From NCBI GenBank assembly GCA_007695175.1, contig REEH01000068.1:1-38920 (forward strand): a stretch of DNA of 38,920 nucleotides. The letters run 5' to 3'. The position numbers and the translations under genes were made by a program. The notes beneath the pieces are model-generated. The model did no database searches and was not told the DNA's origin. It saw nothing but the letters and a program-made list of their open reading frames with translations. Every line of letters begins with the position of its first letter. Position 1 is the stretch's first letter. This document shows, in pieces, positions 1-38,920 of this stretch. This stretch comes from Spirochaetaceae bacterium (GTDB lineage Bacteria > Spirochaetota > Spirochaetia > DSM-27196 > Alkalispirochaetaceae).

Positions 1-495
1 AAACTCGTAACGCTCCCGGTTACGGGAGAACTCCAGTTCCGCATTCTGCCGCAGCGCCTCGGAACTGTTGAAGAAATCCACCTGCACGGAGTGATCGATC
101 ACAAGATCCACCGGAAGCTGCGGATTGATGCGCGATGCGTCACCCCCGAGGCGCGCCACGGCGCTTCGCATTGCCGCCAGGTCCACTACGCTGGGCACCC
201 CGGTAAAGTCCTGGAGAAGAACGCGAGCAGGCTTGAAGGGCAGTTCGTCCCGGGCCGGCGCGGCGGGGTTGTACCGGCCGATTGCCTCCACGTGATCCCG
301 GGTGACCTCAAAGCCATCCTCGTTCCGGAGGATGGACTCCAGCAGGACCCGTATTGAAAAGGGAAGATTCCGGACACCGGGGAAGCCCTTGTCGGCAAAT
401 GCCTCAAGACTGTAGTACTCCAACGGACCGCGGGCAGTCTGCATCGTCTGTTTTACACCAAAGCTATCATTCCGGGCGCTCTTGTTATTCACCAT
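1..495 (-). CDS. acnA: Aconitate hydratase A, N-terminal part (gene runs off the left edge)
   Basis: The first 165 codons read as the N-terminus of an AcnA/IRP-type aconitase, which interconverts citrate and isocitrate in the cytosol using a [4Fe-4S] cluster. The family-typical order is visible: an N-terminal stretch ending in YYSLEAF, then [15 protein letters not shown] (about residues 48-62), the [19 protein letters not shown] block (about 99-117) and [15 protein letters not shown] (about 133-147). The cluster cysteines lie beyond the window. The ATG at 495 is preceded by AAGGAG at good spacing and by a TATATT hexamer at 518-513. The gene is divergent from the E1-KAS III fusion across only 87 bases, so the two may share control. 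Confidence 0.95.
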
Positions 496-512
496 TTTCT
501 CCTTGAACCTAA

Positions 513-565
513 AATATACCGGAGCTCCGGAGTAGTCGACTACCCTTTATTCTAAGTGGTATAGT
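513..565. promoter_or_regulatory. Divergent promoter region with two adjacent 12-bp palindromes
   Basis: Between acnA and the fusion gene lie a minus-strand -10-like TATATT (513-518) and a plus-strand extended -10, TGGTATAGT (557-565). A possible -35, TCGACT (536-541), sits 18 bases upstream of the plus-strand -10. Two perfect 12-bp palindromes sit one base apart between the two -10 boxes: CCGGAGCTCCGG (519-530) and GTAGTCGACTAC (532-543). The second overlaps the -35 region. They look like operator half-sites for a dimeric regulator acting on both genes. The regulator is unknown and no factor is assigned. Confidence 0.55.
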
Positions 566-582
566 CATTATCAGGAGGTACA

Positions 583-3500
583 ATGACGGATCGCACCTCG
601 CCCGCTGAAAAAACGCTGCGTGCCCTCTACACCCACATGGTGACGGCACGCCACATGGACCTGATCGAGCAGAGCTATACCTCCCGGGGTGAGGCATTTT
701 TCCACGTCTCCGGAGCCGGGCATGAGGGAACAGTGGCTCTCTACCCCTATCTTACTGAGAATGACTGGCTGCACTGCCATTACCGGGACAAAGCCCTGAT
801 GCTCGCCCGGGGCATAACCCCCATGATGTTCTTCCTGAGTCTCTTCAACAAGGATGCGTCCCACTCGAGAGGCCGGCAGATGAACGCCCACATGAGCGCG
901 CCCGCCCTCAAGGTTCTCAGTATCGTCGGTCCCGTAGGAAACAGTGCCCTCCAGGCCGTGGGGGTAGCGGAAGTTATCCGGGACCAGCCCGGTTCCCCTC
1001 TCGTTCTCTGCGCCCTCGGAGAGGGCATGACCCAGGAGGGAGAAGTCATAGAGGCGATCGGTCACGCCGTGCGTGTTGGCGCACCGGTTCTCTTTGTAAT
1101 CCAGGACAACGCCTTTGCCATCTCCACCCGCACGAGGGGGCAGACATTCTATTCCCGCCCCGAGGGTGAGGCGGAGAGCTTCTACGGGGTACCCATTACG
1201 AGAATAGACGGCCGCAACGCGGCGGCGGCGCTCGGTGCTTTCGGCCCGGTAGTCGAGAGCATCCGTCTGGAGCGGAAACCGCGCATCGTCGTCTTCTCCG
1301 TGGAAAGGCTGCACAATCATACCAACGCCGACGACCAGCGCCTGTACCGCACTTCCGAGGAAATAGCCGCAGCCGCCGCCTCGGGCGATCCCCTTCTGAC
1401 GCTCAAAAAGCAGCTCCTCGCCGCCGGTTTTTCCCCGGAGGAACTGGACCGGGAAGAGGAGGATATCATTGCCAGGCTCCGGGAGGAGGCCAGGCAGGCT
1501 CAGGCGATGCCGGAACCGGAACCCTTCCGGGACGCGAAGGCTCCGCTCCCGGAGCATCTCCTGAACCGCCAGGGGGAATACCGTGGCTCCGGCGAGACGG
1601 AACTGGTCATGCTGGAGGCGATCCGGGACGTTCTTGATTATCGTATGGGAAAAGACGATCGGGTTACGCTCTTTGGCGAGGACCTGGAGGACCCGAAGGG
1701 CGACGTCTTCGGAATAACCCGGGGCCTCACCCGGAAGTACGGAGCCCGGGTAAAGAACAGTCCCCTCAGTGAATCCCTCATTCTGGGAGTCTCCGTAGGC
1801 CGTGCACTCGCCGGGGGACGACCCGTGGCATTCCTGCAATTTGCCGATTTTCTGCCCATCGCGTATAACCAGATCTTCTCGGAACTGGGCAGCATGTACT
1901 GGCGTACCGACGGTGGGTGGAAGGTACCGGTTATCGTCATGGTCACCGCCGGCGGATACCGTCCCGGTCTTGGTCCCTTCCACGCATCAACCCTGGAGGC
2001 CCTGGTGGCACATACGCCGGGCGTGGACGTCTTCATGCCCTCTACGGCGGGGGACGCGGCGGGTCTGCTCAACGCGGCCTTTGAATCGGAACGGCCCACG
2101 GTATTCTTCTATCCCAAGAATCAGCTCAACGATCGATCCGCCGCAACAAGCCGGGACGTGGAGCGCCAGCTCGTGCCGGTGGGAAAAGCCAGGTACGCAC
2201 GCCGGGGCGAGGATATAACTATCGTCGCCTACGGGAATACGGTGCCCCTGGCGGAGAAAGCGGCGGCGGATCTGGAGAAAGCGGGCGCTACGGCGGAGGT
2301 GATAGACCTGCGGAGTATCGTCCCCTGGGACATTGAACTCGTACTGGAAAGCGTCGGCAGAACGGGTCGGCTCATCGTAGCACACGAGGACAACCACACC
2401 GCCGGATTTGGCGCCGAGGTTATCTCTACGGTAGCCGAACGCAGCCAAAAATCGATCGCGGCGCGACGCGTCACGCGGCCGGACACGTACGTACCTTGCA
2501 ACTTTGGTAACCAGCTGGAGATTCTGCCCTCCTACAAGCGTATTCTCGATACGGCGGTGGATCTGCTGGGCGGGACGATAGTGTGGAAACAGACCGATTC
2601 CGCCCTGACCGGACTCTTTGACGTGGAAGCGGTCGGATCAAGCCCTTCCGACGAGTCGGTGACGATGGTGGAATGGCGGGTTGCTCCCGGCGATACCGTT
2701 CAGGAGGGGGACCTCCTGGCGGAGGTGGAGGCGGACAAGGCGGCGGCGGAACTCACGTCCCCCGTAGCGGGCACCGTCAGGGAGCTGTTCATGCAGCAGG
2801 GCGATACGGTCCCGGTGGGAACCCCGATCGTGCGGATCGCCACCGCCACGGATGGGCCGGCTCACGTGAAGACGCAGACCCGGGAAATGCCGGGAGAACC
2901 GATTATTACGGACCTCGGCACAGGCCGGCGGGAGAGTACGGCCGAAGCGCCTGAAAGCACCCTTCCCGCGCCGGCCCCCGGATCCGGTACCGGAAAGCTG
3001 CCTGAACCGATGCCTGTAACGGCGCCGGTTTGTCTCATCGCCGGGGTTGCGGCACGGCGTGGTTCCCGGATCGTCGGTAACGGGGAGCTCGCTGCTCTCA
3101 GCCCGGACTGGGACGCCGAGGATATCCGCAAGCGTACGGGCATCGAGTCCCGTCCCTGGATAGGAGATGGTGAAAATGTCCTGTCCCTGGCCGTCGATGC
3201 CGCCCGGCAGGTACTCCGGGAAACGGAAATCGACGCAAAGTCCATCAACCAGATCATTTTCGCAACAGGCACTCCCTCCAGTACCACCCCCTCCATGGCA
3301 GCGCTCCTTCAGTATGAACTGGCCCGGGAGGCGGGAGCCTTTCAGTGTACGGCCTTTGACATCAACGCTGCGTGCTCAGGCTATATTTACGGCCTGCAGC
3401 TTGCCTGGGATTACCTGGTCAGCAGCCCCGCCCATCGCGTACTGCTCATTACCAGTGAGGTTCTGAGTACACGCCTGGACATGCACGATGCCGGAACGGC

Positions 3501-3993
3501 TCCGATTTTCGGTGATGCCGCGACCGCCACAATTCTTGCGGGCGCCCGCGCTCTTCCCTCGGGAGGAGCATCAGCGGAAGTTTACCGTCCCGTCACCTCG
3601 GCTCACGGAGAATCAGGGGCGACTCTCTGTGTACCCCAGGAGTCGGAGCTTCCCGTCACGATGGACGGACCAAAAGTTTACCAGGAAGCGGTGAAAGCCA
3701 TGATGAGCACCCTCTCCTCAAGCGCGGAAGCGGCGGGACTGCGCCCGGAGAGCCTCGATCTCTACATCCCGCACCAGGCGAATCAGCGAATCATCAATGC
3801 CATACGGCAACGCATGAAACTCCCGGAAGAGAAGATGTACAGCAACATCCGGGGCAACGGGAACACATCCTCCAGTACGATCCCTCTCTGCCTGGCGGAA
3901 CTTCTTCCGGCCAGAGAAAGCAACCGGATCTGGGGACTCACCGCGTTTGGAGGAGGTTTCACGTACGGGGCTGCTCTGCTGAGAACACGCTGA
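583..3993 (+). CDS. 2-oxoacid dehydrogenase E1 alpha-beta / lipoyl domain / beta-ketoacyl-ACP synthase III fusion
   Basis: A single 1136-residue reading frame. Residues 1 to about 325 are E1 alpha, with a thiamine-diphosphate motif running from G146-E-G148 to Asn176 (QDNAFAIS). Residues about 340-665 are E1 beta. Residues about 675-763 are a lipoyl domain with the modifiable lysine in ADKA (Lys719). After a Pro/Ala-rich linker, residues about 812-1136 are a full-length KAS III (FabH) with an intact triad: Cys931 (AACSG), His1064 (PHQAN) and Asn1094 (GNGNTSS). No E2 acyltransferase domain is present. Known chemistry: E1 decarboxylates a 2-oxoacid and reductively acylates lipoate; KAS III condenses an acyl starter with malonyl-ACP. 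Inferred role: making branched or short acyl starters and using them for fatty acid initiation. The substrate is not determined. The ATG has AGGAGG four bases upstream and an extended -10 at 557-565. I see no frameshift. Confidence 0.9.
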   Translation: MTDRTSPAEKTLRALYTHMVTARHMDLIEQSYTSRGEAFFHVSGAGHEGTVALYPYLTENDWLHCHYRDKALMLARGITPMMFFLSLFNKDASHSRGRQMNAHMSAPALKVLSIVGPVGNSALQAVGVAEVIRDQPGSPLVLCALGEGMTQEGEVIEAIGHAVRVGAPVLFVIQDNAFAISTRTRGQTFYSRPEGEAESFYGVPITRIDGRNAAAALGAFGPVVESIRLERKPRIVVFSVERLHNHTNADDQRLYRTSEEIAAAAASGDPLLTLKKQLLAAGFSPEELDREEEDIIARLREEARQAQAMPEPEPFRDAKAPLPEHLLNRQGEYRGSGETELVMLEAIRDVLDYRMGKDDRVTLFGEDLEDPKGDVFGITRGLTRKYGARVKNSPLSESLILGVSVGRALAGGRPVAFLQFADFLPIAYNQIFSELGSMYWRTDGGWKVPVIVMVTAGGYRPGLGPFHASTLEALVAHTPGVDVFMPSTAGDAAGLLNAAFESERPTVFFYPKNQLNDRSAATSRDVERQLVPVGKARYARRGEDITIVAYGNTVPLAEKAAADLEKAGATAEVIDLRSIVPWDIELVLESVGRTGRLIVAHEDNHTAGFGAEVISTVAERSQKSIAARRVTRPDTYVPCNFGNQLEILPSYKRILDTAVDLLGGTIVWKQTDSALTGLFDVEAVGSSPSDESVTMVEWRVAPGDTVQEGDLLAEVEADKAAAELTSPVAGTVRELFMQQGDTVPVGTPIVRIATATDGPAHVKTQTREMPGEPIITDLGTGRRESTAEAPESTLPAPAPGSGTGKLPEPMPVTAPVCLIAGVAARRGSRIVGNGELAALSPDWDAEDIRKRTGIESRPWIGDGENVLSLAVDAARQVLRETEIDAKSINQIIFATGTPSSTTPSMAALLQYELAREAGAFQCTAFDINAACSGYIYGLQLAWDYLVSSPAHRVLLITSEVLSTRLDMHDAGTAPIFGDAATATILAGARALPSGGASAEVYRPVTSAHGESGATLCVPQESELPVTMDGPKVYQEAVKAMMSTLSSSAEAAGLRPESLDLYIPHQANQRIINAIRQRMKLPEEKMYSNIRGNGNTSSSTIPLCLAELLPARESNRIWGLTAFGGGFTYGAALLRTR

Positions 3994-4057
3994 AGGGGCG
4001 TCCTGGCTGAAGGGGCGTCCCGGCTGAAGGGGCGCCCTGGCTGAAGGGACATCCTAC
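3990..4057 (+). repeat. Four tandem 17-bp repeats at the end of the fusion gene
   Basis: The unit CTGAAGGGGCGTCCTGG occurs at 3990-4006, 4007-4023, 4024-4040 and, more diverged, 4041-4057. The first unit contains the TGA stop of the fusion gene. A hairpin follows at 4057-4076 (CCGGTGCG, loop gag, CGCAACCGG with one bulged base) with no T-run on the plus strand. The function is unknown. It may be a slippage-derived minisatellite. Confidence 0.85.
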
Positions 4058-4088
4058 CGGTGCGGAGCGCAACCGGTGTCGGGGGGAC

Positions 4089-4128
4089 AAAAAAACCCCC
4101 GGGGCAAAGGAGGTGAAATCCCCGGGGG
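4089..4128 (-). terminator. Rho-independent terminator of the msrB operon
   Basis: On the minus strand, a perfect 9-bp stem (4128-4120 with 4104-4096, CCCCCGGGG type) encloses a 15-base loop. Seven T residues follow (A-run 4095-4089 on the plus strand). It lies 78 bases past the msrB stop. A third copy of the same C/G palindrome at 4174-4183 could compete for pairing. Confidence 0.85.
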
Positions 4129-4206
4129 AAAGATGCCATGCAGGTCCGTGTGTCATTATGGAAACAACACACCCCCCCGGGGGTTACAGCAAAGACATCA
4201 ACTCGA

Positions 4207-4809
4207 TCAATTGGCCGTGAGTAGCTCCGGCGGTTCACCCCCGGAAGGCACAAAAATCATAGCCTCCGAGTTGATGCAGTACCTCAGACCGGTAGGGGCC
4301 GGCCCGTCCGGGAACACATGGCCCAGGTGAGAACCGCTGAGGCTGTCCACCACCTCCAGCCGGACCATACCGAAACTCACGTCGATCCGATAACGCACCG
4401 CATCAGGTTCTATCGGATGGGTGTAGCTCGGCCAGCCCGTGCGGGAATCGTACTTGGAACTGGAATGAAAGAGGGGCTGCCCTGTCGCGGCGGAGTAATA
4501 GACTCCCTCCTCACTGTTATGGAGCAGTTCGCCGGTAAAGGCTCGCTCCGTGCCGTGGTTGCGAAGTATGTGGAACTGCGCATCGGTCAGACGTTCCCGC
4601 CACTCCGCCTCGCTGAGTTCGACCGGAAACTCCTCCGGCACGGGATGCTCCTGGTAAAGCTCCCGTTCCCGGGGGGAAAGGCGCTCCACAGCCCAGCTAT
4701 TCCGAACCGTCGATTCCCGCTCCGGCTCAACTTCTTCCTGGGTGCCTCCGCCCATCGCCGGGGCCAGCACCACCAGTACAAACAGGACAAAACCGGAAAG
4801 TCTTTTCAT
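4207..4809 (-). CDS. msrB: Exported peptide-methionine (R)-S-oxide reductase, single-cysteine type
   Basis: A 200-residue MsrB, which reduces methionine-R-sulfoxide in proteins. A hydrophobic N-terminal signal or anchor (about residues 4-20) is followed by a charged linker. The catalytic domain (about 60-195) carries KYDSRTGWPSY, HLGHVFPDGPAPTGLRYCINS and the catalytic Cys178. Cys178 is the only cysteine in the protein. Both zinc CxxC pairs seen in many MsrBs are replaced (SAATG, and SLSGS before HLGH). The usual resolving-cysteine position in the GWPS block is Thr. The signal suggests action outside the cytoplasm. The signal has no lipobox cysteine. The gene follows the histidine kinase by 13 bases with no obvious ribosome binding site, so it is probably co-transcribed, and it ends at the terminator at 4089-4128. 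Confidence 0.92.
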   Translation of the reverse strand: MKRLSGFVLFVLVVLAPAMGGGTQEEVEPERESTVRNSWAVERLSPRERELYQEHPVPEEFPVELSEAEWRERLTDAQFHILRNHGTERAFTGELLHNSEEGVYYSAATGQPLFHSSSKYDSRTGWPSYTHPIEPDAVRYRIDVSFGMVRLEVVDSLSGSHLGHVFPDGPAPTGLRYCINSEAMIFVPSGGEPPELLTAN

Positions 4810-4822
4810 GTGGACTAAATTA

Positions 4823-7249
4823 CTAAGTTATTTTCTCAAAGTCGACTGCTCCGACGTACTCCACAAAACGCTGGATCTCCCGGCGTACGGCGGAACACGC
4901 CTCAAGCGCTTTTTCCGCCTCCTCTCCGGCACAGTAATCCTCCACCACCCGCGCCGCGCTGCCCAGGTCCATGCTGTTCAGGTTCCAGGCTCCGCCCTTG
5001 ATGGCGTGGGCGGAAACGCGCGCTTCCGCTATCTTGCCCGTGGCGAGCCAGTTCTCGATTTCGTCCATCTGACCGGGCAGACGTTCCGCGAACTGCCGGG
5101 TGACACGCTGGGCCGTAGCAACATCGCCCATGAAGGCTTCTACTGTAGCTGCGATGTCCATGGGAGGCTCCGTTGCACCGGTATCGATGGTTTCAAGCTC
5201 CTCCGCAGGCTCCAGCTCCTCCACGGGCACGGGCTCGCTCGTGCCGGAGGTATCCGTAAACGCACCCGCCAGGCGCAGTCGTTCCAGTATCGTGCTGATG
5301 TCGGCATTCTTGAACGGTTTTGACATGTAGTCGTTCATCCCCACCCGGACGCAGCGGTCCCGTTCTCCCGAGAGGGCGTTTGCCGTTACCGCGACAATGG
5401 GAACGTTGTAGCCCAGCTCCCGTATCCGTGTGGTGGCGTCATAGCCGTTCAGATTCGGCATCTGCACGTCCATGAAGACAAGGCCGATCTCGGGATGATC
5501 CTTTACACACTGCACCGCCTCCAGCCCGTCCGAGGCGAGAATGGTGCGGAACCCGCGCTTCTGCAGTATCGTCTGGAAGAGCTGCTGGTTGACAAAATGG
5601 TCCTCCGCTATGAGAACAACCTCGGGGAGACCGGAACCGCCCGCGGAATCGGCGATTCTTCCGGATGGACGACCCGTATCGTCCTGCTCTCCCACCATCT
5701 CCAGTTCTTCCAGATCACCCGCGAAAACCGACTCGAGAGCCTGTACGAGATCGCCGCGCTTTACCGGCTTGCTTATGTACGCGTCAAACCAGCGCAGGAG
5801 CTTCATCTTTGCTTCACCGGTGCTGAGTCCGGTGGGACTCATCAGGATCAGGGGCACGCTGTTGAGCGCTTCGTCGTTGCGGATCTCCGACGCGGCCTGC
5901 CAGCCATCCATGTCCGGGAGCCGGAGGTCGATGCAGACGAAGGAGAAGAGGTCTCCCCCACCGGCGGAACGCTGAAGCGCCTCTATACCGGCCCGCCCCT
6001 CCTGCAGAAGCACTACTTCCAACCCCCAGCTCTCCAGGTAGCCCATAATTATCTTGCCGCTCTCGCGATTGTCATCAATCACAAGGCAGCGTGCCTTATC
6101 AGGGAGCTGGCGAGGGCGGTATTGAAGGGAATCCTGCTCCACAACTGTTTCCAGGGGCAGGGAAAACCAGAAGTTGGACCCCTTGCCGGACCTGCTTTTT
6201 ACGCCGATGCGCCCCTTCATCATGCCCACCAGATCGCGGGAGATGGACAGACCCAGACCCGTTCCCCCGAACTTGCGCGTCATGGAGGCGTCCACCTGGC
6301 TGAAAGGCTGAAAGAGACGATCCTGCCTGTCCCGGGCAATGCCGATTCCCGTGTCCTTTACCTGCACCAGGAGATTCCGGGAACCGGCGATTTCCCGATA
6401 GGCCGCCTCGATGCGTATGTATCCTTTTTCCGTAAACTTGACCGCATTGTTGACGAGATTGACCAGAACCTGGCGCATTCTGTTGGGATCACCCTTGACC
6501 TGACGCGGCAGGCGATGATCGATAGCCAGAACTACTTCCAGCCCCTTGCGATGGGCCTGCATGCTTACCATGTCCACCGCGTCTTCCACCGTCTTGATCG
6601 GGTCATAGGGAATCGCTTCCAGCTGCAGGCGACCTGCTTCAATCTTGGAGAAATCGAGAATATCGTTTATCAGTCCCAGCAACACCTCTCCGGCGAAGAG
6701 TATCTGCTGAAGGTATTCCTCCTGCTCCTCATCCAGATGCGTTTCGCGGAGAAGATCGGCCACCGCGTTGATCGTGTGCAGTGGAGTGCGGATTTCGTGG
6801 CTCATGTTTGCCAGAAATGCACTCTTGGTGCGGGTGGCGGCCTCGGCCAGTTCCTTGGCACGGCGCAGCCGGTCCTCGTCGTTTTTCTGTGACGTGACAT
6901 CGTCGACGACGGCAAGGATGAAGGGCGTGTGGCTCCCGGAGGTCACCTGGGTTATGTCCACGCGCCACCATGCAACGTCTCCGCTCCGGGGCTTGCAGCG
7001 CGCTACCAGCTGAAAGCGGTCCCTCTCCCCCTCCACCACCTCCGAGAAGAGCGTCTGAAAGAACTCGGAGTCTTCCTCGTGGGAGTACCGGGTCAGAAAA
7101 CCTCCCGAGAGCTCCTCCTCGCTGTAACCGAGAAAGGTACGTACCGCGTGATTGGCATACTGGATACGCCCGGAACCGTCCATGACGACGATACCGATCG
7201 GGGAGTGTTCAAATACGACCTGAAACTGACGCCCGAACTGGTTCGCCAT
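4823..7249 (-). CDS. Hybrid sensor histidine kinase (PAS-HisKA-HATPase-REC-REC-HPt)
   Basis: 808 residues with no membrane segment, so probably a cytosolic sensor. Order: PAS domain (about 1-125); dimerisation/phosphoacceptor helix with His151 in NMSHEIRTPL; ATP-binding domain with an N-box around Asn267-268 (NLVNNAVKF), DTGIGI (299-304) and GGTGLGLSIS (328-337); receiver 1 with Asp441 (CIDLRLPDMDG); receiver 2 with Asp594 (FMDVQMPNLNG); and a C-terminal HPt domain with His748 (AHAIKGGAWN). All phosphorelay residues are present, so a full intramolecular His-Asp-His relay is possible. It starts 8 bases after the tandem-receiver gene, suggesting a cognate pair. The signal and output are unknown. 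Confidence 0.95.
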   Translation of the reverse strand: MANQFGRQFQVVFEHSPIGIVVMDGSGRIQYANHAVRTFLGYSEEELSGGFLTRYSHEEDSEFFQTLFSEVVEGERDRFQLVARCKPRSGDVAWWRVDITQVTSGSHTPFILAVVDDVTSQKNDEDRLRRAKELAEAATRTKSAFLANMSHEIRTPLHTINAVADLLRETHLDEEQEEYLQQILFAGEVLLGLINDILDFSKIEAGRLQLEAIPYDPIKTVEDAVDMVSMQAHRKGLEVVLAIDHRLPRQVKGDPNRMRQVLVNLVNNAVKFTEKGYIRIEAAYREIAGSRNLLVQVKDTGIGIARDRQDRLFQPFSQVDASMTRKFGGTGLGLSISRDLVGMMKGRIGVKSRSGKGSNFWFSLPLETVVEQDSLQYRPRQLPDKARCLVIDDNRESGKIIMGYLESWGLEVVLLQEGRAGIEALQRSAGGGDLFSFVCIDLRLPDMDGWQAASEIRNDEALNSVPLILMSPTGLSTGEAKMKLLRWFDAYISKPVKRGDLVQALESVFAGDLEELEMVGEQDDTGRPSGRIADSAGGSGLPEVVLIAEDHFVNQQLFQTILQKRGFRTILASDGLEAVQCVKDHPEIGLVFMDVQMPNLNGYDATTRIRELGYNVPIVAVTANALSGERDRCVRVGMNDYMSKPFKNADISTILERLRLAGAFTDTSGTSEPVPVEELEPAEELETIDTGATEPPMDIAATVEAFMGDVATAQRVTRQFAERLPGQMDEIENWLATGKIAEARVSAHAIKGGAWNLNSMDLGSAARVVEDYCAGEEAEKALEACSAVRREIQRFVEYVGAVDFEKIT

Positions 7250-7257
7250 GGCTGCCG

Positions 7258-8520
7258 TCAGAAATTGACCTGCAGGATTTCGGAGGTCTTCTTCCGTATG
7301 GCCTGGGGCTTGAGCGGCTTTATCATGTAGCTGGATACACCCATCTTCAGAGCCTGCAATACCGTTTCCCTCTTGGACAACGCCGAGAGGACGATTATCT
7401 GGAGACGCGCTTCTTCTTCCTGCAGTTTCTTGAGCACCTGAAACCCATCCATCTCGGGCATCATGAGGTCCAGAAAGACAAGGTCTGACTCGCGACCCTT
7501 CTCGCTTTCAATAAACAAGCGTCCGTTTGAATAGGCGTCAACCTGCACCTTGGTGTCCGAGAGGGCGGTCCGGATCAGCTCCTGAATAATCGGGTCGTCA
7601 TCGACAATGGAAATCCGCACCGTATCGCCGAGCGCGGAAATGTCGAGATGGTGCTGGGACTCCTCCTGGAAGCGCATGTTGATCGATTCACCCCGCTTCT
7701 TCTTGGGTGCACTCCTGGAAACAACGTCATCCCGGGCGTCCGGGCCCGGTTCCAGAATGGATTCACCCGTTTTCTTGGCACCCAGCAACCCGTCCATCGC
7801 CACATCGAGTTTACCCGTAACCTCGATCCCCTCGAAGTCGGGACGGCTGCGGATAAAATCCTTGAGGAAGGGATCGTTGGTGAGTACTTTGCAGTATCGC
7901 TTCATCGCTCCCGTGGTTTCCATTATCGTGGAGAAAAGCGAGGCCAGCTTGATCGAGTCCTCTCCGGAAAGCTGCACCGCCGACATCATCACCAGGACCT
8001 TGGGGCTCTTCAATTCGTACAGATCAATAAGCTCGGCAATCTTGTACCGCAGCAGATCGATTTTCTCCCGATTGAGACCCTGCGCCACCTCGATGAAGAT
8101 AATGTCCTCGTTCACGTGCGCTTCTATGATGCAGGGAGAGTCATCCAGTTTCACCTCGACCCCAAGAGTCTCTCCCACCGCTTTCAGGAGAGCGTCTACG
8201 CGGATGGGCTTGGTCAGCAGCTTCTTGACGTTGTATCTCGCCACCTCAACCAGCGCGCTCCGATCCACTTTCGCCGAGGCGAGAATGACCGGAATAGCAG
8301 TCGTGTTGGGGTTCCCATGCTTTTCCTGAAGCAGCTCCACCGCGGACTTGCGACTCAGGTGATAGTCCGTGATGAGCAGGTCCGGCAGGACGCTGCGCAG
8401 CTTGCTTGCGCCGTCCAGTCCACTGACCGCGGTGGTCACGTCGAAACCGTAGTCCCCAAGTTTTCGCTTCAGATAGTCCCGGAAAAGCTGGGACTCGTCG
8501 ATGACAAGAATTTTTTTCAT
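7258..8520 (-). CDS. Tandem receiver protein (REC - STAS-like middle region - REC)
   Basis: 420 residues. The N-terminal receiver (1 to about 120) has Asp52 (LITDYHL) and the KP pair in LLTKPIR. The C-terminal receiver (about 300-420) has DDD, Asp351 (FLDLMMPEMDG) and MIKPLKP. Between them, about 130-265, is an alternating beta/alpha region (DIIFIEVAQGLNREKI, then KVLVMMSAVQLSG) that resembles a STAS fold; this is a tentative reading. A Lys/Arg-rich linker follows (APKKKRGE). There is no DNA-binding domain, so output is probably by protein contact. The ATG at 8520 was chosen over an in-frame ATG at 8550 because only the former has a GGGG ribosome-binding stretch at usable spacing. A promoter at 8572-8543 fits it. 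First gene of a three-gene operon with the kinase and msrB. Confidence 0.88.
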   Translation of the reverse strand: MKKILVIDESQLFRDYLKRKLGDYGFDVTTAVSGLDGASKLRSVLPDLLITDYHLSRKSAVELLQEKHGNPNTTAIPVILASAKVDRSALVEVARYNVKKLLTKPIRVDALLKAVGETLGVEVKLDDSPCIIEAHVNEDIIFIEVAQGLNREKIDLLRYKIAELIDLYELKSPKVLVMMSAVQLSGEDSIKLASLFSTIMETTGAMKRYCKVLTNDPFLKDFIRSRPDFEGIEVTGKLDVAMDGLLGAKKTGESILEPGPDARDDVVSRSAPKKKRGESINMRFQEESQHHLDISALGDTVRISIVDDDPIIQELIRTALSDTKVQVDAYSNGRLFIESEKGRESDLVFLDLMMPEMDGFQVLKKLQEEEARLQIIVLSALSKRETVLQALKMGVSSYMIKPLKPQAIRKKTSEILQVNF

Positions 8521-8542
8521 TGTTTCATTCCCCGGTTGCCCT

Positions 8543-8572
8543 ATTATCATCGGCTCGTCTGGTAAAAATCAA
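8543..8572 (-). promoter_or_regulatory. Promoter for the receiver-kinase-msrB operon
   Basis: On the minus strand, TTGATT (8572-8567), an 18-base spacer, then GATAAT (8548-8543). The predicted start is near 8536, about 16 bases before the ATG at 8520. Confidence 0.5.
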
Positions 8573-8578
8573 CCGTTT

Positions 8579-8587
8579 TGGTATACT
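8579..8587 (+). promoter_or_regulatory. Extended -10 promoter of the phosphohexomutase
   Basis: TGGTATACT (8579-8587) matches an extended -10. Only six bases separate it from the ATG at 8594, so the expected transcription start coincides with the start codon. No Shine-Dalgarno sequence fits between. I see no good -35. It is divergent from the receiver operon promoter. Confidence 0.5.
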
Positions 8588-8593
8588 CCGTGC

Positions 8594-10396
8594 ATGAATT
8601 TGCCCCACAGCAATACCCCGATTAACCTCAGTTCCCGGAAAGAAAGGGAACTCCTTCTATCCCAGGCGGTTCTCTCCGTCTCGGGCTGGCGCCTCTGCTT
8701 TGGAGAGACCCCCGAGTCCCGTTCCGCCTCGATCACTCCGGCCCAGCGGGACTTCTCCATGGTCGCGGCGCGCACCTTCGGTCAATCCCTGATGGAAATG
8801 ACGGTGAACGAGGACCGGGTGATCGCCCTGGGGATCGATACCAGACCGACGGGCCCGGCACTCGCGGAGACGGTAATGCGCACCTTTCTTGAGATGGGGA
8901 TCCCCGTTGAATGGCTTGGAATAGTTGCTTCCCCGGAGATAATGGCCTACACCAAAGTCTCGCCGCACCTGAAGGGTTTTTTTTATATCACCGCAAGCCA
9001 CAACCCTCCCGGATTCAACGGGTTCAAATTCGGCTATGGGGACGGAGCCGTGCTCAAGGGAGAATACGCCTGGCCTCTCATCCAGCACTTCCGCGAGAAT
9101 CTGCTGAAGGACGGTGCGGTTGCTAAGGGAGCAAGAGCGCTCGCCGGGATACCGCCGGAGCAGCTGGATCGCCTTGAGGAAACGCGCCCCTCTCTCAAGG
9201 AATCATCCGCTCGAGCGTACCGCGGTTTTGTGCTGCAGGTCGCCGCGGGTTTCCCTGCTCCCGCTCCGGGAGACACTACCTTCGTTACCTCGATCCGCGC
9301 CGGGCTGGCACGGGCGCCCCTGGGAATCGTGGGGGAGCTGAACGGCAGCGCCCGCACAACCAGCATCGATCGCTCCCTTTTTCCCTGGCTCGGTGTCCGG
9401 ACCGCCCTGTACAATGATCGCCCCGGCGAAATCCGTCACCAGATCCTGCCGGAGGGAGCGGGGCTCGCACCGGCGGCGGAACTGCTTCAGAAACATCATC
9501 GGAACGACCCTGCGTTCCAGGTCGCCTACGTCCCGGACAACGACGGAGACCGGGGAAACCTCGTCTTCATCGATCGCGAGGGCGCTCCCGCTATCCTGGA
9601 GGCGCAGCAGGTATTCGCCCTGACCGTTCTCGTTGAGCTCGCATGGTTGCGGTACCGCGGGGAGGAGACGGAAAAGGTCGGCGTCGTCGTGAACGGCCCC
9701 ACCTCGATCCGGGTAGAGGAGATCGCCCGCTTGTTCGGTGCCGAGGTCTTCCGCGCCGAGGTGGGGGAAGCGAATGTTGTCGCCCTGGCGGAGGAGAAGA
9801 TGCGGGAAGGCTGGATCATTCCGATTCTCGGAGAGGGATCCAACGGCGGCAGCATCACACCGCCCGCCACCGTCCGGGATCCCCTCAACACCCTCTTCGC
9901 CCTGCTCAAGCTCCGGGCGTTTCCTCTGGCTCGACTCCTGCGGGAGCCCTCATCGGACCTTCTCCTCGAGACGGCGCAGCTCATCCCCCCATTCACGACA
10001 ACCGGCACCGATGATCCGGCAGCCAGGATGCAGGTTGGGGCGACAAGCCATGGAAAGCTCAAGGCAAGGTACGAGGAACTCTTTCCCGCCCGGGTCGGGG
10101 AGATTCTGCCGGACCTGGAAAACGAGCTCTCCATTGATTCCTGGGAGTTCTGGAACTACGAGGGGACCCGGGCCATACGTGGTCCGGGTAATCGTTCCGG
10201 TGATGAGACCGGGGGATTGCGCGCGGTCTTTCTCGACAGGGACGGGCAACCCCGGGCTTCGCTCTGGATGCGCGGGAGCGGCACGGAGCCCGTTTTCCGG
10301 GTGATGGCCGACTGTGCCGGAGAGCGACCCGCCCTGGCGAAAAGGCTTATCCAGTGGCAGCGGAACCTCGTTCAGGAGGCGATCGATCGAGTCTGA
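8594..10396 (+). CDS. Phosphoglucomutase/phosphomannomutase family protein
   Basis: A 600-residue alpha-D-phosphohexomutase, longer than the roughly 450 residues of bacterial GlmM/ManB types. It shows the phosphoserine loop TASHNPPGFNG (Ser135), the metal loop PDNDGDRGN (Asp315, Asp317, Asp319, Arg320), a sugar-recognition loop GEGSNGGS (about residue 415) in place of the usual GEESGH type, and the C-terminal phosphate-binding loop RGSGTEP. It would interconvert hexose 1- and 6-phosphates in the cytosol. Whether glucose or mannose is the substrate cannot be read from the sequence. The ATG at 8594 is preferred because it immediately follows an extended -10. It ends 9 bases from the convergent mutY-like gene with no terminator between. 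Confidence 0.88.
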   Translation: MNLPHSNTPINLSSRKERELLLSQAVLSVSGWRLCFGETPESRSASITPAQRDFSMVAARTFGQSLMEMTVNEDRVIALGIDTRPTGPALAETVMRTFLEMGIPVEWLGIVASPEIMAYTKVSPHLKGFFYITASHNPPGFNGFKFGYGDGAVLKGEYAWPLIQHFRENLLKDGAVAKGARALAGIPPEQLDRLEETRPSLKESSARAYRGFVLQVAAGFPAPAPGDTTFVTSIRAGLARAPLGIVGELNGSARTTSIDRSLFPWLGVRTALYNDRPGEIRHQILPEGAGLAPAAELLQKHHRNDPAFQVAYVPDNDGDRGNLVFIDREGAPAILEAQQVFALTVLVELAWLRYRGEETEKVGVVVNGPTSIRVEEIARLFGAEVFRAEVGEANVVALAEEKMREGWIIPILGEGSNGGSITPPATVRDPLNTLFALLKLRAFPLARLLREPSSDLLLETAQLIPPFTTTGTDDPAARMQVGATSHGKLKARYEELFPARVGEILPDLENELSIDSWEFWNYEGTRAIRGPGNRSGDETGGLRAVFLDRDGQPRASLWMRGSGTEPVFRVMADCAGERPALAKRLIQWQRNLVQEAIDRV

Positions 10397-10405
10397 ACGA
10401 TTTCC

Positions 10406-11248
10406 TCACCGCCGGAGAACGATGGCTCCCGTTTCCGTCCGTTGCAGAAATCCTTCATCCTCCAGACGCTTCAGAACGGCCTCGACCCGCACCGGCGGGA
10501 AACCCTCAGCCGCTCCGTAGGCGGGAATATCCTCCGCGGCAATTGATCCATGGTCCACCAGGTGCCGAAGCACCATACCGCGCAGTTGCCGGTCACTACC
10601 CCGGAAGGAATTCTGTCGTACGTAGGAACGGCTGCGCCGATTGGGGTTGTCCCCGCTCCGCGCCAGGAGCGCTCCATAATCCATGAGCGCCCAATACCAC
10701 TCCCGCGGGTTCTCCCGATCCAGAGACTGCTCCACCAGCGGCAGAATCTCCCGGTCATGAACCTCCCGGCGGTCCGGAAAGAAGTGGTGAATAAAAACAC
10801 GTCTGATATTCGTCTCGATAAAAATGGCGGGTACGTTGTAGGCGAACGCGGCAATGGACCCGGCCGTGGCCGCGCCGACGCCGGGCAGCGTCCGAAGCGT
10901 CTCAACCTCACGGGGAAGCACCCCCCCGTGCCGATCCCGCACGAGACAAGCCGCTTCCTGCAGGTAACGGGCGCGTCTGTTGTACCCCAGCCCCGTCCAG
11001 GCCTGGAGGATATCCGCGAACGAAGCGTTTGCCAGCTCTCCGAAGCCGGGAAAACGGGCGAGGAAAAGGGGGAAGAGACGCATAACCCGGGGGACCTGCG
11101 TCTGCTGCAGCATTATTTCCGAGATAAAAACCTTGTACGGCGCCGGGTCTGCACGCCATTCCATGGGGCGGTAATGGTCACGGTACACCTCCCGGACCCT
11201 TCCTTGGAAGGCGTCCAGATCACGCGGAACCGGCGGCTCCCGTTGCAC
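10406..11248 (-). CDS. mutY: MutY-like adenine DNA glycosylase without iron-sulfur cluster
   Basis: A 280-residue HhH-GPD glycosylase that would remove adenine mispaired with 8-oxoguanine or G. The N-terminal catalytic block [17 protein letters not shown] holds the conserved Glu44. The helix-hairpin-helix is [10 protein letters not shown] (121-130). The catalytic aspartate position is a glutamate, Glu145 ([10 protein letters not shown], where MutY has LDGNVKRV). The four cluster cysteines expected after MDYGALL are absent ([14 protein letters not shown]). The C-terminal 8-oxoG-sensing NUDIX-like domain is replaced by about 65 residues that look like a small winged helix. The start is GTG at 11248 because GGGGAG lies five bases upstream. 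It overlaps the end of trpS by 29 bases, so translation is probably coupled. Confidence 0.85.
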
Positions 11249-12302
11249 CGGAACTCCCCGCCGGAGCTGTCTTCTCCGCCTTGCGCCGTATACTGTTCCA
11301 GATGCCGCTGAGACCCATCGCTTTCCGGACAGCACCCAGTGTCTCCCGCGCTTCCTCGCGCACCCGCATGGTGCCCTCGAAAATGATGCGGTCCACCAGC
11401 CCTTTCTCCCGCGCGAAGACCTCCCGGCGTTCCCGGATCGGATCGAGAAACTCATTCAGCGCCTGCGCGAGGCGCTCTTTAACCTCAACGTCCCCCACCG
11501 TACCCGCCCGGTACCGTTCGCTCAACTGCTGGACCTCCTCTTTTCGCGGGTTGAAAACCTGGTGGTAGATGAACACCGGATTGCCCTCTACGGTACCGGG
11601 AATATCCGCTCGCACACGGTTTGGATCGGTATACATGCCGCGCACCTTTCTCTCCACCGTCTTGCGATCGTCGGAAAGGTAGATCGTATTGTTCAGGGAC
11701 TTGGACATCTTTGCCTTGCCGTCGGTACCGACCAGGGTCGGCACGTCCCCCACAAGCGCTTCCGGAACGGGAAAGACCTCACCGTAAAGGTAGTTGAAAC
11801 GCCGTGCGATTTCCCGGGTCAACTCCACATGCGCCTCGTTATCCTTACCTACCGGTACCAGGTTGGCCCGGGGCATGAGGATGTCACCGCTCTGCAGTAT
11901 CGGGTACCCCAGCAGCCCGAAAGGCATCTCGCCGAGGTTCGCGCTGCGGGCCATATCCTTGAGACTGGGCAGGCGTTGAAGACGGGGAACCGTGACAAGC
12001 ATCTCGAAAAAGAGGTTGAGCTCGTAAATCTCGGGCACCGCGCTCTGCAGATATACCGTAGATTTTTCCGGGTCGATCCCGGATGCAAGGTAGTCCAGCA
12101 CCATCTCCCGGGCGTTGTCGGTAATCGTCGCAATCGCTTCCTTTTCCGGTCGTGTAGTGAGAGTATGCAGGTCGGCGATGATAAAGAAACACTCGTACTG
12201 ATCCTGCAGTTTCACACGATTCGCCAGGGATCCTACGTAATGACCCAGATGAAGTTTTCCCGTGGGCCTGTCCCCGGTTAGAATTCTTGGTCGTGCGTCC
12301 AC
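11220..12302 (-). CDS. trpS: Tryptophanyl-tRNA synthetase
   Basis: A 360-residue class I aminoacyl-tRNA synthetase that charges tRNA-Trp. It starts with [21 protein letters not shown], containing the HIGH-type motif (His18-Leu-Gly-His21). KMSKS is at 198-202 after [34 protein letters not shown] is the family's central block. The C-terminus has an Ala/Gly/Ser-rich tail of about 15 residues. The GTG at 12302 is chosen because AGGAGG lies nine bases upstream; an in-frame TTG at 12326 has no such support. It lies 33 bases after the AI-2E-type transporter gene and overlaps the mutY-like gene. Confidence 0.96.
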
Positions 12303-12335
12303 TTCAGAAAGCCTCCTGTTGCACAAAAAATCAGA

Positions 12336-13553
12336 TCAGTCCGCACGGTCGGCCGGAGTCTCCTCCGGCGCTGCGCCCTCCGCCGGGGCGCCCTCCGCCG
12401 GGGCGCCCTCCGCCGGGGCGGCGGCCCGCCTTTCGCGATAGTTTCTCAGGAAGTGGCGCCGCCCGGGCACAAAATTCCCCGTTCCCATGAGAACTCCAAA
12501 GGGTTCCAGGCCGGGGACATTCTCCAGCACGATCTTGATCGTTACAGTGAGCGGAACCGCCAGGAAGAGTCCCGCCACATCCCACAACCAGCCCCAGATG
12601 AGAAGCGAAAGCAGAATGACCACGGGACTGAGATTCAACCGGTCTCCGGTCAGCTTGGGATCAATCACATTCCCGATTATGAACTGTGTTGTCGCCATCC
12701 CGACAAAGGTGGCGATCACGGGATTCCAATCGGGGTAAAACTGGATTACCGCGAAGAATCCGGTGATGAAGGTTATCGCCACCGACCCGATGGAGGGTAT
12801 GAAATTGAAGAGAAAGGTCATGATCGCCCATATCAGGGGGAAGTCCACCCCGATAAAGGTGAACATGAAAAAGACGATTATCGCCGTGAGCATGCTCACG
12901 AAGATCTTGATTGTCAGGTACCGCGCAATCTGACTGTTCATGTGGGTAAGGATCAGCGTCACCCTGCGACGGGTGGTATCGCCAAAGGCGACTTGCATCT
13001 TCCGGCTGAGATAGGGTTTCTCCATCAGCAGGAAGAGCAGGAAGATGAGCACCACCATGAATCCACTGGCAAAGGCCATGAAATTGCCGGAAAAGGATAT
13101 CAAGGCGTTTCCCACCGTCCGTGTGATCTCGAGCTGACTCAGTATATCCGCGGGAAGATCGTACTGTTCGATCATTTCCCGCAGAAAAAGAGTGAACCGC
13201 GCCTGGTACTTTGGAAAAGACCGGACCAGACTCTGGACGCTGGAATAGACCACCAGTACCAGGAGATACCCGAAAGCGAGAAAAAGCAGTAGCACCACCG
13301 TGATCGCGGCAAAACGCGGGACTCGGTGCCTTGTCAGGAACGCCACTACGGGGATGAAGATGAATGAGAGCAGCAGCGCTATGACGAAGGGAATGAAAAT
13401 GCTCCCCATCATGCGCAAGACCGCACCGGTCAGGACGAGAGTGATGATGAAGAGGTACACCGTATTGGCCCGCAACAGGCCCGCGGGCATCCGCAGCGGC
13501 CGTCCGCGAAAAACGGGGAAGCTCTCCTTTTCACTCCTGTCGGAATTGCTCAT
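12336..13553 (-). CDS. AI-2E/PerM family membrane protein
   Basis: 405 residues with about seven to eight membrane segments: two or three between about 30 and 110, a large soluble loop at about 115-180, then segments to about 350. Typical family blocks are visible (FNFIPSIGSVAIT, FIIGNVIDPKLTGDRLNLSPVVILLSLLIWGWLWDVAGLFLAVPL). Members are described as AI-2 exporters, sodium/proton antiporters or permeases of unknown substrate, so the substrate is left open. The C-terminal cytosolic tail carries three APAEG-type repeats encoded by 15-bp repeats. The ATG at 13553 lies seven bases after a -10-like TACTGT with a TTGCCA -35, so it may have its own leaderless promoter although it follows lpdA by 74 bases. 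Confidence 0.85.
   Translation of the reverse strand: MSNSDRSEKESFPVFRGRPLRMPAGLLRANTVYLFIITLVLTGAVLRMMGSIFIPFVIALLLSFIFIPVVAFLTRHRVPRFAAITVVLLLFLAFGYLLVLVVYSSVQSLVRSFPKYQARFTLFLREMIEQYDLPADILSQLEITRTVGNALISFSGNFMAFASGFMVVLIFLLFLLMEKPYLSRKMQVAFGDTTRRRVTLILTHMNSQIARYLTIKIFVSMLTAIIVFFMFTFIGVDFPLIWAIMTFLFNFIPSIGSVAITFITGFFAVIQFYPDWNPVIATFVGMATTQFIIGNVIDPKLTGDRLNLSPVVILLSLLIWGWLWDVAGLFLAVPLTVTIKIVLENVPGLEPFGVLMGTGNFVPGRRHFLRNYRERRAAAPAEGAPAEGAPAEGAAPEETPADRAD
12373..12417 (-). repeat. Three perfect 15-bp tandem repeats in the transporter C-terminus
   Basis: Plus-strand unit GCGCCCTCCGCCGGG at 12373-12387, 12388-12402 and 12403-12417. In the coding frame each unit gives a five-residue Ala/Pro/Glu/Gly repeat. 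A change in copy number would alter tail length without shifting the frame. Confidence 0.9.
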
Positions 13554-13560
13554 TCCCCAC

Positions 13561-13589
13561 ACAGTATCGCCTGCGTGCGATGTTGGCAA
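13561..13589 (-). promoter_or_regulatory. Promoter immediately before the AI-2E family gene
   Basis: On the minus strand, TTGCCA (13589-13584), a 17-base spacer and TACTGT (13566-13561). Only seven bases then precede the ATG at 13553, so transcription would begin at or next to the start codon. Confidence 0.5.
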
Positions 13590-13627
13590 TATAAGAGAGG
13601 GCGCTTCCCCGGGGCGATTCGCAGCCG

Positions 13628-15016
13628 TTACGCGTGAATCGCCCAACCTTCGGCTGTCCGGGCAGCTTCCATCACCGCCTCGGAAAGCGTGGGATGAGCG
13701 TGAATCATCGTAGCGATGTCCTCCGGCAGGAGCTCCGCCTTGCGCGCCAGCAACAACTCGTGAATCAGCTCCGTTGCGTCCGCACCGGCTACGTGTGCAC
13801 CCAGTATTTCCCGCGTCTCCCGGCGGTAAACGATCTTCACGAGGCCCTCGCTCCTCTCCACCGCCACGGACTTGCCGGCTCCCCGGTAAGGAAAGGTAGC
13901 CGTCTCAATATCGAGACCCTTTTCACGGGCTTTCTTCTCCGTCATTCCGAAACTTCCCACCTGGGGTTCGCAGTAAACCGCCGAGGGTATCAGCAGGGGA
14001 TCGATCTGCCGCTCCGGCTTGTGTCCCGCCATGTGCTCTACGGCGATTTCACCCTCCTTGCTCGCCACATGGGCCAGCAGCGGAGTTGCCGTCACGTCTC
14101 CGATCGCGTAAATACTCTGTACGCCCGTTCTGCAGTAGTCTCCCGTTACGACGAAGCCGCGATCAAGGGTGACACCTACCTGCGCCAGGCCGATGTCCTC
14201 CGTATTCGGTGCGCGACCGACAGCCACGAGAATCATATCCGCCGCCAGCGTTTCCTCATTGCCCCCGGACTCCACGGTCACCTTGACACCTTTGCCCTTC
14301 CGATCCAGCGCCGTAGCTTTGGTGCCGGCCATCAACCGTATTCCGTACCGTTTGAACGCTTTTTCCACCACCTCCACCGCTTCGTGGTCCTCCAGGGGCA
14401 AAATCTGCTCCAGCATTTCCACCACCGTCACGTCCACGCCGAATGCGCTCATCACGTAGGCAAACTCCATCCCTATCGCTCCCGCGCCGAGGATCAGCAG
14501 CTTCTGGGGCAGCTTCTTCAGGTCCAGTATATCCGTCGAAGAAAGCACTTTTTTGCCGTCAAACTCAAAGCCCGGGATTTCCCGCGGTCGCGATCCGGTA
14601 GCCAACAGGATATTTCTCCCCGTCACAACCTTCTTCCCGTCCACTTCTATCTCGTGCGGGCCGGTGAAGACGCCCCTGCCGGATATGTAGTCAATCCCGT
14701 TCTTCTTCAGCAGCGCCTGAACGCCCTTGGAGAGTTTTCCCGCGGCATCGCGCGATTTCCTGTGTACTTTCGCGTAATCGATCGTGCTCCCGTCCACGGT
14801 AGCGCCGATGGCTTCCAGTTCCCGGATGGATCGCACCAGTTCCGCCTGGTGAATCAGCGCCTTTGAAGGTATGCAGCCCCAGTTGAGGCACACACCGCCG
14901 GGCGCATCCTTCTCGATTATCCCTGCCTTCAATCCCAGCTGGGAAGCGCGGATGGCCGCCACGTATCCCCCGGGACCAGCCCCAAGGACGAGCACGTCAT
15001 AGTCATACTGTTCCAT
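13628..15016 (-). CDS. lpdA: Dihydrolipoamide dehydrogenase (E3)
   Basis: A 462-residue flavoprotein disulfide reductase that reoxidises dihydrolipoyl groups and makes NADH. FAD-binding GAGPGGY (12-18), redox disulfide GGVCLNWGCIPSK (Cys43, Cys48), NAD-binding GAGAIGMEFA (about 180-190), a second FAD contact YAIGDVT, and the C-terminal His-Glu pair in HAHPTLSE (His441, Glu446) are all present. Last of the four pyruvate dehydrogenase genes, 24 bases after pdhC. It has no lipoyl domain of its own. It could also serve the E1-lipoyl-KAS III fusion, whose cycle needs an E3 only if acyl transfer leaves dihydrolipoate. Confidence 0.97.
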   Translation of the reverse strand: MEQYDYDVLVLGAGPGGYVAAIRASQLGLKAGIIEKDAPGGVCLNWGCIPSKALIHQAELVRSIRELEAIGATVDGSTIDYAKVHRKSRDAAGKLSKGVQALLKKNGIDYISGRGVFTGPHEIEVDGKKVVTGRNILLATGSRPREIPGFEFDGKKVLSSTDILDLKKLPQKLLILGAGAIGMEFAYVMSAFGVDVTVVEMLEQILPLEDHEAVEVVEKAFKRYGIRLMAGTKATALDRKGKGVKVTVESGGNEETLAADMILVAVGRAPNTEDIGLAQVGVTLDRGFVVTGDYCRTGVQSIYAIGDVTATPLLAHVASKEGEIAVEHMAGHKPERQIDPLLIPSAVYCEPQVGSFGMTEKKAREKGLDIETATFPYRGAGKSVAVERSEGLVKIVYRRETREILGAHVAGADATELIHELLLARKAELLPEDIATMIHAHPTLSEAVMEAARTAEGWAIHA

Positions 15017-15040
15017 TCTCTTCTCCTTGCCGGACCTCGC

Positions 15041-16351
15041 CTAAAAGAGCAGCCTCGCCGGCTCTTCCATGAGCAGTTGCAGTTCCCGCAGGAACCGTCC
15101 GCCCGCGGCGCCATCAATAACGCGATGATCGCACGAAAGAGTCATCTTCATCACAGTCGCCGCACCGATGGAACCGTCCCCGCGGACGACCGGCGTGGGC
15201 TTGCCGGCGCCGAGAGCGAGAATAGCCGATCCCGGCGGGTTGATGATCGCCGTAAACTCCTCCACCCCGAAAGACCCCAGGTTGCTGATCGTAAAGGTAG
15301 CGTCGCTGTACTCCTCGGGCTTGAGTTTACCGGTCCGTGCTTTCTCGATCAGATCCACCAGGTCCGTCTCGATATCCCGGACGCCCCGGTTGCCGCAGTT
15401 CCGCACGACCGGTGTTATCAGGCCGTTTCCCGCGTCAACCGCAAGGCCGATATCGATACTGCCATGCTGCAGGATCGTCTCACCTCTCCAGGTAGCGTTG
15501 ATACCGGGATGCCGCTTGATCGCCTCAGCGACAAACCGTATGAAGAATGCATTGAGAGAGACCTTCCCGGAGGCGCTCTCGTTCAGCAGTTTTCGTGCTT
15601 CCACGACCTTTTCCATCACCACGGAGGTGGTGAGGTAGTAATGCGGAGCAGTGTACATACTCTCGCTGAGACGCTTTGCGATCACGGCCCGTTTTCCCGT
15701 GACGGGGATCTCCTGGTCCGCCGGGACGGCAGAGCCGCCGGCACCACCGGTCACGGTGCCGCCCACCGCTCCCGCACCTCCCGGGACTCCACGAAACTCC
15801 TCAATATCCCGCTGGATAATCCGTCCGCCGGTACCGGTACCCTTCACGAGCGATAGATTGATATTGCGCTCCGCCGCGAGCTTCACCGCCAGCGGACTGG
15901 CCTTGATTCGCGATCCTCCCGGGGAGTCCTCTTTCGGGGGAAGGGGGGCGGCTTTCGTCTCCTCGTTCTTCGTTTCCCCGGATTCAGAGGATTCCCGGGG
16001 CGCCGGGGAAGCGGGTGCTTCCGGGGCGGAAGGGGCTGGTTCTTCCTTGACGGGACCGGCGGAGGCGGATCCTTCCGCTTCCACTTCCGAGAGAATGCCC
16101 GAGAGGTCCTCGTCCTTCTCGCCGATGATCGCGATAGTCTGGCCCACCGAGGCGCTTCCATCAACACCGACGATTATCCTGAGGAGCGTTCCCTCCTGGG
16201 AGGACTCGTACTCGACGCTTGTCTTGTCCGTTTCAACCTCACACAGGACGTCGCCGGCGGCGACCGTATCCCCCTCTTTCTTGTTCCAGCTTATGATTGT
16301 ACCCTCCTCCATCGTGGGAGAGAGGGCCGTCATCGGCACTTTTTCCGCCAT
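15041..16351 (-). CDS. pdhC: Pyruvate dehydrogenase E2, dihydrolipoamide acetyltransferase
   Basis: 436 residues. A single N-terminal lipoyl domain carries Lys43 (ETDKTSVEYES). A Pro/Ala/Glu-rich linker follows (about 85-145), then the E3/E1-binding domain (about 150-185, KASPLAVKLAAERN ... GTGTGGRIIQRDIE), a second Gly/Val-rich linker and the acetyltransferase core (about 210-436) with the active-site HRVIDG (His409, Asp413). It transfers acetyl from lipoate to CoA. The ATG at 16351 has AAGGAG nine bases upstream, inside the end of pdhB. It begins 6 bases after the pdhB stop. Confidence 0.97.
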   Translation of the reverse strand: MAEKVPMTALSPTMEEGTIISWNKKEGDTVAAGDVLCEVETDKTSVEYESSQEGTLLRIIVGVDGSASVGQTIAIIGEKDEDLSGILSEVEAEGSASAGPVKEEPAPSAPEAPASPAPRESSESGETKNEETKAAPLPPKEDSPGGSRIKASPLAVKLAAERNINLSLVKGTGTGGRIIQRDIEEFRGVPGGAGAVGGTVTGGAGGSAVPADQEIPVTGKRAVIAKRLSESMYTAPHYYLTTSVVMEKVVEARKLLNESASGKVSLNAFFIRFVAEAIKRHPGINATWRGETILQHGSIDIGLAVDAGNGLITPVVRNCGNRGVRDIETDLVDLIEKARTGKLKPEEYSDATFTISNLGSFGVEEFTAIINPPGSAILALGAGKPTPVVRGDGSIGAATVMKMTLSCDHRVIDGAAGGRFLRELQLLMEEPARLLF

Positions 16352-16357
16352 GATCAA

Positions 16358-17338
16358 CTACTCCTTGTAGGTTACGCGCTTGACCGCGTCAACGATCTTT
16401 TCCACCGTCGGCTGTACCGCCAGTTCCAGCGTGTGGTTGTAGGGCATGGGCACATCCTCGCTCGAGACCAGTTCCACCGGTGCGTCCAGGTCGTCAAAGC
16501 AGTTCCGTGACACCAGCCAGGCCACGTGGGACCCCACGCTGGCCATGGGCCAGGACTCATCAACGATCACGGCGCGGTTGGTCTTTCGTACACTTGCGTA
16601 GATCGTCTCCTCATCCAGGGGCCTGAGGCTCCTCAGATCGACGACTTCCGCTTCGATTCCCATTTCCGCAAGCCTCTCCGCGGCACGGAGCACCATGTGC
16701 ACCGGTTTGGAATAGGATATAAGGGTGACGTCCTTTCCCTTACGCTTGATGTCGGCCTTCCCGAAGGGTATCAGGTATTCCTCTTCCGGAACCTCTCCGG
16801 TAAGACCGTAGGTCATTTCGCTCTCCATCATGACCACCGGGTTGTCGTCCCGAATCGCCGTCTTCAGCAGGCCCTTGGCATCGTAGGGCGTGGAGGGCGC
16901 AATCACCTTGAGGCCCGGCACGTGGACAAAATAGCTCTGCAGCGCCTGACTGTGTTGCGATGAAAGGTACTCGGCGGGGCCATTTGCTCCCCGAAAAACG
17001 ATAGGCACCTTCATCTGGCCGCCGGACATGTGACGCATCTTGGCGGCGTTGTTCACCACCTGGTCCAGCGCCAGCAGGGCGAAGTTGAAGGTCATCCACT
17101 CCACGATCGGTCGCAAACCAACCGTCGCGGCCCCGACGGCCAGCCCGGTAAACCCGAGCTCCGCGATTGGTGTATCCTTGACTCTCCGTTCTCCGTACTT
17201 GTCCAGCAGCCCCTTGCTCACTTTGTAGGCGCCGTTGTACTGCCCTACCTCCTCGCCAAGCAGGAAAACGTTCTCGTCCCGCTCCATTTCCTCATCCATG
17301 GCCTGCCGGATCGCTTCCCGCATCTGTATCTCAGGCAT
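16358..17338 (-). CDS. pdhB: Pyruvate dehydrogenase E1 beta subunit
   Basis: 326 residues, the usual size for this subunit. The E1 beta blocks FLLGEEVGQYNGAYKVSKGL, DTPIAELGFTGLAVGAA and MTFNFALLALDQVVNNAAK are visible, and the transketolase C-terminal domain begins at about 200 (VTLISYSKPVHMVLRAAERL). Together with PdhA it decarboxylates pyruvate using thiamine diphosphate. The ATG has GGAGG upstream. It lies 34 bases after pdhA. Confidence 0.96.
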   Translation of the reverse strand: MPEIQMREAIRQAMDEEMERDENVFLLGEEVGQYNGAYKVSKGLLDKYGERRVKDTPIAELGFTGLAVGAATVGLRPIVEWMTFNFALLALDQVVNNAAKMRHMSGGQMKVPIVFRGANGPAEYLSSQHSQALQSYFVHVPGLKVIAPSTPYDAKGLLKTAIRDDNPVVMMESEMTYGLTGEVPEEEYLIPFGKADIKRKGKDVTLISYSKPVHMVLRAAERLAEMGIEAEVVDLRSLRPLDEETIYASVRKTNRAVIVDESWPMASVGSHVAWLVSRNCFDDLDAPVELVSSEDVPMPYNHTLELAVQPTVEKIVDAVKRVTYKE

Positions 17339-17372
17339 TATTCACGTTCCTCCCTCTCTCCATGCCCGGTAA

Positions 17373-18347
17373 TCAGGCCAGGATATCCTCGTACATCGTG
17401 TGCAGCGCCGGTTCCTCGCTCTTCTCCGCGAAGTCAACCGCCGCCTGCACCTCTTCCTTCACCTCGTCGTCGAGCTTCCTGTACTGCTCCTCCGAGAGCA
17501 CGCCCGCATCGATCATCCTGCTTTTAAGCTGAACGATGGGATCCTGCTGTTTGTATGATTCCAGCTCATCCTTGGTGCGATACTTGGCGGGGTCACTGGC
17601 GGAGTGTCCCTTGTACCGGTACGTCTTGAGATCGATAACCCAGGCATTTCCATTCTGCCGTGCGTCCTGCGCGACCTCCCGGAGTCCCTCGTAAACATCG
17701 AGAAAATCCATACCGTTGATGATCTTCCCCTGAAGGCCGTAACCCTCGGCCTTGACGTGAAAATCCTCGATGCCGGAAACGCGATTCACCGCTGTTCCCA
17801 TCCCGAACTGGTTGTTTTCCACGATGTAGACCGCCGGGAGCTTCCAGATCTTCGCCAGGTTGAGGCTCTCGTGGAACGCACCCTGGTGGATCGCCCCGTC
17901 CCCGAAAAAGCAGAGCGTAACCCCGCCGTCCTTGAGGTAGGCCTGCTTGAAGGCCACACCGGTCGCCATGGGTATCTGGGCGCCCACTATACCGTTCCCC
18001 CCCAGAAAATGGCGCTCCACGTCGAACATATGCATCGAGCCGCCCTTGCCGCGGGCACAGCCGGTGATCTTGCCGAACATCTCCGCCATTATCGATCCGG
18101 GGGACATGCCTACCGCCAGGGCGTGGCCGTGGTCACGGTAGGAGGTCAGAATGTAGTCGGTTTTAAGATCTATCGCCGCCACGGCACCGACGGCTACGGC
18201 TTCCTGGCCATTGTAGAGATGAAGAAATCCGCCGATTTTCCGCAGGCCGTACATCTGAGCCGTTTTTTCCTCAAAACGCCGGATCAGCACCATATCGCGC
18301 AGCGCCTTCATCAGAAATTCTGAATCGTATTTTTTTATATCGCTCAT
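17373..18347 (-). CDS. pdhA: Pyruvate dehydrogenase E1 alpha subunit
   Basis: A 324-residue thiamine-diphosphate enzyme subunit. The cofactor motif runs from G149-D-G151 (FFGDGAIHQGAFHE) to Asn178-Asn179 (IVENNQFGMGT). YRDHGHALAVG and RGKGGSMHMF are the substrate and phosphorylation-loop blocks typical of pyruvate-type E1 alpha. This separate E1 alpha is closer to ordinary PDH than the E1 alpha half of the fusion at 583-3993, so the two enzymes probably use different oxoacids. The start ATG overlaps the stop of the upstream gene (ATGA), indicating translational coupling. Confidence 0.96.
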   Translation of the reverse strand: MSDIKKYDSEFLMKALRDMVLIRRFEEKTAQMYGLRKIGGFLHLYNGQEAVAVGAVAAIDLKTDYILTSYRDHGHALAVGMSPGSIMAEMFGKITGCARGKGGSMHMFDVERHFLGGNGIVGAQIPMATGVAFKQAYLKDGGVTLCFFGDGAIHQGAFHESLNLAKIWKLPAVYIVENNQFGMGTAVNRVSGIEDFHVKAEGYGLQGKIINGMDFLDVYEGLREVAQDARQNGNAWVIDLKTYRYKGHSASDPAKYRTKDELESYKQQDPIVQLKSRMIDAGVLSEEQYRKLDDEVKEEVQAAVDFAEKSEEPALHTMYEDILA

Positions 18348-18805
18348 TTCTCGATGCTCCCCAGGGGCTTCACCGATTCGCGGGAATGCTCGCCGGTGGA
18401 CTGCTTCACATAGTCAATGGTCGTGATCGCAGTCTCTATCACCACCAGCTCCGTATTCCCGGTGTTTGCGCTCCAGAAGGTGGACAGATCCCGCCCCAGC
18501 GCTTCCAGTACAGTCGATTTGAGAGAGGGGTTGTCCACAACCACCGCATCGCCGGATATCCGGAAAACCTCTTCAAAACCGGGCGACTGAATGAGCCACG
18601 CTACTTTGGGATTTCTCGTTATTTCCTCCACCTTGTTGTAGAGAGGGGCCGTTACCGCATACAGGTATCCCGGTGCACCTCGGAGCATTCCCGCCACCAT
18701 CCACCGGCTTTGGGGTGTTTCGTCCGCTCCGATCGTGGAGAGCACGGCGCTGCTGGACAAGTCCAGCACCCGCTCCAGAGCGCCCATGAGTTTGCCAGAT
18801 TCCAT
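18344..18805 (-). CDS. Pyridoxamine 5'-phosphate oxidase-like flavin-binding protein
   Basis: A 153-residue protein of the split-barrel FMN-binding group related to pyridoxamine phosphate oxidase and general stress protein 26. It shows the barrel pattern SSSAVLSTIGADETPQSRWMVA, YAVTAPLYNKVEEITRNPKVAWLI and VFRISGDAVVVD. True PdxH residues for pyridoxal phosphate binding are not evident, so I do not call it PdxH. It leads the PDH operon and overlaps pdhA by four bases, so it is co-translated with the dehydrogenase. A redox or flavin-related role is likely but not shown. GAGGAGG precedes the ATG. Confidence 0.75.
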   Translation of the reverse strand: MESGKLMGALERVLDLSSSAVLSTIGADETPQSRWMVAGMLRGAPGYLYAVTAPLYNKVEEITRNPKVAWLIQSPGFEEVFRISGDAVVVDNPSLKSTVLEALGRDLSTFWSANTGNTELVVIETAITTIDYVKQSTGEHSRESVKPLGSIEK

Positions 18806-18862
18806 TCAATCCTCCTCGGGAGATCATTCCTTCCAGTACTGTTGCCGATTTTATGTTCCTTC

Positions 18863-18892
18863 ATAATGTAACAAATCCTGTCCGTATGTGAA
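18863..18892 (-). promoter_or_regulatory. Promoter of the PDH operon
   Basis: On the minus strand, TTCACA (18892-18887), an 18-base spacer and CATTAT (18868-18863). It would give a leader of about 50 bases ahead of the ATG at 18805. The 238-base gap 18806-19044 also holds an A/T-rich stretch (about 18908-18955) and the nqr promoter. Confidence 0.45.
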
Positions 18893-18970
18893 ACCGAAAC
18901 GGGAGGTTCGACAAATTTTTTTCTGATATAAATTGTGTTCTTTTATTACTGTACGTTGCATGCGCCCCGT

Positions 18971-18979
18971 TGCTATACT
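18971..18979 (+). promoter_or_regulatory. Extended -10 promoter of the nqr operon
   Basis: TGCTATACT (18971-18979) is a close extended -10 match with no good -35. It gives a leader of about 60 bases to the TTG start at 19045, with GAGGAGG seven bases ahead of that start. Confidence 0.5.
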
Positions 18980-19044
18980 ACGGGTAAGATAAAATCGTAT
19001 CCATATGGAAAGAGTGTTTTACAGCTAAATGAGGAGGCCCCCAG

Positions 19045-20067
19045 TTGGAGAACATATTTCAGAAGCAGGACATAATGCGTCGCGTTGTGTACTCAATGAT
19101 ACCGTTGTTCCTCTTTTCCACGCTTCTTTACGGATGGCGGGTGCCGGTCCAGGTGGCTGTGGTTTTCGCGGCGGGTATCGCCACGGAGTACCTCTTTACC
19201 CGCAAGCGGGGGAAGAAAGTGAGCGAGGCCGTTCTTGTGACGTGCGCGATTTACGCGCTCTCGCTTCCTCCGGCTCTACCTCTCTGGATTACCGCGGTAG
19301 GAATCATCTTCGCGGTTGCCCTGGCAAAGGAAGCGTACGGTGGATTCGGGCGCAACGTATTCAACGTGGCCATCGCGGGACGACTCTTCATTTACCTGAC
19401 CTTTCCCGTTCCCTATAACGCTTCATGGATGGTTCCTGCTCAGATCGGTGCCGGGGGACTCTCGGGCCTCTTCGGTACGGGTGCCGGTGCCGGAGTCGAT
19501 ACGGTGACCGCCGCGACACCGCTGACGCAACTCGCCGCGGGCCACATGCCGCGGATGATGGATCTTTTCCTCGGGTTTCGCGGCGGGTCCATGGGAGAGT
19601 CCAGTATTCTGCTGATTCTCCTGGCAGCCACCTACCTGCTGGTGACAAAGACCGCCAACTGGCGAATGATGCTCTTCACCGTTCTGGGGGCGCTCACGGC
19701 GGCGGCGCTGTTCTTCTTCAGCGGCCTTATACCGGGTGTAAACCCCGCGTCGTACCGTGGCGCCATGGCCTTTGTTCCCCTCGCGGCCTACATGATGAGC
19801 GGGAGCATCCTCTACGTAGCGGTTTTCATGTCAACCGATCCGATTACCGCCCCCAACAACCCTCTCGCCCAGTACGTCTACGGCCTGATAATCGGGGGAG
19901 TCTCCATGACTATCCGTGCACTGGGCGGTTTTCCGGAGGGGACGAGCTTCGGCATCTTTGTGGGCAATATGTTCGCCGCCCTTCTGGATGAGATCCTTCC
20001 GAAGAAGAAAAAGAAAAAGAAACCAGTCTCCGGTGTGGTAAAAGCCGGAAAGGAGGTGACCGCGTGA
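19045..20067 (+). CDS. nqrB: Na+-translocating NADH:quinone reductase subunit B (short form)
   Basis: A 340-residue polytopic membrane protein with about nine to ten helices, homologous to NqrB/RnfD. It carries covalent FMN on a threonine: the motif here is TAAT in VDTVTAATPLTQLA, with Thr158 as the expected attachment site (usual form SGAT). FGRNVFNVAIAGR and STDPITAPNNPLAQYVYG are family blocks. It is clearly shorter than typical NqrB (about 410 residues) because it lacks most of the N-terminal cytosolic extension, and so resembles RnfD in length. The C-terminus ends in a Lys-rich tail with seven lysines in a row. The start is TTG at 19045 with GAGGAGG seven bases upstream. First gene of the operon. 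No nqrA precedes it. Confidence 0.9.
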   Translation: MENIFQKQDIMRRVVYSMIPLFLFSTLLYGWRVPVQVAVVFAAGIATEYLFTRKRGKKVSEAVLVTCAIYALSLPPALPLWITAVGIIFAVALAKEAYGGFGRNVFNVAIAGRLFIYLTFPVPYNASWMVPAQIGAGGLSGLFGTGAGAGVDTVTAATPLTQLAAGHMPRMMDLFLGFRGGSMGESSILLILLAATYLLVTKTANWRMMLFTVLGALTAAALFFFSGLIPGVNPASYRGAMAFVPLAAYMMSGSILYVAVFMSTDPITAPNNPLAQYVYGLIIGGVSMTIRALGGFPEGTSFGIFVGNMFAALLDEILPKKKKKKKPVSGVVKAGKEVTA

Positions 20068-20669
20068 ATAAACAGAGTATTCCCTACACGATGCTTTTCA
20101 CGTTCCTTATATCCTTCCTCTTCGTTCTCCTTCTCTCATTTGCGCATCAGGGAACGGCACCCCTGGTACAACGAAACCGGGAAATCGCACGACAGCGCTC
20201 CGTACTGGCGGCGATCGGGATCAGCGTGACGGAAGAGGAGGAGATCCGCCGCCGCTTTTCCGAGGTGGAGCAACTCGAACGGGAGGGCATGACGCTCTTC
20301 AGATCAGAAGTCGAGGGCCGGACCGTATACGCCAAGGAGTTTTCCGGCGCAGGTCTGTGGGGTCCGATCAGCGGGGTCCTCGCCGTGAGATCCGACCTGG
20401 AGCGTACGGTGGGTCTGGAGATCGTGGACCAGAACGAGACTCCCGGTCTTGGCGGACGTATCACGGAGCAGTGGTTCAAGGACCAGTTGCGGGATCTGCG
20501 GATCGTGGACGGAACTGTCCGTGTGGGCCCCCCCGGTGAGGGGACGACCGACAAGGAAGACGGTATGATAGATGCCGTCACGGGAGCTACCCGGACGAGC
20601 GAGAGCATGGGTACTATTCTGCACCGGGAAATCCGACGAATCGCGGAAGCGGTGGGAGAGGAGATATGA
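20064..20669 (+). CDS. nqrC: Na+-translocating NADH:quinone reductase subunit C
   Basis: 201 residues with one N-terminal membrane helix (about 9-29) and a periplasmic FMN-binding domain. The covalent FMN site is Thr176 in DAVTGATRTSESM. NETPGLGGRITEQWFKDQ is the conserved block before it. It starts with GTG overlapping the nqrB stop (GTGA) and overlaps nqrD by four bases, so the subunits are translationally coupled. Confidence 0.93.
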   Translation: MNKQSIPYTMLFTFLISFLFVLLLSFAHQGTAPLVQRNREIARQRSVLAAIGISVTEEEEIRRRFSEVEQLEREGMTLFRSEVEGRTVYAKEFSGAGLWGPISGVLAVRSDLERTVGLEIVDQNETPGLGGRITEQWFKDQLRDLRIVDGTVRVGPPGEGTTDKEDGMIDAVTGATRTSESMGTILHREIRRIAEAVGEEI

Positions 20670-21271
20670 GCAATACCGGAGCAATCCTGAAAGACAACCT
20701 CTGGACGAGCAACCCCATCTTCATGCAGATTCTGGGTATCTGTTCCGCTCTGGCCGTAACAAACCTGCTGGTCAACACCATGATCATGACCCTGGGCGTC
20801 GTCTTCGTTACGGCCATGTCCAGTTTTACCGTCTCTCTGATCAAGCAGCTCATACCGCGAAAAGTGCGCATGATCGTCCAGACCCTGATCATCGCCTTCT
20901 ACGTGATCATCGTCGATGTCCTCCTCCGGGCGTACCTGCCGGATATCAGTCGCGCCCTGGGACCCTACGTGGGGCTCATTATTACGAACTGCATAATCAT
21001 GGGCCGAGCGGAGGCCTTCGCCCAGAGTAATCCCCCGCTTGCCTCGGCCTGGGACGGCGCCACCAGCGGGTTCGGTTACATGGCCGTGCTCCTCACGATC
21101 GCCTTTGTCCGGGAGTTGTTTGGATTCGGCACACTCTTCGGGTACCAGGTACTGCCCGATGCATTCGAACCGTGGATCATAATGGTTACACCACCGAGCG
21201 CGTTCTTCCTGCTCGGGATAATCATCTGGATCGGCAAGACGATCATGAATCGTGAAGGAGCACCCGCATGA
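20666..21271 (+). CDS. nqrD: Na+-translocating NADH:quinone reductase subunit D
   Basis: 201 residues with six membrane helices. It carries the NqrD/RnfE cysteines in MQILGICSALAVTN (Cys26) and LIITNCIIMGRAEAFA (Cys112), which with the NqrE pair hold an intramembrane [2Fe-2S] cluster in characterised Nqr. It overlaps nqrC and nqrE by four bases each. Confidence 0.95.
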   Translation: MSNTGAILKDNLWTSNPIFMQILGICSALAVTNLLVNTMIMTLGVVFVTAMSSFTVSLIKQLIPRKVRMIVQTLIIAFYVIIVDVLLRAYLPDISRALGPYVGLIITNCIIMGRAEAFAQSNPPLASAWDGATSGFGYMAVLLTIAFVRELFGFGTLFGYQVLPDAFEPWIIMVTPPSAFFLLGIIIWIGKTIMNREGAPA

Positions 21272-21867
21272 GTGGAGCACCAATGATTAATCCCTTTTCT
21301 CTGTTTTTTGCCTCCATAATCACGAGCAACATTCTCCTGGCAAACTTCCTCGGCATGTGTTCGTTCATATCCATTTCCAAGGACATGAAGTCCTCCAGCG
21401 GTCTCGGTCTGGCGGTGACGGTGGTTCTTACCGTTACCACCGCGATCAACTGGCTGTTGCTCAATCATGTTCTGATACCTCTGAATCTGGTATACCTGCG
21501 GTTCATCGTCTTTATCATCGCGATCGCGGCGGTAGTACAGATGCTGGAGATGATCATCGATCGCGTCTCACAGGCGCTCTATCTCAACCTGGGTATATTC
21601 CTGCCCCTTATTACCGTCAACTGCGCCATTCTTGGCGTATCCCTCTTCATGGAGATCCGGGAATATACCTTCTTTCAGTCTCTCGTTTACGGACTCGGTT
21701 CCGGTCTCGGGTGGTGGCTGGCAATAATGCTCCTCTCGGCGATCCGGCAGAAGACGGAAAAATCGAAAGTATCGGCAGGATTGCAGGGCCCCGGACTGAC
21801 GATGATTACGATAGGCTTCATGGCGATGGCTTTCATCGGTTTTTCCGGTATGCTCGCAGTGCAGTAA
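21268..21867 (+). CDS. nqrE: Na+-translocating NADH:quinone reductase subunit E
   Basis: 199 residues with six membrane helices, the inverted-topology partner of NqrD. The cysteines lie in NILLANFLGMCSFIS (Cys31) and PLITVNCAILGVSLF (Cys118). The ATG at 21268 overlaps the nqrD stop (ATGA) and has GGAG eight bases upstream. An in-frame ATG five codons later has no better signal. Confidence 0.95.
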   Translation: MSGAPMINPFSLFFASIITSNILLANFLGMCSFISISKDMKSSSGLGLAVTVVLTVTTAINWLLLNHVLIPLNLVYLRFIVFIIAIAAVVQMLEMIIDRVSQALYLNLGIFLPLITVNCAILGVSLFMEIREYTFFQSLVYGLGSGLGWWLAIMLLSAIRQKTEKSKVSAGLQGPGLTMITIGFMAMAFIGFSGMLAVQ

Positions 21868-21883
21868 AAGGGAGAATACACGC

Positions 21884-23008
21884 ATGGATCTTCTGTTTTT
21901 CATTGCCCCTCTGGCGGTCGGAGGGATCTCCGCCGCCTTCGCCGCGCTTATCTCGGTAACTGACAGAATCGTCAACAACTATGGTGACGTCGTAATCGAT
22001 ATCAATAAGGGCAAGAAGGAACTTACCGTAAAAGGGGGGCAACCCATGCTCTTCGGCCTCGCTGAAAGTGGCATCTTCGTGCCCTCCGCCTGTGGTGGCC
22101 GCGGAAGCTGCGGTGCGTGCAAGGTAACGGTGAGAAGCGATGTAGGCCCGCTGATGCCCACGGAGGCCCCCTATCTCACGCAGGAGGAAATCAAGGGAAG
22201 CGTTCGCCTCTCCTGTCAGATCAAGCTGAAACAGGATGTGGAGATCGAGATTCCGGAGGAACTCTTCAACGTCCAGGATTATCAGGCGGTGGTGGAAAAG
22301 ATCACCGACGTAACTCACGATATCAAGGAAGTGTACTGCAAGCTACCGGAAGGCAAGGAGGTATCCTTCATTTCGGGACAGTACGGTCAGTTTGAGGTGC
22401 CTCCCTACGGCAAGGTGAAGGAACGGACCATGCGAGCCTATTCCATGTCCTCCGCACCGAGCGACAGGAATCACCTGGAGTTTCTGATCCGGCTCGTACC
22501 GGGCGGGATCGTGACGACCTACGCCCACGAGCACCTCAAGGAGGGCGAGAAGGTCCGCATCATCGGCCCCTTCGGCGACTTCCAGGTGCGGGATACGGAC
22601 GCGACGATGATTTGTGTCGCCGGCGGTTCCGGCATGGCTCCCTTCAAGAGCATTTTCCAGGACATGATCGACAACGGAACGATCACCAACAGGGATATCT
22701 GGTACTTCTTCGGGGCACGCTCCCGGCGGGACGTCTTCTACCTGGACTGGCTTTACGAGCTTGACGAAAAGTACAACAACTTCCATTTCGTCCCTGCTCT
22801 GAGCGAGCCGCAACCGGAGGACAACTGGGAGGGACCGACAGGCCTGATCACGGAGGTACTGGACGGGTATCTCAAGGAGAAGATATCCCGGGAACACAAC
22901 CTGGAGGGCTACCTTTGCGGCAGTCCCGGAATGCTCGACGCGTGCATGGCCGTCATGACCGCCAACGAGATGAAGACCGAGGATATATTCTTCGATAAAT
23001 TTGCGTAA
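21884..23008 (+). CDS. nqrF: Na+-translocating NADH:quinone reductase subunit F
   Basis: 374 residues, slightly shorter than the usual 405 or so. One N-terminal helix (about 3-25) is followed by a plant-type [2Fe-2S] ferredoxin domain with Cys70, Cys76, Cys79 and Cys111, and a ferredoxin-NADP reductase-like module with the FAD motif RAYSMSS, VAGGSGMAPF for NADH and LCGSPGM near the end. It takes electrons from NADH and passes them into the complex. This subunit identifies the cluster as Nqr and not Rnf, which has RnfB and RnfC instead. Confidence 0.95.
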   Translation: MDLLFFIAPLAVGGISAAFAALISVTDRIVNNYGDVVIDINKGKKELTVKGGQPMLFGLAESGIFVPSACGGRGSCGACKVTVRSDVGPLMPTEAPYLTQEEIKGSVRLSCQIKLKQDVEIEIPEELFNVQDYQAVVEKITDVTHDIKEVYCKLPEGKEVSFISGQYGQFEVPPYGKVKERTMRAYSMSSAPSDRNHLEFLIRLVPGGIVTTYAHEHLKEGEKVRIIGPFGDFQVRDTDATMICVAGGSGMAPFKSIFQDMIDNGTITNRDIWYFFGARSRRDVFYLDWLYELDEKYNNFHFVPALSEPQPEDNWEGPTGLITEVLDGYLKEKISREHNLEGYLCGSPGMLDACMAVMTANEMKTEDIFFDKFA

Positions 23009-23023
23009 GCGAGGTATGTGAAA

Positions 23024-23488
23024 ATGAAGATGTCACCGCAGTACACCAGGGCGCAGGCAAACATGCAGCCCGGTGTAATCACCTCCGACGGCTTCCTCGG
23101 TGACGACCACCGCAACCTGGTTGACATCATCGAGGCGGACGAGGAGAAATTTTCCCAGCTTGATCTGGACTTTGACCATGTGGCCCGTCGCCTCCGCAGC
23201 CTTCTGGAAGCGGGCCGCAAGGGACTGGGCGAACCTGTCACGATAGAAGGAAAGTGGATCATAACGACCAGTGAAGCGCGAGGACACCTGGCATCCCCCT
23301 TTGAGGACGGAATCTACCGGAAAGTGAACGCCCGCATAGAATACGCACCCCAGGGAAAACCTACCGGTGAGGAGCTTCTGATCAGCGACCTCTCCCTTCA
23401 CCTCCTGGAGACACACCACTTTCTGCAGGGGAAGGGTTCACCCTTTCGTATCGAACCGGAAAAGATCAGGAAGGTCCTGGAAATCTGA
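23024..23488 (+). CDS. Unknown small protein, last gene of the nqr operon
   Basis: 154 residues, soluble, with no signal or membrane segment and no cysteine. I recognise no family. It is acidic in the N-terminal half (DDHRNLVDIIEADEEKFSQLDLDFDHVARRL) and predicted alpha then beta, with a beta-rich stretch around VTIEGKWIITTSEARG. It starts 15 bases after nqrF and ends just before the terminator, so it is part of the nqr transcript. ATG 23024 is chosen for the GAGG nine bases upstream; GTG 23018 and ATG 23030 are in-frame alternatives. It could be an assembly or regulatory factor for the pump, but nothing in the sequence shows this. Confidence 0.75.
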   Translation: MKMSPQYTRAQANMQPGVITSDGFLGDDHRNLVDIIEADEEKFSQLDLDFDHVARRLRSLLEAGRKGLGEPVTIEGKWIITTSEARGHLASPFEDGIYRKVNARIEYAPQGKPTGEELLISDLSLHLLETHHFLQGKGSPFRIEPEKIRKVLEI

Positions 23489-23502
23489 CCGATCGCCCCG
23501 GT

Positions 23503-23530
23503 GCAGCGATCCCGATCATCGTTGCTTTTT
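23503..23530 (+). terminator. Rho-independent terminator of the nqr operon
   Basis: GCAGCGAT (23503-23510), a 7-base loop and ATCGTTGC (23518-23525) form an 8-bp stem with one G-T pair. Five T residues follow (23526-23530). It lies 15 bases after the stop of the last operon gene. Its 3' arm overlaps the -35 of the next promoter. Confidence 0.8.
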
Positions 23531-23550
23531 CCGGGGGAACCATCTATAGT
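23522..23550 (+). promoter_or_regulatory. Promoter of the GGDEF-EAL / aroK / aroC group
   Basis: TTGCTT (23522-23527), a 17-base spacer and TATAGT (23545-23550). The predicted start is about 23557, giving a leader of under ten bases before the ATG at 23565, with no Shine-Dalgarno sequence. Confidence 0.65.
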
Positions 23551-23564
23551 TGCCCCTACCCACC

Positions 23565-25607
23565 ATGCAGGAACGTCGTGTACTGATCGTTGAAGACGAG
23601 AAGATCATTGCCCTTGATCTTCAGAGGCGGCTCGAGAAATTCGGGTACCGCGTCGTTGCACTCTGCGCCACCGCGGAAGAGGCTGTCGAGGCAGCCCTGG
23701 AGTACCTGCCGGACATCATCCTCATGGATATCATGCTGGGGGGTGAACGGGACGGCGTCGATGCGGCAATCGAGATAAAACAGAAGAAGAACATTCCCAT
23801 CGTCTTTCTGACGGCCTACGCCGACGACAAGACCGTGGATCGCGCCAAGAGAGCGGAACCGGTAGGGTACGTGCTCAAACCGTTCAAGGAACGGGAGCTG
23901 CAAACGACAATCGATATAGCCCTGTACAAGGCGGACGTGGACCGCAAGCTCCAGGAACAGGAACAGCTCTTCGAGACGATCTTCGATACGATGAACGACG
24001 GACTCATCGCTGTCGACCTGGAGCAGAACGTCAAGTTTCTGAATCCCGTGGCGGCGACTCTTATCGGCACCAGTGGGGAATCGGCGGTAAACACTCCCCT
24101 GAACGGTCTCTTTTCGATCTTCGACGATCATTCCGAGCTCGCCGCGGCGATTCCCTTCTCGGCGGTAATCAAGGGCAGCAACACATTCAAGTTTGAAAAC
24201 GTCTTCCTTCAAACGGAACAGGGCGGGCGGGTACATATTTCCGGAACCATTTCTCCCATCAAGACGGAGTTCGGCGTGGAGGGAGCGCTTGTTACCTTCC
24301 GTGACGTAACGAGCATCAAGCAGATGTCCCAGGTGATCGAGTACCAGGCGAGCCATGACGCGCTCACCGGTCTTATGAACCGGGAGGAGTTCTTCCTGCG
24401 CCTGAAGGAAATTGCCCGGGACGCCCAGCAGAACAGCCGGCACCACAGCCTCATCTATCTCGACCTGGATCAGTTCAAGATCGTTAACGATGTATGCGGT
24501 CACCTGGCAGGAGACGAGTTGCTCCGCCAGGTCTCCAGCGACGTCCTGGACCTGGTGGCTACGGAAGAACACCTGGCGGCGCGCCTCGGTGGTGACGAGT
24601 TCGGCCTGCTTCTTCTCGACGTCAGTCTCTCCCGGGCCATGGCGATCGCCCGGAGCGTTCTCCACAGTCTCAATCGCAAGTTTATCTGGCAGAAGAACGC
24701 CTTTCATATCACCGCCAGTATCGGTGTTGTCCCCGTGGGCGGAGCAAGCGCCGAAACGTACAGCATTCTCGCCGCCGCGGATGACGCCTCCTATCTTGCA
24801 AAGGAAGAGGGCGGAAACACCATCAAAGTCTACGAAACGGCGGACTACACATTCCTCAAGCGCCGGGGTGAGATGCAATGGATATCCCGTCTCAATCACG
24901 CCCTGGACGACGACATGTTCGTCCTCTGGGGCCAGCCGATAGCACCGACGAAGGCGGAGAGCGAGAGAGATCATCTGGAAATACTGATCCGGATGGTGGA
25001 TACCGACGGAGGGCTTATCAGTCCGGCGGACTTCATTCCCGCCGCGGAGAAGTACAACCTCATGCCGGCGGTTGACCGCTGGGTACTCACCCATGCCCTG
25101 GATCATCTGGCCATGGTTAACGAGCAGGGGACCTTTCCCCGGTACAGTATCAACCTCAGCGCCGCATCCCTGGCGGATGAAAGCTTCCTCGATTTCGTGG
25201 AGCGGACGATCCGGGATCATTCGGTTGAATCCAACCAGATCTGTCTGGAAATAACGGAGACCGCGGCGATCGCCAACCTCTCCCGGGCGATTGCCTTCAT
25301 GCGAAGACTGAAGAATCTGGGAGTCTCCTTTGCGCTGGACGACTTCGGCAACGGTTTCTCATCCTTCTCCTACCTTAAAACCCTACCGGTGGACTTTCTC
25401 AAGATCGACGGATCCTTTGTAAAGGGGGTAGCGGACGATCCGATTGACCGGGCTCTCGTGACGGCGGTAAACAACATCGGTCACGTAATGAAGATGAAAA
25501 CCATCGCGGAGTTCGTGAAGGATGCAGCTACGCGCCGTATTCTGGAAGAGATCGGCGTGGACTACCTGCAGGGGTACGAGATCGCCAAACCATCCCCGCT
25601 CCTCTGA
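23565..25607 (+). CDS. Response regulator with PAS, GGDEF and EAL domains (cyclic-di-GMP turnover)
   Basis: 680 residues. Receiver domain (1-120) with Asp55 (LMDIMLGG) and YVLKPF. PAS domain (about 135-250). GGDEF domain (about 262-425) with intact GGDEF at 342-346; no RxxD inhibitory site is visible just before it. EAL domain (about 435-680) with Glu472 in EIL (for EAL), SINLSAAS, LEITETA, LDDFGNG, LKIDGSF, IAEFVKD (usual AEGVE) and YLQGY. Both cyclase and phosphodiesterase residues are largely present, so it may be bifunctional under receiver control. The ATG at 23565 is chosen over an in-frame TTG at 23550 because the TTG overlaps the -10 box. Six bases separate it from aroK. Confidence 0.93.
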   Translation: MQERRVLIVEDEKIIALDLQRRLEKFGYRVVALCATAEEAVEAALEYLPDIILMDIMLGGERDGVDAAIEIKQKKNIPIVFLTAYADDKTVDRAKRAEPVGYVLKPFKERELQTTIDIALYKADVDRKLQEQEQLFETIFDTMNDGLIAVDLEQNVKFLNPVAATLIGTSGESAVNTPLNGLFSIFDDHSELAAAIPFSAVIKGSNTFKFENVFLQTEQGGRVHISGTISPIKTEFGVEGALVTFRDVTSIKQMSQVIEYQASHDALTGLMNREEFFLRLKEIARDAQQNSRHHSLIYLDLDQFKIVNDVCGHLAGDELLRQVSSDVLDLVATEEHLAARLGGDEFGLLLLDVSLSRAMAIARSVLHSLNRKFIWQKNAFHITASIGVVPVGGASAETYSILAAADDASYLAKEEGGNTIKVYETADYTFLKRRGEMQWISRLNHALDDDMFVLWGQPIAPTKAESERDHLEILIRMVDTDGGLISPADFIPAAEKYNLMPAVDRWVLTHALDHLAMVNEQGTFPRYSINLSAASLADESFLDFVERTIRDHSVESNQICLEITETAAIANLSRAIAFMRRLKNLGVSFALDDFGNGFSSFSYLKTLPVDFLKIDGSFVKGVADDPIDRALVTAVNNIGHVMKMKTIAEFVKDAATRRILEEIGVDYLQGYEIAKPSPLL

Positions 25608-25613
25608 GGGCTC

Positions 25614-26183
25614 ATGGCTGATTCAGGCTACCTCACTCTGGTAGGTCTCAAACACGTGGGCAAAAGTTCCGTCGCCAGAGCGCTGGCGGCGGATCTGCCC
25701 GATGCCATCCTTGCCGACACCGACGAGGAGATGGTCCGCGCGGCACGGGCGGAGGGCTGGTTTCTGCCGGACAGGTCGGAGGAAAGCGGAAGGGATCCCC
25801 CGATCAGGGAGCTCTACCGCTTTCTGGGGGTCCAGGCCTTTTCCTCCTGGGAAACGGAAGTCCTGGAACGGATCATCACCTCCGCCGATCGATTCTGCAT
25901 AATCGCCACCGGCGGGGGCGTAAGTGACAACCGGGACGCCTTGAAGCTGCTCGACGGGGCCCGTCCCGTTGTATATCTTCACGACGAGCCTCGCCTCCTC
26001 TACCAGCGGTTCATCAGGCGTGGCATTCCCGCTTTCCTTGACCAGGATGATCCCCTGGCTTCATTCATGCGCCTGGTGGAGCGGCGGGACCGGGTATACC
26101 GGGAGTTGGCGGATCAGGTAATCACCGTTTCCGGCAGATCAATCGAGCAGACTGCTCGTGATATTCTAAAACTTGTGAGGTAG
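25614..26183 (+). CDS. aroK: Shikimate kinase
   Basis: A 189-residue P-loop kinase that phosphorylates shikimate in the pathway to chorismate. Walker A is GLKHVGKSS (11-19). The substrate-binding acidic motif is ADTDEE (Asp35, Asp37). ATGGGV (about 98-103) is the glycine-rich shikimate-binding block. The lid region RFIRRGIPAFL follows at about 128-138. It is about 15 residues longer than the usual enzyme because of an insertion after the acidic motif. Its position seven bases before aroC supports the assignment over other P-loop kinases. Confidence 0.88.
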   Translation: MADSGYLTLVGLKHVGKSSVARALAADLPDAILADTDEEMVRAARAEGWFLPDRSEESGRDPPIRELYRFLGVQAFSSWETEVLERIITSADRFCIIATGGGVSDNRDALKLLDGARPVVYLHDEPRLLYQRFIRRGIPAFLDQDDPLASFMRLVERRDRVYRELADQVITVSGRSIEQTARDILKLVR

Positions 26184-26190
26184 GACGATT

Positions 26191-27261
26191 ATGGCAGGCA
26201 ACAGCTTTGGCGAGGTATTCCGGATCACCACCTTTGGCGAATCCCACGGCGGAGCCGTGGGAGTGGTTATTGACGGCGCCACCCCCGGAATCGAGCTCTC
26301 CGAATCGGACATACAGGAACAGCTGGATCGACGCAAACCGGGTCAGTCCTCTATTACGACGCCCCGCATGGAACCGGACATCGCCCATATTCTCTCCGGT
26401 GTATTCGAGGGACGCACCACCGGTACTCCCATCATGGTGATACTCTATAACTCCGATGCCGATCCCTCCGCGTACGACGAGATTAAGGACAAGTTCCGCC
26501 CCGGCCACGCCGACTGGAGCTACTTCAAAAAGTACGGAATCAGGGACTGGCGAGGCAGTGGACGTGCTTCGGGGCGGGAGACATCGGGGCGCGTGGCGGC
26601 GGGCGCGGTGGCGAGAAAACAGCTTCTTTCCCTGGGCGTAACGATCACGGCCTACACATTGCGCAGCGCCGGAATCAGCTGCGAGTCATACAATCCGGAG
26701 GAGATTGAAAAGAATCCCCTTCGGGCCTGCGATTCCGGAGCGGCCATGAAGATGCTTGAACGAATCGAGAAGATCAAGGCCGGTGAGGACAGCGTGGGCG
26801 GCATCGTCGAATGTCGCATCAGGGGAGTATCCCCGGGGCTGGGCGAACCAGTTTTCGACAAGCTCGACGCGGAACTCGCCCATGGACTGATGTCCATCGG
26901 CTCGGTCAAGGGCATCGAGTTTGGTGCCGGTTTTGCCGCGGCGGATATGACCGGCAGCACCCATAACGACCAGATCGGGCCGGAAGGCTTTCTCACCAAC
27001 AACGCCGGCGGGATAATCGGCGGTATAAGCACGGGCGAGGAGATCCTCTTCCGCCTGGTGGTCAAACCCACCAGCTCAATAGCACGCCCCCAACAGACAG
27101 TCGATCTGGGCGGTACCTCCCGGGTCATCCGTACCGAGGGACGCCACGACGCGTGTATCTGTCCGCGCATCGTCCCGGTCGTGGAGTCCATGGCAGCCCT
27201 GGTCATCCTCGATCACTACAAGCGGCAGCATTCGCTCCACTTCGGGAACGATCGCTCCTGA
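26191..27261 (+). CDS. aroC: Chorismate synthase
   Basis: 356 residues, normal length. It converts EPSP to chorismate using reduced FMN. The three family signatures are visible: GESHG (16-20), GRASGRETSGRVAAGA (about 124-139) and RHDACICPR (about 318-326). GSTHNDQ and FLTNNAGGIIGGISTG are further active-site blocks. GAGGTAGGA precedes the ATG. It ends 7 bases from a convergent membrane-protein gene with no clear terminator between. Confidence 0.98.
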   Translation: MAGNSFGEVFRITTFGESHGGAVGVVIDGATPGIELSESDIQEQLDRRKPGQSSITTPRMEPDIAHILSGVFEGRTTGTPIMVILYNSDADPSAYDEIKDKFRPGHADWSYFKKYGIRDWRGSGRASGRETSGRVAAGAVARKQLLSLGVTITAYTLRSAGISCESYNPEEIEKNPLRACDSGAAMKMLERIEKIKAGEDSVGGIVECRIRGVSPGLGEPVFDKLDAELAHGLMSIGSVKGIEFGAGFAAADMTGSTHNDQIGPEGFLTNNAGGIIGGISTGEEILFRLVVKPTSSIARPQQTVDLGGTSRVIRTEGRHDACICPRIVPVVESMAALVILDHYKRQHSLHFGNDRS

Positions 27262-27268
27262 CCGTAAA

Positions 27269-27859
27269 CTATCGATCCTCGTCACCGGGTATCTCGGCAC
27301 CCGGAATCCCGGCACCGGGGACCTCGGGATCGCCATTCCCGGAGGACTCTCCCTCCTCTCCGGCGGCCCGGCCCGGCAGAAGTATCAGCACCCCCAGGGG
27401 AACAAAAATCAGGGGCCACCAGCGGGCGGTGAGCGAAGCGAGACTCTGCTCAATCACGTTCAGGCTGAAGAGCAGAAAAACAAGAGAAAGGGCGCACAGC
27501 ACGCATCCGGGCAGAACCAGCGATATCGGGTATGGTTTTCCCTTGCGGAAGCCATACACCATCAGCGTCAGGCCACCAAAAGTCATGAAGATGGGCCAGA
27601 GCGAACGGAGCTCCGAACGGATCAGTATTGACTGCTGCAGCACGAAAAAGACGCCGATCAGGGTGAGCAGGATGCCGTAGAAGAGGTTGATTTCCGCTCC
27701 CTGCGGCCGAAAGGCACGATGCAGAAAGAACGCACCCGCCAGAATAAGAGCGACTGGAATCCCCATGGCTCCCAGGGAAACTACACCGGTCGTTACCAGA
27801 AGCAGGGCTGCTCCGGTCAGAATTATGGCTGTACCAATCACTAGACGTCGTTTTATCAC
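27269..27859 (-). CDS. Small membrane protein of unknown function
   Basis: A 196-residue protein with about six hydrophobic segments in two groups (roughly 6-50, 63-80, 88-102, 113-130, 145-160). It ends in a tail of about 30 residues with Gly/Pro/Glu repeats (GAGIPGAEIPGDE). The pattern resembles small bacterial membrane proteins with LiaF/DUF5668-like helix pairs, but I cannot assign one. Start GTG at 27859: it lies a short leader downstream of a good promoter and has GGAAG just upstream. An in-frame TTG at 27904 would overlap the -35 box. Confidence 0.75.
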   Translation of the reverse strand: MIKRRLVIGTAIILTGAALLLVTTGVVSLGAMGIPVALILAGAFFLHRAFRPQGAEINLFYGILLTLIGVFFVLQQSILIRSELRSLWPIFMTFGGLTLMVYGFRKGKPYPISLVLPGCVLCALSLVFLLFSLNVIEQSLASLTARWWPLIFVPLGVLILLPGRAAGEEGESSGNGDPEVPGAGIPGAEIPGDEDR

Positions 27860-27875
27860 AATGCTTCCAGACCAT

Positions 27876-27904
27876 AGTGTACCGGCACACATCCGTATTG
27901 CCAA
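27876..27904 (-). promoter_or_regulatory. Promoter of the small membrane protein gene
   Basis: On the minus strand, TTGGCA (27904-27899), a 17-base spacer and TACACT (27881-27876). It is divergent from the exported-protein group that starts at 27925. Confidence 0.6.
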
Positions 27905-27924
27905 TGACGGTAACAGGATATATC

Positions 27925-28956
27925 ATGAATTTCATGCGTTTAAGACTCCTCTCCGCGCTTATACCTCTCCTTCTTCTCCTTGCTCTTCCCCTTGTTTCCG
28001 TCCGGGGCGTACCGGGAGGGGGGGATCTGCCGATCAGGAACTACCTGAGCTACGCCGCGGAGGGACCGCCGCCCTTTCCCGTCGTGGAACGGGCGGCGCG
28101 GGCAACGCGGGACCGGGAGAGTACCAGCGCCATGATCGCCTTCCTGACGGGACACGTCACGCGTTTTCCCATGGACCAGAACAACGGCTACTACCTCAGT
28201 ATCGTGGGAGACCTTTACCGGGACCAGGGGGGCAACGATCTGGCGCGGCAATACTACAGACGCGCGCTCCTGAGGTATCCCGACGTACACGTTCGCGGAG
28301 TACCGACGCACCAGATTTCGATCAACCGGTTGCTCACCGTGGTGGAGGATCCGAGGGAACGCATCGAGTATCTGCACTACCTGCAGGATCATTACCGGGA
28401 GAGCATCGACCGGGGACTCGTCGCGTACTACCTGGCCCGGGCCTACGAGAACGCCGGCCGCTGGTCGGAAGCGTTCGAGAGTTACCGCGTTTTTCTCGCC
28501 CATCCCGGGACACGCATACCGGGAGAACCAAACGCGAGAAATGAGACTCAACGACGTGTCGCCTTCTATGATTCCAACCGGCAATGGACGCACCGGGACC
28601 TGGAATCGCTGGTATCCGCCATTACTTCAGCATTATGGGCCCAGAATCCCGCGGCACTTCTCCGCTACCGGGCGGGAGAGAATTTCTTCACCATGTCCTG
28701 GCAGCAGGACGAGATGGATCCCAACAGCGATATTCCGACCTTTGATATAGGCGCCTTTCTGCGGCGCTCCCGGGTGCGGTTCTCCTCGGATCTTGAGCTC
28801 AACTCCAACGCCAACGAGGCGTATCTCCGCACCTGGGGATGGTCTCACCGCATCCCCACGTGGTACCTCTATTTCCGCCGCATCGATTTTCCGGCGGATC
28901 CGGACGTGCACGGCAACTGGGAATGGGGCGGTATCCTGTTTGGAGAAGCGTTCTAG
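27925..28956 (+). CDS. Exported tetratricopeptide-like protein
   Basis: 343 residues with a signal peptide (about 1-28, a long Leu-rich core, possible cleavage after VRG). The N-terminal half has helical repeats resembling TPRs: GYYLSIVGDLYRDQGGNDLARQYYRRALLRYP (about 85-116) and VAYYLARAYENAGRWSEAFESYRVFLAHP (about 165-195). The C-terminal part (about 215-343) is Trp/Arg-rich with no family I recognise. Probably periplasmic. ATG 27925 has AGGA upstream at good spacing. Upstream in-frame ATG 27904 and downstream ATG 27934 are alternatives. First of three consecutive genes for exported proteins. Confidence 0.8.
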   Translation: MNFMRLRLLSALIPLLLLLALPLVSVRGVPGGGDLPIRNYLSYAAEGPPPFPVVERAARATRDRESTSAMIAFLTGHVTRFPMDQNNGYYLSIVGDLYRDQGGNDLARQYYRRALLRYPDVHVRGVPTHQISINRLLTVVEDPRERIEYLHYLQDHYRESIDRGLVAYYLARAYENAGRWSEAFESYRVFLAHPGTRIPGEPNARNETQRRVAFYDSNRQWTHRDLESLVSAITSALWAQNPAALLRYRAGENFFTMSWQQDEMDPNSDIPTFDIGAFLRRSRVRFSSDLELNSNANEAYLRTWGWSHRIPTWYLYFRRIDFPADPDVHGNWEWGGILFGEAF

Positions 28957-28974
28957 ATACCGATATTTGTGAGT

Positions 28975-29850
28975 ATGTACCGCTCTGCCCTGTTGACGTT
29001 CGGGTTCTGCCTCCTCTTCTCCGGGTTCGCGCCACCTCTGCCCGCACAAAATTCCCTCACTCCGACAGCCTCCAGCGCGTTCAACTGGCAGACAAGCACC
29101 CTGGAGGTAACGCTCACGCAGGAAGCGGATCTCACGACGGGCAACACACCGGCACGACTGTACCGGGCCCAGCAGCAGATCGAGCGGGAGTTTGCGGCGG
29201 TACTCTTTACGAGCATTCTCCCGCTGCAGATAGACTCCACTCGGACTCTTGAGGACGCCGTTCGGGACCGACCGGAGCTGGCAGCCCGGATCAGCGCGCT
29301 CGCGGACGCGGCGGAGCGTGGATTGCCACGCCCCAACCGGGATATGACCTCCGTCACACGGCAGTACCGCGTACCGATCTTTCCCGATCTGGCGGAACTC
29401 TTTATCGGTCACCGCATTCCCTTCCGCATGGAACGGGTAATCCAGTGGGTTCCCACCCGACGGTTTACCGGAATAGTGATCTACGCGGCCGATCCGATGC
29501 CGCACCGGGGTACCGGTGAACAGACCCTTCTCACCCCGGCGATTCTTCCGGAAATCTTTGATACGGATCTTCGGCCAATCCTGGAGCAGGATATGCTCGA
29601 TCCGGACGCGATCAGGCGCTGGGGCGTGGTGGCGTATACTGAAGACTACGACGAGGACCCCTGGCGACACCGAATCGGCCCGGAACCGTTACGAATCATG
29701 GCGAGAGAAGCCTTCGGGGTACGACCGACGGATATCATAATCAGCCGTGACGACGCGGACCGACTCCTGAGCTCCGCGGAAAACCGCTTCCTGCTGCGGG
29801 AAGGCCGGATCCTTGTAATCGTCGCGCCGGGGCAGACCACGGTGCAGTAG
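28975..29850 (+). CDS. Exported protein of unknown function, LPP20/FlgT-like C-terminus
   Basis: About 291 residues with a signal peptide (about 1-25, cleavage likely after PAQ). The C-terminal half pairs a FTGIVIYAAD block (about 166) with PAILPEIFD, GPEPLRIMAREAFGVRPTDIIISRDDADRLL and a final REGRILVIV. This resembles the C-terminus of spirochaetal LPP20/FlgT-like exported proteins as I remember them; the match is from memory only. The start is unsure: ATG 28975 lies seven bases after a -10-like GATATT (28962-28967), while GTG 28969 is in frame two codons earlier. It is 18 bases after the TPR-like gene. Confidence 0.72.
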   Translation: MYRSALLTFGFCLLFSGFAPPLPAQNSLTPTASSAFNWQTSTLEVTLTQEADLTTGNTPARLYRAQQQIEREFAAVLFTSILPLQIDSTRTLEDAVRDRPELAARISALADAAERGLPRPNRDMTSVTRQYRVPIFPDLAELFIGHRIPFRMERVIQWVPTRRFTGIVIYAADPMPHRGTGEQTLLTPAILPEIFDTDLRPILEQDMLDPDAIRRWGVVAYTEDYDEDPWRHRIGPEPLRIMAREAFGVRPTDIIISRDDADRLLSSAENRFLLREGRILVIVAPGQTTVQ

Positions 29851-29899
29851 AACCGTGACGGCCCCGTTGACCTCCCCCGGTAGACTATGCTCAAATCCT

Positions 29900-31189
29900 A
29901 TGACCATGAAGTCGACCGCGGTGTTTATACTCCTTTTGCCCTTACTTGTATTTGCTTCCTGCGGACCTCGCGTTACCGGATACGCTGTGCTCCTCTGGCC
30001 GGAAACGGATTCCGCTCTTACCGCCGGTGACATCCTGCCCGTGCTGGAGACATCGCGACTGCAGGATACCGTGACGGTACAGGCAGGCGGTGAACGGGTT
30101 GCCTTGCCCGCGGCACGGTTGTCGCTCTTTGAGAGCGAATCCGCCGCCCGGCAGTTTCAGGAACGGTTTTCACCCTGGCGCGACGCGTACGCCCGCAGTC
30201 TGATCACCGCCCTGCCCATCCGCACGACCGCGGACCGGACCAGCACCCGCGTCTACCGCCTCCGGGACGGGGAGGTGGTCAAGATACTCAACCGCAACGA
30301 TGAGCCCTCCGACGAGGCGGGCCTGGTGGATTACTGGTACCACGTACTCACCGATAACGGCGTCACCGGATGGGTATTCGGCCGCAATCTTGAACTGGTA
30401 AGCGCCGGGGGAAGAGCGCTGAGTCCCCGCGATGACCGGGACCGCCTGGAGCGCCTCGTCCAGGACATCGCTACCGCCACGTGGAGACCGGACTACTTCG
30501 TCGAGATGAACCGTACGGGGCGCATCAATCTGGAGCGCTTCTCGCCGCGTTACGGCTTCTTCGGAAATCCCGATGAGCGTCGTTTCGAAATTGTGATGCC
30601 CGCGTACCGGCGGGAAATAGCGTATCAGGACTTTTCCACCGGTGCCAACGCACAAGCGATTCGCTTTCACGGTGCCGACCTCACCATTGAAATGCGGAGC
30701 GAAGACCGCCTTCGCGTCACCTTTCTCCTCAATGACCGGCAGCGAACGGAGGATTTCGTCCTCTTTCCCCAGGATATCGGAGAGATCATCCAGGCGGAAC
30801 GCACCAGGCGGCAGCAACGGATGGAGGAACTCCTTCTCCGCGGAAACGGACTGATCAGTACCGCTTTCGGCTCCATGGAAATCACAGAGCGGGGATCCGT
30901 TTCGTGGGAGGGGTACGAGCGCCTCGTACCGGATATTCTGCCGCCCCAGTTCGAGGGTAACGCAACACTGGAGTTTCCCCTGTTTATCGCCGACAACCTT
31001 TTCAACCGGTACGATGGAGCGCTTCGCTTTACCATGCGGGGTGGAGTGACGACATCCTTTCTCTATACGATAACCGACGATGGCGTGCGCCTGGTCTACC
31101 TGCCGGACAGTCTCATCAGTGAAAACAACGTGATCCGTTCGGAACCGGCGACACCGGTAATTCTCTTTTTCCGCTACTACCAGACGTAA
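29900..31189 (+). CDS. Lipoprotein with SH3-like region
   Basis: 429 residues. The signal peptide ends in a lipobox, LVFASC, so Cys21 is the likely lipidated residue. A bacterial SH3-like segment (about 98-160: ALPIRTTADRTSTRVYRLRDGEVVKILNRN ... WYHVLTDNGVTGWVFGRNLE) is followed by a large beta-rich C-terminal domain of unknown type. SH3b domains often bind peptidoglycan, so attachment to a membrane with a cell-wall role is plausible. The start is ATG 29900 or ATG 29906; a -10-like TATGCT (29886-29891) ends eight bases before the first. Third of the exported-protein group. Confidence 0.8.
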   Translation: MTMKSTAVFILLLPLLVFASCGPRVTGYAVLLWPETDSALTAGDILPVLETSRLQDTVTVQAGGERVALPAARLSLFESESAARQFQERFSPWRDAYARSLITALPIRTTADRTSTRVYRLRDGEVVKILNRNDEPSDEAGLVDYWYHVLTDNGVTGWVFGRNLELVSAGGRALSPRDDRDRLERLVQDIATATWRPDYFVEMNRTGRINLERFSPRYGFFGNPDERRFEIVMPAYRREIAYQDFSTGANAQAIRFHGADLTIEMRSEDRLRVTFLLNDRQRTEDFVLFPQDIGEIIQAERTRRQQRMEELLLRGNGLISTAFGSMEITERGSVSWEGYERLVPDILPPQFEGNATLEFPLFIADNLFNRYDGALRFTMRGGVTTSFLYTITDDGVRLVYLPDSLISENNVIRSEPATPVILFFRYYQT

Positions 31190-31210
31190 GAGGGGACGGT
31201 TTCCGGCATC

Positions 31211-33157
31211 ATGCTGTCTGCTGCATCAGTGTCTCTCACCTTCGGGGGACAGCAAGTACTCCAGGATGTTTCCCTTACTCTGGATCGCACAACCCGGGCG
31301 GGGCTGGTGGGAGCCAACGGAAGCGGAAAGACAACCCTCCTGCGGATCCTCTCCGGCGCCGCCACGCCGGAGGGTGGCTCCGTTTCCGTTTCCCGCGCCA
31401 CTACGGTGGCGTACCTGCCGCAACACATCGCCCTGTCCCCGGGGAAGTCCGTGCGACTCGTGGCCGATGAGGGATACCAGCGGGAACACAACCTGGCACA
31501 AGAGAGATCGGAACTGGCCGATCGGCTGATAGAGTCGCCGGAGGACCACTCGCTTCTGGATTCGATGGCACGCATCGACGAATCACTGGAAAACAGCGGG
31601 TATCACACCCGCCATGTGCAGGTGAACCGGGTGCTCCGGGGCCTGGGCTTCCCCGATGACGCCCTGGATCAGCCGGTAGAGACCTTGAGCGGTGGATGGG
31701 CAATGCGCGTCGTCCTGGCGCGTACGCTCCTGGCGAGACCTGATTTTCTGCTCCTGGACGAGCCAACCAACTACCTGGACAGCGAGTCCCGCCTGTGGCT
31801 CTCCCGCTTTCTCGCCGGTTTTCCCGGGGGTTATCTGCTGGTCTCGCACGATCGGGTTTTTCTTGATGAAACGACCACGGAGATCCTGGAGCTCTTTCAG
31901 GGCAGCATCAAGAGATATCGTGGCTCCTTCTCGGAATACGAGCGACGGCGCAAGGAGGAACTGGAGAACCTTATCAAGCGGTGGGAAGAGCAGCAGCGCG
32001 AAATCGCACGGCAGGAACAGTTTATCCGCCGTTTCCGCGCCCAGGCCAATAAAGCTCGCCAGGTGCAGAGCAGAATTCGTATGCTGGAAAAGGTGGATCT
32101 CCTGGAAATACCGGAGCATCTGCGACCCCTATCGATCACGTTACCGCCCCCTCCACGGGCGGGACGAAAGGTCCTGACGACGGAGTCCCTTTCCCGCGGA
32201 TACGGACCCCGGCAGGTCCTGCGCGAACTCTCCATGGAGGTTGAGCAGGGCCGCCGCCTGGCGGTGGTGGGCAGAAACGGCGCCGGCAAGAGCACGCTCC
32301 TGAGAATCCTCGCGGGACGGGATCAGGAGCACGGCGGAACGTTGACCATCGGAAAAGGCGTACAATGCGGCTACTTCGCCCAGGACCATCCGGAATCGCT
32401 GCCGACAGGCAAAACCGTACTCTCCTATCTCGAAGAACAGGCGGGCGACGAATCGCGCCCCCGGGTGCGGGACATTCTCGGAGCATTTCTCTTCAGCGGC
32501 GACGCAACGGAGAAGCCTCTGGAAGTTCTCAGTGGTGGTGAACGGACCAGACTTGCCGTGGCATCCCTGCTCGCTCGTCCTCTGAACCTTCTCATCCTGG
32601 ACGAGCCTACCAACCACCTCGATATGACGAGCCAGGAAGTTCTCGCTCAGGCACTGCGGAATTACGCGGGCACGGTGGTTTTCGTCTCCCACGACCGGAG
32701 CTTTCTCCGCTCCGTAGCAACGGATGTCCTCGCGCTCTGGCCGGACGAGTCGGTGGTTCCCCGGGGCTGGCGATTGTATCCGGGTTCCTACGCCGAGTTT
32801 GAGGGAAGTCACGCGGGCCTGCTCTTTGCAGAACCGGATGAGAACGGTACCGTCGGCGTCGATCCTCCCCGGCAGGAGAAAAACATGGAGGGTCTGCGCC
32901 GGTACGGCGATCAGAAAGCACGGCGAGCGGAAATCCGTCGGCTCCGGCAGGCGGAGGAAGAGCTGTTGCTGCGGATAGACGGGATCGATAGTGAGTGCCG
33001 GCAGCTTGAGGCGGAACTCGCGCAGCCGGAGGTGTACACCCGAGGCGACGCAGTGCGTCAAAGAAGCAACCGGATCACGCAGTTGAAGAAGGAATCGGAC
33101 CGGCTGCACCACCAATGGGAGGAGAGCGTCCGCCGCCTGGAAGAACTGGACGTTTGA
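31211..33157 (+). CDS. ABC-F family ATPase
   Basis: 648 residues with two ABC ATPase domains and no membrane segment, the ABC-F plan of ribosome-associated translation factors. Domain 1: Walker A GANGSGKTT (34-42), signature LSGGWAMRV, Walker B LLLDEPTNYLD. A charged linker of about 70 residues (RRRKEELENLIKRWEEQQR) is the P-site tRNA interaction motif region. Domain 2: GRNGAGKST, LSGGERTRL, LILDEPTNHLD. A C-terminal Arg/Glu-rich coiled coil (about 570-645) suggests a Uup or YheS-type member. The subgroup is not resolved. It lies 21 bases after the lipoprotein gene. Its stop codon overlaps the -35 of the next promoter. Confidence 0.93.
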   Translation: MLSAASVSLTFGGQQVLQDVSLTLDRTTRAGLVGANGSGKTTLLRILSGAATPEGGSVSVSRATTVAYLPQHIALSPGKSVRLVADEGYQREHNLAQERSELADRLIESPEDHSLLDSMARIDESLENSGYHTRHVQVNRVLRGLGFPDDALDQPVETLSGGWAMRVVLARTLLARPDFLLLDEPTNYLDSESRLWLSRFLAGFPGGYLLVSHDRVFLDETTTEILELFQGSIKRYRGSFSEYERRRKEELENLIKRWEEQQREIARQEQFIRRFRAQANKARQVQSRIRMLEKVDLLEIPEHLRPLSITLPPPPRAGRKVLTTESLSRGYGPRQVLRELSMEVEQGRRLAVVGRNGAGKSTLLRILAGRDQEHGGTLTIGKGVQCGYFAQDHPESLPTGKTVLSYLEEQAGDESRPRVRDILGAFLFSGDATEKPLEVLSGGERTRLAVASLLARPLNLLILDEPTNHLDMTSQEVLAQALRNYAGTVVFVSHDRSFLRSVATDVLALWPDESVVPRGWRLYPGSYAEFEGSHAGLLFAEPDENGTVGVDPPRQEKNMEGLRRYGDQKARRAEIRRLRQAEEELLLRIDGIDSECRQLEAELAQPEVYTRGDAVRQRSNRITQLKKESDRLHHQWEESVRRLEELDV

Positions 33158-33182
33158 TCGTACGCTGTCGGGTCAGTATCTT
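33154..33182 (+). promoter_or_regulatory. Promoter of the LON-domain gene
   Basis: TTGATC (33154-33159, overlapping the ABC-F stop codon), a 17-base spacer and TATCTT (33177-33182). Seven bases follow before the ATG at 33190, placing the expected transcription start at the start codon. No Shine-Dalgarno sequence is present. Confidence 0.6.
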
Positions 33183-33189
33183 TCAGTCC

Positions 33190-33837
33190 ATGGATCGTGT
33201 TCCCCTTTTTCCACTGGGTCTTGTTCTCCTGCCGCGAATGCCCCTGCCCCTGCATATATTCGAGGAACGGTACCGCGTTATGTTTGATTACTGCATAGGC
33301 GAGGAGAAACCTTTCGGAGTGGTGCTGCAGACGGGCACGACCTTGCAGGAGGTGGGGTGCCTGGCGCAGGTGGAGAACGTGATCAACCGATACGGCGACG
33401 GTCGTCTTGATGTCCTTGCGGTCGGGACCGAGCGTTTCCGGGTTACGGCAACCCATGAGGACAAACCTTACCTGGAAGCGGAGGTTGAAATCATCCACGA
33501 CAGGGATCCCGGTGACAGGGATTCGATCAACCTGGCAAGCCTGGCGCGATCGGCTATGGACGATCTTCAGGAGTTCGCCCGCGTCGCCGGTTACACCGTC
33601 GATACCGCCGTCATCAGAAACCTGGATTACGAGGAACTCTCCTTTCTCATGGCTACGACGGACGTTTTCAGCACCGGTGAAAAACAGGAGCTGCTGGAAA
33701 TGCAGTGCACCGCAACGCGCATAAAACGGGCGACCCAGGCTCTCGGAGAGAGCAGGAAAAGGAGGGCCATGCTGCACAGGATCCGAAAGGTGCTGGATAC
33801 GCCGGAGGATGAGGATCTGACGCACCGGTTCAACTGA
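33190..33837 (+). CDS. LON N-terminal-domain protein
   Basis: 215 residues matching the stand-alone LON substrate-binding (PUA-like) domain: VPLFPLGLVLLPRMPLPLHIFEERYR at the N-terminus, FGVVLQTG, VGCLAQV and the GRLDVLAVGTERFRV strand block (about 77-92), then a helical bundle (about 118-215). It has no ATPase or protease domain. Such proteins are common but their role is poorly known. ATG 33190 is chosen for the FPLG start typical of the family and the promoter just upstream. Confidence 0.9.
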   Translation: MDRVPLFPLGLVLLPRMPLPLHIFEERYRVMFDYCIGEEKPFGVVLQTGTTLQEVGCLAQVENVINRYGDGRLDVLAVGTERFRVTATHEDKPYLEAEVEIIHDRDPGDRDSINLASLARSAMDDLQEFARVAGYTVDTAVIRNLDYEELSFLMATTDVFSTGEKQELLEMQCTATRIKRATQALGESRKRRAMLHRIRKVLDTPEDEDLTHRFN

Positions 33838-33887
33838 AGAACCGATCCGAGAGGCGGGAGTTCCCTTCCTGCGGAGTAAATGGACAT

Positions 33888-33915
33888 TTGTCCCTCGCTC
33901 CAGGCGTGGTATTAT
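33888..33915 (+). promoter_or_regulatory. Promoter of the 33934-37786 gene group
   Basis: TTGTCC (33888-33893), a 16-base spacer and TATTAT (33910-33915), which is also an extended -10 (TGG just before it). A GAGGGGGG stretch follows as ribosome binding site for ATG 33934. Confidence 0.6.
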
Positions 33916-33933
33916 GTAAGAGGGGGGCTGTCC

Positions 33934-34467
33934 ATGATCATGGAGCTTTCGATTACCGACGGGCCGCGCACGATCGAGACTCTCCCGGATTCTCCTGCTC
34001 TGCTGCGCCGCGGCACCACCGAGCAGGACCAGAGCGCCGGTTTGTGGTTTGTCACCCTGAGCATGGAGATCCGCGCTCCCGTCTCCTGGTGGAAGCAGGC
34101 TCAGCACTACTTTCAGGAAATCCTCTGGGTGCGGAGCCGCCCGGAAGACGATCCGGAAGGGCGGCAGCTTCAACAGAATGACTTTGAGCAACCGGTGCCG
34201 GAGGCGGTGCTCGATCATCTGAACCAGATGGTTGCATCGGGAGACCGGACGGCGCTTCACTCGAGTCTGCCCGACAGTTTCGTGCGACGGGGCGTCACCC
34301 ATACCAATCTCGCCGTTCTCCGTGATATAATCACCCAGAGGGGACACTACGATCAGGGACACTGGGCAGTTTTCTGCCGGTTCCTGCGCAATGAACAACG
34401 GCTGGAGCTGCTTTTTTCCACCTCCGGCACCCCGAACGGGACAGGAAGCGAGGAAGAAGATGTCTGA
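33934..34467 (+). CDS. Unknown protein resembling a phage-associated ThyX-like family
   Basis: 177 residues, soluble. The arrangement IRAPVSWWKQAQHYFQEILW (about 48-67), then LPDSFVRRGVTHTNLAVLRDIITQRGHYDQGHWAVFCRFL (about 112-151), resembles a family of uncharacterised proteins common in Firmicutes and their phages. As I recall it, their pattern is AP-x-x-F/W-W followed by LP-x(4)-R and FC. The comparison is from memory, and several residues of that pattern (the serine-rich SSQS block) are not present here. No function is assigned. Its end overlaps the next gene by eight bases. Confidence 0.7.
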   Translation: MIMELSITDGPRTIETLPDSPALLRRGTTEQDQSAGLWFVTLSMEIRAPVSWWKQAQHYFQEILWVRSRPEDDPEGRQLQQNDFEQPVPEAVLDHLNQMVASGDRTALHSSLPDSFVRRGVTHTNLAVLRDIITQRGHYDQGHWAVFCRFLRNEQRLELLFSTSGTPNGTGSEEEDV

Positions 34468-35590
34468 GTACACGAAACAGATCCGCCGTGTGTCTGAGGA
34501 GCGGACACAGACGCAGGAAGAGCTCAACCAGGTGCTGCAGGAGCTTGGTTCCCGTACCGTTGAAACGGCCCGGGACGAGAAGATTCCGGGACTGGAAAAA
34601 CTCCTCAGGGAACACGACGAGATTCGGGACGGACTCTCCCAGGCCGGTTCCGCTATCGAGCGGATGGTAGACATCGACGTCAGGGAGAGGGAGATCCAGC
34701 AGACGATGAAGAATCTCCGGGCCGAGAGGGATGATCTCGGACGCGGCCTCTCGGGAGTCTACGAACAGATCGGCGCGGTAGCCTTCCGGCTTTTCCGGGA
34801 ATCACCCCTGGTGGATGCAGGGTATTCCAGCGCCTTCGAGGCCCTCGCCCGCTACCAGGACGAGGTGCGGGCGATCGAGAACAAACTCGATCAGATCAAC
34901 CGTCAGAACCAGGAGAGCAACAAACCGGGAATACTTGAGCGCATCAGAACCAGTGGAAAAGATGCGTACCTCAGAAATCGCCGAAACGCGCGGGAAAACC
35001 GCCTGCCCCGCCTGCTCCAGTCCACGGGAGAACAGCTCGCTCAGGGCGACTTTATCAAACAGGTGGATGACGATGAACTGAACCGCGTCTCCGAGCCGCT
35101 TCGGCAGGTACGCCGGCGGTGGGAGGAGATCGACCAGCAACTGCAGGACCTTGCCCAGGAATCGGGGCGCCTCGTGGAGGAGTTCAACGACATCTCGGGA
35201 GGCCAGGGGCTGAAGCGGGCCCGGGGGGAGAGAGAGGCGGACATCGCGCGCCTGCAGGAGCAACGGGACAACGTACTGCTCCAGATCGGAATGGTGGCCG
35301 AGGAAAAGCGATCCCCCCAGTTCTCGGAAATCCTGGACAAACTCGATAATCTTCGGAGCAAACTGGCGACGCTCGATTCAATTCTGGCGCGTCTCCACGC
35401 GGGAATGCAGGCGGAAACTGTTGCCCGGGATCTCAAGATCTGCAGGAAAGAGCAGGACAAGACCGAAAAGGATATCGAGGTGCTTCAGGAACAGCTCCGA
35501 AAGCTCCAGGAGGAGGAAAGCGCGCTGCAGGCCCAGCTTAACCAGCTGGAGACGGAACGGGGCGATCCGATGGAACTGCTGGAGAGGTAA
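34460..35590 (+). CDS. Coiled-coil protein of unknown function
   Basis: 376 residues, almost entirely alpha-helical and charged, with long coiled-coil stretches (about 5-110, 200-280, 300-370). It has no signal peptide and one cysteine. A short hydrophobic segment around IGAVAFRLF (about 103-111) and a Gly/Asn-rich break near 155-175 interrupt the coils. I recognise no family. The ATG lies inside the end of the previous gene with GAGGAAG upstream, and rarA starts 12 bases after the stop, so the three are co-transcribed. Confidence 0.8.
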   Translation: MSEYTKQIRRVSEERTQTQEELNQVLQELGSRTVETARDEKIPGLEKLLREHDEIRDGLSQAGSAIERMVDIDVREREIQQTMKNLRAERDDLGRGLSGVYEQIGAVAFRLFRESPLVDAGYSSAFEALARYQDEVRAIENKLDQINRQNQESNKPGILERIRTSGKDAYLRNRRNARENRLPRLLQSTGEQLAQGDFIKQVDDDELNRVSEPLRQVRRRWEEIDQQLQDLAQESGRLVEEFNDISGGQGLKRARGEREADIARLQEQRDNVLLQIGMVAEEKRSPQFSEILDKLDNLRSKLATLDSILARLHAGMQAETVARDLKICRKEQDKTEKDIEVLQEQLRKLQEEESALQAQLNQLETERGDPMELLER

Positions 35591-35602
35591 GCATACGCAC
35601 CG

Positions 35603-37786
35603 ATGGATCTCTCCCTTGACCAGGAGCGCCAGCCCCTGGCGGCGCGGATGCGTCCCCGCACACTCGACGAGTTTGTCGGGCAGGAACATATCGTCGGACC
35701 GGGACGCCTGCTCCGCCGCGCGATCGAAGCGGACCAGCTGCAGTCGATAATTCTCTCCGGGCCCCCGGGAACGGGTAAAACCACCCTCGCCCGGGTGGTG
35801 GCCGAACGGACCCGAAGCCAGTTCATATCTATCAACGCGGTCCTGAGCGGCGTAAAGGACATACGCGACGCCATCGAGAAAGCGAAAGACTTCGCGGATC
35901 GCACGAACCGACGCACGCTTCTCTTTGTCGACGAGGTTCACCGCTGGAACAAGAGCCAGCAGGACGCCCTGCTGCCCTGGGTGGAAAACGGTCTCCTGGT
36001 ACTCATCGGTGCCACCACGGAGAATCCCTATTTTGAGGTAAACCGGGCGCTCCTTTCCCGGAGCAGGGTCTTTCTGCTCTCATCCCTTACAGGGGAGGAT
36101 CTCCAGCGCGTAATCGATCTTGCCCTCACCGACCGGGAACGCGGTTACGGCGCCTACCGCGTCACGATCACGGGGGAGGCGCGGGATCACCTTGTCACGA
36201 CAGCCTCCGGTGATGCCCGGACGCTTCTGAATGCGCTCGAGCTTGCAGTTGAAACGAGCGTCGATCGCTACCCTCCGCCGCCGGGAACGGAGATTCTCAT
36301 AACGCTGGAAGTGGCGGAGGACAGCATCCAGCGCCGGGCCGTCCTTTACGACAAGGATGGAGACTACCATTTTGATACGATTTCCGCCTTCATCAAATCC
36401 GTGCGCGGCTCCGACCCCGATGCCGCACTTTACTGGCTCGCCCGAATGGTGACCGCCGGAGAGGACCCGCGTTACATTCTCCGGCGCCTGCTTATTCTTG
36501 CATCCGAGGACGTGGGCCTGGCGGATCCGCACGCCCTGGTGGTAGTGAACGCCTGCGCCGCTTCCTTCGATCGGGTCGGGATGCCGGAGGGGCAGTTTCA
36601 CCTCGCCCAGGCAACGCTCTACTGCGCCGCGGCGCCAAAATCCAACTCCACCCTGGGCTATTTTGACGCGCTCAAAGCGGTTCAGGCAGCGCAGGGGGAC
36701 GAGGTACCGGACCACCTCAGGGATGCCTCCCGGGATGGTGAGGAACTGGGACACGGCCGGGACTACCTCTACCCTCACGCATATCGCGATCACTGGGTGG
36801 CTCAGCAGTATCTGCCGGAGACACTCCAGGGCAACCTCTTCTATCAGCCAGGCGAACTCGGCTGGGAAAAAGAGCGCCGCCGGGAGCTCGAGGAACGGCG
36901 AGATCTCCAACTTGCGGTGGAGCGGGAAGAGACCCTCACCATCAGCACGGCACCTCCCTCCCACACAGCCTCCGCACGCTGGCTCCGGCGCATCGATCAG
37001 GGAATCCTGGAGGAGGCACTCGCCCTGCGAAACCAGGTTCTCCACGTACTCGGTCCCTCCGGAACGGACCGGGTTCTCCTCTGCGGCGCACCCTTTCAGC
37101 TCCTGGCGTGGGAGGTGCTTCGCCGTACACAGGGAGGGCTTGCCGCGATCTGGTCCGCCGATGAGGCCGATCTCGAGGCGCTGCGGCACCGATCCGGCCG
37201 CTCCCCCCTGGCGGAAATCGAGCAACCCCAGCTGGCCGGTCCCGTACAACCGGGCTGGAGGCCCGGGGAGCGGGAGTCGATCCATCCCGGCCCCTTCGAA
37301 AAAATCCTCTACCGGCCACCCCCGGAGGGAGGAGAATCCTGGAGCGACCCCGAAACGGTTCTGAACTGGCTTCTTCCTCTGCTTGTGAAAGGGGGTACGC
37401 TGCTCGTACTGCAGGTGCTTCCCCTGGAATGCACTCGCCCCTCCAGCGTGATCCCCCTGCCGGATGATCTTGCGGCGATCCTCAGGGCAGCGGAGGAGAA
37501 GGTCTTCCCGGACCGGGAGAAGGAGTGGATTCCCGCGTTGCAGCGCCTGCACCTGGAACCGATGACCCACATCTCGCGCCTCCATACGAGCACGACCAGA
37601 ACACTTTCAAGGGAGGCTCTTCTCGGGTGGTTTGATCCGCGGCAACCCGTCGGCGCTGCGTTGATCGAGCTGTCAGGACCGGATACGGCCGCACGGATAG
37701 GCAAGATTGCAGGGTCCGAGAGCAACCGGGATATCCCCTGGAAAAGAACCTTTCTGACCGTGCGGATAGCCCCCGACCGGTCTTGA
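35603..37786 (+). CDS. rarA: RarA/MgsA-type AAA+ ATPase fused to a methyltransferase-like C-terminal domain
   Basis: 727 residues. Residues 1 to about 430 are a complete RarA, which acts at stalled replication forks: Walker A GPPGTGKTT (53-61), Walker B FVDEVHRWNKSQQDALLP (about 109-126), sensor 1 GATTENPYFEVN, arginine-finger region LLSRSRVF, and the tetramerisation tail with DVGLADP and PKSNSTLGYFDAL. Residues about 445-727 are extra: an alternating beta/alpha region (RVLLCGAPFQLLAWEVLRR, FEKILYRPP, LLPLLVKGGTLLVLQVLP) that looks like a Rossmann methyltransferase without a clear GxGxG SAM motif. Similar RarA fusions are known by name in cyanobacteria. The stop overlaps the -35 of the tRNA promoter. 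Confidence 0.9.
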   Translation: MDLSLDQERQPLAARMRPRTLDEFVGQEHIVGPGRLLRRAIEADQLQSIILSGPPGTGKTTLARVVAERTRSQFISINAVLSGVKDIRDAIEKAKDFADRTNRRTLLFVDEVHRWNKSQQDALLPWVENGLLVLIGATTENPYFEVNRALLSRSRVFLLSSLTGEDLQRVIDLALTDRERGYGAYRVTITGEARDHLVTTASGDARTLLNALELAVETSVDRYPPPPGTEILITLEVAEDSIQRRAVLYDKDGDYHFDTISAFIKSVRGSDPDAALYWLARMVTAGEDPRYILRRLLILASEDVGLADPHALVVVNACAASFDRVGMPEGQFHLAQATLYCAAAPKSNSTLGYFDALKAVQAAQGDEVPDHLRDASRDGEELGHGRDYLYPHAYRDHWVAQQYLPETLQGNLFYQPGELGWEKERRRELEERRDLQLAVEREETLTISTAPPSHTASARWLRRIDQGILEEALALRNQVLHVLGPSGTDRVLLCGAPFQLLAWEVLRRTQGGLAAIWSADEADLEALRHRSGRSPLAEIEQPQLAGPVQPGWRPGERESIHPGPFEKILYRPPPEGGESWSDPETVLNWLLPLLVKGGTLLVLQVLPLECTRPSSVIPLPDDLAAILRAAEEKVFPDREKEWIPALQRLHLEPMTHISRLHTSTTRTLSREALLGWFDPRQPVGAALIELSGPDTAARIGKIAGSESNRDIPWKRTFLTVRIAPDRS

Positions 37787-37812
37787 CAGTCCTGCTCGGT
37801 TCGGGGCATATT
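37783..37812 (+). promoter_or_regulatory. Promoter of the tRNA cluster
   Basis: Perfect -35 TTGACA (37783-37788), an 18-base spacer and CATATT (37807-37812). The start would be near 37819, just before tRNA-His. The -35 contains the rarA stop codon. Confidence 0.7.
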
Positions 37813-37824
37813 CCTCAAACTTGC

Positions 37825-37897
37825 GGTGGATGTAGTTCAATGGTAGAGCACCAGATTGTGGTTCTGGTTGTTGCGGGTTCGAGTCCCGTCATCCACC
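37825..37897 (+). tRNA. tRNA-His (GTG)
   Basis: Cloverleaf with acceptor stem GTGGATG/CATCCAC, the extra 5' G (G-1, 37825) opposite C73 that marks tRNA-His, and anticodon GTG at 37858-37860. The 3' CCA is not encoded. Confidence 0.97.
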
Positions 37898-37905
37898 CTG
37901 TTGGA

Positions 37906-37980
37906 GCGCCCGTAGCTCAGCCTGGATAGAGCGTCGGACTTCGAATCCGCAGGTCGCAGGTTCGAATCCTGCCGGGCGTA
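37906..37980 (+). tRNA. tRNA-Arg (TCG)
   Basis: Acceptor GCGCCCG/CGGGCGT with one G-T pair, discriminator A at 37980, anticodon stem CGGA/TCCG with loop CTTCGAA, anticodon TCG at 37941-37943. The 3' CCA is not encoded. Confidence 0.96.
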
Positions 37981-37989
37981 CGACATCTT

Positions 37990-38062
37990 GGGCCGTTAGC
38001 TCAGCTGGCAGAGCAGCAGACTCTTAATCTGCGGGTCGAAGGTTCGATCCCTTCACGGCTCA
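37990..38062 (+). tRNA. tRNA-Lys (CTT)
   Basis: Acceptor GGGCCGT/ACGGCTC with one G-T pair, discriminator A at 38062, anticodon stem GCAGA/TCTGC with loop CTCTTAA, anticodon CTT at 38023-38025. The 3' CCA is not encoded. Confidence 0.97.
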
Positions 38063-38100
38063 TTCCTCGCGTCGGACGCAGGCGGTCGTGGGGCTAGCGC

Positions 38101-38129
38101 TTGACGAGATGGTACTCTTTGGGTATCAT
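38101..38129 (+). promoter_or_regulatory. Promoter-like element directly before tRNA-Leu
   Basis: TTGACG (38101-38106), a 17-base spacer and TATCAT (38124-38129) match a good sigma-70 promoter. The -10 ends only two bases before the tRNA, so a normal start point would fall inside the mature tRNA. See findings. Confidence 0.4.
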
Positions 38130-38131
38130 TT

Positions 38132-38213
<82 letters not shown>

Positions 38214-38302
38214 CGGGAGAGACGCACCGGACACGTTTCTCGGGGCTCAGGGACTTGTAGACGCACCGCTCGTCTGCCTCGCATCAGCGAGGGCCGGTTA
38301 TT
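38214..38302 (+). other. tRNA-Leu to tRNA-Gly spacer with hairpins and a direct repeat
   Basis: The spacer holds a 10-base direct repeat, AGACGCACCG (38220-38229 and 38259-38268), and two small hairpins: AGACG/CGTCT (38259-38275) and CCTCGC/GCGAGG (38277-38292, loop atca). No T-run follows, so these look like processing or structural elements, not terminators. Confidence 0.5.
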
Positions 38303-38374
38303 GCGAGAGTAGCTCAGTGGTAGAGCTCCACCTTGCCAAGGTGGATGTCGCGGGTTCGAATCCCGTCTCTCGCT
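38303..38374 (+). tRNA. tRNA-Gly (GCC)
   Basis: Acceptor GCGAGAG/CTCTCGC (the same seven pairs as the neighbouring tRNA-Leu), discriminator T at 38374, anticodon stem CCACC/GGTGG, anticodon GCC at 38335-38337. The 3' CCA is not encoded. Confidence 0.97.
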
Positions 38375-38388
38375 CTTTCTTTACGTGA

Positions 38389-38420
38389 GGCGGTTCGGGT
38401 CATTCCGGATCGCCTTTTTT
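38389..38420 (+). terminator. Rho-independent terminator of the tRNA cluster
   Basis: GGCGGTTCGG (38389-38398), a 6-base loop and CCGGATCGCC (38405-38414) form a 10-bp stem with two G-T pairs. Six T residues follow (38415-38420). Confidence 0.88.
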
Positions 38421-38422
38421 GT

Positions 38423-38431
38423 TGCTACAAT
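38423..38431 (+). promoter_or_regulatory. Extended -10 promoter of trigger factor
   Basis: TGCTACAAT (38423-38431) directly follows the tRNA terminator. There is no convincing -35. It would give a leader of about 18 bases with GAGAGG before the ATG at 38456. Confidence 0.5.
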
Positions 38432-38455
38432 TCTTTTGAATCGAGAGGTTTACCG

Positions 38456-38920
38456 ATGGTCCAGGAAAAAACGGTGGAGAAACTGGAAAACTCCGCAGTC
38501 AGACTCAGCATCACGATACCGGAAAACGAGGTCCGGACTGCTTACGATGATCTCGTAAAGAAATACGCGAAATCCGCGCAGATAAAGGGGTTCCGCAAGG
38601 GTAAAGTTCCCCGGGATATCCTGGAACGCAAGTTCGGCGAGGGTTTTCGCGCTGAAGTACTGCAGAACCTGGTTGAATCGGGGCTGCAGGAAGTATTTGA
38701 GGAAATCGAGGAGCGGCCCCTGCCCTACGCGCTGCCGGAGCTGGACCAGGAGGAAGAACTGGAACTGGATCTGGACAAACCCCTTTCCTTCACCGTCACG
38801 TACGATACCTTTCCCGAGGTCGCGCCCGGTACCACCGAGGGGCTCACCGTATCGGAGCCCAAGGTGAAGATCACGAAGAAGGACGAGGACAGGGAGATTG
38901 AGGACCTGCGACAGCAGAAT
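38456..38920 (+). CDS. tig: Trigger factor, N-terminal part (gene runs off the right edge)
   Basis: 155 codons of the ribosome-bound chaperone and peptidyl-prolyl isomerase. The N-terminal ribosome-docking signature GFRKGKVP is at residues 45-52. The beta-rich N-domain is followed by [16 protein letters not shown] (about 109-124), which leads into the isomerase domain beyond the window. GAGAGG lies nine bases before the ATG. It is transcribed separately from the tRNAs because a terminator precedes it. Confidence 0.95.

Follow-up and report, generated by a model that had tools for sequence, protein, structure and literature searches.

How might an acyl group travel from a 2-oxoacid dehydrogenase to a fatty acid condensing enzyme when both reside on one polypeptide with no acyltransferase between them? 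This question is raised by a gene on a 38,920-nucleotide contig of a Spirochaetaceae bacterium (REEH01000068.1; here, the window), whose product joins a 2-oxoacid dehydrogenase E1, a lipoyl domain, and a β-ketoacyl-ACP synthase III (KAS III). In the textbook view, bacterial fatty acid synthesis is initiated by FabH using acyl-CoA, and lipoate passes its acyl group to CoA by means of an E2.

Architecture of the Fusion

The gene occupies positions 583-3993 of the forward (+) strand and is complete, with an ATG at 583, a stop codon ending at 3993, and a Shine-Dalgarno sequence (AGGAGGT, 573-579, +) that can be read directly three bases ahead of the start. It encodes 1136 amino acids, compared with a longest open run of 310 codons among 200 base-shuffles of the same gene. 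Pfam searches found all of the expected domains within this one protein, with cut-offs exceeded by far: E1_dh (residues 17-314), Transket_pyr (343-516), Transketolase_C (534-645), Biotin_lipoyl (692-752), ACP_syn_III (925-987), and ACP_syn_III_C (1049-1134). The uninterrupted E1 alpha-E1 beta-lipoyl-KAS III frame described in an earlier note is thereby borne out, as is the lack of an E2 acyltransferase on the chain, since neither the E2 catalytic domain (2-oxoacid_dh, PF00198) nor the peripheral-subunit-binding domain (E3_binding, PF02817) was matched in the Pfam search. The note had also placed the key residues correctly; Lys719, Cys931, His1064, and Asn1094 are invariant in 62/62 fusion homologues from two phyla, which descend from one origin, so that their residues are non-independent observations.

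The linker between the lipoyl and KAS III domains (residues 754-815; 2842-3027, +) is variable and mostly disordered, with a mean identity of 18%, a length of 36-75 residues across homologues, and pLDDT values below 50 at residues 781-813 of the AF2 model. It holds one conserved stretch (..PG.PII); Pro773 is invariant in a 45-row alignment, and the model has a strand at 772-776. No solved structure covering E1, lipoyl, and KAS III together was listed by Foldseek or VIA-align.

The E1 Half and the Neighboring Pyruvate Dehydrogenase

The ThDP-binding E1 alpha domain (residues 17-314; 631-1524, +; PF00676, 2.6e-35) carries the GEG..N ThDP motif together with GRQM (97-100) and NADD (248-251), and within the PDB it matches best to the Thermus 2-oxo acid E1 alpha and the human branched-chain E1 alpha. 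It is followed by E1 beta (1609-2517, +), made up of Transket_pyr and Transketolase_C as recognized by Pfam, with 1um9_B as the best PDB match (219 bits). The ThDP motif (G-D/E-G and Asn176) and the catalytic histidines of the alpha (His246) and beta (His467) parts are retained in all 62 fusions. Under the criterion employed, GRQ(M/L) with S/A-DD denotes a branched-chain-type E1, and GKGGSMH with SDP a pyruvate dehydrogenase (PDH). R98, D250, and D251 are present in every fusion and M100 in 60/62; likewise, two annotated branched-chain (BKD) E1s share the GR(Q/R)M and ADD motifs with the fusion E1, whereas PDHs do not. The E1 half is thus branched-chain type by signature, and it is most likely active on branched 2-oxoacids, as predicted from these motifs.

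The window also encodes an ordinary PDH, as the earlier note had recognized, in a cluster on the reverse (-) strand (13628-18347) with genes for E1 alpha (17373-18347), E1 beta (16358-17338), E2 (15041-16357), and E3 (13628-15016); with 439.6 bits, the E1 alpha of this cluster clears the PDH cut-off of 393.85. The remaining E1s examined in carrier genomes, including that of the window, are PDH/acetoin-like or 2-oxoglutarate dehydrogenase (OGDH) types. Together with the separate PDH, this inventory argues for a distinct substrate for the fusion, a view that the note had based on the nearby PDH. Single-chain E1s of 820-900 residues in carrier genomes were considered as a branched-chain enzyme and rejected, as their signatures are of the PDH/acetoin type.

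The Lipoyl Arm and the KAS III Domain

The lipoyl domain (residues ~678-753; 2614-2841, +; PF00364, 2.9e-19) adopts a beta fold in the AF2 model, with Lys719 (2737-2739), the predicted site of lipoate attachment, at a beta-turn within a DKA motif. A gene for the lipoyl synthase LipA was present in 12/12 genomes tested, and E3 genes were also present in the genomes tested. Since the fusion bears no E3-binding domain, reoxidation of its arm must do without that docking site; the E3 of the window's PDH could perform this step in trans.

The KAS III domain (residues 816-1134; 3028-3984, +) has a thiolase fold that superimposes on Escherichia coli FabH (9ka6; VIA-align Z 41.8, 1.8 Å over 309 residues), with the triad at Cys931 (3373-3375), His1064 (3772-3774), and Asn1094 (3862-3864). 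It differs from FabH where the latter contacts the adenine of CoA. The position of FabH Trp32 is occupied by Asp847 (3121-3123, +) and that of Arg151 by Ala970 (3490-3492, +); the tryptophan and the arginine are each found in 0/62 fused domains and in 26/26 stand-alone FabHs from related genomes. Judging by these residues, the fused KAS III does not appear to bind acyl-CoA through W32 and R151. The acyl-pocket gate is also altered, with Thr902 (3286-3288, +) at the position of FabH Phe87 and Thr or Ser in all 62 fusions; the stand-alone FabHs have Phe (14), Leu (9), Met, Tyr, or Ser (one each). All 62 fusions retain the ACP-contact arginine R249; the basic ACP patch survives only in part, K214 and K256 being altered in most spirochete copies. 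The domain scores 232 bits with the NCBIfam FabH model TIGR00747 (cut-off 292.1) and 262 with the broader KAS III model PRK09352 (cut-off 249).

Proposed Direct Transfer from Lipoate to KAS III

Taken as a whole, the fusion is quite probably a self-contained starter-unit synthase that would convert a 2-oxo acid to a branched 3-oxoacyl-ACP without E2 or acyl-CoA. In the proposed route, the E1 half would carry out ThDP-dependent decarboxylation of a 2-oxo acid, for which valine, leucine, or isoleucine is the most likely source, and reductively acylate the lipoate borne by Lys719. From there, the swinging arm would deliver the acyl group directly to Cys931, with no acyl-CoA and no E2, and KAS III would condense it with malonyl-ACP, yielding a branched 3-oxoacyl-ACP, the earliest intermediate on the way to iso/anteiso fatty acids. 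Reoxidation of the arm would fall to a separate dihydrolipoamide dehydrogenase, for a net reaction of 2-oxoacid + malonyl-ACP + NAD+ -> 3-oxoacyl-ACP + 2 CO2 + NADH. Within this scheme, we infer the substrate, the order of steps, independence from CoA, ACP as the acceptor, and reoxidation in trans. The notion of a one-protein factory leading from oxoacid to 3-oxoacyl-ACP, put forward in the earlier note, thus gains support at the sequence level from residue conservation, the branched-chain E1 signature, and an apparent domain swap, with further support from a second lipoyl-KAS III case and from lineages that make iso-fatty acids (both below). The note had allowed for transfer either to the cysteine or to CoA held by KAS III; the sequences favor the former and disfavor the latter, because the adenine contacts W32 and R151 are lost only in fused KAS domains.

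The same overall conversion is performed by a branched-chain 2-oxoacid dehydrogenase working with FabH, a pair that shares the E1 signature, the KAS III fold, and the triad with the fusion; there, however, E1, E2, and FabH are separate and acyl-CoA is a free intermediate, whereas the fusion is one chain with no E2. If the direct route is true, lipoate feeds a condensing enzyme directly, and priming is no longer tied to the acyl-CoA pool. It would also represent an unrecognized source of branched-chain lipids in many spirochetes and Kiritimatiellales, and the fusion would provide a compact part for branched fatty acid production. No earlier description of an E1-lipoyl-KAS III fusion was found in the literature searched, with most subscription papers outside its reach.

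The foremost alternative, which we regard as unlikely, is a proximity channel for CoA, whereby a separate E2 (such as that of PDH) or the KAS site forms acyl-CoA, KAS III acts like FabH, and the fusion would merely raise the local concentration. Each part of the protein is ordinary by itself, and much of the CoA/pantetheine site persists: N247 and G209 are kept, and T37/R36 mostly so. Moreover, W843, which lies one helical turn ahead of the lost W32 position and is conserved in 55/62 fusions, might stack on adenine and take over part of the W32 role. Most carrier genomes also encode at least one E2. Against such a channel stand the loss of W32 and R151 from every fused domain and their retention in every stand-alone FabH, as well as a chain that has no E2 when its sister proteins carry one. 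Furthermore, the sole E2 accompanies a two-subunit PDH in three genomes (G012, G136, and G323) and an AceE-type PDH in two others (G811 and G462). In one metagenome-assembled genome (MAG), the 1.9-Mb, possibly incomplete G426, no E2 was found, and total lack of E2 is not a general argument for the fusion because it was seen in this MAG only.

Condensation or Acyl Transfer

A less probable possibility is that the KAS III domain acts as an acyltransferase from lipoate to ACP, yielding acyl-ACP instead of 3-oxoacyl-ACP. Transfer-only relatives of KAS III are known; ChlB3-type acyltransferases (PMC9573744) have the KAS III fold and transfer acyl groups outside the standard FabH reaction, but, unlike the fusion, they stand alone with no E1 or lipoyl domains. 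Likewise, NapB/NapD and QncN/QncL are described (PMC6335953, PMC7570522) as transketolase/E1-like systems of two components, in which lipoyl and acyltransferase domains serve to load ACP; for example, QncN/QncL bring a C2 unit to ACP via a lipoyl domain (PMC6335953). As in the fusion, a dehydrogenase-like enzyme with a lipoyl domain feeds a carrier-protein pathway rather than CoA metabolism. These systems, however, take a C2 unit from a ketose phosphate donor and their transfer step is ascribed to an E2-type acyltransferase domain, whereas the fusion has a KAS III with the full triad. A single-chain E1 that adjoins an NRPS in Streptomyces also falls within the larger E1 clade of the fusion.

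Weighing against mere transfer, the Cys-His-Asn triad is wholly invariant and the GNTSS motif nearly so in fused KAS domains, and the fusion is retained across whole orders, as primary metabolism would be. The features of the QncN/QncL type (an E2-type acyltransferase, an ACP neighbor, and a natural-product cluster) are replaced here by KAS III and by recurrent neighbors comprising a divergent aconitase, MsrB, NeuB/SerS-type genes, or PTS enzyme I. Comparison of gene neighborhoods found no recurrent ACP, NRPS, or PKS genes beside the fusion gene; it also found no recurrent fatty acid synthesis genes, a point against a starter-unit synthase.

Substrate Choice and Iso-Fatty Acids

It is slightly less probable still that the same machine acts on another substrate, such as pyruvate (for an acetyl starter) or a straight-chain or aromatic 2-oxo acid. 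The sequence gives no certain substrate, and E1 position 103 is variable across fusions (His 35, Phe 24, Met 3), so specificity may differ among lineages. This reading is opposed by the branched-chain-type E1 signature, the separately encoded PDH, the Thr/Ser gate of the KAS pocket, and the iso-fatty acids of Pontiella. The putative genomes of Pontiella desulfatans (8.7 Mb) and P. sulfatireligans (7.4 Mb) both carry the fusion, and the major fatty acids of both species include i-C12, i-C14, and i-C18, with i-C16 also in the second (PMC7356697). Counter-evidence to a starter synthase is provided by Salinispira pacifica, which has iso-C15:0 at 11.7% (PMC4511686) despite a putative genome in which the fusion copies are all frameshifted. 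That genome has two E2 genes, those of a PDH and an OGDH-like enzyme.

Distribution

The fusion was found in 34/40 relatives, with some copies cut by contig ends, and in other families of the class. In a second phylum, it was present in 38/43 genomes of the order that includes G426, a Pontiellaceae MAG. Homologues in both phyla match the window fusion in length, and carriers include single-contig and complete genomes, which, given a gene that is a single ORF, makes the idea directly testable. The gene was missing from two genomes of the same genus, and none of 838 plasmid records with partial matches held the full fusion. An assembly chimera, frameshift, or sequencing join has nothing in its favor except the odd architecture and is ruled out with near certainty, because the same full-length fusion is conserved in dozens of independent genomes, some of them single-contig, across most genomes of the order, other families, and a second phylum, and because the fused E1 domains and the fused KAS domains each form one clade.

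Probable Origin by Domain Exchange

On balance, we lean toward a CoA-independent, lipoamide-dependent ketoacyl synthase that arose through exchange of E2 for KAS III in one lineage spanning two phyla, with a lipoyl-KAS III pairing having arisen twice. Fusions within such complexes have precedent; in Corynebacterium OdhA (PDB 8p5v), E1 is joined to an E2 catalytic domain, so that complex components share one chain, as in the present protein. OdhA differs in pairing a 2-oxoglutarate E1 to an E2 core and in lacking KAS III. The E1-lipoyl order of the fusion recurs, at 33-39% identity, in four uncharacterized single-chain proteins from Verrucomicrobiota/Spirochaetota (L042, L145, L148, and L152), but these E1 alpha-beta-lipoyl-E2 chains terminate in a 2-oxoacid_dh (E2) catalytic domain where the fusion terminates in KAS III. 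The E1-lipoyl part of the fusion is sister to such proteins (SH-aLRT 97-100), L042 being the sister in the E1 tree, and KAS III therefore stands at the former place of E2. These trees suggest a domain swap in which KAS III took over from E2.

Finally, a genome of a neighboring lineage (G015) encodes an E1 alpha-beta protein plus a separate lipoyl-E3-binding-KAS III protein. Descent of this arrangement by splitting of the fusion family was rejected for E1 (AU p 7.5e-6, in a tree where a long branch is involved). In the KAS tree, the placement of the G015 KAS III varies with the root and so does not decide the matter. In G015, the lipoyl and E3-binding domains would thus have been joined to KAS III separately, making this a putative independent second case.

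Domain Architecture and Distribution

The gene at 583-3993 (plus strand) consists of a single open frame of 1136 codons, with AGGAGGT preceding its ATG start, and encodes, in order, the Pfam domains E1_dh, Transket_pyr, Transketolase_C, Biotin_lipoyl, ACP_syn_III and ACP_syn_III_C. The E1 alpha, E1 beta, lipoyl and KAS III parts thus occupy one uninterrupted chain, as the earlier note had read them, and its claim that the polypeptide lacks an E2 acyltransferase also held, with neither an E2 catalytic domain nor an E3-binding domain found on the chain by Pfam. An AlphaFold2 model built with the family alignment has a mean pLDDT of 88 over the whole chain. In it, 309 residues of the predicted KAS III part align with E. 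coli FabH at 1.8 A (Z 41.8), and the full-length model finds matches among E1 beta structures, that of the Thermus branched-chain enzyme being one, and among FabH structures.

The architecture is widespread, with relatives in Spirochaetales (61%), a Pontiellaceae MAG (48%) and another Verrucomicrobiota MAG (45%) in a scan of GTDB genomes. A copy of the gene, whether full, contig-cut or, in G008, broken, is present in 34 of the 40 relatives of the window genome, and two same-genus genomes have no fusion gene. A sample of the phylum yielded matches at E 1e-100 in 16/393 genomes, some of them single-contig, one match (L042) being of an E1-lipoyl-E2 type. At the same threshold, the phylum to which the Pontiellaceae MAG belongs gave matches in 64 of 388 genomes, about 37 of them of the fused type; the remaining, weaker matches are frames of ~1000-1600 aa, and all three that were scanned end in an E2 domain. 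Within the order of that MAG, the fusion occurs in 38/43 genomes, a few copies being cut by contig ends.

When 62 fused proteins from both phyla were aligned, the residues singled out beforehand as key, Lys719 of the lipoyl domain and Cys931, His1064 and Asn1094 of the KAS domain, proved invariant, as did His246, His467, Asn176 and Asp250/251 of E1. The linker N-terminal to the lipoyl domain is 40 residues long in all 62, and that N-terminal to KAS III varies from 36 to 75.

Proposed Substrate and Mechanism

A branched-chain 2-oxoacid is the favoured substrate on sequence grounds. In PDB searches, the E1 alpha part was closer to the Thermus and human branched-chain E1s than to PDH E1, and the fused E1 carries GRQM and ADD motifs that are present in annotated BKD E1s and absent from PDHs. 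Every other E1 gene examined in carrier genomes, including those on contigs C44, C167, C234, C253 and C256 of the window genome, has PDH-, acetoin- or 2-oxoglutarate-type features, and the sole E2 accompanies a two-subunit PDH in G012, G136 and G323 and an AceE-type PDH in G811 and G462. In these genomes the fusion is therefore the sole candidate found for a branched-chain dehydrogenase that depends on lipoate. Another family of single-chain E1s (L187, L171, L188, L189; 820-900 aa) has an insertion and PDH/acetoin-type motifs; its L171 member adjoins an E2 gene.

In E. coli FabH, the CoA adenine is sandwiched by Trp32 and Arg151. Equivalents of these residues, which correspond to the mutated W42 and R161 of the M. 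tuberculosis enzyme in PDB 2aj9 (among the structure matches), occur in none of the 62 fused KAS domains; both are kept in all 26 stand-alone KAS III proteins from related spirochaete genomes. Arg249, an ACP contact, is retained in 62/62 fused domains. This pattern favours direct transfer from the lipoyl arm to KAS III, one of the two options previously suggested, with two qualifications. The fused KAS domains share a single origin (support 100/100), so the change represents one evolutionary loss, since retained, rather than 62 independent events, and Trp843, one turn ahead of the lost Trp32 position in 55/62 proteins, is a caveat to reading that loss as evidence of direct transfer. Position 87, the acyl-pocket gate, is Thr or Ser in all 62; in FabH, a small residue there has been linked to larger starters.

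The best reading, then, is that the E1 half would reductively acylate the lipoyl arm, from which Cys931 would be acylated directly; acyl-Cys931 would be condensed with malonyl-ACP, and the arm reoxidised by a separate E3. The genomes tested encode both a lipoyl synthase and an E3. In the known branched-chain route, BKD and FabH are separate, with acyl-CoA between them; here the E1, lipoyl and KAS III parts lie on one chain. The nearest precedents for bypassing CoA are QncN/QncL and NapB/NapD, in which the unit that an E1-like enzyme places on a lipoyl domain reaches an ACP through an acyltransferase domain (PMC6335953, PMC7570522). The literature searched yielded no description of a KAS III on the same chain as E1 and lipoyl domains, in line with the earlier note, to which no characterised example was known. 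The parts are known and their combination appears to be new; we lean toward regarding the chemistry, in which a condensing enzyme would take its acyl group from the lipoyl arm without CoA, as new also.

Evolutionary Origin

In the E1 tree, all the fused proteins group in a single clade (100). Their sister is L042, a single E1 alpha-beta-lipoyl-E2 chain, and the most economical interpretation is that a C-terminal E2 gave way to KAS III. Next in the tree are further Verrucomicrobiota E1-lipoyl-E2 chains and an E1 from Streptomyces whose gene neighbours an NRPS gene. These chains (L042, L145-L154; domains scanned in L042, L145, L148 and L152) are ~1000-1100 aa long, lack an E3-binding domain, come from Verrucomicrobiota and one Spirochaetota genome, and are related to the Streptomyces E1. 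The latter, an E1 alpha-beta gene on a Streptomyces xanthii plasmid (L172, 5929-7941), may provide the adjoining NRPS with an acyl unit.

A probable second joining of lipoyl and KAS III domains is seen in G015, a neighbour lineage without the fusion, where a 541-aa lipoyl-E3-binding-KAS III protein (L063, G015:C69:4000-10000, at 1044-2666, minus) forms an operon-like pair with a 662-aa E1 alpha-beta (2684-4669, minus). Membership of this E1 in the fused clade was rejected (AU p 7.5e-6), and the KAS III retains Arg151 and has Tyr at position 32, so this looks like a separate event; the protein, an E2 with KAS III in place of its acyltransferase domain, is apparently an independent invention. 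No second copy of this type was found among the 393 genomes sampled.

Lipid Record

Published fatty acid profiles bear on the branched-starter reading in both directions. Two Pontiella species (genomes of 8.6 and 7.4 Mb) have i-C12:0, i-C14:0 and i-C18:0 among their major fatty acids, and one also i-C16:0 (PMC7356697). This iso series is that expected from an isobutyryl starter and fits the branched-chain reading, the match to carriers G816 (8.7 Mb) and G833 (7.4 Mb) being tentative. Spirochaeta africana, tentatively G012, where the fusion is intact, is by implication among the iso-C15:0 species (PMC4511686). Against this reading, Salinispira pacifica (3.78 Mb, sequenced with three technologies) contains 11.7% iso-C15:0 (PMC4511686) despite broken fusion copies in its tentative counterpart G008 (single contig, 3782798 bases), where one copy is spread over three frames and a second is strongly degraded (L139/L140). 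Of the two E2 genes in this genome, one belongs to PDH and the other to an OGDH-like enzyme. Either the fusion copies still function somehow, or there are sequence errors at these loci, or the starter comes from another route.

Gene Surroundings

The fusion gene lies away from fatty-acid genes. A divergent AcnA-type aconitase gene lies upstream (1-495, minus), and an aconitase neighbour was seen again at seven spirochaete loci; an MsrB gene lies downstream (4207-4809, minus). Right after the stop, at 3990-4190, a ~17-base GAAGGGGCGTCCTGGCT-like unit occurs in tandem, followed by C/G-rich CCCCCGGGG repeats, possibly a terminator region.
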